Shown here: in pieces, positions 1-64,000 of the stretch
Layout of the letters: the number at the start of each line of letters is the position of its first letter
Position numbering within the stretch: the stretch's first letter is position 1
Source of the DNA: an uncultured Lachnospiraceae bacterium
GTDB taxonomy: Bacteria > Bacillota > Clostridia > Lachnospirales > Lachnospiraceae
DNA length: 64,000 bases
Assembly (NCBI GenBank): GCA_946537305.1
Contig: CAMNFR010000001.1
Location: forward strand, 1-64,000
Direction of reading: 5' to 3'
Made by a program: the position numbers and the translations under genes
The notes under the pieces: generated by a model
What the model was told of the DNA's origin: nothing
Databases searched by the model: none
What the model saw: the letters and a program-made list of their open reading frames with translations, nothing else

Positions 1-146
1 CCGTCTTTACCTTAAAAAGGATTTTGTCCGTTTTCTGAAAAACCTCAGAAAAGCTTTAACGCGCCATATGTCTGTGTCGGTCTTTGTGCAAGCACAAGCC
101 CGCCCCAGCCGCATGGCACTGCTTTTATAAAGAATTTTCAGGGTTG

Positions 147-180
147 GAATACACTGTTTATTTGTCAAGGTTCTGTGCTG
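147..180 (-). promoter_or_regulatory. rRNA-operon-like leader motif
   Basis: Read on the minus strand this stretch gives GCACAGAACCTTGACAAATA followed by AACAGTG. It closely resembles the CTTTGAAAACTAAA-type antitermination boxes found in rRNA leaders and spacers of Firmicutes. It lies downstream of the strong promoter at 224-252 and no ORF fits the region, so it is probably part of a 16S rRNA leader leading off the left edge. The rRNA gene itself is not in view. Confidence 0.5.
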
Positions 181-223
181 TTCCGGAGGCGTTTTGTGTA
201 CCGCTCTCGGCGACAGCTTCCAT

Positions 224-290
224 AGATTACCACTTGCCCAAGCTTTTGTCAAGCGCTTTTTTCAAGTTTTTTCAAAAGTTTTTCTCAAGG
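224..290 (-). promoter_or_regulatory. Strong promoter with UP-like element, probably for an rRNA operon
   Basis: The minus strand reads TTGACA (252-247), 17 bases, TAATCT (229-224), preceded by alternating A-runs and CTTGAAAAAA-like blocks typical of an UP element. The upstream element starts directly at the rlmB stop codon. Transcription runs toward the left edge, where no protein-coding frame appears. The combination suggests an rrn promoter; this is inference because the 16S gene lies outside the window. Confidence 0.65.
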
Positions 291-1139
291 CCTTTTTCTG
301 TCACTATGAACTGTTTGTCGGGACATTTTCTGTCTCACGACTTCAAAAGCCAGAACTCCTGCCGCCACGGACGCATTCAGGGAATCAATATCACCCTTCA
401 TCGGGATAGATACGATCATATCGCAGTGCTCCCGCACCAGACGGGATACACCTTCTCCCTCATTGCCGATCACCAGTCCCAGGGGGCCGGTCAGATTAGA
501 GCGGTACATAGATTCTCCGCCCATATCGGCACAGGCAAACCACATCCCGGCTTCCTTCATCTGTTCCATGGTCTGCACCAGATTGGTGACCTTTGCCACA
601 GGCGTATAATGCAGCGCGCCGGCAGAGGCTTTCGCTACAGTGGCTGTAAGACCCACGGCACGGTTCTTGGGAATGATCACGCCGTGCGCGCCGGCCAGGT
701 TCGCCGTACGAATAATCGCACCCAGATTGTGGGGATCTTCTATTCCATCCAACAGAAAGACAAAGGGCTCTTCTCCCTTTTCCTCTGCCTTCTTCATGAT
801 ATCCTCTACAGTTGCATATTTATAGGAAGCAACACTTGCGATCACGCCCTGGTGACTGCCCGTGGCAGACATCTGATCCAGTCTCTCCTTCGGCACGAAC
901 TTGATGATGGTATCCGCCTTTTTGGCTTCCCGGAAGATGGTCCGGATGGGACCGTCCTGACAGCCGTCCAGAAGATAGACCTTATCCACTGTCAGACCGG
1001 CACGAAACGCCTCCAGGACGGAATTCCGGCCTTCCAGAGTATTCTCCCCCACAGACCTGCTGTTTTCTCCCGCAGGCTTCCTTTCATGGTCACGGTCTTT
1101 CCTGTTCCTGGTATGGTCTTTCTTATAATGATCGTTCAT
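285..1139 (-). CDS. rlmB: 23S rRNA (guanosine-2'-O-)-methyltransferase RlmB
   Basis: SPOUT-family 2'-O-methyltransferase of the TrmH/RlmB group, which modifies a guanosine of the 23S rRNA peptidyl-transferase region using S-adenosylmethionine. The basic N-terminal tail (about residues 1-32) is followed by the substrate-binding domain starting at TLEGRNSVLEAFRAG. The C-terminal knotted domain shows the three family motifs, EDPHNLGAIIRTA, LVIGNEGEGVS and SIPMKGDIDSLNASVAA. Its ATG overlaps the mrnC stop (ATGA), with GGAG upstream, so it is the last gene of the lipoprotein-glyS-cysS-mrnC-rlmB operon. In Bacillus the next gene would be yacP (rae1); here none follows and an rRNA-type promoter begins at once. 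Confidence 0.95.
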   Translation of the reverse strand: MNDHYKKDHTRNRKDRDHERKPAGENSRSVGENTLEGRNSVLEAFRAGLTVDKVYLLDGCQDGPIRTIFREAKKADTIIKFVPKERLDQMSATGSHQGVIASVASYKYATVEDIMKKAEEKGEEPFVFLLDGIEDPHNLGAIIRTANLAGAHGVIIPKNRAVGLTATVAKASAGALHYTPVAKVTNLVQTMEQMKEAGMWFACADMGGESMYRSNLTGPLGLVIGNEGEGVSRLVREHCDMIVSIPMKGDIDSLNASVAAGVLAFEVVRQKMSRQTVHSDRKRP

Positions 1140-1561
1140 GATGTCTCCTCTGTTTTTTCAATCCCCATTCTGATCAACCAGAACAGCCGTTCCGTCTCCT
1201 CTTGCCAGTACAGATGTCCCAGCAGACATTCCAGGCCGGTCGCCAGATGATAATCCCCGGGAGCGGCATGCTTTGCTAACGTATGCGGGTTGGCGTTTCT
1301 CCCACGACGCAGAACGGCCTCTTCCTGCGGTGTCAGCAGCTTTTCCTGCAGCAGGGCCCGTGCGATCGCTGCCTGACGGCCGGCGTTTACCAGCCGGGTC
1401 TTCTCCCGGCTGATCTCACTCGGTTTTCTCCCGGTCTGCGTCAACAGGGTCCGAATGACCAGTTCATACACGGCATCTCCCAAAAAAGCCAGAGACAGGG
1501 CCGGAAGCTCTCTTCCGTCCCTGTCCTCCAGACTGAATTCCTTTAAAATGGATTGTTTCAT
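1136..1561 (-). CDS. mrnC: Mini-ribonuclease 3 (MrnC)
   Basis: Compact RNase III-like enzyme without a double-stranded-RNA-binding domain, known to mature 23S rRNA ends in Bacillus. The signature LAFLGDAVYELVIRTLL with the catalytic acidic residues is near the N-terminus, and the basic stretch RRGRNAN follows in the middle. About 141 residues is normal for the family. I prefer the ATG at 1561 over the GTG at 1573 because it overlaps the cysS stop codon (ATGA) and has TGGAG seven bases upstream. The cysS-mrnC-rlmB order is conserved across Firmicutes. Confidence 0.93.
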   Translation of the reverse strand: MKQSILKEFSLEDRDGRELPALSLAFLGDAVYELVIRTLLTQTGRKPSEISREKTRLVNAGRQAAIARALLQEKLLTPQEEAVLRRGRNANPHTLAKHAAPGDYHLATGLECLLGHLYWQEETERLFWLIRMGIEKTEETS

Positions 1562-2955
1562 GCGCGGCTCCACTTAACGCCTTCACGGGTATCCTTCAGC
1601 TGAATGCCCATTTCCGCCAGCTGGTTGCGGATCTCATCGGCACGCGCAAAATTCTTGGCCTTTCGAGCCGCCTGGCGCTCCTCGATCAGTGCTTCAATGT
1701 CCGCATCCAGGATTTCTTCCTTCTTCTCCGTGATGATACCGAATACATCGCAGAGGGTATGCATTTTTTCAGAGAAATATGCCACGGTGTCCGCCGTGCT
1801 GCTCTCAGTCACCACGGTATTTGCCAGTTTGACCATCTCAAAGAGCGCGGCAATACCATCTGCCGTGTTGAAATCATCATCCATGGCATCCTCAAACTTT
1901 TTAACCAGCGCATCGACAGCGTCCTTTGCCTCAGCAGAAAGCTCCCCGGCGGGTGCCTTTGCCTTCATCTCATCAACACGCTGCACAGCCGTCACAATGC
2001 GGTCCAGACCATTCTTGGCAGACTGCATCAGCTCGGCAGAGAAATTCAGCGGGCTGCGGTAATGCGCGCTGAGCATAAAGAAGCGCAGCACCTGAAGATC
2101 ATACTTTTCGCTGACCTCACGTACGGTAAAGAAGTTGCCCAGGGATTTGGACATTTTGGTGCCATCAATATTCAGGAAGGCATTGTGCATCCAGTAGTGT
2201 GCGAACGTTTTTCCACTGGCAGCTTCACTCTGGGCGATCTCATTTTCGTGGTGCGGGAAGACCAGATCCTCTCCGCCGCCGTGGATATCGATCTCTTCTC
2301 CCAGGTATTTCTTGCTCATCACGGAGCACTCAATGTGCCATCCGGGACGGCCCTTTCCCCAGGGAGAATCCCAGTAAGGCTCTCCCTCTTTTTTGGGCTT
2401 CCACAGCACAAAGTCCATGGGATCCTCTTTTTCATCCTCACCGGTCACCAGAAGAGTACGGTTCCCGCTCTGAAGATCATCGATATTCTTCCCGGAAAGC
2501 TTGCCGTAATCTGCAAATTTGCGCACACGGTAATAGACCGTGCCGTTCACCTCGTAGGCATAGCCTTTTTCGATCAGACCGGAGATCATTTCGATCATAC
2601 CATCGATTTCCTGGGTCGCCAGCGGATGCGTGGTGGCAGGCATGACATTCATGCCCTCCATGTCCTTTTTGCACTCGGCAATATAGCGCGTGGAGATCAC
2701 GGAGGAATCCACGCCCTCTTCCTGCGCCGCCTTGATGATCTTGTCGTCCACATCCGTGAAGTTGGAAACAAAATTGACCTCATAGCCGCGGTACGCGAAA
2801 TAACGCCGCACTGTATCGAAGAAGATCATAGGGCGGGCATTGCCGATATGGATATAGTTGTAGACCGTAGGGCCGCACACATACATGCGTACCTTTCCGG
2901 GCTCCAGAGGAACGAATTCCTCTTTTCTGTGATTCATGGTATTAAAGATTTTCAT
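1558..2955 (-). CDS. cysS: Cysteinyl-tRNA synthetase
   Basis: Class Ia aminoacyl-tRNA synthetase that charges tRNA-Cys. The HIGH motif appears as [10 protein letters not shown] near residue 37, preceded by the zinc-ligand Cys of MYVCGPTVY. The [10 protein letters not shown] and [15 protein letters not shown] blocks complete the zinc site and catalytic core, and KMSKSLGN is the KMSKS loop. The C-terminal helical domain ends in the usual tRNA-binding tail. The 465-residue length is typical. The gene lies 33 bases after glyS and overlaps mrnC; no T-box precedes it because it is internal to the operon. Confidence 0.97.
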
Positions 2956-2988
2956 TGTTATACCTCGCCGTCCCTTCGGGTATATGCC

Positions 2989-4386
2989 CTAGAAACGGAA
3001 CTTATCCTCAAAATAGCTCTTCAGTTCCGCGATCGGTACTCTGACCTGCTCCATGCTGTCACGGTCACGCACGGTCACGGCGCCATCATTTTCGGAATCA
3101 AAATCGTAGGTCACGCAGAAAGGCGTACCGATCTCATCCTGTCTGCGATAGCGCTTGCCAATATTTCCTCTGTCATCATATTCGCAGTTGTAATATTTGC
3201 ACAGATCCAGATAGACCTTTTCCGCCTGCTCGCCTAGCTTTTTGGAGAGCGGCAGCACGCCGATCTTTACAGGAGCCAGGGCCGGATGGAAGTGCAGCAC
3301 GGTGCGGACATCCGGTTTCTCCTCGGTGCCGATGTTTTCTTCATCATAGGCGCTGCACAGGAAGGCCAGCGTCACACGGTCCGCGCCCAGAGAAGGCTCG
3401 ATGACATAAGGAATATACTTCTGGTTCTTGACATCATCAAAATAGGTCATATCCTGTCCGGAGACCTCCTGATGACGGCCCAGATCATAATCGGTACGAT
3501 CCGCAATGCCCCAGAGCTCGCCCCATCCGAAGGGGAAGAGGAATTCCAGATCGGTGGTGGCCTTGCTGTAGAAGCTCAGCTCTTCTTTGTCATGATCTCT
3601 GGCGCGCAGCTCCTGATCGTTCATGCCCAGGGAGCGCAGCCAGTTGATGCAGTATTCTTTCCAATAGGCAAACCATTCCAGATCGGTATCCGGCTCGCAG
3701 AAGAACTCCAGCTCCATCTGCTCGAATTCACGGGTACGGAAGGTAAAGTTGCCGGGCGTGATCTCATTCCGGAAGGATTTCCCGATCTGGGCAATGCCGA
3801 AAGGAATCTTCTTACGGGAGGTACGCTGTACATTTTTGAAGTTCACAAAAATGCCCTGCGCGGTCTCCGGGCGCAGATATACGGTATTCTTTGCATCCTC
3901 GGTGACGCCCTGGAACGTCTTGAACATCAGATTGAACTGACGGATATCGGTAAAATCGGTCTTGCCGCAGGTCGGGCAGGGCACGTTATTGTTCCGGACG
4001 AAGTCCTGCATTTTTTCAGGGCTCCAGCCATCTACAGAGCCGTCCAGCTCCATCCCGTGCTCCGCAGCATAATCCTCGATCAGTTTATCCGCGCGGAAGC
4101 GCTCATGACAGCAGCGGCAGTCCATAAGAGGATCAGAGAAACTGCCCAGATGTCCGCTGGCCACCCATGTCTGGGAATTCATAAGGATCGCGCAGTCCAC
4201 GCCCACATTGTAAGGATTTTCCTGTACGAACTTCTGCCACCAGGCCTTTTTTACGTTGTTCTTCAGCTCAACGCCCAGATTACCGTAATCCCAGGTGTTG
4301 GCCAGTCCGCCGTAGATTTCCGAACCGGGGTATACGAACCCGCGGGACTTCGCCAGAGCAACAATCTTCTCCATGGTCTTTTCCAT
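2989..4386 (-). CDS. glyS: Glycyl-tRNA synthetase, class II single-chain type
   Basis: Dimeric (alpha2) glycyl-tRNA synthetase, the type shared by Gram-positives, archaea and eukaryotes, as opposed to the alpha2beta2 GlyQ/GlyS form. The N-terminus shows [20 protein letters not shown], followed by a CXXC pair (CRCCHERF) and CPTCGKTDF. Motif 2 is [21 protein letters not shown] and motif 3 contains EPSLGADR. The anticodon-binding domain covers roughly the last 110 residues. The start has GGAGGAG about seven bases upstream. It follows a lipoprotein gene by 24 bases and is promoted with it. Confidence 0.97.
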
Positions 4387-4410
4387 CGTATTCTCCTCCT
4401 TGTCCGCTTC

Positions 4411-5067
4411 CTACCGGAACAGTACGACCGCATCGCCGGAAATATTGACCGTGTGTTCATCCACAATTTCTACATCTCCGGAGACGCCGGCGATCTTTCC
4501 GTTCACCACTGCCGTGGTAGTACCGGTAAGTGTCAGCACAAAATACTTTTCGTTAGTCTTTGCCTTGGTGGCATCTACCATTTCTCCCTTGGTATTGGAC
4601 AGACCGTCCAGGGATACGCCGGCCCCTACCGCAGCAGGCGCGGTCTGGATGGCCATGGCGGTAATGGTATCATCCGCCTCGTTGAACGTCAGATAATCCG
4701 TCGTACTTTCGTACGCCAGAATGAGTTCCGCTTTTCCTTCCGCCACTTCCAGCTTTTCCACACTGACCGGAAGGGTCGTCTCTTCATCCGCCTTTTCAGG
4801 GAGGCGTGCCTCCGCGGCCGCACCCTGTTCCGTATTGTAGGCGATGACAGCTTCTTCTACAAAAGCTGTCAGTTCATCCGCATTGTAGCGTTCCTCCGGA
4901 AAATCGCTGTTATCAAAGCTTTCAAACTCCGCGCTTTTTACAGATCCGTCTTTATCTGCATAGATGCCGGAGGCCGTGGGTTCGAACGCCACATCGCCGC
5001 ACCCGGCCAGAAGCGACAGCATCATTCCTGAAAGGATCAGTACGCCCCATTTATTCATATGTTTCAT
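4411..5067 (-). CDS. Putative lipoprotein of unknown function
   Basis: Exported lipoprotein of about 218 residues. The start at 5067 (MKHMNKWG) is chosen because GGAGGAAAT precedes it. The signal sequence is followed by the lipobox LLAGCG, so the mature protein should be anchored by its N-terminal cysteine. The rest is acidic (SVKSAEFESFDNSDF, ADEETTLPVSVEKLEVAEGKAEL) and has no enzyme motif I recognise. Similar small lipoproteins of unknown role occur in Lachnospiraceae. It heads the glyS operon directly after the promoter at 5118-5146, so it is co-transcribed with two tRNA synthetases; whether that matters functionally is unknown. Confidence 0.8.
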   Translation of the reverse strand: MKHMNKWGVLILSGMMLSLLAGCGDVAFEPTASGIYADKDGSVKSAEFESFDNSDFPEERYNADELTAFVEEAVIAYNTEQGAAAEARLPEKADEETTLPVSVEKLEVAEGKAELILAYESTTDYLTFNEADDTITAMAIQTAPAAVGAGVSLDGLSNTKGEMVDATKAKTNEKYFVLTLTGTTTAVVNGKIAGVSGDVEIVDEHTVNISGDAVVLFR

Positions 5068-5117
5068 AGTTATTTCCTCCTGCCGCCCCTGGAGAGAGCA
5101 GCGCATACGTACTCTAT

Positions 5118-5146
5118 ATTCTAACGTGCCGTTACAAAAACGTCAA
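5118..5146 (-). promoter_or_regulatory. Promoter of the lipoprotein-glyS-cysS-mrnC-rlmB operon
   Basis: TTGACG (5146-5141), 17-base spacer and TAGAAT (5123-5118) on the minus strand, about 50 bases before the lipoprotein start. The region between it and the yraN stop holds no other signal. Confidence 0.65.
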
Positions 5147-5169
5147 GGAAAAACATTGTTTCATTCAAC

Positions 5170-5526
5170 CTACATTCCCCCAAAGGCACCTTCATAATAT
5201 ACCAGGCTGTCATCCGCCTGATATGCGGCTACATCATAGCGCCCATCCAGCTCCGATGCCCAGGGATGTGTCAGGATATAATACTGCGCTACACGCATAA
5301 TGCGCCGCTGCTTGCGAAAATCCACCGCCTCCTCCGGGAAACCATAATCCCTGCCGGCGCGGTATTTCACTTCTACAAAGGCAATCGTGCGGCCCCGCCG
5401 GGCAATCAGGTCGATCTCTCCCAGATGACAGTGGAAATTGCGTTCCAGGATCGTATATCCCTGGTGCTGCAGATAATCGGCCGTGCGGGTCTCATACCTG
5501 GCGCCAAGCTCCCTCTTATTGATCAT
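5170..5526 (-). CDS. yraN: UPF0102 / YraN-family putative endonuclease
   Basis: Small protein of 118 residues from the YraN family, whose fold is related to archaeal Holliday-junction resolvases. The conserved core is visible: [38 protein letters not shown], then [12 protein letters not shown], giving the E...D...EVK nuclease-like signature. The biochemical role is not established. The ATG overlaps the rnhB stop by four bases, the neighbourhood seen in many bacteria (rplS-lepB-rbgA-rnhB-yraN). Confidence 0.9.
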
Positions 5527-6167
5527 GTATTATCTCCCACAAAGTGCGTTATGAACGTCCTGCGGTGGATGGGGCACGGGCCGTATGTCTTCAGCGCTGC
5601 TATATGTTCCGCCGTGCCGTATCCTTTGTGCTTGGCGAAGCCGTAAACCGGCCAGGTCTGATCCCACTCCCGCATCAGGCGGTCCCTGGTGACCTTGGCC
5701 AGAATGCTGGCCGCGGCGATATTTACAGATTTGGCATCCCCCTTGACGATGGCTACCTGTTTAATATCTACCTCCGGTATAGTGACGGCATCATTCAGCA
5801 GCACCGCCGGCGCCGGGTCCAGCTGACGAATAGCCTCCCGCATGGCCCGGTAGGTCGCCTGCAGAATGTTCACCTCGTCGATGACCTCCGGTCCCACGAT
5901 CCCGATGCCATAGCTTACAGCGTGCTCCCGGATCTCATCGAACAGCACTTCCCGGCGTTTCTCTGTGACCTTCTTGGAATCGTTCAGATAAAAGAAATCG
6001 CGGTCCGGCGGCAAAATGACCGCAGCAGCCACCACCGGTCCCGCCAGGGGACCTCGACCGGCTTCATCTATGCCTGCCACCAAGCCGTATTCTTCATATT
6101 TATGTTCAAAAAAGCGCATGACCTCCAATCGGTCATGCTCCTGCTCAGGGGTAGGCTTCTTAGGCAT
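5523..6167 (-). CDS. rnhB: Ribonuclease HII
   Basis: Cleaves RNA in RNA/DNA hybrids and at misincorporated ribonucleotides. The active-site motif [21 protein letters not shown] starts near residue 35, with the second part in [15 protein letters not shown] and the later acidic residues in [23 protein letters not shown]. The 214-residue length is normal. The start ATG overlaps the end of rbgA by eight bases (GAATGCCTAA), so the two are translationally coupled. Confidence 0.96.
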
Positions 6168-7029
6168 TCGGCACCTCCAGGGTAATGCGGCCGAGACGGC
6201 CGGCGCGAAGATCGTCCAGGAACAGGGCGGCTGCCTTTTCCGTATCCGGTTCCCCGCCCTTCTTCAGGCAGTTTCGGTCCAGCGCGATCGCCTCCAGCAC
6301 ACGGAAGGCGTGCGGATGATCCTCTTCTCCGGGCAGTGATTCCTTCAGGAGAGGGTAGCGCTCCGGCAGCCGGTCAGGATAATGCTCTTCCAGGAAAAGG
6401 ATCCCCCAGGATGCCAGTTCCTGTCGCTGAATGATCTCATCATTCATGCTGCCCACCAGTGCCAGACGCAGCCCCACTTCTTCATCCTCGAATTTTGGCC
6501 ACAGGATCCCCGGCGTATCCAGAAGCTCCACCTGAGCGTTCAGACGGATCCACTGATTCCCCCGGGTGACGCCCGGCTTATTGCCTGTCTTTGTGCTGGC
6601 CTTGCGGGTAAACGAATTGATAAAGGTGGATTTCCCCACGTTCGGAATGCCGGCGACCATGGCGCGGATGGGGCGGTTCTTAATGCCCCGGCGGCGGTCA
6701 CGCTCGATTTTTTCCCGGCAGGCATCCATCACGGTCTGCTGTACCTTTTTCATGGCATCCCGCTTTCGACTGTCCAGACGAAGGGCGTAGATCCCCTGCT
6801 CCTGAAACCATGTTTCCCACGCGGCGTTGGCCGCTTCATCCGCCAGATCAGCCTTGTTCAAAAGCACAATGCGGAACTTCTGTCGTCCCATGGCATCTAT
6901 ATCCGGATTGCGGCTGGAGAGCGGAAGTCTTGCGTCCACCACCTCGATGATGACATCGATCAGCTTGATGCTTTCCTCCATGGCCCGCCGGGCCTTGGTC
7001 ATATGACCCGGATACCACTGTATATTCAT
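6160..7029 (-). CDS. rbgA: Ribosome biogenesis GTPase RbgA (YlqF)
   Basis: Circularly permuted GTPase needed for late assembly of the 50S subunit. The motif order is permuted: G4 (LNKADL) comes before G1 (GIPNVGKST) and G3 (DTPGILWP). The N-terminus [17 protein letters not shown] is the family signature. An ANTAR-like C-terminal helical region follows. The start has AAGGAG upstream. Placement next to rplS, rnhB and lepB is the conserved Firmicutes arrangement and links it to large-subunit assembly. Confidence 0.96.
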
Positions 7030-7040
7030 AATAAAACTCC

Positions 7041-7604
7041 TTACTGTACCCCGCCGAATCGTTCCGTGGGAGCGATCCGGAACCAGACCCTGCCCAGTAT
7101 ATGCTCCTGCGGGATATTGCCCACCGCCGAAAAGCGGCTGTCCTGGCTGCTTCCGGGGTTATCTCCCAGCACAAAGAATTCATCCTCTCCCAGGGTCAGC
7201 GGCTCCTCCGCCGTGCCGCCCACGGTGAGGATATCCTCATACTCCTCCATATCCACGGGCTGCGAATCGATCAGCAGCTGGCCGCCGGTGATCTGGATGG
7301 TCTCCCCCGGCAGACCCACCACGCGCTTTAAGCTTGTCTTTCCGGTGCCGTCCGCCAGGTCGAATTCTATGATATCAAAACGTTCTACGGGCGCCAGATG
7401 CCGGGAAAAGCGGCTGACGAGCACCACATCTCCCGAATAAAGCGCCGGCTCCATGGAGCGGCCCACCACAGTATGGGGGTTCCCCCATTCTGCCACTACA
7501 AAGATCCCCAGCGCCGCCACCGCCAAAATATCCACCAGCCAGCGGATCACGATCTGCAGCGGACTGTTTTCTATATTGTCGCGATAGAATCCGAATTTAG
7601 CCAT
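7041..7604 (-). CDS. lepB: Type I signal peptidase
   Basis: Membrane-anchored serine peptidase that removes Sec signal peptides. One N-terminal membrane segment (WLVDILAVAALGIFVVAEW) precedes the catalytic serine in GRSMEPAL; the catalytic lysine is in SLKRVVGLPGE and box E reads GDNPGSSQDSR. The 187-residue length and single TM match Gram-positive Sip enzymes. It lies 11 bases before rbgA and is separated from rplS by an inverted-repeat element, so expression may differ from rplS. Confidence 0.95.
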   Translation of the reverse strand: MAKFGFYRDNIENSPLQIVIRWLVDILAVAALGIFVVAEWGNPHTVVGRSMEPALYSGDVVLVSRFSRHLAPVERFDIIEFDLADGTGKTSLKRVVGLPGETIQITGGQLLIDSQPVDMEEYEDILTVGGTAEEPLTLGEDEFFVLGDNPGSSQDSRFSAVGNIPQEHILGRVWFRIAPTERFGGVQ

Positions 7605-7621
7605 AAAAATATCCCCTATAA

Positions 7622-7687
7622 GGGGTCAGGCACCATGAACAACGTATGAACGGCCTGTTCATATACTGTTCATGGTGCCTGACACCC
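7622..7687. repeat. Nested inverted repeat between rplS and lepB
   Basis: The left arm GGGTCAGGCACCATGAACA (7623-7641) pairs with TGTTCATGGTGCCTGACACCC (7667-7687), and inside it ATGAAC/GTTCAT forms a second hairpin. There is no T-run after it, so it does not look like a normal terminator. It resembles short non-coding palindromic elements (REP/MITE type) rather than a gene-specific site, and could act as a partial attenuator or mRNA stabiliser between the two genes. Confidence 0.7.
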
Positions 7688-7694
7688 GATGCGA

Positions 7695-8042
7695 TCAGCG
7701 CATACGCTCTTTGACCTTGGCAGCTTTGCCGACGCGGTCTCTCAGATAGTTCAGCTTGGCTCTTCTTACCTTACCGCGGCGGACGACCTCGATCTTTTCG
7801 ATGCGGGGAGAGTGCAGCGGCCAGGTTCTTTCCACGCCGATTCCGCCGGAGAGCTTACGGACGGTGAAGGTCTCTCTGGCCCCGCCGTTCTGTCTCTTCA
7901 GAACAGTGCCTTCGAATACCTGAACACGCTCGCGGTTGCCTTCCTTGATGACGGCATATACCTTTACGGTATCGCCTACACGGAAATCAGCAATGCTTTC
8001 TTTCAGCTGGCTGTCTTCGATTTTCTTGATGATGTCGTTCAT
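7695..8042 (-). CDS. rplS: 50S ribosomal protein L19
   Basis: Large-subunit protein at the 30S-50S interface. The complete 115-residue sequence shows the family pattern: [29 protein letters not shown], then [27 protein letters not shown] and a basic C-terminus ([25 protein letters not shown]). AGGAGG precedes the start. The usual rpsP-rimM-trmD genes are not upstream; rplS instead has its own promoter at 8117-8145. Confidence 0.98.
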
Positions 8043-8112
8043 GTGTATCCTCCTAAATCTTAGACGTTCTTGCCACCTTCCGTGACAGCGGACCGCCCGT
8101 AATCACACGCCC
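8043..8112 (-). promoter_or_regulatory. rplS 5' leader, possible L19 autoregulatory element
   Basis: The untranslated leader of roughly 70 nt can fold around GGGCGGUCCGC and GUGA/UCAC segments. Firmicutes are known to carry an L19 leader motif at this position, but I cannot confirm the consensus by eye. Confidence 0.3.
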
Positions 8113-8116
8113 AAAT

Positions 8117-8145
8117 ATATTACCACAAAGGAAGTCACAGCGCAA
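8117..8145 (-). promoter_or_regulatory. Promoter of rplS operon
   Basis: TTGCGC (8145-8140), 17 bases, TAATAT (8122-8117) on the minus strand, about 75 bases before rplS. It lies immediately after the XdhC-like gene ends, separating the two units. Confidence 0.55.
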
Positions 8146-8157
8146 GCACTTTTTTCA

Positions 8158-9201
8158 CTATTTCCCAGAGGATACATCCTGGATCAGAACATCCATATTT
8201 CCTCCGCAGACCATGCCCTCATCGTATGCTGTCTGCGCATTCATTTCTATATGCGCCACCATGCTGCTGCCGGTACCGATCATGTCTCTGGCTTTTTTCA
8301 GCATAATGGCTTCACCGCCGCCTCCGCCAATGCTTCCCAGCATGCGCCCGTCCGCATAGGCTATCATCTTGGCGCCGGCCCCACGGGGCGATGACCCTTC
8401 GGAGCGGATCACCGTAAGCACGGCCATGGGCTCCTTTGTTTCTTTGGCCAGTGCCTCCACTACCTCGTAATCCAGGTCGGACTGATGCCGAAGTCCCTTG
8501 CTTCCGCGCCCCTGACGCTTGGCGGATATCAGCTCTGCCACGATAGAGATGGCAATTTCTGCCGGCGTGATGCCGCCGATCTTCAGGCCGATCGGGGAAT
8601 GCAGACGGTCTAAGACCTCCTGCGGAAAGCCCTCCGAAAGCAGCTGATCCTTTACCACCGCCACATGTCTGCGGGAACCGATCATCCCGTAATATCCCGG
8701 CTCCACACATTCCAGCACGGCTCGAAGGCACAGGGTATCAAACCGGTGCCCGCGGGTAATCACACACACGTAGTCATCGTGTGTGGGCTTCAGCTGGCGG
8801 ATGGCCTCTTCGAACCCAGCACAGACAACTTCCTTCGCCCAGGGAAAACGCTCCTCGTTGGCAAATTCCGGGCGATCATCTACCACAGTTACGGAGAAGC
8901 CGCATCTGGCGGCAAATTCCACTACCGGCAGCGCCACATGTCCTCCGCCCAGCACGATCAGCCGTTCTTCCGGATAAAACGGTTCTGCCATCGTGGTCAT
9001 TCCATTTGCTTCTATGATCACAGGCTTTCCCTGGGATGCCACTTCCTTTTCCCACTCCTCGGAAGCCAGCGCAGGATCCCATTCCTTCACGGTCTGGATA
9101 ATCTCCATCGGCTGGTTGCTTTCCTCCGTGCGCCAGCTGGTCAGCAGCAGCACATTCTTATTATGAGACAATGCTTCATGAATTTCATGATATGCCTTCA
9201 T
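8158..9201 (-). CDS. XdhC/CoxI-family molybdenum hydroxylase maturation protein
   Basis: XdhC-type proteins help insert or sulfurate the molybdenum cofactor of xanthine dehydrogenase-like hydroxylases. The start at 9201 (MKAYHEIHEAL) has AAGGGGG upstream and avoids overlap with the previous gene. About residues 80-235 form the Rossmann XdhC_C domain (LIVLGGGHVALPVVEFAARCGFSV, later IGSRRH and GLKIGGITPAEIAISI). About residues 245-347 form the CoxI domain (VIRSEGSSPRGAGAKM, GSIGGGGGEA, GMVCGGNMDVLI). In textbook XdhC the CoxI part comes first, so the order is reversed here. It follows a molybdopterin-binding protein by 20 bases; no molybdoenzyme is in the window. Confidence 0.85.
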   Translation of the reverse strand: MKAYHEIHEALSHNKNVLLLTSWRTEESNQPMEIIQTVKEWDPALASEEWEKEVASQGKPVIIEANGMTTMAEPFYPEERLIVLGGGHVALPVVEFAARCGFSVTVVDDRPEFANEERFPWAKEVVCAGFEEAIRQLKPTHDDYVCVITRGHRFDTLCLRAVLECVEPGYYGMIGSRRHVAVVKDQLLSEGFPQEVLDRLHSPIGLKIGGITPAEIAISIVAELISAKRQGRGSKGLRHQSDLDYEVVEALAKETKEPMAVLTVIRSEGSSPRGAGAKMIAYADGRMLGSIGGGGGEAIMLKKARDMIGTGSSMVAHIEMNAQTAYDEGMVCGGNMDVLIQDVSSGK

Positions 9202-9221
9202 TTGAACATCCCCCTTGATCT

Positions 9222-10244
9222 TCAACCTTTTCCAAATCCGCAGTTTGGCCAGATACATACATCACAATTCAGGCACAGTCCGCCCTGTCCCATGCGGGCC
9301 AGATCCTCCGGCGTCACCGGCACATCCGCCAGCACGCGTGGAAGGACCAGATCAAAAATGGTGCGTCTGGCATACATTACGCAGCCCGGCAGCCCCAGGA
9401 TCGGAATCCCCGCCGGCGTATAAGCCAGCAGGAACATGGCCCCCGGAAGCACCGGTGCACCATACGAGACCACATGGGCTCCGGTCGCCTTAATGGCGGC
9501 CGGCGTGGTGTCATCCGGATCTACGCTCATACCGCCCGTGCAGACGACCATATCGGCGCCTTTGCCGATCCAGTCGTTGATGGCTGCGGTGATCTTTTGC
9601 GGATCATCCCCCAGGATCACCTGCCCCAGGACCTCCGTATCATACTCCGTCAGCTTCTTTCGAATGGCCGGGCCGAATTTATCCTCTATCCTGCCAAGGA
9701 AAACCTCATTTCCGGTGGTCACGATACCCACTTTTTTATGCCGGAAGGGCTTCAGGGACAGCAACGGTTCTTTCCCCACCGTCTCCTGCGCAGCACGCAT
9801 CTTTTCTTTCTCGATGACCAGCGGGATCACACGAGTGCCGGCCAGCTTATCTCCCTTTTTGACAGGCACATTGCCGTGACGCGTGGCGATCATCATTTCG
9901 CCCAGGCGGTTGACTGCCAAAAGACGCTCGGCGTCCACCTGAAACAGCCCGTCACAGTCCGCGATCAGTTCAATTTTCCCTTCTTTGGGTTCGGTGGCCT
10001 GCATGTTCTCTCCCATGCACATATCCCGCAGAATGGCCGCAGCTTCATCCTCATGATACATGTTATCGTCCTTTTCCCAGACATACAGATGCTCCTTTCC
10101 GATAGAAAGCAGCACAGGGATATCCTCCTCTGTTACTACATGCCCTTTCCGGAACACTGCATCCTTCACCACACCGGGAATGATCTGCGTCAGGTCGTGA
10201 CACAAAACGTGCCCCACTGCATCTCTGGTATCGATCAGCTTCAT
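9222..10244 (-). CDS. MoeA-like molybdopterin-binding protein with C-terminal Cys cluster
   Basis: Protein of 340 residues with a MoCF-biosynthesis (MogA/MoeA-like) domain in its second half: VGIVTTGNEVFLGRIEDKFGPAIRKKL, then GADMVVCTGGMSVDPDDTTPAAI and GIPILGLPGCVMY. The N-terminal half (MKLIDTRDAVGHVLCHDLTQIIPG) resembles the linker parts of MoeA but lacks a full MoeA layout. The C-terminus carries CLNCDVCIWPNCGFGKG, four cysteines that could bind a metal or Fe-S cluster. Proteins of this build occur with XdhC/selenium-dependent molybdenum hydroxylase genes in Clostridia. AAGGAGG precedes the start. The exact reaction is not known to me. Confidence 0.8.
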   Translation of the reverse strand: MKLIDTRDAVGHVLCHDLTQIIPGVVKDAVFRKGHVVTEEDIPVLLSIGKEHLYVWEKDDNMYHEDEAAAILRDMCMGENMQATEPKEGKIELIADCDGLFQVDAERLLAVNRLGEMMIATRHGNVPVKKGDKLAGTRVIPLVIEKEKMRAAQETVGKEPLLSLKPFRHKKVGIVTTGNEVFLGRIEDKFGPAIRKKLTEYDTEVLGQVILGDDPQKITAAINDWIGKGADMVVCTGGMSVDPDDTTPAAIKATGAHVVSYGAPVLPGAMFLLAYTPAGIPILGLPGCVMYARRTIFDLVLPRVLADVPVTPEDLARMGQGGLCLNCDVCIWPNCGFGKG

Positions 10245-10284
10245 ACTAGCCTCCTTATAATTGACCCTCTTCTGACACGCAAAA

Positions 10285-10332
10285 AGAGTACACTACCGAT
10301 ATTTTTTAAAAAAACTAACGATAGTGTACTCT
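10285..10332. terminator. Inverted repeat: terminator of the 1801-aa gene and/or operator
   Basis: AGAGTACACTACCG and CGATAGTGTACTCT form arms with one mismatch around an A/T loop, followed on the minus strand by TTTTTG. This can end transcription of the large secreted-protein gene. The right arm also contains the -10 hexamer of the next gene's promoter, so the palindrome may additionally be a repressor site. Confidence 0.55.
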
Positions 10333-10351
10333 ACCAGTCACAAAACGTCAA
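10323..10351 (-). promoter_or_regulatory. Promoter of the molybdopterin-binding/XdhC pair
   Basis: TTGACG (10351-10346), 17 bases, TACACT (10328-10323). The -10 box sits inside the palindrome arm at 10321-10332, a placement typical of repressor control. Confidence 0.5.
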
Positions 10352-10398
10352 GGTGAAAATTTATTCACCGTAACAGAAATCCGGTTGATGAAAATTGC

Positions 10399-13300
10399 TT
10401 ACTTTTTGACCTTTACGGTCACCTTGGCAAAGACGCCGTTCTGTGAGTAAACATAAACATAGCAGGTACCCTTGCCCACGGCTTTGATCACACCCTTGCT
10501 GCTAACGGTGGCCACCTTGGTATCGGAAGATTCATATTTGATCTTCCGGCGGTTCTTCAGCTTGATCTTCTTGAAAGCGAGGGTTGTCTTTGCCTTCAGC
10601 TTGAATTTCTTGCCCTTCTTGGCCAGCGTGACCTTCTTCTTGTTTACCGTCACCTTCTTTACGTTGTTGGCCTTGCTCTTGGCTTTTCCGCCTTTGGTTG
10701 CGACGTGTGCCACCTTGGACGTGGCGATCACCTTGTCCTGGCCGTTCACTGTCTGATAGGCAGTTACATAGAATTTATAGAAGGTTCCTTTCTTCAGTGC
10801 TGCGCCGTTCGCCAGCTTTGTGACCTTCAGGGAATTGCCCGCCTGCTTGACCAGACGCGTATATTTATTGGCCTTTCCGCTGATATTTCCGTAGATCACG
10901 TAGCCGCTGGCGCCGCTCACCTTACTCCAGGTCAGGGTAATGGAGGTCTTATCCTGTTTCTTGGACTGCAGCTGCAGGGGTGCAAACCCGGAGGCAAGCG
11001 GTTCGCCGGTATCGCTTACCTTTGCCGCCGCAGCATCTGCCGCCGCCAGAGAGGTCGGATCGGACACATCGCCTTCCGGATTCTTCGGGGCCGCGGGTGT
11101 TGTGGGCGCTGTGGGTGTTGTGGGCGTTGCAGGTGTTGCAGGTGTCGTGGATCCGCCTCCGCTTATTTTCGGGATTGCCTCTGTACGTGCGGACCCACAG
11201 ACGGTGCAGGTATAGGTCTTTACACCTTCTGCCGTGGCGGTAGCTGCTTTGGTCACTTTGCCTGCATCCCAGGTATGTCCCAGCGCAGGGATCGCGATAT
11301 CCTCTTCCTGGATTTCTGTGGCAGCTGTCTTGTCCGTATACCACTTGCCGCAGAGCTCACACTGCCAGGCTTCCACAGCTCCGGGCTCTTCGCAGGTCGC
11401 CGCTTTTCCCGCCACCTTCCGGAGGTCGTGATTGATTACGATGATCCTGCAATTTCCCTCACTTGAGTCGTATCCCGAAACATGGGTCTGCCAGCTAATA
11501 CTCCAGGAATCACCATTCCGCACGTATTCCGCAGGAATCACCACCTCCTGCATGTCCTGACTGTAACCCTGCGCTCCGTACCAGGAAAGATCCTGGAATT
11601 CCGCATCATCTCCGTTATACCAGATCTGATGCGTGAAGCCCTCGGCTCCCTCCGGCGTCTTCAGGGTAACACGAATCTCATTGCCCGCACATACGAACTT
11701 CGGAATTTCGGAGACATCCATTTCCGGGGCCGTTCCCTCGGAGGTTACCGTTACCGTTACGCGGTTGCTGACCAACCATGTATTCCCATCATCCTTGCTC
11801 ACACGTGCATACAAGGTATAGTTTCCAGCCATGTTAAAGAACAGAGGGAAGAAGTCCGGATTGTCCGAATCAGCCGGGTACATCCATTCCCCTGCCTCCG
11901 GATCAATATCCATGGTATTTGTATTTTCACCGTCAAAGAATTCCAGCAGGGTACAGCCTTCCGGATACTGCACGGTAACCTCTATCGGTTCCCCCGCCGC
12001 ATAGGAAGACTTGTTGGTACTCATGATCACCTCATCGTCCGCTGCTTCCGCCGGAATTACTTGGATCTGAATATGCTTGTCGTTCTGTTCGTAGTTTACG
12101 GCATAGGCCCACAGACTTACATGGATGATTCTGCCTGCTGCAGGGAGTTTTTCTGCAGGAACGACCAACTCCAGGTCCTCCTCCGCGTCATCCCTGCGGT
12201 CGGAGAGATCAACATAGCCGCCTTCATCATCATAGCCTACATCATAGCCCAGGCGGTAGCCGATCGCAGCCGCGTTTTCCGGGAACGGAACACGAATGAT
12301 GAGATCCTCGCCTTCTTCAACGTAAGAAGGAATCTGTGAGCCGTCCAGAGAGACCTTTCCGTTTTCAGCCGTTACCGTGATCCACACGGCTTCGGAAAGC
12401 ACTTCTTCCTCGCCGAACCAGGCCTTGGCAAAGAAACGGTATCTGCCGCTTTCGTTCCAGGAACGGCTCTCAGAACATACATCTTCATCCCACTCGCCCC
12501 AGCACTTATCTTCCGAATCATTGAACAATGCAATGCGGTCCGCACCGGGTGCGGAGATGGTAAACATGACATCCTCTCCGGTCTTTGTTTCGGTCTTGCT
12601 GACCTTTAGCTCCACCGCTTCTTCCTGTGCACCTTCGGTCACCGTCAGCCGGATGCGGCTGTCAGATTCACGGTTTTCATATCCTACCGCGCCTGCTCGT
12701 CCGTTTATTACATAGGTACCAGGCTCCAGATTGGCCGTAGCAAAGGTCACATTTGTTCCGCTGCAGCGGTTCTCTACATCCTGCCAGCCATCTTCCTCGC
12801 CTTCTTTTTCGACATCCACCCAATAGTGATCTGCATGTTCGCTCTCCGTGAAGGAGACTGTCACAAAGTCACCCTGAGCCACGGTAATATCCGACGTATC
12901 AGAGAAATCGAACACACCGACGCTGCCTTCCGAAACGGCGGTAACAGAAATCGCGCCGGACGTTTTCCAGGTGTTGCCGCCATCCGTACTGACTCTGGCA
13001 AACAGGCTGTAGTTTCCGGATTCTCCAAAGTTGATATATCTCTCCCAGCTGCCGTCCTCATCCGGCTCCTCTTCCTCCCGGTAGCCGTATCCGTCAAACA
13101 GCTGCACCAGGTTCATGTCCTCCGCTTCTACACGTACTCTCACATCCTGATTGACCGGAAGCGCGCTCAGATCTGCGGGATATGTTGTAAGGGATACGGA
13201 AGCATCCGCAGCCCCCATCACAGGAATACGACGCTCCCCAAAGCCTCTGTCGTAGCCGCGGCCCCAGGCTGCCGCCCTCACGCAGAGGACCATTCCTTCT

Positions 13301-15804
13301 GTCAGGCTGCCGCCCGGAATGGATACAGTAATACTGTCATCCTCCGACGACTGGCTGAACAGTCCGTCATCCTCCTCGCCTTCTTCACCGACACGTACTT
13401 CAAATGCTTCCGCATGTTCGGGTTTCTGGACAGTAAAGGACATATCCTCTCCCGCCTGTACAGCCGACGGCAGCTCATCCGGGAAGGCCACATGGATCTC
13501 GCCCTGGGAAGTCACTGTGATCGTGACAGATTCTTCCTTATAATCATCATAGTTATCTTCATCGAAATGCGCTCTCACTAACAGGTGATAGGTGCCGGAC
13601 CTGTCGTATTCCTCTCTGGTATCCCGGAAGGAATCTCCGCTATGCCATTCCGCATGCCAGTCCATGTTGTCCTCAGGATCCCAGAACACCTCAAACCAGC
13701 TGGCGCCTGGCGCATAGCCTTCGATCAGGAATCTCTCTCCGGAGAGGATCTCTGTGGGAGTCACATTCAACATGATACCGCTTTCAGGGACCTCCGCCTC
13801 CAGCACGGTGAATTCCACGATATTATCTGACTCTCTCCCCTCAAATCCCACATTATTACACCCGGCCCACGCGCGGTATCTGCCGGGTTCCAGCGTAAGG
13901 GTAGAAAACTCTGCAGAAAGATCTTCCGTGTTGGCCAGACCGCCATCGTACCACTCCCAGCTGTCATCCTCGTCCGGATCCTCCCCGCGCAGGATCTCCA
14001 GATCGATTCCGTACCAGCGCGCATTTTCTGCCTGCGTGTAGGTCACGCCGATCGATTCTCCGCGTTTCACCTCTGTCTTATCCAGCGAGAAGGTAAAATT
14101 GCCCACACGTCCGTTGCTGGTCACGGTCACCGTCAGCGTATTCGTGGTGTGCCAGATACGCGGGTCTTCACCGCTTCCATCCCAGTCATCGTAGGTTACC
14201 TGCGCGACCAGCGTATACGTGCCGTCCCGGTTAAAGGAATGTCCATCCCGAAAATAGCCTTCCTCCAGCTGCCAGTCATCGGCACGCACCTCGCCGCCGT
14301 TCCAGTCATACCACCAGCGATCGCCGTCGAAGAAGCGGACTGCCTGAATCTTCTCATCTCCTGTGGGGTATATATAAACCTCAAAGTCTTCGTTAACCAG
14401 CACAGCTGTCTCCGAGGCCGACAGCTCAGCGGTGTCATCAGCAGCATCGAGCACGGGGATCGTCCCCCTGACTTCTGCTCCGTCATAGCCTGCTCCGTTA
14501 GCATGCAGATGAAATTCCAGGACCATGCCTCCCCTCAGCTGATCGCCTTCTATGAAAACAGCGATCTCATCTTCTCGATCATGATTATTCAGGCTCAGAA
14601 GTTCCTGATATTTGTTATTCTCGTCCTCATATCCGATATTGATTCCGAACCAATTCGCATTTTCCGGTCTCCGGAAAACAAAGGACAAGTCCTCCCCCGG
14701 ACTATGAATGAGAGGTATGTCGTCCGGCCGGGCGATCCTAATGGCCCCCATCGGAGCACTCACATTCATGGTGATCGGATCCGCATCCTGATAGGTTCCG
14801 TCTTCGAACCATGCTCTCACGACAATTTCATAGCTTCCTGAGTTCCAGTATTCTTCCCGGCTCTCCCGGAAGGATGATTCCCCCCAAAAATCTGCACGCC
14901 ATTGGTTCCCCGCCTGACAGTCCCAGAAGACCTCGAAGCCTTCCGCGTCAGGAGCATAGGCAGCGATCTCAAACTCTTCACCGGTCTGTATTTCAGTCTT
15001 TGAAAGCTTTACCAGTACGCCGCTCGCCGGCAGGACCGGCTCAGTCACGGTGATTTTTACCAGGCCGGTGGTGGAATCGCAGGTCTCATATCCTACACCA
15101 TTCGCCTTGGCCACAATATAATAATCCCCTGCCTCCAGGTTCATGGTGGACAGCATCCCTGTTCCGCCCTGCACATCGGCCAGATGATCTATCCACTCAA
15201 AATTTGCATCCTCATCCTCCGGATCTCCACTCACCAGTTTTTGAACGTCTGTCCAGTAATGATCCGCATTCGCGGAAGTACCATAGGTGATGGCAATTTC
15301 CTCCCCACGTGTTACCGTGGTCTTATCTGCGGTGAACGTAAAATCACCCACACGACCATCGCTCGTAACGGTAAGCGTCACAGGATCCAGTTCCTGCCAG
15401 GATCTGGTATCATCTTCATCGGATTCCCAGTCCTCATCCCAGGCATCGTACGTGATCTTCGCCGTCAGAGTATAGGTTCCTGCCGGTTCAAGCGATTCAG
15501 TGTAACGGAACACGCCGTCTCTGAACATCCAGTCGTTCCACTCGGGACGCACCTCACCTCCCTGCCAGGAGAACCACCACTCGTCCCGCTCTTCGTCTTC
15601 CGCTATTGTCTGATGAATCCGGAGGCCCCGGATCTCCTGCCCATCCTTCGGCGTTACGATTACCTCAAAATCCTCATTAATCTTTATGGCGGACTTGCTG
15701 ACCGTCATCGCCGCACCGCCGGCGGCAAACGCAGATCCTGCTCCCAGGATGGCCCACAGGCCCAGGATCAATATCCACAGGCACCAGTTTTGTTTTCTTT
15801 TCAT
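10399..15804 (-). CDS. Large secreted Ig-like repeat protein with FN3 and BIG2 domains
   Basis: Exported protein of 1801 residues. A signal peptide (MKRKQNWCLWILILGLWAILGAGSAFAAG) is followed by beta-rich modules arranged as a four-module unit of roughly 420 residues that recurs about three times (near residues 30-450, 455-865 and 867-1265), with a partial fourth. Each unit contains a GRVGxFTF-type module, a TEIxxGExFxIxxYAPxAxxFEVFWD module and a xxGEDLSFxxxxPExA module. The C-terminal part holds two Cys-pair segments (CELCGKWYTDK, CTVCGSARTEAIP), a Pro/Thr/Ala linker, an FN3-like domain (LQLQSKKQDKTSITLTWSKVSGASGYVIY) and a basic BIG2-like domain ending ...VTVKVKK. There is no LPXTG anchor; the Lys-rich end could bind wall polymers. 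Probably a surface or adhesion protein, substrate unknown. Confidence 0.85.
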   Translation of the reverse strand: MKRKQNWCLWILILGLWAILGAGSAFAAGGAAMTVSKSAIKINEDFEVIVTPKDGQEIRGLRIHQTIAEDEERDEWWFSWQGGEVRPEWNDWMFRDGVFRYTESLEPAGTYTLTAKITYDAWDEDWESDEDDTRSWQELDPVTLTVTSDGRVGDFTFTADKTTVTRGEEIAITYGTSANADHYWTDVQKLVSGDPEDEDANFEWIDHLADVQGGTGMLSTMNLEAGDYYIVAKANGVGYETCDSTTGLVKITVTEPVLPASGVLVKLSKTEIQTGEEFEIAAYAPDAEGFEVFWDCQAGNQWRADFWGESSFRESREEYWNSGSYEIVVRAWFEDGTYQDADPITMNVSAPMGAIRIARPDDIPLIHSPGEDLSFVFRRPENANWFGINIGYEDENNKYQELLSLNNHDREDEIAVFIEGDQLRGGMVLEFHLHANGAGYDGAEVRGTIPVLDAADDTAELSASETAVLVNEDFEVYIYPTGDEKIQAVRFFDGDRWWYDWNGGEVRADDWQLEEGYFRDGHSFNRDGTYTLVAQVTYDDWDGSGEDPRIWHTTNTLTVTVTSNGRVGNFTFSLDKTEVKRGESIGVTYTQAENARWYGIDLEILRGEDPDEDDSWEWYDGGLANTEDLSAEFSTLTLEPGRYRAWAGCNNVGFEGRESDNIVEFTVLEAEVPESGIMLNVTPTEILSGERFLIEGYAPGASWFEVFWDPEDNMDWHAEWHSGDSFRDTREEYDRSGTYHLLVRAHFDEDNYDDYKEESVTITVTSQGEIHVAFPDELPSAVQAGEDMSFTVQKPEHAEAFEVRVGEEGEEDDGLFSQSSEDDSITVSIPGGSLTEGMVLCVRAAAWGRGYDRGFGERRIPVMGAADASVSLTTYPADLSALPVNQDVRVRVEAEDMNLVQLFDGYGYREEEEPDEDGSWERYINFGESGNYSLFARVSTDGGNTWKTSGAISVTAVSEGSVGVFDFSDTSDITVAQGDFVTVSFTESEHADHYWVDVEKEGEEDGWQDVENRCSGTNVTFATANLEPGTYVINGRAGAVGYENRESDSRIRLTVTEGAQEEAVELKVSKTETKTGEDVMFTISAPGADRIALFNDSEDKCWGEWDEDVCSESRSWNESGRYRFFAKAWFGEEEVLSEAVWITVTAENGKVSLDGSQIPSYVEEGEDLIIRVPFPENAAAIGYRLGYDVGYDDEGGYVDLSDRRDDAEEDLELVVPAEKLPAAGRIIHVSLWAYAVNYEQNDKHIQIQVIPAEAADDEVIMSTNKSSYAAGEPIEVTVQYPEGCTLLEFFDGENTNTMDIDPEAGEWMYPADSDNPDFFPLFFNMAGNYTLYARVSKDDGNTWLVSNRVTVTVTSEGTAPEMDVSEIPKFVCAGNEIRVTLKTPEGAEGFTHQIWYNGDDAEFQDLSWYGAQGYSQDMQEVVIPAEYVRNGDSWSISWQTHVSGYDSSEGNCRIIVINHDLRKVAGKAATCEEPGAVEAWQCELCGKWYTDKTAATEIQEEDIAIPALGHTWDAGKVTKAATATAEGVKTYTCTVCGSARTEAIPKISGGGSTTPATPATPTTPTAPTTPAAPKNPEGDVSDPTSLAAADAAAAKVSDTGEPLASGFAPLQLQSKKQDKTSITLTWSKVSGASGYVIYGNISGKANKYTRLVKQAGNSLKVTKLANGAALKKGTFYKFYVTAYQTVNGQDKVIATSKVAHVATKGGKAKSKANNVKKVTVNKKKVTLAKKGKKFKLKAKTTLAFKKIKLKNRRKIKYESSDTKVATVSSKGVIKAVGKGTCYVYVYSQNGVFAKVTVKVKK

Positions 15805-15905
15805 ACTTATGTTCCTTTCTGATCTTTGTGTTCCTTATTCCTGATAATGTTACGGCTGCCACACAGGCCCTCTAACACGAGCCAATGGTACAAAGCGCAT
15901 ATTTT

Positions 15906-15922
15906 ATGACATATTCTGTCAT
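15906..15922. promoter_or_regulatory. Operator-like palindrome downstream of the -10 box
   Basis: ATGACA-N5-TGTCAT sits just after the -10 hexamer of the large secreted-protein promoter, covering the expected start of transcription. It is a plausible repressor site; the binding protein is unknown. Confidence 0.35.
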
Positions 15923-15923
15923 T

Positions 15924-15952
15924 ATTTTAGCACATCGACCATAGAATTACAA
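15924..15952 (-). promoter_or_regulatory. Promoter of the large secreted-protein gene
   Basis: TTGTAA (15952-15947), 17-base spacer, TAAAAT (15929-15924). The leader to the start codon is about 115 bases with no other structure that I can support. Confidence 0.5.
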
Positions 15953-15963
15953 CAAAAAGTATA

Positions 15964-16014
15964 ACAAAAATAAAACGCCAGAAGGGATGCAGCCTGCATT
16001 CTTTCCGACGTTTT
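15964..16014 (-). terminator. Intrinsic terminator of the kinase gene
   Basis: Minus strand AAAACGTCGGAA...TTCTGGCGTTTT hairpin with the inner ATGCAG/TGCAT pairing, followed by ATTTTTG. It lies about 40 bases after the kinase stop codon. Confidence 0.75.
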
Positions 16015-16054
16015 CTTTTTACATTTTTTTGGCAGGATATTGCGGCAACGATGC

Positions 16055-17842
16055 TCAATTCTCATAAAGAATTTCAAACGAGACCTCTCCCAGTTCCTCC
16101 GCCATGGATCGCATTCCCTCGTTCAGGGTAACGCGCTCCAACTGCGGCAGGTCTTTTAACACCGACAGATCCTGCGTGGGAATATAAGAGAGCCGCAGCA
16201 CCTTCAGCCCGGTGTGCATTTTAAGCGGAGAAAGATCGGCGACCAGGGTGTGGGAGATTTCCAGTTCAGAAAGGCCCCTCACCTCCGAAAGATCCGTCAG
16301 ATCCTGCAGGCCCGTCCAATTAAGCTTCAGCGATCTGATGCTTTTTCCTGCCAGATACCGGTAGCTGTCTGTGGGATTGGAAATGTCCAGGAAATCAAAA
16401 TTTCCCAATTTCCCAATTACGGAAGCATCATAACTGTTAACATCACACAGATCCAGCAGGACCAGATTCGGGCATTCCATCAGCGGGGAAATATCCCGCA
16501 CCTGATTTTCGTTGATTCCCACCCATGCCAGATGATCCTTCCCGGCCAGGGCCCCGATATCTTCTATATAATTATGTTTTACCTCTATTTGTTCCAGCTT
16601 TTCCAGCTCTTCCAGCGGTGACAGATCAGATATTTCCTGACCGGCCAGACAGACCTTCTTCAGATTCGGCATTTTTCGGAGATCTTCCAATGAATGGATC
16701 TCACCGCGATCCGGCTTTCCGTCTATATACCACTGGTCTACTGCTGAAAAAAAGGCGTCCTCGTTATTGCAGATCGTATTCGTCATCACGTAGAGACCGG
16801 TAACCTGCTGCAGCATCTCCTGCGTTAGTTCCTGTTCCTCCGGGATCCCCAAACTGGCCCGGGCTGCCGCTTCTATAATGGGCTCTTCAAAGATAATCTT
16901 ATTGCTTCTCTGCAGAACGCTCCGTCCCAGAAGAAACGCCGCTGCCAGCAGCACCAGGAATCCGGCGATCCACAGCTTTTTTCTGCCCCCGGCCGGATCA
17001 GCTGCTTCCAGCGCTCTCTGCAGCCGGATGGTATCCGGATATCTGCCCGCGGGATCAAAGGCTGTACACTTTTCGATCACCTTCTCCAGCGGCGTTTCCG
17101 CATGCTCAAGAGGTTCTGCTTTTTTGCACCTCATCCAGTTCAGCAGGACCCCCAGAGCATATATATCCGAGCGTGCGTCTGTCTGACGAAATCCATACTG
17201 CTCGGGCGGCGCAAAGTCCTGTGTCCCCAGAATAACGGTATCCGACTTCCCTTCGTGCTGCACCCGGGATATTCCAAAGTCGATCAGCACCGGGACTCCG
17301 TCCGGTCTTACGACCACATTCTGCGGCTTAATATCCCGATGAATGACCGGCGGATCCTGGGAATGCAAGGCCTTCAGCTGCTTGCAGAGATGTATCCCCG
17401 TCTGGCGGATCTCTTCTGCGGAAAATTGTTTCCGGGCGGCGATATTTTCCAGCGTCTCCCCTTCTATATAATCCCGCACGCAGACCCGCATGCATTCTGT
17501 CTGGTATTCCGTTATAAAAGAAGGCAGCGGTGGTGCCTTCAGCCTCTGCAGAGTCTCCGGCTCCGTCTGGGTGAATAAAGGACTTTCGGGAAGATAACAT
17601 TTCGCCACCCGGAGCGTGCCGTCCTCCCGTTCTCTGACCAGCAGTGTTTCCGCGTCTTTATGCGATGAAAAGCATTCCAGCAGTTCAAAGCGATCCGTGA
17701 AAGCCTTCGGGTATTCGGTTTCTGCCGGTATCCCCCGAATATCCACCCCATCACGGTCCTGATTTTCATCACAGCCGGCCCGGTATGCGGTCATTACCGC
17801 CGACTTAGGATTTTCTTTGTCCTTCATAGCTGTGATCCCCAT
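16055..17842 (-). CDS. Membrane Ser/Thr protein kinase with extracellular leucine-rich repeats
   Basis: Hanks-type kinase of 595 residues. The cytoplasmic kinase domain covers about residues 50-285: VAK lysine in LRVAKCYLPES, catalytic loop VIHRDIKPQNVVV, DFG in VLIDFGISRV and the activation segment end FAPPEQYG. The glycine-rich loop is degenerate (LLECFSSHKDAETLLV). One membrane helix follows (KLWIAGFLVLLAAAFLLG, about 290-308). The outside portion has roughly eight internalin-like LRRs (LEELEKLEQIEVKHNYIEDIG, LKDLPQLERVTLNEGM). This is a receptor-kinase layout with LRR sensor instead of the PASTA repeats of PrkC. The ATG at 17842 follows the upstream stop by four bases; an ATG at 17827 with GGGGAT upstream is an alternative. 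Confidence 0.9.
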   Translation of the reverse strand: MGITAMKDKENPKSAVMTAYRAGCDENQDRDGVDIRGIPAETEYPKAFTDRFELLECFSSHKDAETLLVREREDGTLRVAKCYLPESPLFTQTEPETLQRLKAPPLPSFITEYQTECMRVCVRDYIEGETLENIAARKQFSAEEIRQTGIHLCKQLKALHSQDPPVIHRDIKPQNVVVRPDGVPVLIDFGISRVQHEGKSDTVILGTQDFAPPEQYGFRQTDARSDIYALGVLLNWMRCKKAEPLEHAETPLEKVIEKCTAFDPAGRYPDTIRLQRALEAADPAGGRKKLWIAGFLVLLAAAFLLGRSVLQRSNKIIFEEPIIEAAARASLGIPEEQELTQEMLQQVTGLYVMTNTICNNEDAFFSAVDQWYIDGKPDRGEIHSLEDLRKMPNLKKVCLAGQEISDLSPLEELEKLEQIEVKHNYIEDIGALAGKDHLAWVGINENQVRDISPLMECPNLVLLDLCDVNSYDASVIGKLGNFDFLDISNPTDSYRYLAGKSIRSLKLNWTGLQDLTDLSEVRGLSELEISHTLVADLSPLKMHTGLKVLRLSYIPTQDLSVLKDLPQLERVTLNEGMRSMAEELGEVSFEILYEN

Positions 17843-17846
17843 TTCT

Positions 17847-18281
17847 TTATAACGAACCTAGCGGAGTGACCTCATATTTTTCCATGATGATCTGCGTTTC
17901 CGTGACGGTCTTTTTGTTCTTCAGGCAGTACAGCAACACCGCGTCCCGCTTCAGGCGGGGATACAACTGGCTTCGCCCGGCTGCTCGCAGCAGCTTTTGT
18001 GCAGTTTCTACGTCCAGCTGCATACCAAACGCCAACTGCAGCACTTTCTCCCTGGAGGGACGTCTGGTGCCGTTAAAGATCTGATGTCCATAGGTGCGGT
18101 CCAGGCCGGCCTGCAGGATTACTCTTTCGGGAATCAGCCCCTTCTCATCGCACAGCTGTGCCAGGTACTCCGTGAAGGATACCTCTGACATATGCTTTTC
18201 ATTATTTTTCAGGAATGCATTCAGATGGCGGGTCCCAAGTATACGTTTCATCAGTGCTCCCGTGGTGATCTTATCATCCAT
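17847..18281 (-). CDS. XRE-like helix-turn-helix regulator paired with the LRR kinase
   Basis: Protein of 144 residues with a central HTH of the lambda-repressor type: SFTEYLAQLCDEKGLIPERVILQAGLDRTYGHQIFNGTRRPSREKVLQLAFGMQLDVETAQKLLRAAG. The C-terminal helices (YPRLKRDAVLLYCLKNKKTVTETQIIMEKYE) could mediate dimerisation. AGGAGG precedes the ATG. The stop is only four bases before the kinase start, so the two are co-transcribed from the promoter at 18346-18374 and probably act in one signalling route. That the regulator is a kinase substrate is inference. Confidence 0.82.
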   Translation of the reverse strand: MDDKITTGALMKRILGTRHLNAFLKNNEKHMSEVSFTEYLAQLCDEKGLIPERVILQAGLDRTYGHQIFNGTRRPSREKVLQLAFGMQLDVETAQKLLRAAGRSQLYPRLKRDAVLLYCLKNKKTVTETQIIMEKYEVTPLGSL

Positions 18282-18345
18282 ACGTCAGTCCTCCTGCGGC
18301 GCGATCGCCCGCTCAGAAAATATCCCTTCCTTCCCCTGTCATTTC

Positions 18346-18374
18346 AGTATATCCAATCCATAAGGTTTTTACAA
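18346..18374 (-). promoter_or_regulatory. Promoter of the XRE-kinase operon
   Basis: TTGTAA (18374-18369), 17 bases, TATACT (18351-18346), about 65 bases before the regulator gene. Confidence 0.6.
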
Positions 18375-18429
18375 GAATGCAGGATGCACACATTTTCAGA
18401 GCGAGACAAAACAAGCATAGCTAACGTGA

Positions 18430-18466
18430 AAAGAAGCGGGCCGGATGCAATCCCGGCCCGCTTCTT
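18430..18466 (-). terminator. Intrinsic terminator after the nucleoside transporter operon
   Basis: AAGAAGCGGGCCGG-loop-CCGGCCCGCTTCTTTTC on the minus strand, directly after the stop codon of the last permease gene. The stem is long and GC-rich with a short T-run. Confidence 0.8.
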
Positions 18467-19453
18467 TCAGCGTTCTTCTCGGAAGTAGTTTAGTCCCAGA
18501 CTGGCTGGTGGCTGATTCTCCCGCTTATTTCTCATGCTGGTGATGACCAGCACCACGATGGTTACTACATACGGCAGCATCTTGTACAGTTCCTTGATGG
18601 AAAGGTTCATGCCCGTGGGGATGTACAGATACAGGATGTACAGTCCGCCGAACAGCATGGATGCCAATACGCCGATGTTCGGCCGCCAGATGGTAAAGAT
18701 GACCAGAGCGATGGCAAGCCAGCCGCGGTCTCCGAATCCATCGTTGGACCAGACGCCGTTGGCGTAGTCCATCACATAGTACAGACCGCCGAGGCCTGCG
18801 ATAACGCAGCCAAGGCAGGTCGCAAAATACTTATAGCGCGTGATATTGATACCCGCGGCATCCGCCGTGGACGGGCTTTCGCCCACCGCCCGCAGCTGAA
18901 GGCCGACGCGCGTCTTCTTCAGCACATGGGCTGCCACCAACGCGATGATAATAGCCAGATAGGCCAGGAAGCCGTAGGAAAAGAACACCTTGCCCACCCA
19001 CCCGGTGCTCTCCGCAAAGGGAAGTGTCGTCCGGAAATAATTACTGGTGGTGGTCAGGGCAATGGAAGGCACCTCGCTGGCGGTCAGCTTCATCAAAGAG
19101 CCGCCGAAGAAATTGCCGAAACCCACGCCGAAGGTGGTCATAGCCAGACCGGTCACGTTCTGGTTGGCCCGCAGGGTAACCGTCAGGAAGCAGTACAGAA
19201 GTCCCATCAGAAGAGATCCGATCATGCAGCAGACCAGCGGAATCATGATCGCCAGGAATCCGTTGATCTGCGCCCCGGACTGTTCATACAGGAAGGACCC
19301 GATGACGCCGCTGATAGCACCTACGTACATAACACCCGGAATACCCAGGTTCAGGTTTCCGGATTTTTCAGTGATCGTCTCACCCGTGCTGCCATACAGC
19401 AGCGGAATACTTTGGGCCACCGCACGGGGGATAAAAGAAACAAGATCAAACAT
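18467..19453 (-). CDS. nupQ: Nucleoside-type ABC transporter permease 2
   Basis: Integral membrane permease of 328 residues in the BPD_transp_2 superfamily, related to YufQ/NupQ of Bacillus guanosine uptake. It has about eight to nine hydrophobic helices and the family segments GNLNLGIPGVMYVGAI near the start and YATCLGCVIAGLGGLYYVMDY in the EAA-like region. It is the last gene of the lipoprotein-ATPase-permease-permease operon, two bases after the first permease. Substrate prediction (nucleosides) comes from the family and not from visible residues. Confidence 0.9.
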   Translation of the reverse strand: MFDLVSFIPRAVAQSIPLLYGSTGETITEKSGNLNLGIPGVMYVGAISGVIGSFLYEQSGAQINGFLAIMIPLVCCMIGSLLMGLLYCFLTVTLRANQNVTGLAMTTFGVGFGNFFGGSLMKLTASEVPSIALTTTSNYFRTTLPFAESTGWVGKVFFSYGFLAYLAIIIALVAAHVLKKTRVGLQLRAVGESPSTADAAGINITRYKYFATCLGCVIAGLGGLYYVMDYANGVWSNDGFGDRGWLAIALVIFTIWRPNIGVLASMLFGGLYILYLYIPTGMNLSIKELYKMLPYVVTIVVLVITSMRNKRENQPPASLGLNYFREER

Positions 19454-19455
19454 GC

Positions 19456-20568
19456 TTATTTGCCCTCCTTTGCAGTGGATTTCCGAAAGTGAATCTGATA
19501 ATTGATAAAGAACTCAGACCCGATGATAAAGAAGAGCACAATGCCCGTCAGGATATCGGAGAAGGACTGGTTCAGGCCGAACACCGTAGAGATCTCGTTG
19601 GAGCCGCGGCCAAAGAAGGCCAACAGCAGGCTGCTGAAGATCATGGCTATGGGGTTGAACTTGGCCAGCCAGGCTACCATGACAGCCGTAAAGCCGCGGC
19701 CGCCGGCAATGGTAGTAGTAATGGTGTGGTTGGTACCCGGCACCAGCAGGAATCCCGCCAGACCGCAGAGCGCTCCGGAAAGGATCAGGGTCCGGATGAT
19801 GACCTTTTCTACCTTAATACCAACGTAGCGGGCGGTTTTTTCGCTCTCGCCCACCACGGCGATCTCGTAACCCTGCTTGCTGTAGTTCATGTATACATAG
19901 ACCAACGCCGTCAGAATGGCTACGATCAGGATATTCAGGAAATACTTGGATGGACCGACCTGCGGAAGCCAGCCCGCTTCCGTGGACTGGTTGATGATAC
20001 CGATCTTTCCGGAGCCCTTCGGGACTTCCCAGATGATGATGTAATAGGCGACCAGCTGTGTGGCTACGTAGTTCATCATCAGCGTGAACAGGGTCTCGTT
20101 GGTGTTCCATTTGGCCTTGGCAATGGCCGGGATCATAGCCCATACAGCGCCCGCCGCCATGGAGCCGATCAGCATGATCAGGATCAGTGCCGCGTTCGGG
20201 ACCTTATCTCCCAGAAGGATCATGCAGGCCGCACATGCCAGGCCGCCGATCAGGATCTGTCCCTCGCCGCCCAGATTCCAGAATCGCATGCGGAAGGCAG
20301 GCGTCAGCGCCAGGGAGACGCACAGCAGAATGGCCGTCTCCTGACCCATGACCCAGGACTTTCGGGGCGTTCCGAAGGCGCCGTAGAGCATAGTCGCATA
20401 AATCTGAATGGGGTTCTCACCTGTCACCAGCATGGTAACGATGGCACAGAAAATGAAAGCCAGCACAATGCCCGTCAGCCGGATGCCCCAGGAGGCATAC
20501 CACGGCAGCACCTTCCGTTTGCTGATATGTGCCAGAGGCGTATGACTCTTTTTATTCACTTCTGCCAC
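19456..20568 (-). CDS. nupP: Nucleoside-type ABC transporter permease 1
   Basis: Permease of about 370 residues, partner of the next gene in a heteromeric channel, similar to YufP/NupP. A soluble N-terminal tail is followed by helices with the family segment TPAFRMRFWNLGGEGQILIGGL and the inner-face segment ALCGLAGFLLVPGTNHTITTTIAGGRGFTAVMVAWLAK. The annotated GTG at 20568 sits almost on its ribosome binding site; the GTG at 20559 (MNKKSHTPL) has GGGAGG eight bases upstream and is the more likely start. It overlaps the ATPase gene. Confidence 0.9.
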   Translation of the reverse strand: MAEVNKKSHTPLAHISKRKVLPWYASWGIRLTGIVLAFIFCAIVTMLVTGENPIQIYATMLYGAFGTPRKSWVMGQETAILLCVSLALTPAFRMRFWNLGGEGQILIGGLACAACMILLGDKVPNAALILIMLIGSMAAGAVWAMIPAIAKAKWNTNETLFTLMMNYVATQLVAYYIIIWEVPKGSGKIGIINQSTEAGWLPQVGPSKYFLNILIVAILTALVYVYMNYSKQGYEIAVVGESEKTARYVGIKVEKVIIRTLILSGALCGLAGFLLVPGTNHTITTTIAGGRGFTAVMVAWLAKFNPIAMIFSSLLLAFFGRGSNEISTVFGLNQSFSDILTGIVLFFIIGSEFFINYQIHFRKSTAKEGK

Positions 20569-22096
20569 CTCCCAGCTTTGTCATCATCAGTCCGATCTCT
20601 TCCTTAACAGCCCCGGGACCGTTTACAATGCCGCTCACCTGGCCTCCGCAGAGTACCAGTATGCGGTCACACAGTTCCAGAAGAACATCCAGATCCTCGC
20701 CCACGTATACCACAGCCACACCTTTTTTCTTCTGTTCATTCAGAAGATTGTAGATGGTATAGGAGGAGTTGATATCCAGTCCACGCACAGCGTAGGCTGT
20801 CAGCAGCACCGTCGGCGCGGAGGCAATCTCACGGCCCACCAGCACCTTCTGCACATTTCCGCCGGAAAGGCGTCTGACCGGCGTGGTCAGCCCCGGTGTC
20901 ACGACCTCCAGATCCTCCACGACCTTCTGCGCCAGCGCTTTGGGCGTTTTCCGATCCGTAAAACCACTGCGGCCTTTCCTGTAGGAGCGCAGCATCATGT
21001 TATCCGTCAGGTCCATGCTGCCGACCAGGCCCATGCCCAGGCGGTCCTCCGGAACAAAGGAAAGGGACACGCCCAGCCCCTGAATGGCCAGCGGATCCTT
21101 GCCGATCATCTCAACAGCCTTGCCGGAGTCATCCACATAGGAAATGCTGCCGGCCTCTACCGGCTGCAGGCCGGCAATGGCTTCCAGCAGTTCCTTCTGC
21201 CCGCTGCCGGAAATTCCGGCGATTCCCAGAATTTCTCCGCTGCGGATGGCAAAGGAAACATCTTTCAGCTTCTGAATGCCGTCCTCGCTCTTTACGGAGA
21301 GTCCTTCAATACGGATGCGGTCCTTCACATCCTTCGGTTCCGGACGGTCGATATTCAGAGAGACAGCCCGGCCGACCATCATGTTGGTCATTTCCTGGGC
21401 ATTGGTCTCCTTGGTGATCATCTCTCCCACGTACTCCCCGCGTCGCAGCACAGCCACGCGGTCACTGATATCCTCTACCTCGTGCAGCTTGTGTGTGATG
21501 ATAACGATCGCCTTGTTATCCTTTTTCATGTTGCGGAGCACGGCAAACAGCTTGTCGGTCTCCTGCGGGGTCAGCACCGCCGTAGGCTCATCCAGGATCA
21601 GGATGTCCGCGCCGCGGTACAGGACCTTTACGATCTCCACCGTCTGCTTCTGCGATACAGACATGTCATAGATCTTCTGGTCCGGGTTCACCTCAAACCC
21701 GTAGGCATCACAGATCTTTCGGATACGCTCGGAGGCCGCCGCCAGATTCAGACGGCCCTCTTCCTTCAGGCCCAGAACAATGTTTTCCGCGGCCGTCAGC
21801 ACATCCACCAGTTTAAAATGCTGATGGATCATACCGATTCCGTATTCGAAGGCCTCTCGAGGAGAGCTGATGGATACCTCCTGTCCGTCGATAAAGATCT
21901 GTCCGCTGTCAGGATAGTAAATGCCGGACAACATGTTCATGAGCGTCGTCTTTCCGCTGCCGTTTTCTCCCAGCAAAGCCAGGATCTCCCCGCGGCGGAT
22001 ATCCAGATTGACATCGTGATTGGCCACTGTTGTGCCAAACGTTTTTGTGATATTGCGCATTCTTACAGCCGCGGTATTACTGCTCAAAGGCGTCAC
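20552..22096 (-). CDS. nupO: Nucleoside-type ABC transporter ATP-binding protein (two ABC domains)
   Basis: Tandem ATPase of about 514 residues of the sugar/nucleoside type (YufO/NupO). The first ABC domain is complete: Walker A GENGSGKTT, signature-region MSVSQKQTVEIVK and Walker B ILILDEPTAVLTPQE. The second domain has an atypical Walker A-like GISGSGQKE, a normal signature LSGGNVQK and a degenerate Walker B (VLLTAYAVRGLD), as usual in this subfamily where one site is weak. The GTG at 22096 overlaps its AGGAGG; a TTG at 22087 or ATG further in is possible. Confidence 0.92.
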   Translation of the reverse strand: MTPLSSNTAAVRMRNITKTFGTTVANHDVNLDIRRGEILALLGENGSGKTTLMNMLSGIYYPDSGQIFIDGQEVSISSPREAFEYGIGMIHQHFKLVDVLTAAENIVLGLKEEGRLNLAAASERIRKICDAYGFEVNPDQKIYDMSVSQKQTVEIVKVLYRGADILILDEPTAVLTPQETDKLFAVLRNMKKDNKAIVIITHKLHEVEDISDRVAVLRRGEYVGEMITKETNAQEMTNMMVGRAVSLNIDRPEPKDVKDRIRIEGLSVKSEDGIQKLKDVSFAIRSGEILGIAGISGSGQKELLEAIAGLQPVEAGSISYVDDSGKAVEMIGKDPLAIQGLGVSLSFVPEDRLGMGLVGSMDLTDNMMLRSYRKGRSGFTDRKTPKALAQKVVEDLEVVTPGLTTPVRRLSGGNVQKVLVGREIASAPTVLLTAYAVRGLDINSSYTIYNLLNEQKKKGVAVVYVGEDLDVLLELCDRILVLCGGQVSGIVNGPGAVKEEIGLMMTKLGGGRSE

Positions 22097-22163
22097 TCCT
22101 CCTCGTTTGTAAAAGAAATACGGGCCAACCGGCTTCGCGCCGGCATGTCCTGTATTAATGGGA

Positions 22164-22197
22164 AAAGGAGAACCCGGGTATTGTCACTCGGGTTCTC
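22164..22197 (-). terminator. Hairpin between binding-protein and ATPase genes
   Basis: GAGAACCCG and CGGGTTCTC form a stem followed by CTTTTCC on the minus strand. Such partial terminators commonly leave the binding-protein mRNA more abundant than the membrane-component mRNA. Confidence 0.55.
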
Positions 22198-22221
22198 GCT
22201 GATCTTCCGGTTGCAGTTAAA

Positions 22222-23517
22222 TTAGAACGCAGTATCCAGCAGCGTGATGCCGTCGATCTGCAGATCAAAGTAAGGCGCGGAACGATACTCGGACTCATGG
22301 AAGTAACCGTCGGAGATAACCTCGGTATCACCCTCATAGTTGGCATCGGTATCCACATCCGCCATGTAGCTTTCCAGCGTCTGGCCATCTACGGTGAAGT
22401 TGGCGGTATCGAATACATGAACGGTACCGGCTTCCAGCGCAGCCTTAACTTCATCGATCTTCTCCTGAGTGCCTTCTGCAGCAACGTTGCCGTTAACATC
22501 GGTCAGCACCACGGAACCGGTCGCCAGGTTGCCGGTCCAATCGGCATCGATGTTCTCGCCGTTCATGAAAGCAGTGATGGCTTCCTTATAGTAAGGAGCC
22601 CAGTCGATACGGGAAGATACGATAAAGGTGTTCGGGCAGGCATCGATGGTGCTGCCGTTGTAGGAAACATCCGGTACGCCGGCGTTCTCGCAGGCCGTAG
22701 GAGCGCCCATGGAGTCCGCGTGCTGGCTGATCAGAACGCAGCCGTCCTGGATCAGCTTGGTGGCGCCTTCCTTCTCCGCTGTCTCATCATACCAGGAACC
22801 GGTAAAGGTTACTTCCATGGTAACAGTCGGGCACTGGGACTTCACGCCCAGATAGAAAGAGGTGTAACCGGAGATAACCTCGGCATAGGTGAAAGCACCA
22901 ACATAGCCGATCTTAGCCTGATCTTCGGTGATGTCGCCGTTGGCGATCATCTCATTCAGCTTCAGTCCTGCAGCTACGCCGGCCAGATAACGACCCTCGT
23001 AGATGGAGGCGAAAGCGTTGTGATAGTTGTCCAGTCCCTCGGTGTGAGCCTTGGTACCGGTGGAGTGGCAGAACTGAACCTCCGGGAACTCCTTGGCGGC
23101 CTGGATCATATAATCCTCATGACCAAAGGAATCGGCGAAGATGGCCTTGCAGCCGGCGTCTACCATTTCACAGGCAACATCGTAGCACTCCTGACCCTCG
23201 GGAACGTTGGTCTGCAGCTGATACTCAATGCCCAGCTCTTCACATGCCTGCTTCGCGGCATTGATGAAGTTCAGGTCATAGGTGGAGTTTTCATCGTGCA
23301 GGCAGATGAAACCAACCTTGAAATCAGCAGCAGCAGCGGGCTCGGCAGCCTCTGTTTCAGCGGCCTCTGCAGCTTCCGTTTCAGCAGCCTCCGCAGCTTC
23401 CGTGGCATTCTCTTCCGCGGCAGCGGTGGTGGCAGGTGCGCTGCTGCCGGAACCGCATGCGGCGATCATCGACGCACACAGCAGAGCAGCCAGTAAAACA
23501 CTGATTTTCTTTCTCAT
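22222..23517 (-). CDS. nupN: BmpA/Med-family nucleoside-binding lipoprotein
   Basis: Substrate-binding lipoprotein of the ABC system, about 431 residues. The start at 23517 (MRKKISVLL) has GGGAGGAAG upstream. The lipobox is MIAACG, followed by an Ala/Glu/Thr-rich linker with repeats of EAAETEAA (about residues 25-65). The BMP domain follows: DFKVGFICLHDENSTYDLNFINAAKQACEELGIEYQLQ, then DSFGHEDYMIQAAKEFPEVQFCHSTG and KIGYVGAFTYAEVISGYTSFYLGVK. Related proteins bind purine nucleosides; ligand here is inferred. Expression is from 23621-23649 through a structured leader. Confidence 0.92.
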   Translation of the reverse strand: MRKKISVLLAALLCASMIAACGSGSSAPATTAAAEENATEAAEAAETEAAEAAETEAAEPAAAADFKVGFICLHDENSTYDLNFINAAKQACEELGIEYQLQTNVPEGQECYDVACEMVDAGCKAIFADSFGHEDYMIQAAKEFPEVQFCHSTGTKAHTEGLDNYHNAFASIYEGRYLAGVAAGLKLNEMIANGDITEDQAKIGYVGAFTYAEVISGYTSFYLGVKSQCPTVTMEVTFTGSWYDETAEKEGATKLIQDGCVLISQHADSMGAPTACENAGVPDVSYNGSTIDACPNTFIVSSRIDWAPYYKEAITAFMNGENIDADWTGNLATGSVVLTDVNGNVAAEGTQEKIDEVKAALEAGTVHVFDTANFTVDGQTLESYMADVDTDANYEGDTEVISDGYFHESEYRSAPYFDLQIDGITLLDTAF

Positions 23518-23556
23518 GTTCTTCCTCCCTGAAAGATATAAAAACAAACAGTACTT

Positions 23557-23596
23557 GGACCGGCAGAATCCCCACCGACGGTCCGATCACCGCCGG
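23557..23596 (-). promoter_or_regulatory. Mutually exclusive hairpins in the nupN leader
   Basis: On the minus strand CCGGCGGT pairs with ACCGTCGG, and the overlapping GGACCG pairs with the later CGGTCC; both cannot form together. This is the hallmark of an attenuator or riboswitch-like leader, but no T-run follows and I cannot match it to a known riboswitch. Confidence 0.4.
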
Positions 23597-23620
23597 AAAG
23601 AATAGCCCAGTCCAATGCAG

Positions 23621-23649
23621 ATATTAAACAAAAGAGAAGTTTTTGTCAA
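23621..23649 (-). promoter_or_regulatory. Promoter of the nucleoside transporter operon
   Basis: TTGACA (23649-23644), 17-base spacer, TAATAT (23626-23621). Transcription would start about 100 bases before the lipoprotein gene and include the structured leader. Confidence 0.75.
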
Positions 23650-23756
23650 TGCTGATTTGCCAATTCGGCATCAGTTTTCTCACTAAGCTTGTCGCAGTTA
23701 TTCCTTTATCACAAAAATCATACAACTTCCAGGAAATGAGTTTTATATACCCCCAC

Positions 23757-24002
23757 AAATGATTTAGGGCTATCCGATTTGCCTTCTGCAATCCGGATAG
23801 CCCTATCTCTGGGGAAATTTAAGATTCACTATATAACCTCCTTTTTTATTTTGCTTCCGACCTTTCCTCGCTCAGACATTCTTCCCTTTTTCTTTCTCGT
23901 CCTCCCATCGGAGGCTGCGGATGGTAACTTATAAGCCCGTGGGTGTTGCCTAATCCCAAAAAGTCGGAATCCTTTCTTGTCTTTTTTTCCTTTCTTTTTG
24001 AT
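23757..24002 (-). ncRNA. Candidate structured RNA of unknown family
   Basis: This gene-free stretch has its own promoter (24009-24037). The predicted transcript contains TTCCGAC near its 5' end that pairs with GTCGGAA about 100 nt later, enclosing the small hairpin CCTCC-GATG-GGAGG, and finishes with a perfect 12-bp hairpin (TAGGGCTATCCG/CGGATAGCCCTA, 23765-23805). A strong AAGGAGG with a GTG nine codons before TAG lies between them (around 23820-23850). The 63-aa ORF listed here begins upstream of the predicted transcript start and looks non-coding. It might be an independent small RNA or a long regulatory leader; no known family is recognised. Confidence 0.4.
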
Positions 24003-24008
24003 GGTTTT

Positions 24009-24037
24009 ACTTTAGCACATCTAGGACGATACGTCAA
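24009..24037 (-). promoter_or_regulatory. Promoter of the candidate RNA
   Basis: TTGACG (24037-24032), 17 bases, TAAAGT (24014-24009). It does not precede any convincing reading frame. Confidence 0.6.
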
Positions 24038-24162
24038 GTTGTTTTTTCATAATTTAAGAATATCTTTCGTTTTATGTGAAATTGTATAAATTATATCACT
24101 CAATTCATACAATTCCGGTGATGTCCAGGAGCTGTCCTCGAATCTCACTCTCCCTGAATCAT

Positions 24163-24199
24163 AAACGAGGATCCGGGGAGAACCCCCCGAATCCTCGTT
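24163..24199 (-). terminator. Likely terminator downstream of polC
   Basis: AACGAGGATTCGGGG and CCCCGGATCCTCGTT form a long, nearly perfect hairpin about 45 bases after the polC stop, followed by TTTATGATT. The T-run is short, but the stem is very stable. Confidence 0.55.
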
Positions 24200-24243
24200 A
24201 TCTTGATCAGAGAAGACTCGCCCGCGAACCTTGAACTGACTGA

Positions 24244-27200
24244 TCAAAGCATCTCCAGATCAAAAAGAGAGATCTGATTGGTCCGGGGCAGATCCCCGAA
24301 CAGGCCTAGCGCGACCATGGTATCCGCCACGGTCTTACTGGTCTTGGTCCTCTGGCAGAAATCTTCCACAGAGAGGAACCTGCCGCGGGCCGCCTCGGCT
24401 ACCACTGCTTCCGCTGCTTTCTCTCCCATGCCGTCAATGCTCATAAAGCTGGGCATGATCTTTCCGTCCACAATGATGAAATCCTTTGCCTGGCTTCGAT
24501 AGAGATCAATGGGCATAAATTCATACCCGCGGGCATACATCTCCTCCACGATACGCATATCCCGCAGCGTCGCCTTTTCTTTTTCACTGAGGTTGTCTGC
24601 GTTCCGCCGGTAATTTTCCAGATGGCCCTTCAGGACGCCTACGCCCTGGCACATCATTTCGTAGTTAAAACCGGTGGCGCGGATACCAAAGAAGGCCGCG
24701 TAGTATTCCAGCGGATAAAAGACCTTGCAGTACGCAATGCGCCAGGCCATCATAACATAGGCCGCGGCATGTGCCTTGGGGAACATATACTGGATCTTCT
24801 CGCACGATCCGATGTACCAGTCCGGTACATCGTGCGCCTTCATTTCCTTCTTCCACTCGTCCCAGGTCTCTTTCGGCAGCTTCCCTTTGGCTACCTGCCC
24901 TTTTCGCACCTTCTCCATAATATTGAAGGAAAGGCTCTTGTCCAGCCCTTTGTTGATCAGGTAGACCATGATATCATCACGGGTGCAGACCGCCGTCTGA
25001 ATGGTCGCCTTCCCGGAAAGGATCAGATCCTGTGCATTCCCCAGCCACACATCCGTGCCGTGCGCCAGGCCCGCGATACGGACCAGATCCGAAAAGCAGG
25101 TAGGCTTCGCGTCGATCAGCATCTGCATGGCGAAGTCAGTACCGAATTCCGGCACGCCCAAGGCGCCCAGCTTGGTACCGCCGATATCCTCCGGCGTGAT
25201 GCCCAGGGCCGATGTATTCTGGAAGAGAGACATGACTTCCGGAGAATCCAGCGGGAACTCTCTGGCATTCAGCCCCGTCAGGTCCTCCAGCCGGCGGATC
25301 ATGGTAGGATCATCGTGTCCCAGTATATCCAGTTTCAGAAGGTTGTGGTCAATGGAGTGATAGTCAAAATGGGTGGTGATCGTAGCCGTGGTCATATCAT
25401 TGGCAGGATGCTGCACCGGCGTGAAGGAATTGATATTCTCTCCATGGGGCATAACGATGATGCCGCCCGGGTGCTGCCCGGTGGAACGGCGCACGCCCTC
25501 GCAACCCGCCGCGATACGCTCGATCTCGCAGCGCCGCCGCACCTGATGTTTTTCTTCAAAATATTTCCACACGTAGCCGTAAGCTGTCTTTTCCGCCAGG
25601 GAAGAGATGGTGCCGGCCCGGAAGGTATGGCCTTTTCCGAACAGGACCTCTGTGTACGCATGGGCACGGCTCTGGTATTCGCCGGAAAAGTTCAGATCGA
25701 TATCCGGCTCCTTATCTCCCTTGAATCCCAGGAAGGTCTCAAACGGTATATCGAAGCCGTCCTTTTTCATTTTTGTCCCGCATTTAGGACACACCTTATC
25801 CGGCATGTCGCACCCGGCGCCGCCCGCAAAAGCCCTGACCTCCGGGGAGGTAAAATCGCTGTACTTGCAGTGCGGGCACACGTAATGAGGGCTGAGAGGA
25901 TTTACCTCTGTAATACCGGACATGGTCGCCACAAACGAAGAGCCAACGGATCCTCGCGACCCCACCAGATAGCCGTCATCATTGGATTTCCACACCAGTC
26001 GCTGCGCGATGATATACATCACGGCAAACCCGTTGGAAATGATGGAATGCAGCTCGCGCTCCAGGCGCTCCTCCACGATTTCCGGCAGCGGATCGCCGTA
26101 GATCTCATGTGCTTTCTGATAGCACATGTCCCGCAGTTCCTGATCGGACCCCGGGATCACGGGCGGACACTTATCCGGCCGCACCGGCTTGATAGGCTCG
26201 CAGCAGTCCGCGATATGGTTGGGCACGGTGATGACGATCTCCTCTGCCTTTTCCTGTCCCAGATAGGAAAATTCCTCCAGCATTTCCTCCGTGGTGTGCA
26301 GATAGAGCGGCGGCTGCATATCAGCATCCTTAAAGCCCATGCCGGCCTGCAGGATGCGCCGGTAGACCTCATCCTCCGGGTTCAGGAAATGCACATCACA
26401 GGTGGCCGCCACCGGCTTGCCGTACTGTTCGCCCAGGGCCACGATGCGGCGGTTGAAGTCCCGCAGATCCTCTTCTGACTTCACGTTTTCATACAGCGGA
26501 TCCTGGCTGCGCATCATAAAGGCGTTGTTGCCGATGGGCTGCACCTCCAGATAATCATAGAAGTTCACCAGACGCTCCAGCTCCTCCTCCGAAGCATGGT
26601 TCACCAGGGCGCGGAACACCTCGCCCGCCTCACAGGCGGATCCGATCAGGATCCCTTCCCGGTACTGCGCCAGCAGGCTCTTGGGAATCCGGGGGCGTTT
26701 ATGATAATAGGTCACGTGGGATTCCGACACCAGCTTATAAAGATTGATGCGCCCGACCTCGTTCTTTGCGATCAGGATCACGTGAAAACGGGGGGCTTTC
26801 TGGATGCGTTCCAGATTCCATTCGCCGTCTGTGGTATCGTCCACCAGGTACCCCTCACAGCCGTAAAGGATCTTAATGTCCGATTTTTCGGCCGCGTGCA
26901 TGGCGTCCACGAAGGACTGGACCACGCCGTGATCGGTGATGGCAATGGCGCGGTGGCCCCACTTGATGGCCTGCTTTACAATGGCCTTCGCCTCGGACAC
27001 GCCATCCATATCGCTCATCTTGGTGTGGCAGTGCAGCTCCACGCGTTTCGCCGCCGCCTTATCCATTCGAACGCCCGTCTTGACCCCCTCGGCCTTCTTA
27101 ATGCCTGTCACCTGCAGAATGGTTACCTCATGGTCAAAGGGATCTACGGCAGCCTGGCCCTTTAGGCGCACACGGCTGCCGGGGCCAACCAGCCCCTGCA

Positions 27201-28089
27201 CCGCCTTTTTCTGGTCCGGTTTGCAGTAAAACTTCACCTGAATGGAATCGGTCCCGTCCGTGACGGCCAGCGTAAACCGGAAGTTTCCGTTCCGGGTCTC
27301 CTTTTCCTCGGATTTGAAGACATCACCTTCAATGATAACATCTCCCATGCCTTCCGTAATCTGTACAATGGGAAGTGCCGCCCCTTCAAAGTCACGCCCG
27401 TACCCTTCCTCCGGGTCCAGATAGCGCCCTTTAAAGGGCCGGTTCTTGTATTCCTTGATTCGAGCCTCCCGGGCTTTTTTCTCCTTGGAGCGTGTCGCAG
27501 CCTCCTGCGTGGCTCGGGATGCCTGCTCCACGATCTGTTCGATCTGCGCGGCCTCCACCACCAGAGGATCGCTGTGCGCGCTTTCCTGCTGTACCATGTG
27601 GCAGCGCACCGTAAGGTCGTATCCCAGACGCTCGTTAAAGATCTTTTCCAGCACGCGGCAAAGCTCCAGCGAGCGGGAGCGGTTCACAAAGGAATCCTCC
27701 ACCGTCAGGATCAGCTTTTCATTCCCCTCGGTGCGGATCTGCGCCGTGCGGAACATATGATAATCGATCAGGTGAAAACCCTTCAGTTCCAGCAGGATGC
27801 TGTCCCGATATTCCTTCAGCACCTCATCCAACGGCCGGTTCCCCACCCGATAGCTCTCCCAGATCTTTACGGTGATCGGTTTCAGGTCAAAGAACTGTTT
27901 TTTGATAGCCGCTTCCAGGACATAGATATCCCTCTTGGGAATCAGATGATCGCAGGAAATATAGATGCGCAGAGATTTGCGGTCATGCGGCATGACCAGG
28001 CGATTCACCCGGATCTCATCCAGCATGTTCATAATATGTTCTGCCGTGCGCAGTGTGGGCAGGACCTGCTGCAGCGTCTTTGTTTCCAT
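24244..28089 (-). CDS. polC: DNA polymerase III PolC lacking the inserted exonuclease domain
   Basis: Replicative polymerase of low-GC Gram-positives, 1281 residues. Order: N-terminal domain (1-220), OB domain (about 235-335, LPIVQITEGMGDVIIEGDVF), PHP domain from residue 349 (ELHCHTKMSDMDG, AIAITDHG, TCDVHFLNPED), zinc ribbon (CPHCKYS...CPKCG), catalytic palm with PDIDLNFSG, then the HhH/tau-binding end. In Bacillus PolC a DEDD 3'-5' exonuclease of about 170-180 residues interrupts the PHP domain after the YGxExxxVDD segment. Here YGCEGYLVDD runs into RFHVILIAKNEVG within about 15 residues and no DIETTG-type motif exists. The family length is usually above 1400. The frame is open throughout, so this is not a frameshift. 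It is the last gene of the pyrH-to-polC cluster. Confidence 0.95.
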   Translation of the reverse strand: METKTLQQVLPTLRTAEHIMNMLDEIRVNRLVMPHDRKSLRIYISCDHLIPKRDIYVLEAAIKKQFFDLKPITVKIWESYRVGNRPLDEVLKEYRDSILLELKGFHLIDYHMFRTAQIRTEGNEKLILTVEDSFVNRSRSLELCRVLEKIFNERLGYDLTVRCHMVQQESAHSDPLVVEAAQIEQIVEQASRATQEAATRSKEKKAREARIKEYKNRPFKGRYLDPEEGYGRDFEGAALPIVQITEGMGDVIIEGDVFKSEEKETRNGNFRFTLAVTDGTDSIQVKFYCKPDQKKAVQGLVGPGSRVRLKGQAAVDPFDHEVTILQVTGIKKAEGVKTGVRMDKAAAKRVELHCHTKMSDMDGVSEAKAIVKQAIKWGHRAIAITDHGVVQSFVDAMHAAEKSDIKILYGCEGYLVDDTTDGEWNLERIQKAPRFHVILIAKNEVGRINLYKLVSESHVTYYHKRPRIPKSLLAQYREGILIGSACEAGEVFRALVNHASEEELERLVNFYDYLEVQPIGNNAFMMRSQDPLYENVKSEEDLRDFNRRIVALGEQYGKPVAATCDVHFLNPEDEVYRRILQAGMGFKDADMQPPLYLHTTEEMLEEFSYLGQEKAEEIVITVPNHIADCCEPIKPVRPDKCPPVIPGSDQELRDMCYQKAHEIYGDPLPEIVEERLERELHSIISNGFAVMYIIAQRLVWKSNDDGYLVGSRGSVGSSFVATMSGITEVNPLSPHYVCPHCKYSDFTSPEVRAFAGGAGCDMPDKVCPKCGTKMKKDGFDIPFETFLGFKGDKEPDIDLNFSGEYQSRAHAYTEVLFGKGHTFRAGTISSLAEKTAYGYVWKYFEEKHQVRRRCEIERIAAGCEGVRRSTGQHPGGIIVMPHGENINSFTPVQHPANDMTTATITTHFDYHSIDHNLLKLDILGHDDPTMIRRLEDLTGLNAREFPLDSPEVMSLFQNTSALGITPEDIGGTKLGALGVPEFGTDFAMQMLIDAKPTCFSDLVRIAGLAHGTDVWLGNAQDLILSGKATIQTAVCTRDDIMVYLINKGLDKSLSFNIMEKVRKGQVAKGKLPKETWDEWKKEMKAHDVPDWYIGSCEKIQYMFPKAHAAAYVMMAWRIAYCKVFYPLEYYAAFFGIRATGFNYEMMCQGVGVLKGHLENYRRNADNLSEKEKATLRDMRIVEEMYARGYEFMPIDLYRSQAKDFIIVDGKIMPSFMSIDGMGEKAAEAVVAEAARGRFLSVEDFCQRTKTSKTVADTMVALGLFGDLPRTNQISLFDLEML

Positions 28090-28144
28090 AAGAGCACCTC
28101 AATGAATGACAAGAGAATCCGCCCCCGGAAGGGGCGAGTCTTGA

Positions 28145-29191
28145 TTATTGATTCCAGTGGTCGAGTTCGTATTTCAGGGCAGACAGAAGTTCAGTCTCCG
28201 GAAGCTTTCTCACCTCTTCGCCCTTGATCAGGAGGCCTACCCCCTTGCCGCCGGCGATGCCGATATCCGCTTCCCTGGCTTCTCCCGGGCCGTTGACCAC
28301 ACAGCCCATGACCGCCACCTTGATGGGCAGATCATACCCCGCCGTCAGGGTCTCCACCTGGTTCGCCAGGCCGATCAGATCGATCTGCGTGCGCCCGCAG
28401 GTAGGGCAGGACACCACCTCTATACCGCTCCTGCGAAGTCCCAGCGCCTGCAGGATCTTCTTTGCCGCCACGATCTCCTCTACCGGATCTCCGGTCAGGG
28501 AGACGCGGATGGTGTCACCGATGCCCTGCCACAAAATAGCGCCCAGGCCTACGGCAGATTTAATCGTTCCGCTCTTGACCGTGCCGGCCTCCGTGATACC
28601 TACATGCAGCGGGTGCAGCGTGCGGTCCGCGATCAGCTCATGCGCGCGGATACACATGGGAACATCAGAGGATTTAATGCTGATGACCAGATTGTCATAT
28701 CCCATGTCCTCGATCAGAGCGGCATTCCGGAGCGCGCTCTCCACAAGCCCCTCTGCGGTCACCCCGCCGTTCTTCTCCAGGATATCTTTTTCCAGGGAAC
28801 CGGAATTGACGCCCACGCGAATGGGAATATTCCGCTCCTTCGCGCAGTCCACCACGGCCCGCACCCGTTCGGCGCTCCCGATATTTCCGGGGTTGATGCG
28901 TATTTTGTCCGCCCCGTTTTCCATGGCCGCAATGGCCATGCGGTAATCAAAATGAATATCCGCCACCAGCGGAATATGGATGCGGCTCTTGATGGCCTTT
29001 ACAGCCTCCGCAGCCTCCCGGGTAGGCACCGTAGAGCGTACGATCTCGCAGCCGGCCTCCTCCAGCGCCAGGATCTGGGCCACCGTGGCCTCCACATCCT
29101 CCGTGCGCGTATTGGTCATGGATTGAATGGCGACGGGATTCCCGCCGCCAATCATCACACCGCCTATATTGACAGAATGTGTTTTTCTCAT
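28145..29191 (-). CDS. ispG: 4-hydroxy-3-methylbut-2-enyl diphosphate synthase (IspG)
   Basis: Penultimate enzyme of the MEP isoprenoid pathway, a [4Fe-4S] protein that reductively opens the cyclic diphosphate. The start at 29191 ([11 protein letters not shown]) has AGGAGA upstream and avoids overlap with rseP. The TIM-barrel part begins [21 protein letters not shown] and includes [13 protein letters not shown]. The cluster-binding cysteines are in [11 protein letters not shown] and [11 protein letters not shown]. The 348-residue length is that of the bacterial short form. It stands between rseP and polC as in many Clostridia. Confidence 0.97.
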
Positions 29192-29204
29192 GTTATCTCC
29201 TATC

Positions 29205-30491
29205 TTATGTGAACAGACGCAGCACATCGTTGAACATAACAAAGATCATTAAAAGCATCAGCAGGGCAAATCCGGCCGTGTGGACCATGCCCTCTTTTTC
29301 CGGCGGCAGCGGCTTCCCGCGAAGCGCCTCGATGATCAGGAAGACCAGCCGGCCTCCGTCCAGGGCCGGAATGGGCAGAAGGTTCAGCACGCCCAGGTTC
29401 ACGCTCAGCAGGATGGCCATATTCAGGAGGTTCATGATCACATAAAAGATCCCGTCCTGGCTGCTGCTTTCTACCGTGGTACTGATAGCGGAAACAATAC
29501 CCACCGGGCCGCTCATTTCCTTTACGCTGACCGCACCTGTCACCAGCATACGCAGGGACATCAGGGTATAGCGGACCCAGTAGCCAAGCTCCTGCCAGGC
29601 TCCTTTCAGAACGCTCAGGGCACCGCCCTTCTCCCGGAAATAGCTGGCCTCAAAGCCCAGAATATTGGCCTCGTACAGCTGAGGCGTCACCTGCGTGCTC
29701 AGTTCCTCCCCGCCGCGCCGGTAGATGATCTCGATGGGAGAACCGTCCGGGGGATTATCTGCGAAATACTGCTGGATCTGCTGTCCGGTGGTCATCGCAG
29801 TCCCGTTGATAGATACGATCACATCATCCGCCGCCAGTCCTGCTTCCGCTGCAGGGGTCCCCTCGGTGATCTCGCTCAGGATCGGCTGGTTCTCATCCGC
29901 ATAGTAGCTGATGCCCAGGCGGTAGGTGGAGTAGTGCGGATCATAGCTGACCGTCTTTTCCTCTCCATTCCGAGAATATGTCACGGTAACATCCGAGCCA
30001 TCCAGCGGATGCTGCAGCAGGTACAGTTCCACGTCCCGCCCGATATGTATGCGGCTTCCGTTGATGCTCCGGATCTCATCTCCCTGCTCAATGCCCGCCT
30101 GATCGGCCCCATAGCCTTTATATACGGTATAGACCCGGGCGGGATTACTGCCCACGCATCCGATCACGATCGCGGAAAGCAGCAGTGCGCTTACAAGATT
30201 AAACAGCGGACCGCCCGCCACCACCAGGATCCTGGCCCAGACGGATTTATTATTAAAAGCATTTTCTGCCGGATCATCCGCATCCTCACCCACCATCATG
30301 CACGAACCGCCGAAGGGGATTGCCTTCAGGGAATACTGCGTCTCCCCGCGGGTGACAGAAAAGAGCCGGGGCCCCATGCCCACGGAAAATTCTATCACGC
30401 CGATGCCATTCTTTTTGGCGAACAGGAAATGCCCCAGTTCGTGCGTGATGATCAGAAAACTAAATACCAATATGGCAATGATGATGCTCAA
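29205..30491 (-). CDS. rseP: Site-2 intramembrane metalloprotease RseP/RasP
   Basis: Membrane zinc protease that cleaves anti-sigma factors and signal-peptide remnants within the membrane. The zinc motif [11 protein letters not shown] is in the first helix and the third ligand region is [15 protein letters not shown] near the C-terminus. Two PDZ-like stretches lie between ([15 protein letters not shown] and [21 protein letters not shown]). The start appears to be TTG at 30491 with AAGGGGG upstream. Length of 428 is normal. It belongs to the dxr-rseP-ispG segment. Confidence 0.95.
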
Positions 30492-30515
30492 GATCGCTCA
30501 TCCCCCTTATTTTTC

Positions 30516-31664
30516 TTACGACCGGTGCGCCTGTTCCAGGAACGCGTAGGTCTCCTGTTCCGCCTGCAGAATGGTATCTACATCCGGATCTTCTTTTACT
30601 GTATGGGCATTCATGGCTGCCTCTATGCTGTCAGCAATATCCAGATATCCGATCTCCCGCGAAAGGAACTTCGCCACAGCCCATTCATTGGCTGCGTTGA
30701 AGACTACCGGCAGCGTTCCGCCGGTCCTTCCTGCACGGAATGCAAGCGCCAGTCCCGGGAAGTTGACCGGATCAGGCGCCTCAAAGGTGATTTCCTTCAG
30801 CGCGGTAAAATCCAGCCGGTCCCCCGCCAGGAAACGCCGTCTGGGGTAGTACAGTGCGTACTGGATGGGCAGCTTCATATCCGGCGTGCCCAACTGCGCC
30901 ATCACGGCGCCGTCTTCAAATTCCACCATGGAGTGAATAATGCTCTTCGGCTGCACCAGAACCTCGATCTTATCCAGCGGCACATCAAAAAGCCACCGGG
31001 CCTCCATGACCTCCAGGCCTTTGTTGACCATGGTGGAGGAATCGATGGTGATTTTTCTGCCCATGGACCAATTCGGATGCTTTAGGGCATCTTCCACCTG
31101 AATGTTTTTCAGTTCTTCCCGCTTTCTTCCGCGGAAAGGTCCGCCGGAAGCCGTAAGCAAAATGCGGCTGACGGAATTGCGTTCATTTCCCTGCAGGCAC
31201 TGGAAAATGGCGGAATGCTCACTGTCCACCGGCAAAATGCGCACGCCGCACTCCTTTGCCAGCGGCATAATGATATGACCGGCCGTCACCAGTGTCTCTT
31301 TATTCGCCAGTGCGATATCTTTGCCGGCACGGATGGCTGCAATGGTCGGACGAATGCCTACCATGCCCACAACGGCGGTCAGAACGATATCTGCTTCCGG
31401 AATAATGGCTGCTTCCATCAGCCCCTCCATCCCGGTGACGATACGGATCCCCAGATCTGCCGTCCGGACCTTCAGGTCCGCTGCGGCTTCCGGCGTCCAC
31501 ACGCACACAAGCTTTGGAGAAAACTCCCGCATCTGCTGTTCCAGAAGAGCCACGTTAGAACCGGCCGCCAAGGCGCACACCTTATAATCTCCGCAGGCCC
31601 GTACTACCTCCAGTGTCTGCGTACCTATGGAGCCGGTGGAGCCCAGCAATGATATATGTCTCAT
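30516..31664 (-). CDS. dxr: 1-deoxy-D-xylulose 5-phosphate reductoisomerase
   Basis: First committed enzyme of the MEP pathway; rearranges and reduces DXP with NADPH. The NADPH-binding motif LLGSTGSIGTQTLEVV is at the N-terminus. The metal and substrate motif LPVDSEHSAIFQCLQG and the catalytic loop ASGGPFRG follow, and PNWSMGRKITIDSSTMVNKGLEVMEARWLF is the signature region. The 382-residue length is typical. It precedes rseP by 24 bases. Confidence 0.97.
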   Translation of the reverse strand: MRHISLLGSTGSIGTQTLEVVRACGDYKVCALAAGSNVALLEQQMREFSPKLVCVWTPEAAADLKVRTADLGIRIVTGMEGLMEAAIIPEADIVLTAVVGMVGIRPTIAAIRAGKDIALANKETLVTAGHIIMPLAKECGVRILPVDSEHSAIFQCLQGNERNSVSRILLTASGGPFRGRKREELKNIQVEDALKHPNWSMGRKITIDSSTMVNKGLEVMEARWLFDVPLDKIEVLVQPKSIIHSMVEFEDGAVMAQLGTPDMKLPIQYALYYPRRRFLAGDRLDFTALKEITFEAPDPVNFPGLALAFRAGRTGGTLPVVFNAANEWAVAKFLSREIGYLDIADSIEAAMNAHTVKEDPDVDTILQAEQETYAFLEQAHRS

Positions 31665-31697
31665 AATAAATTACTTCCTTTTCAGTGACGAGTGACG

Positions 31698-31715
31698 TTT
31701 TGACCCTTGCGTCAT
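31698..31715 (-). repeat. Short dispersed motif after cdsA
   Basis: ATGACGCAAGGGTCAAAA on the minus strand lies two bases after the cdsA stop. Nearly the same 18 bases follow the ftsY stop (57204-57221). Function unknown. Confidence 0.45.
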
Positions 31716-31716
31716 A

Positions 31717-32526
31717 TTATGCGAACTGACGGAGCAGCTGGATCAGATAAAAGACCAGCGGTCCGGTTATGATGACGCTGTCAAAGCGGTCCAGAATACC
31801 GCCGTGTCCGGGGATCAGTGTCCCGTAGTCTTTAATGCCGTAATGTCTTTTGATGGCCGATGCTGTCAGATCGCCCACCATGGAGATCAGACCGCCCAGC
31901 GCGCCAATGACGGCCAGGGCCAGCACCGGATTGGTAAATACCGTCAGATGCGTCCGGAATATCAGGGCGTAGATCACCCCGATCAGCGCTGCTCCGATCA
32001 CGCCGCCCACAGCCCCCTCAATGCTCTTCTTCGGGCTGAGGACAGGAGCCATCTTATGTTTTCCGAACAGCATGCCCGCACAATAGGCGCAGGTATCACA
32101 CCCCCAGGAGCTGATAAACACCAGCCATACCAGGAAGGCGCCGTTTTCCTGCATGCGGATCTGGAACATATAGGAAATCATGACCGCCACATAGACCAGA
32201 CCAAAAAAGGCCATCATCAGCTGCGGTGCATCATAGGCTGGATAGCGGATCACGAACAGACACATCCCGGCGATCAGTGCCAGCACCAGGACGGGAAACA
32301 GCCACTGAGGCTGTTTCAGATAGATCAGCACATAATAGATTCCCGCCGCCAGATAAAAGAGCATCGCCAGCGGCGTCTTTTCAAAGCCAAGGATCCGGTA
32401 CAGTTCCGACATGCCCACCAGTGATACGGCCAGTGTTCCGGCCAGCATGACCGGTCCCCCCAGCACCAGCATGACGATAGCAGCAGCCAGCATGATAATG
32501 CCGCTGCGAAGTCTCACCCAGAACAT
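31717..32526 (-). CDS. cdsA: Phosphatidate cytidylyltransferase
   Basis: Integral membrane enzyme that makes CDP-diacylglycerol from phosphatidate and CTP, the branch point of phospholipid synthesis. About seven to eight membrane helices are evident. The family signature near the C-terminus is intact: SAIKRHYGIKDYGTLIPGHGGILDRFDSV, containing the metal-binding acidic residues. It starts three bases after the uppS stop. Confidence 0.96.
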   Translation of the reverse strand: MFWVRLRSGIIMLAAAIVMLVLGGPVMLAGTLAVSLVGMSELYRILGFEKTPLAMLFYLAAGIYYVLIYLKQPQWLFPVLVLALIAGMCLFVIRYPAYDAPQLMMAFFGLVYVAVMISYMFQIRMQENGAFLVWLVFISSWGCDTCAYCAGMLFGKHKMAPVLSPKKSIEGAVGGVIGAALIGVIYALIFRTHLTVFTNPVLALAVIGALGGLISMVGDLTASAIKRHYGIKDYGTLIPGHGGILDRFDSVIITGPLVFYLIQLLRQFA

Positions 32527-32529
32527 GTA

Positions 32530-33240
32530 TTATCTTCCTCCGAATCTGCGGTTTCTGGCATTGTATGCCTCTATGGCCTTCACCAGGTGCTCCTTGTGAA
32601 AATCCGGCCAATAGACGTCTGTGAAATACAACTCCGCATAGGCAAGCTGCCAAAGCAGATAGTTGGAGAGACGCTGTTCTCCGCTTGTGCGGATCATCAG
32701 ATCCGGGTCCGGCATGCCGGCGGTATCCAGCGCTGCGGATATCGTATCTTCCGTGATTTCCTCCGGCGCCAGCTCTCCGCCCGCTACGTTTGCGGCCACA
32801 CGACGCACGGCGCGGGTGATCTCATCCCGGCCGCCATAATTCAGCGCCAGCACAAAGGTCATGCCGGTGTTGCCCGAGGTGACCTCCTCCAGCATATTCA
32901 GGCCATCGATCAGATCCGCGTCAAAACGGCTGCGTTCCCCGATGCTGAGAACGCGCACATTGTTAGCCATGGCGACGTCCCGCAGGCGTCCGATATAATA
33001 ACGGAAGAGCTGCATGAGCGCACCTACCTCTTCCGCGGAGCGCTTCCAGTTTTCCGTGGAGAATCCGTAGATGGTGAAATACTCAATGCCCAGTCTGGCA
33101 GCGTCCTCTACGATCTGCTCCAGATTTTCGCAGCCCGCTTTGTGCCCCAGCTTGCGAGGCACGTGATGTTCCTTGGCCCAGCGGCCGTTCCCGTCCAGTA
33201 TGACCGCTACATGGCGCGGCATGATCAGATCTTTTTCCAT
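32530..33240 (-). CDS. uppS: Undecaprenyl diphosphate synthase
   Basis: Cis-prenyltransferase that builds the C55 lipid carrier for cell-wall synthesis. Signature regions are HVAVILDGNGRWAKEHHVPRKLGHKAG (catalytic Asp and phosphate-binding residues), TIYGFSTENWKR, and DLMIRTSGEQRLSNYLLWQLAYAELYFTDVYWPDF. The 236-residue length is normal. Together with dxr, ispG and cdsA it links isoprenoid and envelope-lipid synthesis in a single unit. Confidence 0.97.
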   Translation of the reverse strand: MEKDLIMPRHVAVILDGNGRWAKEHHVPRKLGHKAGCENLEQIVEDAARLGIEYFTIYGFSTENWKRSAEEVGALMQLFRYYIGRLRDVAMANNVRVLSIGERSRFDADLIDGLNMLEEVTSGNTGMTFVLALNYGGRDEITRAVRRVAANVAGGELAPEEITEDTISAALDTAGMPDPDLMIRTSGEQRLSNYLLWQLAYAELYFTDVYWPDFHKEHLVKAIEAYNARNRRFGGR

Positions 33241-33299
33241 AGTTAAACTCCGTTAAGGAAGCGGGGCAGGTGATCCTGCCCCGTGTGATTTTATATTAT

Positions 33300-33854
33300 T
33301 TATACCGTCATGATTTCCTTTGTCTTGACTTCGGTTGCTTTTTCGACCTTTTCGGTGTATTTGTCGGTCAGCTTCTGGATTTTTTCGTTGGCTGCCTTGG
33401 CGTCGTCTTCGGTAAAGTCTCCGGCTTTTTCGCCTTTTTTGATCTTATCGTTGGCATCGCGGCGGATGTTGCGGAGCGCTACCTTAGCGGCTTCGCCTTT
33501 CTTTTTCACATCCTTGGCCAGATCTTTACGGCGCTCTTCCGTCAGCTCCGGGAAGACCAGACGGATCACGCTGCCATCATTGTTGGGGTTGATGCCAATG
33601 TCGGACATATTGATGGCCTTTTCGATCTTCTTAATGAGGCTCTTGTCCCAGGGCGCGATCTGCAGAATGCGGGCTTCCGGCACCGTAATGGACGCCACCT
33701 GGCCGATGGGCGATGCAGAACCGTAGTAATCTACCGTCAGTTTGCTCAGTACCGCCGGGTTCGCACGGCCGGCGCGGATCACGGAGAGCTCCTCGCTCAG
33801 GTTGGAGAGTGTCTTTTCCATTTTTTCTTCAAATGTTAATAAGAATTCATCCAT
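33300..33854 (-). CDS. frr: Ribosome recycling factor
   Basis: Splits post-termination ribosomes with EF-G. The 184-residue sequence has the typical three-helix-bundle pattern: LSNLSEELSVIRAGRANPAVLSKLTVDYYGSASPIGQVASITVPEARILQI, then WDKSLIKKIEKAINMSDIGINPNNDGSVIRLVFPELTEERRKDLAKDVKK. GGGAGG precedes the start. It sits between pyrH and uppS, the conserved order. Confidence 0.98.
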   Translation of the reverse strand: MDEFLLTFEEKMEKTLSNLSEELSVIRAGRANPAVLSKLTVDYYGSASPIGQVASITVPEARILQIAPWDKSLIKKIEKAINMSDIGINPNNDGSVIRLVFPELTEERRKDLAKDVKKKGEAAKVALRNIRRDANDKIKKGEKAGDFTEDDAKAANEKIQKLTDKYTEKVEKATEVKTKEIMTV

Positions 33855-33874
33855 GATAATTAGCCTCCCTTACA

Positions 33875-34582
33875 TTATTCCACCGTCACTCTTGTTCCGG
33901 TAATATTTCCCATCAGTGCTTCAGAGATCGCGTTCTCCCCTTCCAGCCCGAACACAGCCATCGGCATATGGTTTTCCAGGCAGAGAATAGCCGCTGCCAG
34001 ATCCATAACGCCCAACCGCTGCTCCACAATGTCGGACAGGGAGATCGTATCGTACTTGACCGCATTCGGATTCAGCTTGGGATCGCTGTCATAAATGCCG
34101 TCCACAGCCTTGGCCAGCAGAATCTCATCTGCTTCCATTTCGATCGCCCGCAGTGCTACGCCGGTATCCGTGCTGAAATACGGATGGCCGGTACCGCCGC
34201 CGAAGAAAACCACCTTGCCCGCGGCAAGCGCGGCATTCGCGGCATCCTTGGAGAAGGGCGTGGTCATGGTCCCCACCGGGAAGGCAGTAAAGACCTCGGT
34301 GTCCATTCCTTCCGAGCGGAAAATCTCTGATACATACAGACAGTTCATGACCGTGGCCAGCATGCCGATCTGATCTGCTTTTACACGGTCGATCGCGTTG
34401 CTGCTGCGGCCGCGCCAGAAATTGCCGCCGCCGATCACGATCGCGATCTGGACACCGGCCGTAACGGATCTTTTTACCTGCGCAGCTACAGCTTTCACGG
34501 TAGCTTCATCAAATCCGGTCTTCTTCTCTCCTGCCAGCGCCTCGCCGGAAAGCTTCAGCAGCACTCTTCTGGGTCTTGCCAT
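33875..34582 (-). CDS. pyrH: UMP kinase
   Basis: Bacterial UMP kinase of the amino-acid kinase fold, hexameric, converting UMP to UDP. The start at 34582 (MARPRRVLLKLSGEALAG) has GGAGG ten bases upstream; the longer ORF start would lie inside a terminator hairpin. Motifs: VIGGGNFWRGR, DQIGMLATVMN, and GGTGHPYFSTDTGVALRAIEMEADEILLAK. It heads the pyrH-frr-uppS-cdsA-dxr-rseP-ispG-polC cluster. rpsB and tsf, often upstream in other bacteria, are absent here; thrC precedes instead. Confidence 0.97.
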   Translation of the reverse strand: MARPRRVLLKLSGEALAGEKKTGFDEATVKAVAAQVKRSVTAGVQIAIVIGGGNFWRGRSSNAIDRVKADQIGMLATVMNCLYVSEIFRSEGMDTEVFTAFPVGTMTTPFSKDAANAALAAGKVVFFGGGTGHPYFSTDTGVALRAIEMEADEILLAKAVDGIYDSDPKLNPNAVKYDTISLSDIVEQRLGVMDLAAAILCLENHMPMAVFGLEGENAISEALMGNITGTRVTVE

Positions 34583-34593
34583 GATAAACCTCC

Positions 34594-34636
34594 AAAAAAA
34601 CTCATTGAAAGGAACATTCGTTTCCCTCCAATGAGT
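34594..34636 (-). terminator. Terminator or attenuator hairpin directly before the pyrH ribosome binding site
   Basis: ACTCATTG...GGGAAAC-GAAT-GTTCC...CAATGAGT followed by seven T residues, then at once GGAGG and the pyrH start. It can terminate thrC transcription, but it leaves no room for a promoter before pyrH, so it may be an attenuator controlling the whole cluster. Confidence 0.75.
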
Positions 34637-34687
34637 AATCATAACACAACGGTACTGAAATGTCTATCGGATTTCTGAAACCGGACT

Positions 34688-36181
34688 TTACTGAATGCCC
34701 AGGAATTCTTTTACGCTCGCCTGCATTTCGTTGATCTCACAGGTATCCTTGTGGACCACCGGCGCACTGCGGATCTCTTCCACCGCGCGGGGCACAGCGA
34801 CCCCGGATAGTTTTTCCAGTTCGTCGATCAGCGCGAAGTCTTCCACGCCGTCATATTTTGGATCAATGGCTGTCATCACGCTGTGAGTAAATTTGTACGG
34901 GCTGGCTGTGGAAGCTATGACCGTGGGCGTGGCATCCCCGGTCTCCTTCCGGTACTGACGGTAGACATGCGCGGCCACCGCCGTGTGCGGATCGATCACA
35001 TAGCCGCACTCGCGGTAGGTATCGCGGATGCTCTCTGCCGTCCCGGCTTCATCCGTATAATAACCGGCAAAATCCGACAGCTTTTCGCGGCTTTCCTCCG
35101 GAAGTGTATATACGCCGGTCTCCGCCAGGGAGCGCATAAAGGCGCTGTTCTTTTCAGCGCTCTCCCCTGCCACCAGCCAGATCAGACGTTCCAGGTTGCT
35201 GGAAATCAGAATATCCATCGAAGGAGAGCTGGTCAGCACAAATTCACGGTTGCGGTCATACGTTCCGGTGCGGAAGAAATCAAACAGGACCTTGTTCTCA
35301 TTGGATGCGCAGATCAGCTTCGCAATGGGGAGTCCCATGTTCTTCGCATAATAGGCCGCCAGAATATTGCCGAAATTACCGGTGGGAACTACCACATTGA
35401 TGGGATCGCCCTCCGAGATGGCTCCTTCCGCCAGCAGGCGCACATACGACCACACATAATACGCCACCTGAGGCACCAGCCGTCCGATATTGATCGAATT
35501 TGCCGAGGAGAACTGGAAGCCGGCCTCCGCAAGCTCTTTTTCCAAAGCACGGTCGCCGAACATCGCCTTAACGCCGTTCTGCGCATCGTCAAAGTTGCCG
35601 TGGATTCCGATCACCTTTGTATTTTTCCCTGGCTGAGTGACCATCTGACGTTTCTGAATGGGGCTGACACCGTCCTTGGGGTAAAAGACCACAATGCGTG
35701 TTCCCTCTACGCTGTCGAAACCAGCCAGCGCCGCTTTGCCCGTGTCGCCGGAGGTGGCGGTCAGAATCACAATATCGTTGGTGATGCCGTTCTTTCTGGC
35801 AGAGGTGATCATCAGATGCGGCAGAATGGAGAGGGCCATGTCCTTAAAGGCAATCGTGGAACCATGGAAAAGTTCCAGGAACCAGGCGTCGCCTTTCTGC
35901 ACCAGCGGTGCGATTTCCGGCGTATCAAATTTTTCATCATAGGCGCGGTCAATGCACGTACGCAGCTCTTCTTCCGTAAAATCCGTCAGGAATTCCTTCA
36001 TGACCAGATAGGCCACCTCCCGGTAGCCGCAGGATACCAGTTCCTTCGGGGAGACCGAAAGCCGCGGCATATGGTCGGGCACAAAAAGGCCGCCGTCGCG
36101 GGACAGTCCCTGCAGAATAGCCTGGCTGGCTGTCAAATGAAGGGAATCATCGCGGGTACTCTTGTAATAGACATTACTCAT
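34688..36181 (-). CDS. thrC: Threonine synthase
   Basis: PLP enzyme that converts O-phosphohomoserine to threonine. The N-terminus YYKSTRDDSLHLTASQAILQGLSRDGGLFVP is the long-form signature. The PLP lysine is in HGSTIAFKDMALSILPHLM and the phosphate-binding stretch is VPTGNFGNILAAYYAKNMGLPI. The 497-residue length fits the class found in E. coli, yeast and Clostridia. It appears to be a single gene, bounded by the repeat-rich intergenic region upstream and the hairpin before pyrH downstream. Confidence 0.96.
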   Translation of the reverse strand: MSNVYYKSTRDDSLHLTASQAILQGLSRDGGLFVPDHMPRLSVSPKELVSCGYREVAYLVMKEFLTDFTEEELRTCIDRAYDEKFDTPEIAPLVQKGDAWFLELFHGSTIAFKDMALSILPHLMITSARKNGITNDIVILTATSGDTGKAALAGFDSVEGTRIVVFYPKDGVSPIQKRQMVTQPGKNTKVIGIHGNFDDAQNGVKAMFGDRALEKELAEAGFQFSSANSINIGRLVPQVAYYVWSYVRLLAEGAISEGDPINVVVPTGNFGNILAAYYAKNMGLPIAKLICASNENKVLFDFFRTGTYDRNREFVLTSSPSMDILISSNLERLIWLVAGESAEKNSAFMRSLAETGVYTLPEESREKLSDFAGYYTDEAGTAESIRDTYRECGYVIDPHTAVAAHVYRQYRKETGDATPTVIASTASPYKFTHSVMTAIDPKYDGVEDFALIDELEKLSGVAVPRAVEEIRSAPVVHKDTCEINEMQASVKEFLGIQ

Positions 36182-36211
36182 ATTTTTATCCTTTATATAA
36201 ATCTAGCGGGG

Positions 36212-36284
36212 CGCTCCGCGTCCGCCGGATATCACCTGCGGAACGCTCCGCGTCCGCCGGATATCACCTACGGAACGCTCCGCG
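36212..36284. repeat. Tandem 32-bp repeat, two full copies and part of a third
   Basis: The unit CGCTCCGCGTCCGCCGGATA + TCACCTGCGGAA occurs at 36212-36243 and 36244-36275 with one base difference; a third copy diverges after nine bases. The stretch is much more GC-rich than the flanks. With no spacers it is not a CRISPR. Confidence 0.85.
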
Positions 36285-36304
36285 CTTCGCGCTCCCGCGT
36301 TCCT

Positions 36305-36363
36305 CCACAATCTTCGGATTCCGCTCGTTTGCTTTCGCAAACGGCTGCATCCTCAGATTGTGG
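36305..36363. repeat. Nested inverted repeat in the thrC-ilvC gap
   Basis: CCACAATCT and AGATTGTGG (36305-36313, 36355-36363) enclose a second hairpin CGTTTG-CTTTCG-CAAACG-like (36326-36343). The design resembles a REP/MITE fold. Confidence 0.6.
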
Positions 36364-36366
36364 GCG

Positions 36367-36420
36367 CGTCGTAAAAACATGAGAAGATACGCTCGCGTAT
36401 CTTCTCATGTTCTTTCGACG
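36367..36420 (-). terminator. Intrinsic terminator of ilvC
   Basis: A perfect 17-bp stem, AACATGAGAAGATACGC with its complement, is followed on the minus strand by TTTTTACG; an outer CGTCG/CGACG pair extends it. It begins ten bases after the ilvC stop. Confidence 0.85.
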
Positions 36421-36429
36421 CTGGTGATA

Positions 36430-37509
<1,080 letters not shown>

Positions 37510-38001
37510 CTACTTCTCATCCGCTGCGCCGCGGGGCATGCTGGTGAGACCGGTGCGGCAGATATCCAAAATGCGGAAGTCCTTCAGCAGATTAATAAAG
37601 GCCTCCAGCTTACTCGCGTTTCCGGTCAGCTCCAGGATCAGGGAATGTTCCGCAACATCCACGATCTTGGCACGGAAAATATCCGCTACAGCGATTACCT
37701 GCGAACGCCTGGTGGCATCTGCTTCCACCTTGACCAGCACCAATTCACGGCTGACAGAAGTCTCCGCGGGAAGTTCTTTGATATCCACGACTTCCACCAA
37801 CTTGGCTACCTGCTTGCGGATCTGCTCCAGTTCCTCATCCTCTCCGCTGGACACAATCGTGATACGGGTATAATCAGGATCCATGGTAGTACCGGCACTG
37901 ATGGAATCAATATTATATCCGCGGCGGGTAAACAGACCGGATACCCGGCTTAAAACGCCGCTGTTGTTCTCTACAAGCAATGACAAAACCATGCTTCTCA
38001 T
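37510..38001 (-). CDS. ilvN: Acetolactate synthase small (regulatory) subunit
   Basis: Regulatory subunit that gives valine feedback control to the IlvB catalytic subunit. The ACT domain is at the N-terminus (VLSLLVENNSGVLSRVSGLFTRRGYNIDSISAG) and the second domain begins near residue 80. The start at 38001 (MRSMVLSLL) has GGAGGAG upstream; the promoter at 38038-38066 would put the transcript start about 30 bases before it, excluding the longer ORF start. About 163 residues is standard. Confidence 0.95.
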   Translation of the reverse strand: MRSMVLSLLVENNSGVLSRVSGLFTRRGYNIDSISAGTTMDPDYTRITIVSSGEDEELEQIRKQVAKLVEVVDIKELPAETSVSRELVLVKVEADATRRSQVIAVADIFRAKIVDVAEHSLILELTGNASKLEAFINLLKDFRILDICRTGLTSMPRGAADEK

Positions 38002-38037
38002 GTCACAATTTCTCCTCCCTGTCGACACTTGAAACAT

Positions 38038-38066
38038 AGTTTAGCATAATAAAACCTCTCTTGCAA
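38038..38066 (-). promoter_or_regulatory. Promoter of ilvN-ilvC
   Basis: TTGCAA (38066-38061), 17 bases, TAAACT (38043-38038). The leader is too short for a T-box or leader-peptide attenuator. It is divergent from the promoter at 38076-38104 with only nine bases between the -35 boxes. Confidence 0.6.
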
Positions 38067-38075
38067 GTATTCGGC

Positions 38076-38104
38076 TTGCAACTTTTTATTCATTGTGGTA
38101 TTCT
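38076..38104 (+). promoter_or_regulatory. Promoter of the YihY-family gene
   Basis: TTGCAA (38076-38081), 17 bases, TATTCT (38099-38104), divergent from the ilvN promoter. Confidence 0.5.
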
Positions 38105-38149
38105 TTATAAAATTCTGAATCATTAACAGTACGGAAGGGAGGTGGCACT

Positions 38150-39118
38150 GTGAGCAGCAGAAAGTCCGCACCGGCTCCGGCTGCCAGACACGGCCGGATG
38201 AAGCGTCTGATGGCCTTCGGCTGGAAAGTGGCCGACAAATTCGTGTCGGATAACATTACGCTTTACAGCGCCCAGACGGCCTATTTTGTGGTGGTCTCCA
38301 TGATTCCCTTCGCTGCCGTACTGGTCCCCCTTCTCTCTCTGCTGATCCCGGACGATACGGTAGAACTGCTCAACAGCATAATACTGCTGCTTCCGGGTCA
38401 ACTGGGCGATATAGCGAACCGCGTACTGAAAACGCTCTTTCAGACGCCCAGCTCTTCCGTGATCTCCCTATATGTGTTAATTTCCCTGTGGGCTGCCTCC
38501 AAAGGAATCATGAGCCTGCAGAACGGACTGCACGGGATCTACCATGTAAAAGAGACCGAAAATTATTTTGTGCGCCGCGGGCGCTGTGTTCTCTACACAC
38601 TCGTCTTCATGGCAGCTATCCTGTTTGCCCTGGTCCTGCTGGTCATGGGCAACACCTTTGAACGCTTCCTGAGCGAGACCCTTTCCTTCTGGGGCCTGGT
38701 CGCGCGGGTCGTACTGGCTTTCCGCACGCTGATCTCCGTTGCTATATTTGTACTGGCCTTTACAGGAGGGTATAAATATCTGGCCGGAACCCGCTGCACT
38801 TTCCGGGACGCACTTCCGGGCGTCACCTTGACCACAGTAGCATGGATCGTATTTTCCGGTTTCTATAGTATCTATATCAGCCACATATCTCAGTATATTA
38901 CGCTGTACGGATCTCTCGGTGCGCTGATCTTCCTGTTCCTCTGGCTATATTTCTGTATTTTGATCCTGATGGTCGGCGCCGAGTTCAATGTCTATTATGC
39001 AGAATGGCGTCACCACCGTCAAAAACAGCGGGAACTGGAAGAGGCCTTCCGGGAGATGGAAGAAGCGCCGGCAGGCAGATTAATGAAAGAATATGTGGAT
39101 CAGGGCGGCGATCTATAA
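38150..39118 (+). CDS. YihY/BrkB-family inner-membrane protein
   Basis: Integral membrane protein of 322 residues in the UPF0761/YihY (formerly 'RNase BN') family, whose function is not established; the RNase name is a historical misassignment. About six helices: first near SAQTAYFVVVSMIPFAAVLVPLLSLL, last near YGSLGALIFLFLWLYFCILILMVGAEFNVYY, the family signature. A charged cytoplasmic tail (HHRQKQRELEEAFREMEEAP) follows. The start is GTG with GGGAGG upstream. It is one of few plus-strand genes and is monocistronic. Confidence 0.92.
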   Translation: MSSRKSAPAPAARHGRMKRLMAFGWKVADKFVSDNITLYSAQTAYFVVVSMIPFAAVLVPLLSLLIPDDTVELLNSIILLLPGQLGDIANRVLKTLFQTPSSSVISLYVLISLWAASKGIMSLQNGLHGIYHVKETENYFVRRGRCVLYTLVFMAAILFALVLLVMGNTFERFLSETLSFWGLVARVVLAFRTLISVAIFVLAFTGGYKYLAGTRCTFRDALPGVTLTTVAWIVFSGFYSIYISHISQYITLYGSLGALIFLFLWLYFCILILMVGAEFNVYYAEWRHHRQKQRELEEAFREMEEAPAGRLMKEYVDQGGDL

Positions 39119-39139
39119 CCGCCCTGATTCATTTTTTCT
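39100..39139 (+). terminator. Terminator of the YihY gene
   Basis: TCAGGGCGG pairs with CCGCCCTGA, followed by TTCATTTTTTC. The stem starts within the last codons of the gene. Confidence 0.8.
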
Positions 39140-39313
39140 ATATTGTCCCCGTCACGACTGCATTTCAAGTGTCTATCTCTTTATATTTTATTGCTATTTC
39201 TATCTTGATTTTATTCCCCGTGTTTTTTCTATACCCTAGTCACACTCTATGTTACTGCTTTTTTTCTCGTTTTATTATATATCATATATATATCTTATGC
39301 CAGTAAAATATAG

Positions 39314-39353
39314 TTGATTATTTGGTTAAAAGTGATATGATAGTTATTATCAT
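39314..39353 (+). promoter_or_regulatory. Promoter with overlapping palindrome before the coiled-coil gene
   Basis: TTGATT (39314-39319), 16 bases, TATGAT (39336-39341). The -10 box overlaps ATGATA-N5-TATCAT (39337-39353), a possible repressor site. The rest of 39140-39313 is A/T-rich and shows nothing else that I can support. Confidence 0.45.
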
Positions 39354-39403
39354 AAAAAAGACCGGAGGCCGGAGCCCCGTTTTTCAGCAAGGAGGGTTTA
39401 TCC

Positions 39404-39838
39404 ATGACCGTAGAAGAAAGAATCGCCGCATTGGAAGCGCGCGTTGCAGAACTGGAAAGTTCCCTGAGCCGGGAACATCATCAGATTCTGGAAAATCGTG
39501 CCCGCATTGAGGGGAACATTCAGAAAATAGAAGAAAACGTATCCCACATCGAAACTGCTACTGCCCGTCTGAACCAGCAGAAAGCTGTCCTGGCAGAGCA
39601 CGGAAAACATCTTGAAAAGCACGCCGGCATTCTGGAGCGCATGGCTGTCGCCGCCCAGAAAGGTGCCAAAGGCACCATCGCTACCTACGTAGACTCTGCC
39701 GAACCGCTTCATGAAATTCCGGAGGGTGCTGCCGCAGACGGTCCCAGCCTTATGGAACGGATGACCGACGCTGCTGCCGAAGGCGCAGCTCCCATCGTCG
39801 AAGTCTGGGAAGACTACGGAAAGCCTGCCGACAAATAA
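39404..39838 (+). CDS. Small coiled-coil protein of unknown function
   Basis: Protein of 144 residues with AAGGAGG before the ATG. Residues 1-95 form an extended heptad-like coiled coil (ERIAALEARVAELESSLSREHHQILENRARIEGNIQKIEENVSHIETATARLNQQKAVLAEHGKHLEKHAGILERMAV). The tail is acidic and Ala/Pro-rich (EIPEGAAADGPSLMERMTDAAAEGAAPIVEVWEDYGKPADK). No signal peptide or membrane helix is visible, so it is probably cytoplasmic. It is monocistronic, with its own promoter and terminator. I do not recognise the family. Confidence 0.8.
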   Translation: MTVEERIAALEARVAELESSLSREHHQILENRARIEGNIQKIEENVSHIETATARLNQQKAVLAEHGKHLEKHAGILERMAVAAQKGAKGTIATYVDSAEPLHEIPEGAAADGPSLMERMTDAAAEGAAPIVEVWEDYGKPADK

Positions 39839-39852
39839 ATCTTCAAAAACAC

Positions 39853-39891
39853 AGACCGGCACCGCGATCAGCGGCTGCCGGTCTTTTTTTT
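39853..39891 (+). terminator. Terminator of the coiled-coil gene, probably bidirectional
   Basis: AGACCGGCA pairs with TGCCGGTCT around an inner CCGC/GCGG hairpin and is followed by eight T residues. On the minus strand TGTGTTTTTG follows, so it may also end the GTPase-nuclease gene. Confidence 0.9.
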
Positions 39892-39901
39892 CTATTCTCA
39901 G

Positions 39902-42562
39902 CTATTCCGGAACCTTCTTCAGGTGCTCCGCTACCTCGGGGCTCACATGGTCAAGCAAGAAGGTGCGGTCATCCTCCCGTTTCCTCCCCATGTTCTCACG
40001 CATCTCTCCGGAGAGACGCGCAATGTCCTCTCGCAGATCCCGCGCGGAAAGCAGCCTGCTGCCGCTTCCCCGGATGATGATCTGTTCCAGACCGTCCGAA
40101 GTTGCCACGGTAATCTCATACCTTTTTGCATTTTCATGACTGAACCGCTCTATATACTGATCTGCCGTCTCTGCCTCCTGCGTGAACACCACGTGAATAT
40201 TCTGATGATCGAACCACTCTGTCCGATGGCCCTGTACACGGTAGGCATCAAAGACCACGATCACCTCACAGCCGCGCAGTCCCTGATAATTGCCCATGAT
40301 CTCCAACAGGCGCTCTCTGGCCGCATCCACGTTCTCCTGCGCCAGCGCGCGCAGCTCCTCCCAGGCAAAAATGATATTATAACCGTCCACCAACAGGTAT
40401 TCCGGCAGGCGTTCTCTGGGCGTAAAGGTCCGCTTTACCGGTGCCTCCGGCGCTTTTGCATATTCCCGACGGCCGACGCCTTTTCGTTCCAGTGAACGAT
40501 CTCTTCCGTTGGCATAGAAGGTACGGGCAATGATGGCATCGATCTCATCGGTCCCGATCCATTGCTCTGCCTCCGGCGGCTCATATTCAGGCACCGTATC
40601 AGCCAACTCTTTCCGTCCGCCGAATGATTCCCTGGACTCCAGATGCATATAATCCCACACTTCGTTCCAGGGAACCGGGAAGCCGGAACCATGGGTACAG
40701 AATACGGATCCCGGTGGGTTCCGAAGATCCGTCTCCGGGTCATAAGCGAACGCAGCCACGACCTCCTCCTGGTCATGGCAGGGCAGGTAGGCATGATACT
40801 GCAGCGACAGCTGTCCCTGCCCGCGGGTGTAGGCCGCCACCTCTTTCTGGTAATTGCGCAGGGTCGCCACCGGGGCAATTCCCGTCAGTACGGCCAGATC
40901 CCCGGCCGTCTCCGGCGGATCAGGCTTTCCAAAACGCGACTCGATATCTGTCATGGCGCGTCCCACCTGGGATAGCGGAAGCGTCAGTCGGAAGCGATAC
41001 CAGGGTTCCAGCAGCAGGGAATCTGCCTGCATCAATCCCTGGCGCACGGCCCGGTAGGTCGCCTGGCGAAAATCTCCGCCCTCCGTGTGCTTTACGTGTG
41101 CCCGCCCATTGATCAGCGTGATACGCATATCCGTAATGGCAGATCCTGTCAGCACACCCTTGTGCACCTTCTCCTTCAGATGGGTCAATACCAGGCGCTG
41201 CCAGTTTTTCGCCAGAATATCCTCCGAAAGATCTGTGTCAAAGACCAGGCCGCTGCCGCGCTCTCCCGGCGAAAGCAGCAGATGGACCTCTGCATAGTGG
41301 CGCAGCGGCTCGAAATGTCCCACACCCTCCACGGTATCCGTGATCGTCTCCTTATAGACAATATGCCCGTCCCCAAAAGAAACCATAATACCGAATCTTT
41401 CTTCGATCAGGCTGGCCAGAATCTCCAGCTGCACCTCTCCCATAATGCGGACAGTCAGTTCCCGCAATGTCTCATCCCAGGTGAAAGCCAGTTCCGGGAG
41501 TTCCTCCTGCAGCTGACGGAACCGGGGCAGCATCTGCCGCTCATCTGTCTCCGGCGGCAGGATCACACGGTAGGAAAGAACCGGCTCCAGAACAGGCGTG
41601 ACCCGTCCCTCCTCCGCTCCCAGTCCCTGCCCGGGAAAGGTGGCCGTAAGCCCCGTAACTGCGCAGACCATACCGGCTTCCGCCTGCTGCAGCGGTGTAA
41701 AATAATCGCCCGAATACAGCCGCAGCTGATGGATCTTTTCTTCGTATGTCTCTTCTCCCACCTGATACTTCAACAAAAATCTGGGAGAAAGCATACCTCC
41801 GGTCAGTTTCAGGTGCGTCAGCCTGGCTCCCGTCTCATCCCGGGTAATCTTATATACCCTTGCGCCAAAAGCTTCGCCCGTGGACTTGGGCCGGGCCAGT
41901 CCTGCGAAGGCCCTCAGGAATTCTTCCGTCCCATTGAAGCGCAGGGCTGCGCCAAACCAACAGGGGAACAATTTCCTTTCTGCGATCAGCCGCTGTATCT
42001 CTTCCTGTGGGATCTCGCCGGTGGAAAGATAGTTCTCCAGAAGTGCCTCGTCCAGCACCGCAATGTTTTCCAGGCATTCCTCTGAATCCGGCTGGGAGAG
42101 GTCCACTACAGCGTCGCACAGATCCTCCCGGAGATTCTTCATCAATGCCTCCCGGTCTGTACCCGGCTGGTCCATTTTATTGACAAAAAGGAAGACCGGT
42201 ACCCGGTATTGCTCCAGCAGTTTCCAGACCGTGCGCGTGTGTCCCTGCACACCGTCTGCCCCGCTGATCACCAGAATCGCTGCATCCAGCACAGAGAGAG
42301 TGCGCTCCATCTCTGCAGAAAAATCCACATGCCCGGGCGTATCCAACAGTGTGATACACGTATCTCCGTACGTAAGCTCTGCCTGCTTTGAAAAAATGGT
42401 AATGCCCCTGGCCCGTTCCCTGCTGTCCGTATCCAGAAAAGCATCCTGGGTATCCACACGGCCGGGCCGGCGTATCGCCCCGGCCGCGTACAGCAGCGCC
42501 TCGCTGAGCGTGGTCTTTCCGGCATCTACATGCGCCACGATTCCCGTGATCAAACGTTTCAT
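39902..42562 (-). CDS. Tet(M)-like ribosomal GTPase fused to a Rae1/YacP NYN endonuclease domain
   Basis: Protein of 886 residues. Residues 1 to about 650 are an EF-G/Tet(M)-type translational GTPase: G1 AHVDAGKTT, switch I RARGITIF, G3 DTPGH, G4 NKMD, domains II-V following. The Tet(M) domain IV tip YSPVSTPADF, needed to displace tetracycline, is replaced by VKHTEGGDF, so drug resistance is unlikely. After a linker rich in charged residues, residues 720-886 match Bacillus Rae1 (YacP): LLVDGYNIIFAW, VIVVFDAY, FTQEAETADQYIE and TVATSDGLEQ, with acidic residues D726, D772, D801 and D823. Rae1 cuts mRNA in the ribosomal A site. The fusion suggests a factor that enters stalled ribosomes and cleaves the message. 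The function is inferred. Confidence 0.92.
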   Translation of the reverse strand: MKRLITGIVAHVDAGKTTLSEALLYAAGAIRRPGRVDTQDAFLDTDSRERARGITIFSKQAELTYGDTCITLLDTPGHVDFSAEMERTLSVLDAAILVISGADGVQGHTRTVWKLLEQYRVPVFLFVNKMDQPGTDREALMKNLREDLCDAVVDLSQPDSEECLENIAVLDEALLENYLSTGEIPQEEIQRLIAERKLFPCWFGAALRFNGTEEFLRAFAGLARPKSTGEAFGARVYKITRDETGARLTHLKLTGGMLSPRFLLKYQVGEETYEEKIHQLRLYSGDYFTPLQQAEAGMVCAVTGLTATFPGQGLGAEEGRVTPVLEPVLSYRVILPPETDERQMLPRFRQLQEELPELAFTWDETLRELTVRIMGEVQLEILASLIEERFGIMVSFGDGHIVYKETITDTVEGVGHFEPLRHYAEVHLLLSPGERGSGLVFDTDLSEDILAKNWQRLVLTHLKEKVHKGVLTGSAITDMRITLINGRAHVKHTEGGDFRQATYRAVRQGLMQADSLLLEPWYRFRLTLPLSQVGRAMTDIESRFGKPDPPETAGDLAVLTGIAPVATLRNYQKEVAAYTRGQGQLSLQYHAYLPCHDQEEVVAAFAYDPETDLRNPPGSVFCTHGSGFPVPWNEVWDYMHLESRESFGGRKELADTVPEYEPPEAEQWIGTDEIDAIIARTFYANGRDRSLERKGVGRREYAKAPEAPVKRTFTPRERLPEYLLVDGYNIIFAWEELRALAQENVDAARERLLEIMGNYQGLRGCEVIVVFDAYRVQGHRTEWFDHQNIHVVFTQEAETADQYIERFSHENAKRYEITVATSDGLEQIIIRGSGSRLLSARDLREDIARLSGEMRENMGRKREDDRTFLLDHVSPEVAEHLKKVPE

Positions 42563-42594
42563 ACATATTCTCCTTTAACCGGCCCTGCATCGAC

Positions 42595-42670
42595 ATTTGA
42601 ATATGAACCATGTTGACAAGTTCGTAAACGCTACGCGTTCTCTCACTGTCACGGCGTTCGCGCATGGTTC
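42595..42670. repeat. Distant inverted repeat upstream of the GTPase-nuclease gene
   Basis: TGAACCATG and CATGGTTCA stand about 50 bases apart between the SPFH terminator and the GTPase-nuclease start. Internal CGTAAACGC/GCGTT-like pairing adds structure. No clear promoter is visible. Confidence 0.35.
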
Positions 42671-42680
42671 ATTGCTTCGT

Positions 42681-42716
42681 GCAAAAATAACCGCCTCCCC
42701 GGGGGGGAGGCGGCTT
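42681..42716 (-). terminator. Terminator of the SPFH-zinc-ribbon gene
   Basis: GCCGCCTCCCC and GGGGAGGCGG form a very GC-rich stem followed by TTATTTTTGC on the minus strand. Confidence 0.85.
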
Positions 42717-42728
42717 TCAGCCTCTAAA

Positions 42729-44078
42729 TTAAACCTGATCTTCATCCCCGAAGGGGTCGCCGCATTCCGGGCAGAACCTCGGCGGATTCGCCGGATCCTC
42801 CGGCACCCATCCGCACTTGTCGCAGCGGTACTGGGGAGCGCCGGCAGGCTTCTTAGCGCCGCATTCCATACAGAATTTTCCCTGGTTCACTGCGCCGCAG
42901 CTGGGGCAGGTCCACCCCGCGGGAGCTGCGGGTTTCGGGTTGCCGCACTCCATGCAGAACTTACCGGTATTTTCTGCGCCGCAGGACGGGCATTTCCAGG
43001 ATGCGCCGCCGGCCTGCATCTTCGGCGTCTGCGCCGGTGCCGCCTGGGCCGCCTGCTGCTGCTTGGCCGCATTCATGGCAAACAGATCCTGCGCTGTTAC
43101 TCCGCCGGCCTGCTGCGCCATGCCCATGCCCATAAAGGCCATAGCAGGGCCGGCATTGGGATTGGCGGCCGCTGCCTTCATGGCTTCTGCCTGTGCCCCT
43201 ACCAGCTGAGCCGCAGCCATGCCGGGATCGCGGTATACCGCTGCCTTCTGCAGCTCTTTGATGGTAGCCTCATCTTCTTCCGAAGCCTTGACGCCGGAAA
43301 CGCCGAATGATACAATCTCGATTCCCCGCAGATCTGCCCATTTGGCAGACAGCACTTCATTCAGCGCATTGGCGATCTCAAACGTGTGTCCCGGCAGCGC
43401 CGAATAGCGGATGCCCTGAGCAGATATCTTGGCAAACGCCGGCTGAAGAGCGGTCAGCAGTTCTGTGCGAAGCTGTCCGTCCAGCGAGGACTTGGTATAG
43501 CTGCCCGTCACGTTGCCGCAGACATTAGTATAGAAAAGAATAGGGTTGGTAATACGGAAGCTGTATTCGCCGAAGCATTTAATAGCCACATCCATATCCA
43601 GACCAATATTGGTATCCACCACACGGAAGGGTACCGGATTAGGCGTGCCGTATTTGTTCCCGATGATTTCTTTGATGTTCACAAAATAAACGCGCTGATC
43701 CTTGGGGACCTCCCCGCCGAAGCCCACGCGCTTCCCGATCTGAGCAAAGACCTCTTTAATATTGGAGGCCAGATCTCCGGACGCGAAAATAGAAGGCTCA
43801 CTGGAACTGTCGTACACAAATTCACCAGGCTCCGCGCACAACTCTGTTACCTTTCCCTGATCCACCAGGATCATGCACTGTCCCTCGTTTACCGCAATCA
43901 CGGATCCGTTGGAAATAATGTTATCCGCACCTCTTCTATTTGAAGAAAAACCGGATGTTTTTTTAATGCCTTTGGTCACCAGCACATCGTTGGGGAGCGT
44001 GTCACAATAAAAATATTCTTTCCACTGGTCGCCCAGTACGGTGGATGCCGCTGCCAGGCCTGCCTGAATCAAACCCAT
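42729..44078 (-). CDS. SPFH-domain protein with C-terminal zinc ribbons (YdjI-like)
   Basis: Protein of 449 residues. The N-terminal region to about residue 290 is an SPFH/virion-core-like domain (KEYFYCDTLPNDVLVTKGIKK, VNEGQCMILVDQGKVTELCAEPGEFVYD, ALNEVLSAKWADLRGIEIVSFGVSGVKASEED). A Met/Ala-rich stretch follows, then three zinc ribbons: CPSCGAENTGKFCMECG, CPSCGAVNQGKFCMECG and CDKCGWVPEDPANPPRFCPECG. Bacillus YdjI has the same layout and is linked to PspA-like membrane-stress systems; no pspA homologue is in this window. No membrane helix is visible, so association with the membrane would be peripheral. The promoter at 44127-44155 is flanked by an inverted repeat. Confidence 0.9.
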   Translation of the reverse strand: MGLIQAGLAAASTVLGDQWKEYFYCDTLPNDVLVTKGIKKTSGFSSNRRGADNIISNGSVIAVNEGQCMILVDQGKVTELCAEPGEFVYDSSSEPSIFASGDLASNIKEVFAQIGKRVGFGGEVPKDQRVYFVNIKEIIGNKYGTPNPVPFRVVDTNIGLDMDVAIKCFGEYSFRITNPILFYTNVCGNVTGSYTKSSLDGQLRTELLTALQPAFAKISAQGIRYSALPGHTFEIANALNEVLSAKWADLRGIEIVSFGVSGVKASEEDEATIKELQKAAVYRDPGMAAAQLVGAQAEAMKAAAANPNAGPAMAFMGMGMAQQAGGVTAQDLFAMNAAKQQQAAQAAPAQTPKMQAGGASWKCPSCGAENTGKFCMECGNPKPAAPAGWTCPSCGAVNQGKFCMECGAKKPAGAPQYRCDKCGWVPEDPANPPRFCPECGDPFGDEDQV

Positions 44079-44113
44079 AGTCCTGCCTCCTGTTTGTAAT
44101 CATCCTAGACTGA

Positions 44114-44155
44114 TTGTCTTTAACTTATTATCCTACATTTAGACAATTGTGTCAA
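44114..44155 (-). promoter_or_regulatory. Promoter and inverted repeat of the SPFH gene
   Basis: TTGACA (44155-44150), 17 bases, GATAAT (44132-44127), near consensus. The arms ATTGTCT and AGACAAT flank the -10 region about 20 bases apart, a likely operator. Confidence 0.65.
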
Positions 44156-44159
44156 CATA

Positions 44160-44242
44160 AAAAGAAAAAGCCCTGCAAGGGAGAGACACCGGAAGGATAA
44201 TCTTCTGAGCGGGGATGGCGCCTCTCTCTGCAAAGCCTACTA
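44160..44242 (-). terminator. Structured terminator after the small HTH gene
   Basis: On the minus strand GAGAGGCGCC pairs with GGTGTCTCTC across about 30 bases and a terminal CCCT-TGC-AGGG hairpin is followed by CTTTTTCTTTTT. The extended structure is larger than a plain terminator. Confidence 0.5.
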
Positions 44243-44289
44243 CTATTATACGACAGGCATAAGACATATACTGTCATTTACATAAATTT

Positions 44290-44532
44290 TTAAAACTTTT
44301 TCATAATAAACCCTTTTTTACTGCGGTCATACACAACATGCCGGTTATCCTGGGGCTCAAAAAGTCTCCGGTTATCCAAAAAAGCACGGATATCATCGAT
44401 ATCCCTCTGGATGGATCTTTCGTTTATGGAATAGGCCGCAGCTGCTTCGCGCTTTACGATCATCTCGCCTTCTGTCAGCCTGGTATAAAGATCCAGTACC
44501 CGAAAACATTTTCCATAGCTCTCCTCACTCAT
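44290..44532 (-). CDS. Small helix-turn-helix protein, possibly a truncated WYL-type regulator
   Basis: Protein of 80 residues with AGGAGG upstream. The sequence RVLDLYTRLTEGEMIVKREAAAAYSINERSIQRDIDDIRAFLDNRR is the DeoR/HTH_11-like winged helix that normally begins WYL-domain regulators of about 300 residues. It stops at DRSKKGFIMKKF with no WYL domain and none is found in other frames downstream. It may be a genuine stand-alone DNA-binding protein or a remnant. Confidence 0.7.
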   Translation of the reverse strand: MSEESYGKCFRVLDLYTRLTEGEMIVKREAAAAYSINERSIQRDIDDIRAFLDNRRLFEPQDNRHVVYDRSKKGFIMKKF

Positions 44533-44675
44533 CGTCCCCCGTCCTCCTGTTCACAATATCAAATCGCCTTCTCCGCCGTTTTCGAAGGCTTCATGCCAAT
44601 GTCTTTTATTGCTATTCGCAAAAACAATCGGATTATACCACTAATCGAAATCAAAGTCAACATAGCGGAAACAGG

Positions 44676-44704
44676 TTGAAAGCACCTTTTTTGTATGATA
44701 TCAT
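44676..44704 (+). promoter_or_regulatory. Promoter of the DUF5662 gene
   Basis: TTGAAA (44676-44681), 17 bases, TATCAT (44699-44704), about 55 bases before the start codon. Confidence 0.5.
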
Positions 44705-44760
44705 AAAAAAAGTGTAAAGATGTGGCTGATTTTGTCGCGCTATATTCTCAGGAGGTCGCC

Positions 44761-45300
44761 ATGCTGCATTCACTGGTCGGACATTTCTGCACCATCACCC
44801 ATCACCGCCTGCTGGTGATGAAATATTGCTTCCGCATCGGTCTGTACCGACAGGGACTTACCCATGATCTCTCCAAATACTCCCCGGCAGAGTTCATCCC
44901 CGGAGTCCGGTACTATCAGGGGAATCGGAGCCCGAACGACGCAGAACGCCGGGACCGCGGCTACTCCGCCGCCTGGCTGCATCATAAAGGCCGCAACCGC
45001 CATCACCTGGAATACTGGGTAGATTATAAGATCGGCGGTACACCGGGCCAGCTCTATGGGATTCGCATGCCGGAAAAATATGTGCTGGAAATGTTCTGCG
45101 ACCGCATTGCGGCCAGCCGTGTTTATAACAAGGAAAAATATCACGACGGCATGCCCTATGAATATTTTCTCAAAGGTCTGCCCTATACGCCTCTTCACCC
45201 GGACACAGCCCGCCATCTCGGTGCACTGCTGCGCATGTTGGCGGAGCGCGGGGAGGACGAAACCTTCCGGTACATCCGCAGACGGCGGAGAAAGAAATGA
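44761..45300 (+). CDS. DUF5662-family protein
   Basis: Protein of 179 residues. The start at 44761 is chosen because AGGAGG lies eight bases upstream. The conserved features are HRLLVMKYCFRIGLYRQGLTHDLSKYSPAEFIPG, then AWLHHKGRNRHHLEYWVDY and MPEKYVLEMFCDRIAASRVY. The many His/Asp pairs (HDLSKYS, HHKGRNRHHLE) suggest a metal-binding helical fold of the HD type, but no activity is known to me. The C-terminus is very basic (RYIRRRRRKK). The gene is monocistronic and ends just before the inverted repeat at 45333. Confidence 0.85.
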   Translation: MLHSLVGHFCTITHHRLLVMKYCFRIGLYRQGLTHDLSKYSPAEFIPGVRYYQGNRSPNDAERRDRGYSAAWLHHKGRNRHHLEYWVDYKIGGTPGQLYGIRMPEKYVLEMFCDRIAASRVYNKEKYHDGMPYEYFLKGLPYTPLHPDTARHLGALLRMLAERGEDETFRYIRRRRRKK

Positions 45301-45332
45301 GAATTCGAGGACAAGAAGACAAAGGAGACAGA

Positions 45333-45395
45333 GGAGACAGGGGACGGACCTGTGTCTTCCCCTGGTGGGGAGACACAGGTCCGTCCCCTGTCTCC
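45333..45395. repeat. Long perfect hairpin, REP/MITE-like
   Basis: GGAGACAGGGGACGGACCTG + TGTCT pairs with AGACACAGGTCCGTCCCCTGTCTCC around CCCC-TGGT-GGGG, giving an almost perfect 63-base hairpin. Direct GGAGACA copies precede it. It ends at the lrp stop codon. The GGGGACGG core is like REP sequences mobilised by Y1-type transposases. It could also terminate both convergent genes, though no T-run is present. Confidence 0.75.
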
Positions 45396-45835
45396 TATTC
45401 TTCTGCGATCACGATACCGCGATGAGGCACCGGCACAGAGAATATGATCTGTGTCTCCGTATTGCCGTATTTCTGGAGCTTTCCAATGAAAGCTTCCAGG
45501 TCCCCGGTGTTCGGAAAACCGACTTTCATGATCATAGAATAATTGCCGGATACGATATTACACTCTATTACATTCGGAATCGATTGAATGAAAGGCAGGA
45601 AGCTGGATTTATGCTTGGGTTCCATCTCCAGGTTAATAAAAGCCGTAATGTGATACCCCAGCCTCTCCAGACTGACATCCGCATGATAGCCGGAAATTAT
45701 TCCTTCTTCTTCCAGTTTCTCAATCCGGGCCGCTACCGCCGGCGAAGACAGATAAACCCTCTCCGAGAGCTGCTTCAGCGTGTACCTGGCATTTTCCTGC
45801 AATAACTTCAACAACTTGCGATCGATCTTATCCAT
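45395..45835 (-). CDS. Lrp/AsnC-family transcriptional regulator
   Basis: Feast/famine regulator of 146 residues. The N-terminal HTH is DKIDRKLLKLLQENARYTLKQLSERVYLSSPAVAARIEKLEEEGIISGYHADV. The C-terminal RAM/ACT-like effector domain follows (ITAFINLEMEPKHKSSFLPFIQSIPNVIECNIVSGNYSMIMKVGFPNTGDLEAFI). The effector is probably an amino acid, as usual in the family. It is a single gene with its own promoter. Confidence 0.93.
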   Translation of the reverse strand: MDKIDRKLLKLLQENARYTLKQLSERVYLSSPAVAARIEKLEEEGIISGYHADVSLERLGYHITAFINLEMEPKHKSSFLPFIQSIPNVIECNIVSGNYSMIMKVGFPNTGDLEAFIGKLQKYGNTETQIIFSVPVPHRGIVIAEE

Positions 45836-45927
45836 ATTACTTCCTCATACCGGCCTCCGCCTGCAGCAAAGGCCATTCTCCTCCACTTCCCACTGCCGCA
45901 AAATCATCGCCGCAGCTTACGATAAAG

Positions 45928-45956
45928 AGAATACCACAGATGATTCGTAAGTTCAA
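45928..45956 (-). promoter_or_regulatory. Promoter of the Lrp-family gene
   Basis: TTGAAC (45956-45951), 17 bases, TATTCT (45933-45928), about 90 bases before the start. Confidence 0.5.
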
Positions 45957-45986
45957 CCGCATTTTTACTTTAAATTCTAAATAACA

Positions 45987-46685
45987 CTACACCAAATAGT
46001 TTCTGACCCCAAAGATTGCCGTTCCTACGCGCACCATGGTGGCGCCTTCTTCAATGGCCACCTCAAAGTCTCCGGTCATGCCCATAGAAAGCTCTGTCAT
46101 CTCCACGCCGGGCAGTTTCATTGCCTCAATGGTATCACGGAGTTCCCGCATCTGTCGGAAATATCCCCTGTTTTCCTCCGGATCGTCTACCGGCGGAGCA
46201 ATGGCCATCAGCCCGCGGATCTTCAGGTTCGGGAGTTCTGATGCCTGACGGACCAGTGCAAGGGCTTCTTCCTCTGAGATACCGGACTTGGTCTCCTCAT
46301 CCGCAATATTGACCTCGATCAGCACCGGCATCACCAGGTTCTTTTTCAGCGCCTCTTTCTGGATTTCTTCCGCCAGACGGAGGCTGGATACGGAATGAAT
46401 GAGGCAGGCCCGGCCCACGACATACTTTACTTTATTGCGCTGCAGATGCCCGATAAAGTGCCAGTTCAAAGGTTCGGTGATGGCCTCCGTCTTCGCCACC
46501 ACCTCCTGCGCATGGTTCTCCCCAAAATCCTTTACACCGATATCCATCAGGTCCCGGACCATCTCCACCGGCTTGGTCTTGCTGACCGCGATCAGCGTCA
46601 CCTCTTTCCTGGAGCGGCCCGCGCGATCACAGGCGGCAGCCACACGTTTTTCGACATCTTTATAGTTTTCCTGTACAGCACTCAT
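45987..46685 (-). CDS. yggS: YggS-family pyridoxal phosphate homeostasis protein
   Basis: PLP-binding protein of 232 residues with an alanine-racemase-like TIM barrel and no second domain; orthologues regulate vitamin B6 and amino-acid pools. The PLP lysine is in TLIAVSKTKPVEMVRDLMD; DFGENHAQE, WHFIGHLQRNKVK and ELSMGMTGDFEVAIEEGATMVRVGTAIFG complete the family pattern. In many Firmicutes it is next to sepF/ylm genes; here it stands beside xpt and lrp. Confidence 0.95.
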   Translation of the reverse strand: MSAVQENYKDVEKRVAAACDRAGRSRKEVTLIAVSKTKPVEMVRDLMDIGVKDFGENHAQEVVAKTEAITEPLNWHFIGHLQRNKVKYVVGRACLIHSVSSLRLAEEIQKEALKKNLVMPVLIEVNIADEETKSGISEEEALALVRQASELPNLKIRGLMAIAPPVDDPEENRGYFRQMRELRDTIEAMKLPGVEMTELSMGMTGDFEVAIEEGATMVRVGTAIFGVRNYLV

Positions 46686-46735
46686 GATTCTTTCCTCGGA
46701 TATTTCTCCCCAGATATTCGTTTTTCGACCACTGC

Positions 46736-47329
46736 TCAGTTCTGCTGCGGCTGCTCGCGGAAGGTGATCTCTCCGGTGGCAGCATCCATGCTCTCCACGA
46801 TGGCCAGAGATTCTACGCGAATTCCTTTTTCGCGGATCAGCTTTCCGCCATCCTGGAAACCCTTTTCGATAGCGATTCCTACGCCCTCGATGGTGGCACC
46901 GGCGCTCTGAATGATATCGATCAGACCGTTGACAGCGCAGCCGTTGGCCAGGAAATCATCGATGATCAGAATATGATCGTCCGCAGAAAGATATTTTTTG
47001 GAGACGATAACGTCGTAGATACGATTGTGTGTGAAGGACTGGACCTGGGTCACATAGGACACGCCGTCCAGGTTGATGCTCTGGGCCTTCTTGGCAAATA
47101 CCACCGGCACGCCGAATTCTATACCCACTACACTGGCGATCCCAATGCCGGACGCCTCGATGGTAAGAATCTTATTGATCGGTCTGTCCGCGAACAAACG
47201 CTTCCATTCTTTTGCCATCTCTACAAAGAGGCTGATGTCCATCTGGTGATTCAGAAAATTGTCTACCTTTAACACATTCCCCGTTTTCACGGTTCCGTCT
47301 TTGCGGATTCTTTCTTCCAGAAGCTTCAT
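46736..47329 (-). CDS. xpt: Xanthine phosphoribosyltransferase
   Basis: Purine salvage enzyme that converts xanthine and PRPP to XMP. The start at 47329 ([12 protein letters not shown]) has AAAGGAAGG upstream; the longer ORF runs into the tRNA gene. The PRPP-binding loop is [20 protein letters not shown], and [29 protein letters not shown] is the Xpt signature. The 197-residue length is normal. The pbuX permease that often follows is missing, and no purine riboswitch is seen upstream. Confidence 0.96.
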
Positions 47330-47370
47330 ACGGCCTTCCTTTCTCGTCTGAACAGTGTTTTCTGATGTGG

Positions 47371-47400
47371 AAAAGGGACCACCCGGAGGTGATCCCTTTC
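47371..47400 (-). terminator. Hairpin between tRNA-Leu(AAG) and xpt
   Basis: AAAGGGATCACC and GGTGGTCCCTTTT form a stem with a four-base loop on the minus strand, followed by a short T-run. It should end the tRNA transcript; any read-through supplies xpt. Confidence 0.7.
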
Positions 47401-47483
47401 TGCGGAAGATGGGACTTGAACCCACACGATCGTCGATCACATGATCCTTAGTCATGCCTGTCTGCCAATTCCAGCACTTCCGC
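47401..47483 (-). tRNA. tRNA-Leu (anticodon AAG)
   Basis: 83-base class II tRNA. Acceptor GCGGAAG pairs with CTTCCGC, followed by A73. The anticodon stem CATGA/TCATG encloses CTAAGGA, giving anticodon AAG. The T-arm reads GTGGGTTCAAGTCCCAT. CCA is not encoded. The ORFs covering it are non-coding. Confidence 0.93.
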
Positions 47484-47495
47484 CGACATCACAGG

Positions 47496-47524
47496 ATTAT
47501 AGCACATACCTCCTGTTTGCGCAA
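47496..47524 (-). promoter_or_regulatory. Promoter of tRNA-Leu(AAG)
   Basis: TTGCGC (47524-47519), 17 bases, TATAAT (47501-47496), 13 bases before the tRNA. Confidence 0.65.
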
Positions 47525-47559
47525 GCAATTTTTTCGCAAAAATTCCATTTAAAAAGTAG

Positions 47560-47588
47560 TTGACATTTACTTTCGGATGAGGTAATAT
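47560..47588 (+). promoter_or_regulatory. Promoter of the tandem tRNA-Leu(CAG) genes
   Basis: TTGACA (47560-47565), 17 bases, TAATAT (47583-47588), 30 bases before the first tRNA. Confidence 0.75.
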
Positions 47589-47618
47589 AAGCAAGTGCCG
47601 TGAGAACGGAGACAAATT

Positions 47619-47703
47619 GCAGACGTGGCGGAATTGGCATACGCGCATGATTCAGGTTCATGTCCATATTACTTGGGTGCGGGTTCAAGTCCCGCCGTCT
47701 GCA
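47619..47703 (+). tRNA. tRNA-Leu (anticodon CAG), copy 1
   Basis: 85-base class II tRNA with acceptor GCAGACG/CGTCTGC, anticodon stem CATGA/TCATG around TTCAGGT (anticodon CAG) and T-arm GCGGGTTCAAGTCCCGC. Divergent from tRNA-Leu(AAG). Confidence 0.93.
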
Positions 47704-47739
47704 CTTTCTTTTCTCTTTGGCAACAACTTCATAAGGCTT

Positions 47740-47824
47740 GCAGACGTGGCGGAATTGGCATACGCGCATGATTCAGGTTCATGTCCATATTACTTGGGTG
47801 CGGGTTCAAGTCCCGCCGTCTGCA
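47740..47824 (+). tRNA. tRNA-Leu (anticodon CAG), copy 2
   Basis: Identical in sequence to copy 1 and separated by 36 bases, so a tandem duplication transcribed from the same promoter. The transcript ends at the hairpin that follows. Confidence 0.93.
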
Positions 47825-47825
47825 C

Positions 47826-47859
47826 GAAAAAAGTCACGCCGTGTGCGTGACTTTTTTCT
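47826..47859 (+). terminator. Bidirectional terminator
   Basis: AAAAAAGTCACGC-CGTGT-GCGTGACTTTTTT serves the tRNA-Leu pair on the plus strand and the small gene at 47866 on the minus strand. Confidence 0.9.
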
Positions 47860-47865
47860 TTTCTT

Positions 47866-48156
47866 TTATATTCTCGGAGCCCGGTCCCATTCTTCTTTTC
47901 TTTCCTGATACTGCTCCTTCAGCCAGAGGATGGCTGCTGTGCGGCCATCCTCCGTAAATTCAAATGTACAGGCTGTCCTGCGGGCGGCCTCCGTGGCGTC
48001 AAAGGAAAGCGGTTCCGGCCATACCCAGGCTGTCAGGGTAAAGTCCGGCTTCTCTCCGGTGCGCGCCATACGGTACCGCATTCCACAGTGATCTCCCGTA
48101 AAAATACCGCCATAGGAAAGAAAGTTCAGGGACAGGATCTGTTTTTCATCCAGCAT
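47866..48156 (-). CDS. Conserved hypothetical protein
   Basis: Protein of about 96 residues. The start at 48156 (MLDEKQILSLNF) has GGGAGG five bases upstream and lies after the metY stop; the ORF-track start would overlap metY. The sequence contains GIFTGDHCGMRYRMARTGEKPDFTLTAWVWPEPLSFDAT and CTFEFTEDGRTAAILWLKEQYQERK. Similar small cytoplasmic proteins without known function occur in Clostridiales. It is probably co-transcribed with metY. Confidence 0.75.
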   Translation of the reverse strand: MLDEKQILSLNFLSYGGIFTGDHCGMRYRMARTGEKPDFTLTAWVWPEPLSFDATEAARRTACTFEFTEDGRTAAILWLKEQYQERKEEWDRAPRI

Positions 48157-48187
48157 ATATGCCTCCCGTCCGATTACTTCTTCCGGA

Positions 48188-49474
48188 TCAGTCGATAGAA
48201 GCCAGCGCCTGGGCCAGATCACCGATCAGATCGTTCTTATCCTCAATACCGCAGGATACACGTACCAGCCCGGCGGGAACGCCTGCCGCCGTCAGCTGCT
48301 CTTCGTTCATCTGACGATGCGTGGAGGTGGCCGGATTCAGGCAGCAGGAGCGGGCGTCGGCCACATGGGTCTCGATCGCGAACACCTTCAGCTGCTTCAT
48401 GAATTTTTCAGCTGCCGCTCTTCCGCCGTACAGTTCAAAGCTGACCACGCCGCAGCCGCCGTTCGGCAGATATTTCTGTGCGACCTTATAGTAAGGGTCC
48501 GAAGGCAGTCCGGAATAGCTGACGTGCTTCACCTGCGGCTGCTGCTCCAGGAATTCCGCCACGGCCTGGGCGTTTTCTACGTGCCGGGGCATTCTGACAT
48601 GCAGGGATTCCAGTCCCAGGTTCAGAAGGAACGCGTTCTGCGGCGACTGAATGCTGCCGAAATCGCGCATCAGCTGTGAAGTAGCCTTGGTGATAAAGGC
48701 GCCTTCCATACCAAATTTTTCCGCATACACGATCCCATGATAGGATTCATCCGGCGTGCAGAGTCCGGGGAATTTATCCGCGTGGGCCATCCAGTCAAAA
48801 TGTCCGCCGTCCACAATAGCACCGCCCACGGCCGAACCGTGACCATCCATATATTTGGTGGTGGAGTGTGTTACAATGTCTGCCCCCCACTCGATGGGCC
48901 GGCAGTTGACCGGGGTCGGGAAGGTATTGTCCACGATCAGCGGGACGCCGTGCTTGTGAGCCGCCTTCGCGAACTTTTCGATATCCAGCACCGTCAGCGC
49001 CGGATTGGCAATGGTCTCGCCGAACACGGCCCTTGTATTATCCTGAAATGCTGCTTCCAGCTCTTCCTCCGTGCAGTCGGGGGATACGAAGGTTGTCGTG
49101 ATGCCCATCTTGGCCATGGTCACGGAAATCAAATTAAAGGTGCCTCCGTAAATACTGGAGGAGGAGACGATATGGCTGCCGCACTCACAGATATTGAACA
49201 GCGCAAAGAAGTTGGCCGCCTGTCCGGAGGAGGTCAGCATAGCGGCCGCACCGCCTTCCAGGGAAGCAATCTTGGCGGCCACGTGGTCATTCGTGGGGTT
49301 CTGCAGGCGTGTATAGAAATATCCGGATTCCTCCAGATCGAACAGCTTTCCCATGTCCTCGCTGGTGTCATACTTAAAGGTCGTGGACTGAATGATGGGA
49401 ATCTGGCGCGGTTCCCCGTTGCCGGGGGTATAGCCGGCCTGCACGCACCGGGTGTTGATTTTGAGTTCGCTCAT
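48188..49474 (-). CDS. metY: O-acetylhomoserine sulfhydrylase (aminocarboxypropyltransferase)
   Basis: PLP enzyme of the Cys/Met metabolism family that makes homocysteine from O-acetylhomoserine and sulfide. The PLP lysine is in DIVTHSTTKYMDGHGSAVGG. Other landmarks are QSTTFKYDTSEDMGKLFDLEESGYFYTRLQNPT, LTSSGQAANFFALFNI and CCLNPATSTHRQMNEEQL. The 428-residue length matches MetY rather than the shorter MetB/MetC. It agrees with the acetyl-type MetA at 58161. Confidence 0.94.
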   Translation of the reverse strand: MSELKINTRCVQAGYTPGNGEPRQIPIIQSTTFKYDTSEDMGKLFDLEESGYFYTRLQNPTNDHVAAKIASLEGGAAAMLTSSGQAANFFALFNICECGSHIVSSSSIYGGTFNLISVTMAKMGITTTFVSPDCTEEELEAAFQDNTRAVFGETIANPALTVLDIEKFAKAAHKHGVPLIVDNTFPTPVNCRPIEWGADIVTHSTTKYMDGHGSAVGGAIVDGGHFDWMAHADKFPGLCTPDESYHGIVYAEKFGMEGAFITKATSQLMRDFGSIQSPQNAFLLNLGLESLHVRMPRHVENAQAVAEFLEQQPQVKHVSYSGLPSDPYYKVAQKYLPNGGCGVVSFELYGGRAAAEKFMKQLKVFAIETHVADARSCCLNPATSTHRQMNEEQLTAAGVPAGLVRVSCGIEDKNDLIGDLAQALASID

Positions 49475-49494
49475 GATGATACATACCTCCTCTT

Positions 49495-51453
49495 TTATTC
49501 CTCCAGCATTGCCAGAAAGTCTTCTTCTGACAAAATGGGGATTCCCAGCTCTCTGGCCTTCCGGTTCTTGGAAGATCCTGAGAGCGGATCATTGTTGATC
49601 AGATAATCTGTGTTTTTACTGACGGATCCGGCTACCTTGCCGCCGACTGCCTCTATACGTGCCTGGGCTTCCTTCCGGTTGGCAAAAGCTGTCAGCGCGC
49701 CGGTAATCACAAAGGTCTTGCCGGCAAAGGAAGGCTTCTCAGGCGTCTCCTCGGGAGCCTCCAGCCGCAGGATCCCCAGAAGATCCGCCAGCAGCTTCCG
49801 GTGTTCTTCCTCTGCGAAATAAGACGTGATCCCTTCCGCCAGCACCGGGCCTATGCCGTCCACCGCCGTCAGTTCCTCCGCCGGAGCATCCATCAGCCGC
49901 GGCAGATCATACGAAAATGCTTTGGCAAGCACCCGGGCGTTAGCCGCCCCGATCCCCGCAATTCCCAGCCCATACAGCAGTCTGGGCAGCGTGGTATCTC
50001 TGGCTTTTTCAATGGCAGCCGTCAGTTTTTCGAAGGATTTATCCCCCAATCCCTCCATGGAAACAATCTCTTCCCGATGATCCTTCAGTCGGAAGATATC
50101 TGCCACAGAGTGCAGCAGTCCTGCAGAAATCAGCTTCTCCAGAGTTGCCTCCGAAAGCCCATCCACATTCAGGCCGTCCCGGCTGACGAACAGGGCGTAA
50201 CTCCCGATCTGCTTTGCCTGGCACAGCGGATTGGTGCAGTAGAGCGCCTTTACATCTCCGTTCTCCACGACTTTCGTCAGACCGCCGCACACCGGACAGC
50301 GGTCCGGCGGGGCTGCGGCACCGCTGCGCGTCAGGTTCTCCGCGATCTGCGGGATGATCATATTGGCTTTATAGACCGAGATGCGGTCTCCTTCCCCCAG
50401 GGCCAGCGCCTCCAGAATGCTCAGATTATGTACGCTGGCGCGGCTGACGGTCGTCCCCTCCAGCTGTACCGGTTCAAAGACCGCCACCGGATTGATCAGG
50501 CCCGTCCTGGAAGGACTCCATTCTATGTAAGACAGTGTGGTTTCCTGCTGTTCATCTGCCCACTTAAAGGCGATGGCATTGCGCGGGAACTTCGCGGTCC
50601 GGCCCAGCGATTCACCGTAGGCGATATCATCCATAAGCAGCACCAGACCGTCAGAGGGAAGATCGCTTTCTCCCACCATCCCGGCAAAGTTGACCACTAC
50701 CGCCGGCAGGGTCTGCGCATTGACCCGCTCGTAATAGACCACCTCAAAGCCCTGTCCCTTCAGCCAGACGAACTGCTGCTCCCGGGAATTGGCAAAATCT
50801 ACGCCCTCTGCCCGCACCAGGGCAAAGGCATAAAAACGCACGTTCCGGGCCGCGGTCACCGCTGCATTCAGCTGCCGCACAGAACCGCTGCACAGGTTTC
50901 GGGGATTTTTATATTGGTTCTCTACCTCCGGGATCTCGCGGTTGATACGGGTAAAATCCGAATAGCGGATGACCGCCTCCCCGCGGAGGATCAGCTCCCC
51001 CTGATAAGGGATCCGCAGCGGAATATTGGCAAAGGTCCGCGCGTTAGGTGTGATGACCTCACCGATCTCTCCGTTACCCCGGGTCACAGCCTTAAACAGT
51101 TCGCCGTCCCGGTAGGTCAGCACCACCGTCAGGCCATCCATCTTCCAGGAAAGAAGTCCTTCCTGGTCCCCCAGCCAGTCGACCAGATTTTCCACGTTTT
51201 TGGTCTTGTCCAGGGAAAGCATGGGCGCCTCGTGGGTCTCTTTGGGCAGCTCGCTCACCACTTCATATCCCACCCGCTGCGTGGGACTGCCGGCCATAAT
51301 AATGCCGGTCTCCTGTTCCAGCGCCTGCAGTTCGTCATACAGACGGTCATACTCCAGGTTGGACATGATTTCTCTGGCTTCCTGGTAGTAGGCACGGGAA
51401 GCCCGATTCAAAAGCTCCGTCAGTTCGCGGATCCGTTCTCTTTGTTCTTCCAT
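49495..51453 (-). CDS. ligA: NAD-dependent DNA ligase
   Basis: Seals nicks in replication and repair. The adenylation domain has the nucleophilic lysine in LLSWKMDGLTVVLTY (KxDG, with Met in place of the common Leu). The OB fold, the four-Cys zinc finger (CPVCGGLTKVVENGDVKALYCTNPLC), the HhH array (LYGLGIAGIGAANARVLAKAF, ELTAVDGIGPVLAEGI) and a C-terminal BRCT domain (FAGKTFVITGALTAFANRKEAQARIEAVGGKVAGSVSKNTDYLI) follow. The 652 residues are normal. It precedes metY by 20 bases. Confidence 0.96.
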   Translation of the reverse strand: MEEQRERIRELTELLNRASRAYYQEAREIMSNLEYDRLYDELQALEQETGIIMAGSPTQRVGYEVVSELPKETHEAPMLSLDKTKNVENLVDWLGDQEGLLSWKMDGLTVVLTYRDGELFKAVTRGNGEIGEVITPNARTFANIPLRIPYQGELILRGEAVIRYSDFTRINREIPEVENQYKNPRNLCSGSVRQLNAAVTAARNVRFYAFALVRAEGVDFANSREQQFVWLKGQGFEVVYYERVNAQTLPAVVVNFAGMVGESDLPSDGLVLLMDDIAYGESLGRTAKFPRNAIAFKWADEQQETTLSYIEWSPSRTGLINPVAVFEPVQLEGTTVSRASVHNLSILEALALGEGDRISVYKANMIIPQIAENLTRSGAAAPPDRCPVCGGLTKVVENGDVKALYCTNPLCQAKQIGSYALFVSRDGLNVDGLSEATLEKLISAGLLHSVADIFRLKDHREEIVSMEGLGDKSFEKLTAAIEKARDTTLPRLLYGLGIAGIGAANARVLAKAFSYDLPRLMDAPAEELTAVDGIGPVLAEGITSYFAEEEHRKLLADLLGILRLEAPEETPEKPSFAGKTFVITGALTAFANRKEAQARIEAVGGKVAGSVSKNTDYLINNDPLSGSSKNRKARELGIPILSEEDFLAMLEE

Positions 51454-51478
51454 TCGATTCCTTTCACCGCCTCTGCGC

Positions 51479-52210
51479 TTACTGCTCCGCCGGAGACGTT
51501 TTCTGTTCCATCCCCAGCAGCCGGTAGAGTTCCTTCAGTTCTTTTCCCTCTACCCTTTTCCAGTGCGCCAGCGGCAGGTTCCCCAGCTTGATATTCATCA
51601 CCCGGACCCGCTGCAGCGATACCACATGATAGCCAAGCGCCTCGCACATGCGCCGGATCTGACGGTTCAGGCCCTGGGTCAGCACAATACGGAAACGATC
51701 ATGCGCCAGCTTTTCCACCCGGCATTTTCGTGTTTTCGTTCCCAGTATGGGCACGCCGTTTCTCATGCGCTCCAGGAATTCCATATCGATCGCGCGGTCC
51801 ACGCGGACCACGTATTCCTTTTCATGATAGTTGGATGCTTTCAGCAGGCGCTCCATCATTTCCCCCTGATTGGTCATCAGGATCAGGCCCTCCGAGGATT
51901 TATCCAGACGTCCCACGGGATAAAGCCGCTGCGGATATCCCACAAAATCTACAATGTTGGCCGGTTCTTCTTTGGATGTGGTGCAGACCACGCCCACCGG
52001 CTTATTTACGGCCAGGATCACCGGCTCCTCTTCCCGCACAATGCGAGCGCCTTCACAGATGATCACATTATCATCCGTGACACGCATCCCGGTCTGTGCC
52101 CGCTTTCCATCCACGGTTACCTTTCCGGCCTCGATCAGGCGGTCCGCTTCCCTGCGGGAGCAGAACCCCGCCTCGCTCATATATTTATTCAGGCGAATTC
52201 CTTCCTCCAT
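51479..52210 (-). CDS. rluF: 23S rRNA pseudouridine synthase, RluF type
   Basis: Pseudouridine synthase of the RsuA/RluB/E/F family, about 243 residues. The start at 52210 (MEEGIRLNKYMSEAGF) has GGAAAGGAAG upstream. An S4 RNA-binding domain (RLNKYMSEAGFCSRREADRLIEAGKVTVDGK) is followed by the catalytic domain with the aspartate in PVGRLDKSSEGLILMTN and the end motif LTQGLNRQIRRMCEALGYHVVSLQRVRVMNIKLG, which resembles RluF closely. The target uridine in 23S rRNA or tRNA is inferred. Confidence 0.92.
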   Translation of the reverse strand: MEEGIRLNKYMSEAGFCSRREADRLIEAGKVTVDGKRAQTGMRVTDDNVIICEGARIVREEEPVILAVNKPVGVVCTTSKEEPANIVDFVGYPQRLYPVGRLDKSSEGLILMTNQGEMMERLLKASNYHEKEYVVRVDRAIDMEFLERMRNGVPILGTKTRKCRVEKLAHDRFRIVLTQGLNRQIRRMCEALGYHVVSLQRVRVMNIKLGNLPLAHWKRVEGKELKELYRLLGMEQKTSPAEQ

Positions 52211-52235
52211 CGTTCTTCCTTTCCGGCGGGAACGC

Positions 52236-53288
52236 CTATTCCGTATCTCCGCCCAGTTCCGACCGCTCTGTAATGAACATCGCATCGCCAAAGGAAAACA
52301 CGCGGTACCGTTCCCGTATGGCTTCCCGGTAGGCTGCCAGGATATGCTCTCTTCCGGCCAGTGCGGACACCAGCATCATCAGGGTGGATTTCGGAAGATG
52401 GAAATTGGTGATCAGCTCATCCACCAGGCGGAAACGGTATCCCGGATAGATAAAAATATCTGTCCAGCCGCTGCCGGCCTGCAGCGTGCCGTCCTCCGCG
52501 GCTGCGGATTCCAGCGTGCGGCAGCTGGTGGTACCCACCGCGATCACCTTTTTTCCTTCGGCTCTGGTGCGGTTCACAAGCTCCGCCGCCTCCGCGCTTA
52601 CCTCATAATATTCAGAGTGCATATGGTGATCTTCCACCGTTTCCACCTTGACCGGACGGAAGGTCCCCAGGCCCACATGCAGCGTCACTTCGGCAATGCG
52701 CACCCCCCGCGCCCGCAGCTCCTCCAGCAGTTCTTTGGTAAAATGAAGACCTGCCGTCGGTGCGGCGGCAGAGCCGTCATATTTCGCGTAGACCGTCTGA
52801 TAACGCTCCTTATCCTGCAGTTTGTGCGTAATATACGGCGGCAGCGGCATCTCTCCCAGCTCATCCAGGATCTCTTCAAAGATTCCGTCAAAATCAAAAC
52901 GAATATGACGGTTTCCATCCTCCACGATATCTGTTACGGTACCTGTCATACGGCTGCCGAACTCGATGACCGTACCGGGCTTCGCCTTCTTTCCCGGGCG
53001 CACCAGCGTCTCCCATACATTATTCTCCAACCGTTTTAAGAGCAGCACCTCAATGACCGCTCCGGTCCCCTTTCTTGTACCGAAGAGCCGCGCAGGGATG
53101 ACCCGCGTATTGTTAATGACCAGGCAGTCCCCCGGCGCGATCATGTCGCGGATTTCCCGAAAAACATGATGCGAGACCCCGCCTGTATTCTTATTCAGCA
53201 CCAGAAGCCGGGAGGACGCCCTGTCCGCAAGCGGATCCTGCGCGATCAGCTCCTCCGGCAGTTCATAATCAAAATCATTTACATTCAT
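52236..53288 (-). CDS. queA: S-adenosylmethionine:tRNA ribosyltransferase-isomerase
   Basis: Adds the cyclopentenediol ring precursor to preQ1 in tRNA, the next-to-last stage of queuosine synthesis. Motifs include [54 protein letters not shown], and [39 protein letters not shown]. The 350-residue length is normal. tgt, which often adjoins it, is not in the window. Confidence 0.96.
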
Positions 53289-53327
53289 TTTTTTCTTGCT
53301 TTCAGATTGTTTCTTGTTTTCATGCGG

Positions 53328-53354
53328 AAAAACGGGCCGCCGCAGCGGCCCGTT
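53328..53354 (-). terminator. Terminator of the SH3-domain gene
   Basis: AACGGGCCGC-TGCG-GCGGCCCGTTTTTC on the minus strand, just after the stop codon of the gene at 53366 and before queA. Confidence 0.85.
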
Positions 53355-53365
53355 ACGTATCCTGT

Positions 53366-54781
53366 TTAGTTCTCCGGCTTATCTACCGACAGATACTGCT
53401 TGTAAATATAACCGGTGTTTCCACTCTGTAATACGACCTTGCACCAATTCTCGCTGTCCCCGATCACGTGCACCCACACGCCGGGATCGACCAGAACAAA
53501 GTCCTCGGTATCCTCATCCAGGCTGGGCACCTTGCGGCACTTTACCTGTGTGGTGGTGTAGCGAATATCATCCACCTCTTCAAAGGTGATATCGCTTCCC
53601 GTGGGCTGGGCGGCTTCCTCTGTATTCTCTGCGCTTTCTGCACCTTCTGCCGTTCCTCCGGCCAGTGCCTCCACATACGCCTTCAGATTCGCATCTGCCG
53701 CCAGGGCATCCTGATATTTCTGGTTGATCATCGCGGAAAGTTCCTGTACCTGATCAGAGGAAGAAATGCCGGTCATAAAGGTGCTGACAGCATCGTCAAA
53801 GTTCTCGTAGGGCAGCAGCCGCAGCGCGCCGTTTTCATCCGTGCGCACATAGGCGGGCACCATGCCCGGCGCGGGCGTGTCGATATCCTTGAACTTCATG
53901 CCGTAGGTCACATAGACCGCCGTCTCACCTTCCTTTTCTCCGTCCATCACATACGTGGTGACATCCTGATAGGACTCAATGGCCTCGCTCTGGCTCTGAA
54001 TAGCCGCCTCGTCGATGGTCACGGAAGGATCCAGGATATTGGCCAGTTGTGCCGTATCACCGGCGATGACCGCATTATAATAACTCTGTACCAACGCAGC
54101 CACTTCCGGATTGGTATCCTTTTCCCAGCTGATAGCAGGCTCTGCGGGCTCAGTCTCGGCCGGCGCCGTGGTCTCCGGTGCTTCCGTCTCCGCGGGAGCT
54201 TCGGTCTCGGCCGGCTGTGTCTGCGTCTCCTCCGCTGCGCCTCCGATGGTGGGAAGATTGAGGATTCCCTTCTTCACGGCAAAATAACCTGCTGCAGCCA
54301 GCGCTGCCAGAATGATCAGGACCATCAGTGTGGTCAGGATCTTTTTGCGGCGGCGGGCTCTCTGTCTGCGGGCCCTGCGGGCTTCACGGCTGTTTTCTCC
54401 GTCGCCCAGGGTATTGGACATCATGCGGTCTTTTTTGGTCCCGCCGGTGTATACGCCCCGGTCGGAGGTATCCCGCTGATACTTGCCGGAGTAAATATCC
54501 TCCGTGGACTCACCCTCTGCCAGGGGATCATCTACTACGCCGTCCAGCTTTTTGACCGGGCGGTCTTCTTCCGCAGCCGGTTCCTCATCTTCGCCTGCCA
54601 GGATCTCTTCCATATCTTCTACAAGAGATTTGGTAAGCTCCTGTTGTGCCAGTTCCTCTGCGTCGGCCGCTTCGGGAACTTCCTCTGTCATATCCGGAGT
54701 GGGAGTATCCGCGGCGGCATCGGTATCCGGAGCAATCTCATCCAGATCCTGTACCAGATCTTTTTCAAAATCCTTATCCAT
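53366..54781 (-). CDS. Single-pass membrane protein with C-terminal SH3-like domain
   Basis: Protein of 471 residues. The start at 54781 ([19 protein letters not shown]) has GGAGG upstream. The N-terminal 170 residues are strongly acidic and cytoplasmic, ending in a basic cluster ([16 protein letters not shown]). One helix follows ([22 protein letters not shown]). Outside lie a Glu/Thr/Pro-Ala linker ([21 protein letters not shown]), a domain of about 160 residues resembling NTF2-like or DUF folds ([29 protein letters not shown]), and an SH3b domain ([52 protein letters not shown]). SH3b domains often bind peptidoglycan. The role is unknown; it could be a wall-associated sensor. Confidence 0.82.
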
Positions 54782-54862
54782 GATAGCCTCCTTGTCTTTT
54801 TTGCCTCCTGCGCAGATTTTTGATATCTGTACATCAGCATAAAATATTCCCAAACAGAATTT

Positions 54863-54892
54863 ATTATAACAAAGTATCTCTTTTATTGTCAA
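54863..54892 (-). promoter_or_regulatory. Promoter of the SH3-domain gene
   Basis: TTGACA (54892-54887), 18 bases, TATAAT (54868-54863): perfect -35 and -10 hexamers, about 80 bases before the start. Confidence 0.8.
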
Positions 54893-54946
54893 CAAGGATT
54901 CTATGAGGATTCCGTGAACGTTCGCGGCCATGCTTCCCGTCAGCCG

Positions 54947-55621
54947 CTAAAACTGCACTTCGTAAAGACGATCCTCCGGAATGCTATAGGCCAGAAGCCG
55001 ATCGGAAAGGATCTGATCGGGCGGCACCTCCACACGGTTTACCTCCCGCAGAAGAGCCGCCAGTTCCTCCGGCTGAGCGTACATGTCTCCCGGCACCAGC
55101 AGCACCTCATGCAGACTGGAGGGGACCACATAGAACAACGAAAGCGGGCTTTCCTTCAGGATATCCCGCAGCAGCCCCTGTACAGCAATCACGGAGGCGC
55201 CTAGGAACTGCTTCTCGTTCGTAAGCACCAGAATAGGAAGATCCGGCATAATATCATCTACGGGGACCGGGCTCATCTGCCTGATCATTTCCGTTAAGCG
55301 GATGCACAACGGCCGGCTGTTCTTGCTCAGATTCTCCGCCGCCGCCTGAAATACCTGCTGCGGTGTTTTTCCCCAGGCCTTTAGCATCTTTTCCTCAATT
55401 CGCACCACCCCTACGGCTCCGTAATCCGTCCGGGGGACCAGAACACACCGCTGCACCAGGCTCGTGCCGGGCAGCGGGACCTGCAGGCCTTTGCAGTCGC
55501 CGCCTTCTATACGTTCCGGTTCCTGCAGCATGATCTGCAGACACGCTTTCATTTCCTCCCAATCCTGCCACGCAACTTCTGCCGCATACTTTTCTGCAAG
55601 GTTTCTTTTTTCTTCTCTCAT
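54947..55621 (-). CDS. DUF5688-family protein
   Basis: Protein of 224 residues with GAGGAAA before the ATG. Recognisable family features are VVRIEEKMLKAWGKTPQQVFQAAAENL and, near the end, LFYVVPSSLHEVLLVPGDMYAQPEELAALLREVNRVEVPPDQILSDRLLAYSIPEDRLYEV. No signal peptide, no membrane helix and no catalytic motif is seen. The family is widespread in Lachnospiraceae, often in several copies, and its role is unknown. Confidence 0.85.
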   Translation of the reverse strand: MREEKRNLAEKYAAEVAWQDWEEMKACLQIMLQEPERIEGGDCKGLQVPLPGTSLVQRCVLVPRTDYGAVGVVRIEEKMLKAWGKTPQQVFQAAAENLSKNSRPLCIRLTEMIRQMSPVPVDDIMPDLPILVLTNEKQFLGASVIAVQGLLRDILKESPLSLFYVVPSSLHEVLLVPGDMYAQPEELAALLREVNRVEVPPDQILSDRLLAYSIPEDRLYEVQF

Positions 55622-55794
55622 CTTTTTCCTCTGTCAGTGCGGACAGGGGAAGTCCCGGCGATGGTGCAGGATTTCCTGCTGTCCTCCGCTGTTCCACTGC
55701 GGACTCCGCCTGCAGTCCGGCCCACCGCCGCAGATGGAGACGTCGTTGGGTCCTCAGAACCTCGTATTTTGTAGAATTCCAGAAGAAGAAAAAA

Positions 55795-55866
55795 TGCGTC
55801 TGAGAGGAATCGAACCTCCGCACGCGGCTCCGGAGGCCACTGCTCTATCCACTGAGCTACAGACGC
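55795..55866 (-). tRNA. tRNA-Arg (anticodon CCG)
   Basis: 72 bases. Acceptor GCGTCTG/CAGACGC with A73, D-arm GCTCAGTGGATAGAGC, anticodon stem GTGGC/GCCGC around CTCCGGA (anticodon CCG) and T-arm GGAGGTTCGATTCCTC... are all visible. CCA is not encoded. Confidence 0.94.
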
Positions 55867-55875
55867 ATCGGTATT

Positions 55876-55903
55876 ACTATACCACACCCGAAAAATATTT
55901 CAA
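55876..55903 (-). promoter_or_regulatory. Promoter of tRNA-Arg(CCG)
   Basis: TTGAAA (55903-55898), 16 bases, TATAGT (55881-55876), ten bases before the tRNA and just beyond the ilvA stop. Confidence 0.55.
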
Positions 55904-55925
55904 GTGCAATTTTGTTTTTTTACTT

Positions 55926-57167
55926 TTACCAATTCGACATGGTGCTGCCCTTGCGATCCACCAGACGCGGCCGGAATCCGCCCTCTTCCAGCACCTGCAG
56001 GATCTGCATTTTGTGCTCTGTCCCAAAGGCTTCCAGCGTGATCCGCAGCTCCACCAGGTCATTGCGGTTGATGCTGAAGAACTGGTTGTGCTCCAGACTG
56101 ATGACATTCGCCTTCTGCTCTGCGATCAGACCGGCCACCTTCACCAGCTGTCCGGGCTTATCCGGCAGCAGTACGGATACCGTAAAGACACGGTCCCTGG
56201 CCATCAGGCCGTGCTGTACAACAGAAGCCATCGTAATGACATCCATATTACCTCCGCTGATCACGGACACGACCTTTTTGCCCTTGGCCTCCAGGTGCTT
56301 TAAGGCCGCGATGGTCAGAAGACCGGAGTTTTCGGCGACCAGCTTGTGGTTTTCCATGAGATCCAGGAAGGCAACGATCAGCTCTTCATCCGGGATGGTG
56401 ATGATCTCGTCAACATTCTGCTGCACATACGGGAAGATCTTCTCGCCGGGCGTCTTGACCGCGGTGCCGTCAGCGATGGTCTTTGCGGACGGAAGGGTCA
56501 CCACATGGCCCTCCTCCAGGGATGTCTTCATACAAGCTGCCGCCTCGGGTTCCACGCCGATCACCTTGATCCGGGGATTGAGCATCTTTGTAAGTGTGGA
56601 AATGCCTGTCAAAAGTCCGCCGCCGCCCACCGGCACAAGAATACAGTCGACGGTCGGGAGCTCTTTAAAGATCTCCATAGCGATCGTGCCCTGCCCGGTC
56701 GCAACATCCAGATCATCAAAGGGATGAATAAAGGTATATCCGTTCTCTTCTGCCAGCTTGTAGGCATAGGCGCAGGCATCGTCATAGACATCACCATAGA
56801 GCACGACCTCTGCGCCGTAGCTCTTGGTGCGGTTGACCTTCATCAGCGGCGTTGCCGTGGGCATCACGATGGTCGCCTTCACGCCGTAGGCCTTCGCCGC
56901 ATAGGCGACGCCCTGGGCATGGTTTCCCGCGGAGGCTGTGATCAGGCCCTTGGCCCGCTCCTCCGGGGACAGTGTGCTGATCTTATAGTATGCACCGCGG
57001 ATCTTATACGCACCGGTCTTCTGCATATTTTCCGGCTTCAGGTATACTTTATTACCGGTCAGATGACTGAAATACTCGCTGTACTGCAGCTTGGTCTCCA
57101 GCGTGACCTTCTTAACGATCTCCGCAGCCTCCTCGAACTTCTCCATGGTCATCTTATCTGTACTCAT
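55926..57167 (-). CDS. ilvA: Threonine dehydratase (threonine ammonia-lyase)
   Basis: PLP enzyme making 2-oxobutyrate from threonine, the entry to isoleucine synthesis. The PLP lysine is in NMQKTGAYKIRGAYYKISTL, the phosphate-binding Gly loop in CILVPVGGGGLLTGIST, and SAGNHAQGVAYAAKAYG is the conserved segment. A single ACT domain at the C-terminus (FTVSVLLPDKPGQLVKVAGLIAEQKANVISLEH) suggests allosteric control. The 413-residue length fits the short single-ACT class found in Clostridia; such enzymes may be biosynthetic or catabolic. Confidence 0.94.
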   Translation of the reverse strand: MSTDKMTMEKFEEAAEIVKKVTLETKLQYSEYFSHLTGNKVYLKPENMQKTGAYKIRGAYYKISTLSPEERAKGLITASAGNHAQGVAYAAKAYGVKATIVMPTATPLMKVNRTKSYGAEVVLYGDVYDDACAYAYKLAEENGYTFIHPFDDLDVATGQGTIAMEIFKELPTVDCILVPVGGGGLLTGISTLTKMLNPRIKVIGVEPEAAACMKTSLEEGHVVTLPSAKTIADGTAVKTPGEKIFPYVQQNVDEIITIPDEELIVAFLDLMENHKLVAENSGLLTIAALKHLEAKGKKVVSVISGGNMDVITMASVVQHGLMARDRVFTVSVLLPDKPGQLVKVAGLIAEQKANVISLEHNQFFSINRNDLVELRITLEAFGTEHKMQILQVLEEGGFRPRLVDRKGSTMSNW

Positions 57168-57203
57168 TTTATCTTCCCTTCTGTTGTCGGCAGCAGCCGT
57201 TCA

Positions 57204-57221
57204 TTTTGGTCCTTGCGTCAT
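57204..57221 (-). repeat. Short dispersed motif after ftsY
   Basis: ATGACGCAAGGACCAAAA on the minus strand immediately follows the ftsY stop. It differs at two positions from the motif after cdsA (31698-31715). Confidence 0.45.
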
Positions 57222-58148
57222 TTATTCGCTGAAGATCGCATTCACATAGGATTCGGCGTCAAATTTCTGCAGATCATCGATATGCTCTCCCACGCCAATA
57301 TATTTAACAGGAAGCCCCAGTTCCGCCTGAATGGCCACAGCAATGCCGCCCTTGGCGGTGCCGTCCATTTTGGTCAGGATAATGCCCGCCACGTCCGCGA
57401 CCTGCATGAATTCCCGGGCCTGTGCCAGGGCGTTCTGCCCGGTGGTGCCGTCCAGTACGATCAGCGTCTCCTTATAGGCCTCCGGATATTCCCGGTCGAT
57501 GATGCGGTTGATCTTCTGCAGCTCGTTCATCAGGTTCTTCTTATTGTGCAGACGCCCTGCCGTGTCGCAGATCAGAAGATCCGCGCGTCTGGCTTTGGCG
57601 GCAGCCACCGCGTCAAAAACAACAGCACCGGGGTCCGCCCCCTCGTTCTGCGCAATAATTTCCACACCGGCACGGTGCGCCCATTCTGTCAGCTGCTCAA
57701 TAGCGCCGGCACGGAAGGTATCGGCTGCGGCCAGGATTACCTTTCTGCCGCGGGATTTCTCCTGCGCGGCCAGCTTGCCGATGGAAGTCGTTTTCCCAAC
57801 GCCGTTGACGCCGACCACCAGCAGCACGGAGGTCTGATTCTCATAGTCATAGGCGTTTTCGCCGACATCCATGCGCTCCCGGATGGTATTGATCAGCAGC
57901 TCGCGGCACTCCGACGGCTTATGGATGTGTCTTTCCTTCACCTGTTCCTTCAGACTTTCCAGGATCTCATCCGTGGCGTTCACCCCGATATCCGCGGTGA
58001 TCAGGATCTCTTCCAGTTCCTCATAGAAGTCATCATCGATGTATTCCAGACCGAACACCGCGGAAAAACCGTTCGCGATGTTCGCCCGGGTCTTTGACAG
58101 GCCCGCGAACAATCTGCTGAAAAACCCCTGTTTCTTTTCTTCGCTCAT
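57222..58148 (-). CDS. ftsY: Signal recognition particle receptor FtsY
   Basis: GTPase that receives the SRP-ribosome complex at the membrane. The NG domain is complete: [20 protein letters not shown] (G1), [20 protein letters not shown] (G3), [11 protein letters not shown] (G4) and the closing [22 protein letters not shown]. The acidic A domain is minimal ([24 protein letters not shown]), as in many Gram-positives. The 308-residue length is normal for this form. It follows metA by 12 bases and precedes ilvA. Confidence 0.97.
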
Positions 58149-58160
58149 TTTTTATTCTCC

Positions 58161-59162
58161 TCAGGCCTCGGCTGTCTGTTCTTTTCCCGAGGCTTGTTCC
58201 TCTGCCTGCTTCCGCTTTGACCATTCCTCGCGCCGGCGGTTGTTGGCCGGAGTCCCCGCCAGATCGTACGGCGTCTCCTGATATACGTAGTAATTCAGCC
58301 AATTCGTATACAGCGTATTCGCGTGCAGGCGCCAGGTCAGCTTCGGCGTCTGAGACGGGTCATTATCCGGATAGTAGTTTTCCGGGATCATAGGATTGAT
58401 TCCGGCCTTCAGATCACGGTGGTACTCTTTATCCAGCGTCATCCGGTCATATTCCGGGTGCCCCGTAATAAAGATCCGGCTGCCGGAGCGGTTCTGCACC
58501 AGATAGGCGCCGGCCTCGTAGGATTTCGCCAGAACGATCAGGCTCGGATGATCCTGGATCTTTTCCAGCGGTACCGTCGTGTTCCGGGAGTGCGGCACCT
58601 TGAAGAAATCGTCAAAACCTCTGGTCAGGGGATAATCCCGCGTCAGCAAATGGTGCTTGTAGACCCCGGAGATCTTGCGCGGCAGCAGTTCTTTATCGAT
58701 TCCGTAATGATAATAAAGGCCCGCCTGCGCGCCCCAGCAAATATGAATGGTCGAAGTAACCGAATACCGGCTCCATTCCATGATCTTTACCAGCTCCGGC
58801 CAGTAATCCACCTCTTCAAAAGACATCACCTCCAGCGGCGCCCCGGTAATGATCATACCGTCGAAGAACCGATCCTTCACGTCGTCAAAGGTCACATAAA
58901 AGCGATTCAGGTGCGCAGACGAGGTGTTCTTGGATGTATGGGTGGACATGTGCATCAGCGTCAGTTCCACCTGCAGAGGCGTATTCGACATGGCACGCAT
59001 CAGCTGAACCTCCGTGTCCTCCTTGATCGGCATCAGGTTCAGCACCAGGATCTCCAGCGGACGGATCTGCTGGGACAGGGCGCGGTCTTCATCCATAACA
59101 AAGATCTTTTCACGTTCCAGGATCGAGCGTGCGGGAAGATCATTCTGAATTTTGATAGGCAT
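58161..59162 (-). CDS. metA: Homoserine O-acetyltransferase of the MetA family
   Basis: Activates homoserine for methionine synthesis. The catalytic Cys142 is in IHICWGAQAGLYYHYG, and the conserved His in FITGHPEYD. Residue 111 is Glu (TGAPLEVMSFEEVDYW), the position where Gly favours succinyl-CoA and Glu favours acetyl-CoA in studied MetA enzymes, so acetylation is predicted. This suits MetY at 48188, which uses O-acetylhomoserine. The C-terminal extension (RRREEWSKRKQAEEQASGKEQTAEA) makes it slightly longer than the usual 300-310 residues. Confidence 0.94.
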   Translation of the reverse strand: MPIKIQNDLPARSILEREKIFVMDEDRALSQQIRPLEILVLNLMPIKEDTEVQLMRAMSNTPLQVELTLMHMSTHTSKNTSSAHLNRFYVTFDDVKDRFFDGMIITGAPLEVMSFEEVDYWPELVKIMEWSRYSVTSTIHICWGAQAGLYYHYGIDKELLPRKISGVYKHHLLTRDYPLTRGFDDFFKVPHSRNTTVPLEKIQDHPSLIVLAKSYEAGAYLVQNRSGSRIFITGHPEYDRMTLDKEYHRDLKAGINPMIPENYYPDNDPSQTPKLTWRLHANTLYTNWLNYYVYQETPYDLAGTPANNRRREEWSKRKQAEEQASGKEQTAEA

Positions 59163-59236
59163 GTCTATTTCCTCCTCGGTTCGGTACGGCTCATGTATGT
59201 TCGGCGTCTTTTTTTGCGCCGCGCATACACCTGATA

Positions 59237-59265
59237 ACTATAGCACTTTTATGGTAATTTGTAAA
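59237..59265 (-). promoter_or_regulatory. Promoter of metA-ftsY-ilvA
   Basis: TTTACA (59265-59260), 17 bases, TATAGT (59242-59237), about 80 bases before metA. No S-box or T-box is visible in the leader. Confidence 0.55.
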
Positions 59266-59273
59266 TTCAAGAA

Positions 59274-61406
59274 TCACGCTCGTTTTTTGCGATTTCCCGT
59301 CCCTGTACTGCTCGAATAGAATCCCCGGATCTCCTCATAAGACCGGCGGATCCGTTCACTTTCGCTGCGCGCGAGGACCGCCTGCGTACGGCGTTCAATA
59401 TAGCCCCGCAGCTTCTCCATGTACTCAGGCTCCGTGATCTGTCCCTCCGCCACCTGCGTCAGCCCTTTTTCCCAGCTGGCCGTCAGCTCCGGGTTCAGGA
59501 GGGAGCGAATGGAGCAGTCTACGGTGTCGAATACCAGCTCGCCCGTCAGGGTGGGCGTGATCACCTGCGTCTTTTTGGCCAGGGACAGATATTGGATCGT
59601 CACCAGCTTTTTCAGGATTTCGGCCCGCGTGGCAGAGGTGCCGATCCCACTCCCCTTGATCTGGGCACGCAGTTCTTCATCTTCGATCAGCTGTCCGGCA
59701 TTTTCCATGGCAAGAATCATAGATCCCGAGGTGTAGCGCTTGGGAGGAGATATCTCGCCCTCCTTGATGACGAAGCCCTGCATGGAAAGCCTGCTTCCTT
59801 TTCTGAGCGCGGAAAGGGACGCAAAAAGCGCCTCCGATCCTTCGTTTTCCGCATCATCTCCGCCCTCAGCATCGGCCTTTTTCGTCTTCCATTCGCCGGT
59901 CACCTTCATAAATCCGATATCCTTCAGCACCTTGAAATTCGAGAAAAAATGCTCCCCGTTCCGCTCGATCTCCAGCGCGATCTTCTCATAGACCGCCGGG
60001 GGATAAAAAATGCTTAAGAAACGGCGCACGATTTTCTCATAGACCTTCACATGCTGCGCGGAAAGGGAAGACAGCGCAGAAATACCCTGCCCCGTCGGAA
60101 TGATGGCGTAGTGATCCGTGATCTGTTTATCATTCGTATAACGGGAGGATCCGATCTTTTTGTAATCCCCCTTGGCGAGGATCTCTTCCGCAAGCGGGCG
60201 GACGCCGGGAATGGCCTTCAGACCCCCGATGTTCTTCCCGATTTCCTTCGCGATGGCGGAAGAAAGTACACGCGCGTCCGTTCTGGGATAGGTCACCAGC
60301 TTCTTTTCATACAGGCTCTGTACGATCTTCAGTGTTTCATCCGGCGAAATTTTCATGGTCTTTGCGCAAACATTCTGCAGCTCGGCAAGATTGAAAAGCA
60401 GCGGCGGATATTTCTTTTCCGTCTTCTTTTCCTTCTTTACCACGACTGCCTCCCATGGAGCAGGGACCGCGCGGACATCTGCCATCGCCTGCGGGACCGG
60501 ACCGGCCGGGAGGCCGGAAAGATCCCCCGCCTTCAGAAACGAGATCAGCGCCTCAGCATCCTCCCGTTTCCGGAACCCGTTCTCCTTATACAGCACCGGG
60601 TGATTTTCCAGACGGCTGCCAGGAACGGCGCGCCACTCTGCCAGGAAAAGATCCGCTGCTGCAGGCTCCGCCGCGGGGGCGCCGGCCTGTCCGCCGGGAA
60701 TCGACGTTTCCGCCAGCACCCGGTAGAAAGGGGTCTTTACAAAATTTCGGATTTCCCGCTCCCTGCGGACCACCATGCCCAACACGCAGGTCATGACCCG
60801 CCCTACGGATATCACGGTTCGGTCCTTTTTCAGGCAATTCGCGATCACATTCCCGTATTTCAAAGTCAGGAGACGGGAGAAATTGATTCCCATCAGATAA
60901 TCTTCTTTTGCCCGCAGGTATGCCGAATGCGCCAGGTTGTCATATTCGGAAAGATCCTTCGCTTCCCGGATTCCCTTTTTGATCTCCTCTTCGGTCTGGG
61001 AATCGATCCACACCCGCAGTCGCTGCTTGCCCGGGGCCCCTGCCATCTGTTCCACCAGCCGGTAGATGTATTCTCCCTCGCGCCCCGAGTCGGTGCAGAC
61101 ATAGATCCGGTCCACATCCTTCCGGTTCAGCAGCGTCTTCACGATCTGGAACTGTTTGCTGACGGAAGGGATCACTTCGTAGAGGAAGGTGTCCGGCAAA
61201 AACGGCAGGGTCTCCAGACGCCAGCGCTTCAGGGCCGGATCATAGACCTCCGGATAGCTCATCGTGATCAGATGCCCTACACACCAGGTCACCACCGACG
61301 ATTCGCTTTCCAGATAGCCGTCAGCACGGCGCATATTCTCCCCGAGGACCCTGGCGAATTCCTGCGCCACGCTCGGTTTCTCTGCGATATATAGAGATTT
61401 TGCCAT
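59274..61406 (-). CDS. topB: DNA topoisomerase III (type IA)
   Basis: Type IA topoisomerase, about 710 residues. The start at 61406 (MAKSLYIAEKPSVAQEFARVLG) has AAGGAGG upstream. The TOPRIM domain ends in IYVCTDSGREGEYIYRLV, where Gly replaces the second Asp of the common DxD pattern. The catalytic tyrosine is in KLVTYPRTDARVL, with SGSMILAMENAGQLI and GIGTSATRAEILKKL from the core later on. No C-terminal zinc fingers are present. It decatenates DNA and acts with RecQ-like helicases in other bacteria. Confidence 0.94.
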   Translation of the reverse strand: MAKSLYIAEKPSVAQEFARVLGENMRRADGYLESESSVVTWCVGHLITMSYPEVYDPALKRWRLETLPFLPDTFLYEVIPSVSKQFQIVKTLLNRKDVDRIYVCTDSGREGEYIYRLVEQMAGAPGKQRLRVWIDSQTEEEIKKGIREAKDLSEYDNLAHSAYLRAKEDYLMGINFSRLLTLKYGNVIANCLKKDRTVISVGRVMTCVLGMVVRREREIRNFVKTPFYRVLAETSIPGGQAGAPAAEPAAADLFLAEWRAVPGSRLENHPVLYKENGFRKREDAEALISFLKAGDLSGLPAGPVPQAMADVRAVPAPWEAVVVKKEKKTEKKYPPLLFNLAELQNVCAKTMKISPDETLKIVQSLYEKKLVTYPRTDARVLSSAIAKEIGKNIGGLKAIPGVRPLAEEILAKGDYKKIGSSRYTNDKQITDHYAIIPTGQGISALSSLSAQHVKVYEKIVRRFLSIFYPPAVYEKIALEIERNGEHFFSNFKVLKDIGFMKVTGEWKTKKADAEGGDDAENEGSEALFASLSALRKGSRLSMQGFVIKEGEISPPKRYTSGSMILAMENAGQLIEDEELRAQIKGSGIGTSATRAEILKKLVTIQYLSLAKKTQVITPTLTGELVFDTVDCSIRSLLNPELTASWEKGLTQVAEGQITEPEYMEKLRGYIERRTQAVLARSESERIRRSYEEIRGFYSSSTGTGNRKKRA

Positions 61407-61478
61407 CCGTTCCTCCTTTTTTCTCTGATTGATGCCTGCGTGAACCATCCGGTACCTGAGAGTACCTCGCCCCTGAAA

Positions 61479-61506
61479 CGGGATAAGCTGCCGGCAGCTT
61501 ATCCCG
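61479..61506. repeat. 28-bp perfect palindrome between asd and topB
   Basis: CGGGATAAGCTGCC|GGCAGCTTATCCCG is followed six bases later by another AGCTTATC. No T-run follows on the minus strand. It may be an operator, an mRNA processing site or a mobile-element remnant. Confidence 0.65.
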
Positions 61507-61565
61507 ACAGCTTATCAGTAATTTTCTATTTTTCTGTTTCAGTTCTTTTTGCTGCGGCGACAGGT

Positions 61566-62651
61566 TTATTTCTTAGTGATCTTACCCTGTGCGTACAGAA
61601 GCTCTGCGGAAAGAACCGCGCCGCCGGCTGCGCCGCGCAGCGTATTGTGGGAAAGTCCCACGAACTTCCAGTCATAGACGGTGTCCTCTCTCAGACGGCC
61701 GGCAAATACGGCCATACCGCCATCGACCTCGCGGTCCAGCTTCGGCTGCGGACGATCGTCCTCTTCAAAGTAATGAATGAACTGCTTCGGTGCATGAGGC
61801 AGGTTCAGTTCCTGCGGCAGGCCGCGGAAATTCGCCCATCTCTCCAGGATTTCTTCCTTCGTGGGCTTCTTCTTGAAGGACACGAATACAGACGCCGTGT
61901 GACCGTTGGATACGGGCACGCGCAGGCACTGGGAGGTGATGATCGGGCTGGTCGCCTTCACGATCTCTCCATTCTCAATATGTCCCCAGATCCTAAGCGG
62001 CTCCTGCTCGCTCTTTTCCTCTTCGCCGCCGATATACGGAATGACGTTGTCGATCATTTCGGGCCAGTCCTTAAAGGTCTTTCCGGCTCCGGAGATCGCC
62101 TGATAGGTAGATGCGACCACGACCGTAGGTTCGAATTCACGCAGCGCATGGATCATGGGCGTATAGCTCTGGATAGAGCAGTTCGGTTTTACAACAATAA
62201 ATCCGCGGGTCGTTCCCAGACGTTTCTGCTGGAAAGGAATGATGTCCAGATGCTCGGGATTCAGTTCCGGCACCACCATCGGCACATCCGGCGTCCAGCG
62301 GTGCGCGCTGTTGTTGGAGACCACCGGGGTCTCGGTCTTCGCGTAGGCTTCCTCGATCGCACGGATCTCTGCCTTGGACATATCCACGGCGCTGAACACA
62401 AAGTCCACCGTAGCTGCGACCTTCTCCACGTCTGCCACGTTCATAACAACGATTTTCTTGGCCCACTCAGGCATCGGAATATCCAGCTTCCAGCGGTCGC
62501 CGACTGCTTCTTCGTAGGTCTGGCCGGCGGAACGGGCGCTCGCTGCGAGCGTCACCACTTCGAACCACGGATGGTTGTCCAGCAATGTCAGGAAACGCTG
62601 ACCCACCATACCGGTAGCGCCAAGAATACCAACTTTTAATTTATCGCTCAT
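61566..62651 (-). CDS. asd: Aspartate-semialdehyde dehydrogenase
   Basis: Second step of the aspartate pathway, serving lysine, threonine and methionine synthesis. The NADP-binding motif is VGILGATGMVGQRFLTLL, the catalytic cysteine is in IVVKPNCSIQSYTPMIHALREF and the later substrate residues in CLRVPVSNGHTASVFVSF. The overall pattern resembles the archaeal/fungal-type enzyme found in Clostridia and differs from the E. coli type. 361 residues is normal. It is monocistronic or weakly linked to topB. Confidence 0.96.
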   Translation of the reverse strand: MSDKLKVGILGATGMVGQRFLTLLDNHPWFEVVTLAASARSAGQTYEEAVGDRWKLDIPMPEWAKKIVVMNVADVEKVAATVDFVFSAVDMSKAEIRAIEEAYAKTETPVVSNNSAHRWTPDVPMVVPELNPEHLDIIPFQQKRLGTTRGFIVVKPNCSIQSYTPMIHALREFEPTVVVASTYQAISGAGKTFKDWPEMIDNVIPYIGGEEEKSEQEPLRIWGHIENGEIVKATSPIITSQCLRVPVSNGHTASVFVSFKKKPTKEEILERWANFRGLPQELNLPHAPKQFIHYFEEDDRPQPKLDREVDGGMAVFAGRLREDTVYDWKFVGLSHNTLRGAAGGAVLSAELLYAQGKITKK

Positions 62652-62735
62652 ATCGTTCTCCTCCCCTCTCCGCAGGTCCCGGTCCGGGACACAAGGTTCC
62701 GGAGTACCTCTCCTCTAGCGGTGAGATTTCTACCC

Positions 62736-62764
62736 ATTCTACTCTACCTTTTACAGAATTTCAA
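62736..62764 (-). promoter_or_regulatory. Promoter of asd
   Basis: TTGAAA (62764-62759), 17 bases, TAGAAT (62741-62736). The leader of about 80 bases contains the palindrome GTCCCGGTCCGGGAC (near 62670-62690); it is too short for a lysine riboswitch. Confidence 0.55.
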
Positions 62765-62800
62765 GCCCCTTTCGGCCGGAAACTTTTCTTTTCCCCCTCC

Positions 62801-62829
62801 TTGACAACCCCCGCCGGATATGCTAAGAT
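62801..62829 (+). promoter_or_regulatory. Promoter of tRNA-Thr(CGT)
   Basis: TTGACA (62801-62806), 17 bases, TAAGAT (62824-62829), 30 bases before the tRNA. Confidence 0.75.
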
Positions 62830-62859
62830 ATCATAGCTGTCACAAAGGCAGTTTGAAAA

Positions 62860-62932
<73 letters not shown>

Positions 62933-62939
62933 TTTTTTG

Positions 62940-63122
62940 TTACTATTCACAGCCAGGCGAAAACCTGAGAACAGCCGGTTCAAGCTTGCTTGTAACCGGC
63001 TGTTAACGGGTTTTCATCTGGCGACAATGACACAGGCACAGACATAAGCGCTGAAAGCGCGACAGGCTGACGCAGTCAGACTGGTCTGTGTCTTGTCATT
63101 TCGGCAGGGCTGTGAATAGTAA
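62940..63122. mobile_element. MITE-like element with 15-bp terminal inverted repeats
   Basis: TTACTATTCACAGCC at the left end is matched by GGCTGTGAATAGTAA at the right, enclosing 183 bp with no ORF. Inside, AACAGCCGGTT/AACCGGCTGTT forms a hairpin and ATGACACAG..ACAGAC/GTCTGTGT..GTCAT another. It lies seven bases after tRNA-Thr. Terminal repeats, size and lack of coding capacity fit a miniature inverted-repeat element; no clear target duplication is seen. Confidence 0.7.
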
Positions 63123-63199
63123 TCTTTTTGTTATCTATATCCCCGGGGAATGCTTTCCTAATATACAAAAATGACCGGCGCGGCCAGGAGAAAAAGTAT

Positions 63200-64000
63200 A
63201 TGAACAGACCCGATTTTAAGGAGGTCGGACGGTTGATCCGCATGCTGACGGATCTCGGCACCGCTTTTGAAGGTATATATGAAAAAACGTCGCAGTTTGA
63301 GAACAGCCTCCGAGAAGCCTGTGAAGCCAGACGCATCGCATCAGCCGGGGAGTCTCTCTCCCGCATTTCTGTAGAAGAGCTTCCCTCCGCCGTGCGCCCC
63401 TCACAGATCCAGTCTCTTCGGGCGGCAGGTTTTCTTTCCCTGCGGGATCTGCATCAGGCGTCCGACGCCTCTATTCTGGAGGTCTCCGGCATAGGGGACA
63501 AAACGCTGACCGCCCTTCGGACCGCAGAAGGGGAATTTCTCCGACTCCTGGCAGAGCGGGAACGCGTAATACTGCAGCCGGATGCAGCGGAAACCACAAT
63601 AAAAGGCACCGGCGATAGCAGCCGCTGCCCTTCGGACCGTGAAATCATCACATTACTCTTCCGCCTTCTGCAGGCAGAAAAGGTGAAAGCGGATGCGCAG
63701 CCGCTGCGCGAAGAGCTCTCCTCTTCCATTCATCAGGTCATCGGGCACGTCACCATTCGCAATCGAGTGCGGTGGTTCTTTTCTACGAAGCGTACACGGG
63801 AAGAAAACATTCTTGCCATTGCGGATTTGATCGGTTTCTGCCGGAATCCGCTGTGCACTCGCGCGCTATCCCTTGTATCGGCTTTCCGCGATGCCGAATC
63901 TGCCGACGAATCGGCTGCTCTTCCGGATTTTGAACGGAACAGTGCCTCCTATTACGCACTTCTGGAACGTTTTTCCGGCACCTCCCTGCCGGAGGAGCTC
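63200..64000 (+). CDS. Helix-hairpin-helix protein, truncated by the right edge
   Basis: An open frame absent from the ORF track because it has no stop within the window. ATG at 63200 has AGGAG nine bases upstream and reads through 267 codons to the end. The N-terminal part (MNRPDFKEVGRLIRMLTDLGTAFEGIYEKTSQF) is helical. Residues about 60-115 form a helix-hairpin-helix unit (RPSQIQSLRAAGFLSLRDLHQASDASILEVSGIGDKTLTALRTAEGEFLRLL), implying nucleic-acid binding. The rest is alpha-helical without a motif I know. Such N-terminal regions precede helicase or nuclease domains in some proteins; that is only a guess here. Confidence 0.8.
   Translation, partial: MNRPDFKEVGRLIRMLTDLGTAFEGIYEKTSQFENSLREACEARRIASAGESLSRISVEELPSAVRPSQIQSLRAAGFLSLRDLHQASDASILEVSGIGDKTLTALRTAEGEFLRLLAERERVILQPDAAETTIKGTGDSSRCPSDREIITLLFRLLQAEKVKADAQPLREELSSSIHQVIGHVTIRNRVRWFFSTKRTREENILAIADLIGFCRNPLCTRALSLVSAFRDAESADESAALPDFERNSASYYALLERFSGTSLPEEL

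Follow-up and report, generated by a model that had tools for sequence, protein, structure and literature searches.

What is encoded by the gene-free DNA between polC and nupN in this Lachnospiraceae bacterium? In the window, by which we mean the whole 64,000-nucleotide stretch that was analyzed, polC ends at 24244 and the PnrA/Bmp-type lipoprotein gene starts at 23517, both on the minus strand. An earlier note on this DNA had proposed a small RNA or, alternatively, a leader with a regulatory mini-ORF, and as a whole that interpretation is partly supported. Our main reading, to which we give a probability of roughly 0.55, is that the locus holds a stand-alone transcription unit of ~240 nt that belongs, as a derived member, to a Lachnospiraceae family in which a series of translated micro-ORFs would be followed by an intrinsic terminator and the RNA would act via ribosomes.

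All parts of the element lie on the minus strand. The promoter (24009..24037) consists of TTGACG (24037-24032), a 17-nt spacer, and TAAAGT (24014-24009), with a TG ahead of the -10 box; its TTGAC box and position are conserved in three congeners (G004, G009, and G010). From this promoter, the predicted transcript of about 240 nt (23765..24005) would extend through the final hairpin, and its conserved 5' start, CCATCAAAAAG (23994..24004), is common to relatives and sits just 3' of the -10 box. The structured middle (23855..23969) is closed by an outer stem of TTCCGAC (23969-23963) and GTCGGAA (23861-23855), inside which are CTTATAAG (23935-23928) and the hairpin CCTCC-GATG-GGAGG (23914-23901). 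A Shine-Dalgarno (SD) sequence, AAGGAGG (23837..23843), precedes micro-ORF C (23803..23829), whose GTG-AAT-CTT-AAA-TTT-CCC-CAG-AGA-TAG reads as eight sense codons (MNLKFPQR-stop; the family peptide is MKLxxIH-stop). The element closes with a perfect 12-bp terminator-type hairpin, TAGGGCTATCCG/CGGATAGCCCTA (23805-23794 / 23776-23765), which has the stop codon of C within its 5' arm; the U-tract after it is degenerate (CTAAATCATTTG), and a good U-tract is present in most relatives. The promoter, the outer stem, both hairpins, and the strong AAGGAGG before a GTG and eight sense codons had all been pointed out in the earlier note, and each was located on this strand. Separately, a strong hairpin, GAGGATTCGGGGGGTTCTCCCCGGATCCTC (24150-24215, minus strand), stands soon 3' of the polC stop codon and is probably the polC terminator.

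Taken alone, the promoter does not stand out by its score (3 found versus 1.5 expected). The window RNA has a predicted fold of -71.1 kcal/mol compared with -51.8 kcal/mol for dinucleotide shuffles (z = -4.6; 0 of 200 shuffles as good), with much of the excess stability coming from the final hairpin, and the folds of two relatives gave z values of only -1.8 and -2.0. At the position of the middle hairpin, the three congeners have other complementary arms (GGCCT/AGGCC, GGCAT/ATGCC, and GGTATC/GATACC), and RNAalifold on 4 sequences found 11 pairs changed on both sides, terminator included. Covariation thus lends modest support to the predicted structured middle. The window feature is more than chance because of its conservation: the TTGAC box and the CCATCAAAAAG start are common to relatives, and the block of SD, ORF, and hairpin extends far beyond the genus.

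The first search, with a 271-bp stretch against 61 genomes, returned short matches, mostly centered on AAAGGAGGTTATATAGTGAA. Also covered were 299 family genomes, by a pattern search, and about 85,000 species genomes, by a scan that yielded 87 stretches, nearly all from Lachnospiraceae or unnamed Clostridia; there were 91 distinct matches in total, four of them atypical (L035, L043, L084, and L110). What they have in common is module C, GAGGUUAUAYAGUGAAACUU…stop, encoding MKLxxIH-stop and followed by a terminator, in about 90 distinct elements that are almost all from Lachnospiraceae and whose neighbors, on one strand or the other, are unrelated genes. Module C served as the search handle for most of the set, and the SD-to-CTT core was part of the pattern and is therefore invariant by construction; ORF length, the remaining peptide, and the hairpin were not in the pattern. 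A typical element has the SD, a UUAUAYA spacer, GUG, an ORF of 7-8 codons, a hairpin, and usually a U-tract. The ORF is 7-8 codons long in 87 of 89 homologues, the terminator arm begins at -3 to +2 nt, counted from where the C stop codon ends, in all 73 measurable relatives, and codon 6-7 is varied (His, Ser, Gln, and others). The window copy shows the strong SD, the UUAUAYA spacer, the GUG, the 7-8 codon ORF, and the stop-abutting hairpin.

With covariance model R1, the window copy scored 64.4 bits as one of the 82 training sequences, and strong matches (>55 bits) were confined to Lachnospiraceae. Elsewhere in the order, scores reached only 25-39 bits, and the matches inspected were unrelated ordinary terminators. 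By strict patterns, at least about 18 of the 299 sampled genera besides the window's own were positive, in a patchy distribution with 1 to 3 element copies per genome. The earlier note had listed a lack of conservation in relatives among what would refute it, and the element proved to be conserved across Lachnospiraceae. In the comparison with 6S RNA and Rfam that it had suggested, neither the window copy nor any of the scanned relatives matched at the gathering threshold or, credibly, at relaxed E-values; weak FsrA, CC2171, and BTnc005 matches fell far under the gathering scores. Plasmid and phage records held no match for the Eubacterium ramulus copy, and a mobile, phage, or plasmid origin was rejected, the pattern matches in viral contigs falling in unrelated sequence.

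Upstream of C, members of the family carry two further types of micro-ORF, each, like C, with a strong SD. Type A follows the pattern GGAGG-N3-7-CC[AG]-NTG-X(-Y)-stop, of 2–3 codons (also written GGAGG-N-UCCA-AUG-X(-Y)-stop), and is upstream of C in 69 of 85 elements. Type B, SD-AUGAAAGGNAGAGAYCCAUAG, encodes MKGR[D/G/S]P-stop and is found in 23 of 85; its third codon positions vary synonymously, and its stops are UAG (22), UAA (4), and UGA (0). When a motif test required only the SD and CC[AG]NTG, with no stop, all 87 distinct A/B start motifs lying ≤900 nt upstream of C stopped after 2 (59), 3 (22), or 6 (6) codons, whereas such a length was seen in only 1 of the 7 matches elsewhere in those loci (1.26 Mb, both strands counted). 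Within a subset of 72 motifs, the other two frames were broad, except for UGA arising from AUGA; the starts were ATG (60), TTG (11), and GTG (1), and all three stop codons were used. Type A alone as the query gave 13 matches, compared with 1 in a reversed control, and this search brought in five further loci that had been missed via C, with B and C present in all five. L171 and L175 have C in different nucleotides behind a different leader, with the same kind of peptide (MKLQEIH-stop and MKLTIIH-stop), and L093 and L100 have eight tandem type A units of ~54 nt, each SD-AUG-UAC-stop and about 70% alike, which sit about 900 nt upstream of ORF C. Because start, frame, and stop are kept while the type of start codon, the type of stop codon, and synonymous codons vary, translation of the micro-ORFs is indicated. 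As far as sequence comparison can tell, there is good evidence that selection acts on the start, on the reading of a short frame of fixed length, and on the stop, and we consider it very likely that the family is real and that its micro-ORFs are indeed translated.

Some other features of these regions were recorded. Folding of the GUCCA arm into a hairpin that encloses ORF A did not exceed the level of shuffled controls (102 sites, p = 0.57), and such a hairpin is seen in a few short elements only, e.g., L019, L053, L081, and L104. In L120, on contig C42 of the window's own genome, a hairpin CTCC/CTCT...GGAG/AGAG followed by TTTACATAGATG stands between A and B, and it recurs in L012, L027, L028, L122, L129, and L176. 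L132 is a degenerate copy of the family in the genus, in which A is MG-stop, B is reduced to MEE-stop, and a longer ORF, with MKLQCIP-stop as its end, takes the place of C before the terminator.

The promoter and the 5' CCAUCAAAAAG are conserved in the family, and by a strict expression, TTGACA/-10/CA[AT]CAAAAG with the shared CAACAAAAG/CATCAAAAG start occurs in 42 of 85 elements; the window copy has the conserved promoter and a 5' start of the CA[AT]CAAAAG type. The distance from the RNA start to C ranges from 79 to 852 nt. Genes were placed with a simple codon-score ORF caller rather than from annotation, and the next gene could be placed in 75 cases, in which it was co-oriented 48 times and convergent 27 times. 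No downstream product recurred, with no Pfam family appearing more than twice among the 37 co-oriented neighbors scanned, and the consistent co-oriented downstream gene expected of a cis-acting attenuator was not found. These comparisons show the family to consist of predicted stand-alone transcription units with no consistent downstream gene. Both halves of the earlier proposal need adjusting. The small RNA keeps its independent promoter and a probable small transcript, but the label undersold the conserved content, which is micro-ORF translation; the mini-ORF of the leader is conserved, but a leader role is weak in general, with 48 of 75 next genes co-oriented and no recurrent product.

From this architecture, we infer that ribosomes, and not a protein product, are the means by which the RNA acts; its cellular function across the family is uncertain. 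Ribosomes would dwell on these very short ORFs; two-codon ORFs and Pro-stop are known contexts of slow release or drop-off. Strong-SD two-codon ORFs have been reported to hold ribosomes, release peptidyl-tRNA, and protect RNA (PMC8708949). Pro-stop is a slow-termination context according to Hayes 2002 as that work is cited in PMC7246954, although some species and assays show no stalling there, and the effect may be species specific (PMC7246954). Such dwelling could report or tune translation capacity. The geometry is attenuator-like: a ribosome held at the C stop would cover the terminator arm and might influence the 3' end or stability of the RNA. In the window, the stop codon lies inside that arm and only the C/hairpin part is kept, and with C occupied, transcripts would possibly run on toward nupN. 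The simplest reading is that the RNA acts by ribosome occupancy, with occupancy of C tied to its own 3' end. We offer only tentatively a ribosome-state regulatory role for the family, and with the same reserve the idea of a free-standing pure ribosome substrate, in which arrays of 2-, 3-, 6-, and 7-8-codon ORFs would act as a sensor of, or a buffer for, the capacity to initiate and terminate, the last ORF being coupled to the terminator of the RNA itself. Against coupling of ribosome and terminator, the terminator may form ahead of the ribosome reaching C, and what tells against the explanation that we favor is that A and B are missing from the window copy, whose hairpin also has no good U-tract.

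Among the alternatives, the one that survives best, while still unlikely, is a trans-acting base-pairing small RNA in which the strong SDs and micro-ORFs merely load ribosomes that protect against RNases. Its stand-alone nature and variable middle region suit this, and minigenes provide a precedent for protection by ribosomes (PMC8708949). However, the exact ORF lengths, the B residues kept under synonymous variation, and the recoded C modules exceed what ribosome loading needs, and no conserved seed region was identified.

Rather improbable, in our estimation, is that the element is a cis-acting leader or attenuator of nupN, in which a ribosome on the mini-ORF would block the abutting hairpin so that transcription reaches nupN. 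The stop codon inside the hairpin arm is what such a device would have, and in the window and in congener G009 alike, nupN is preceded by an element whose U-tract is weak. However, nupN has a promoter-like sequence of its own outside the element (TTGACA-17-TAATAT, 23621..23649, minus strand). The earlier note had called this promoter separate, and in agreement with that, promoter-like sequence precedes nupN wherever examined, including orthologues L200-L202; besides the window, three relatives show it, and two of them are without the element. Furthermore, the nupN orthologues of G008 and G001 are without the element, the elements of subfamily members G010 and G004 precede other genes and have strong U-tracts, and family-wide, 27 of the 75 next genes are convergent. 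On the grounds of its own promoter-like sequence, the orthologues without the element, and the elements before other genes, nupN is a neighbor and not a general target, with local read-through from the window element a possible exception suggested by the weak U-tract. Two further observations concern this operon: the nupN leader (23500-23620, minus strand) contains a GC-rich inverted sequence, GGACCGTCGGTGGGGATTCTGCCGGTCC, with no Rfam match, and a 144-aa ORF after the nucleoside-transporter operon (17847-18281, minus strand) has a weak HTH_31 helix-turn-helix match below the cutoff.

A subfamily is made up of the window copy and the copies of three congeners (G004, G009, and G010): its members share promoter and start, keep CTTATAAG unchanged, build the middle hairpin from differing complementary arms, and have C, but neither A nor B is present in any of them. 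The window's own genome also holds a full A-B-C copy (contig C42, C module at 12960-13064) encoding MK-stop, MKGRDP-stop, and MKLTIIS-stop. Because A and B are missing from the window copy yet present in this second copy, the former was filed as a derived member and is, judged by sequence, a derived paralogue without A/B and with a structured middle and a weak U-tract. That it is a decaying paralogue without present function seems to us about as improbable as an attenuator of nupN. The missing A and B, the altered C (MNLKFPQR), the degenerate U-tract, and the complete copy elsewhere in the genome would all agree with decay, but promoter, start, CTTATAAG, SD, ORF C, and hairpin are kept across four species, and the pairing of the middle hairpin survives base changes. 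Least probable is that the peptides themselves (MKGRDP and MKLQEIH) are the products, as trans-acting signals or ribosome ligands, since, even though B is conserved at the amino acid level and recoded C keeps its peptide type, 6-8 residues cannot hold an export signal, type A gives di- and tripeptides of varied residues, and B is missing from several elements.

The reading that we prefer, an RNA acting via ribosomes, can be set beside known systems. Type A, unlike the window copy, has the SD and AUG-X-stop form of phage lambda bar, a two-codon minigene for which being translated, and not the product, is what counts. The minigenes of the EHEC LEE1 leader and axe-txe mg2 share with the family a strong SD, an AUG, one or two sense codons, and a stop, and in them the act of translation, not its product, matters (PMC8708949). 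These published minigenes are cis-acting and located in leaders of protein genes, whereas the family has up to eight per free-standing RNA and no main ORF. Leader-peptide attenuators of the trp and tna type, and rhizobial rnTrpL, which is a released trans-acting attenuator, resemble the family in placing a terminator immediately after a short ORF, an arrangement in which ribosome position could affect termination; the family differs in having several ORFs, no consistent downstream operon, and no competing antiterminator that we could identify. Dual-function or peptide-coding small RNAs such as SR1 likewise have their own promoter, terminator, and internal short ORF, but the family ORFs are of 2-8 codons with several per RNA, and there is no sequence relationship. 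Clostridiales-1 and other clostridial Rfam RNAs are also stand-alone and intergenic in Clostridia, but none of the family members scanned, the window copy included, matches an Rfam model. The window itself contains a Clostridiales-1 RNA (RF01699, 125 bits; 36262-36429, minus strand), after which comes a stretch of CGGAGCGTTCCG-AGGTGATATCCGGCGGACG that is partly repeated; an association with it was rejected, as it has no SD or micro-ORF resemblance. Open-access literature on minigenes, short ORFs, and Lachnospiraceae small RNAs yielded no description of the family. Given this and the architecture of several micro-ORFs on a free-standing RNA without a main ORF, the family of stand-alone bacterial micro-ORF RNAs is apparently undescribed in that literature.

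If the micro-ORFs are translated, the family would represent a class of gene that protein and noncoding RNA annotation would be expected to miss, with ORFs too short for gene calling and an RNA too little paired for structure search. It would also provide natural, conserved two-codon ORFs and a Pro-UAG hexapeptide ORF outside the leaders of protein genes, and thus a way to ask why a cell would commit ribosomes to ORFs of this kind. With cultured hosts such as Eubacterium ramulus ATCC 29099, Clostridium fessum, and Faecalicatena contorta, the family is directly testable.
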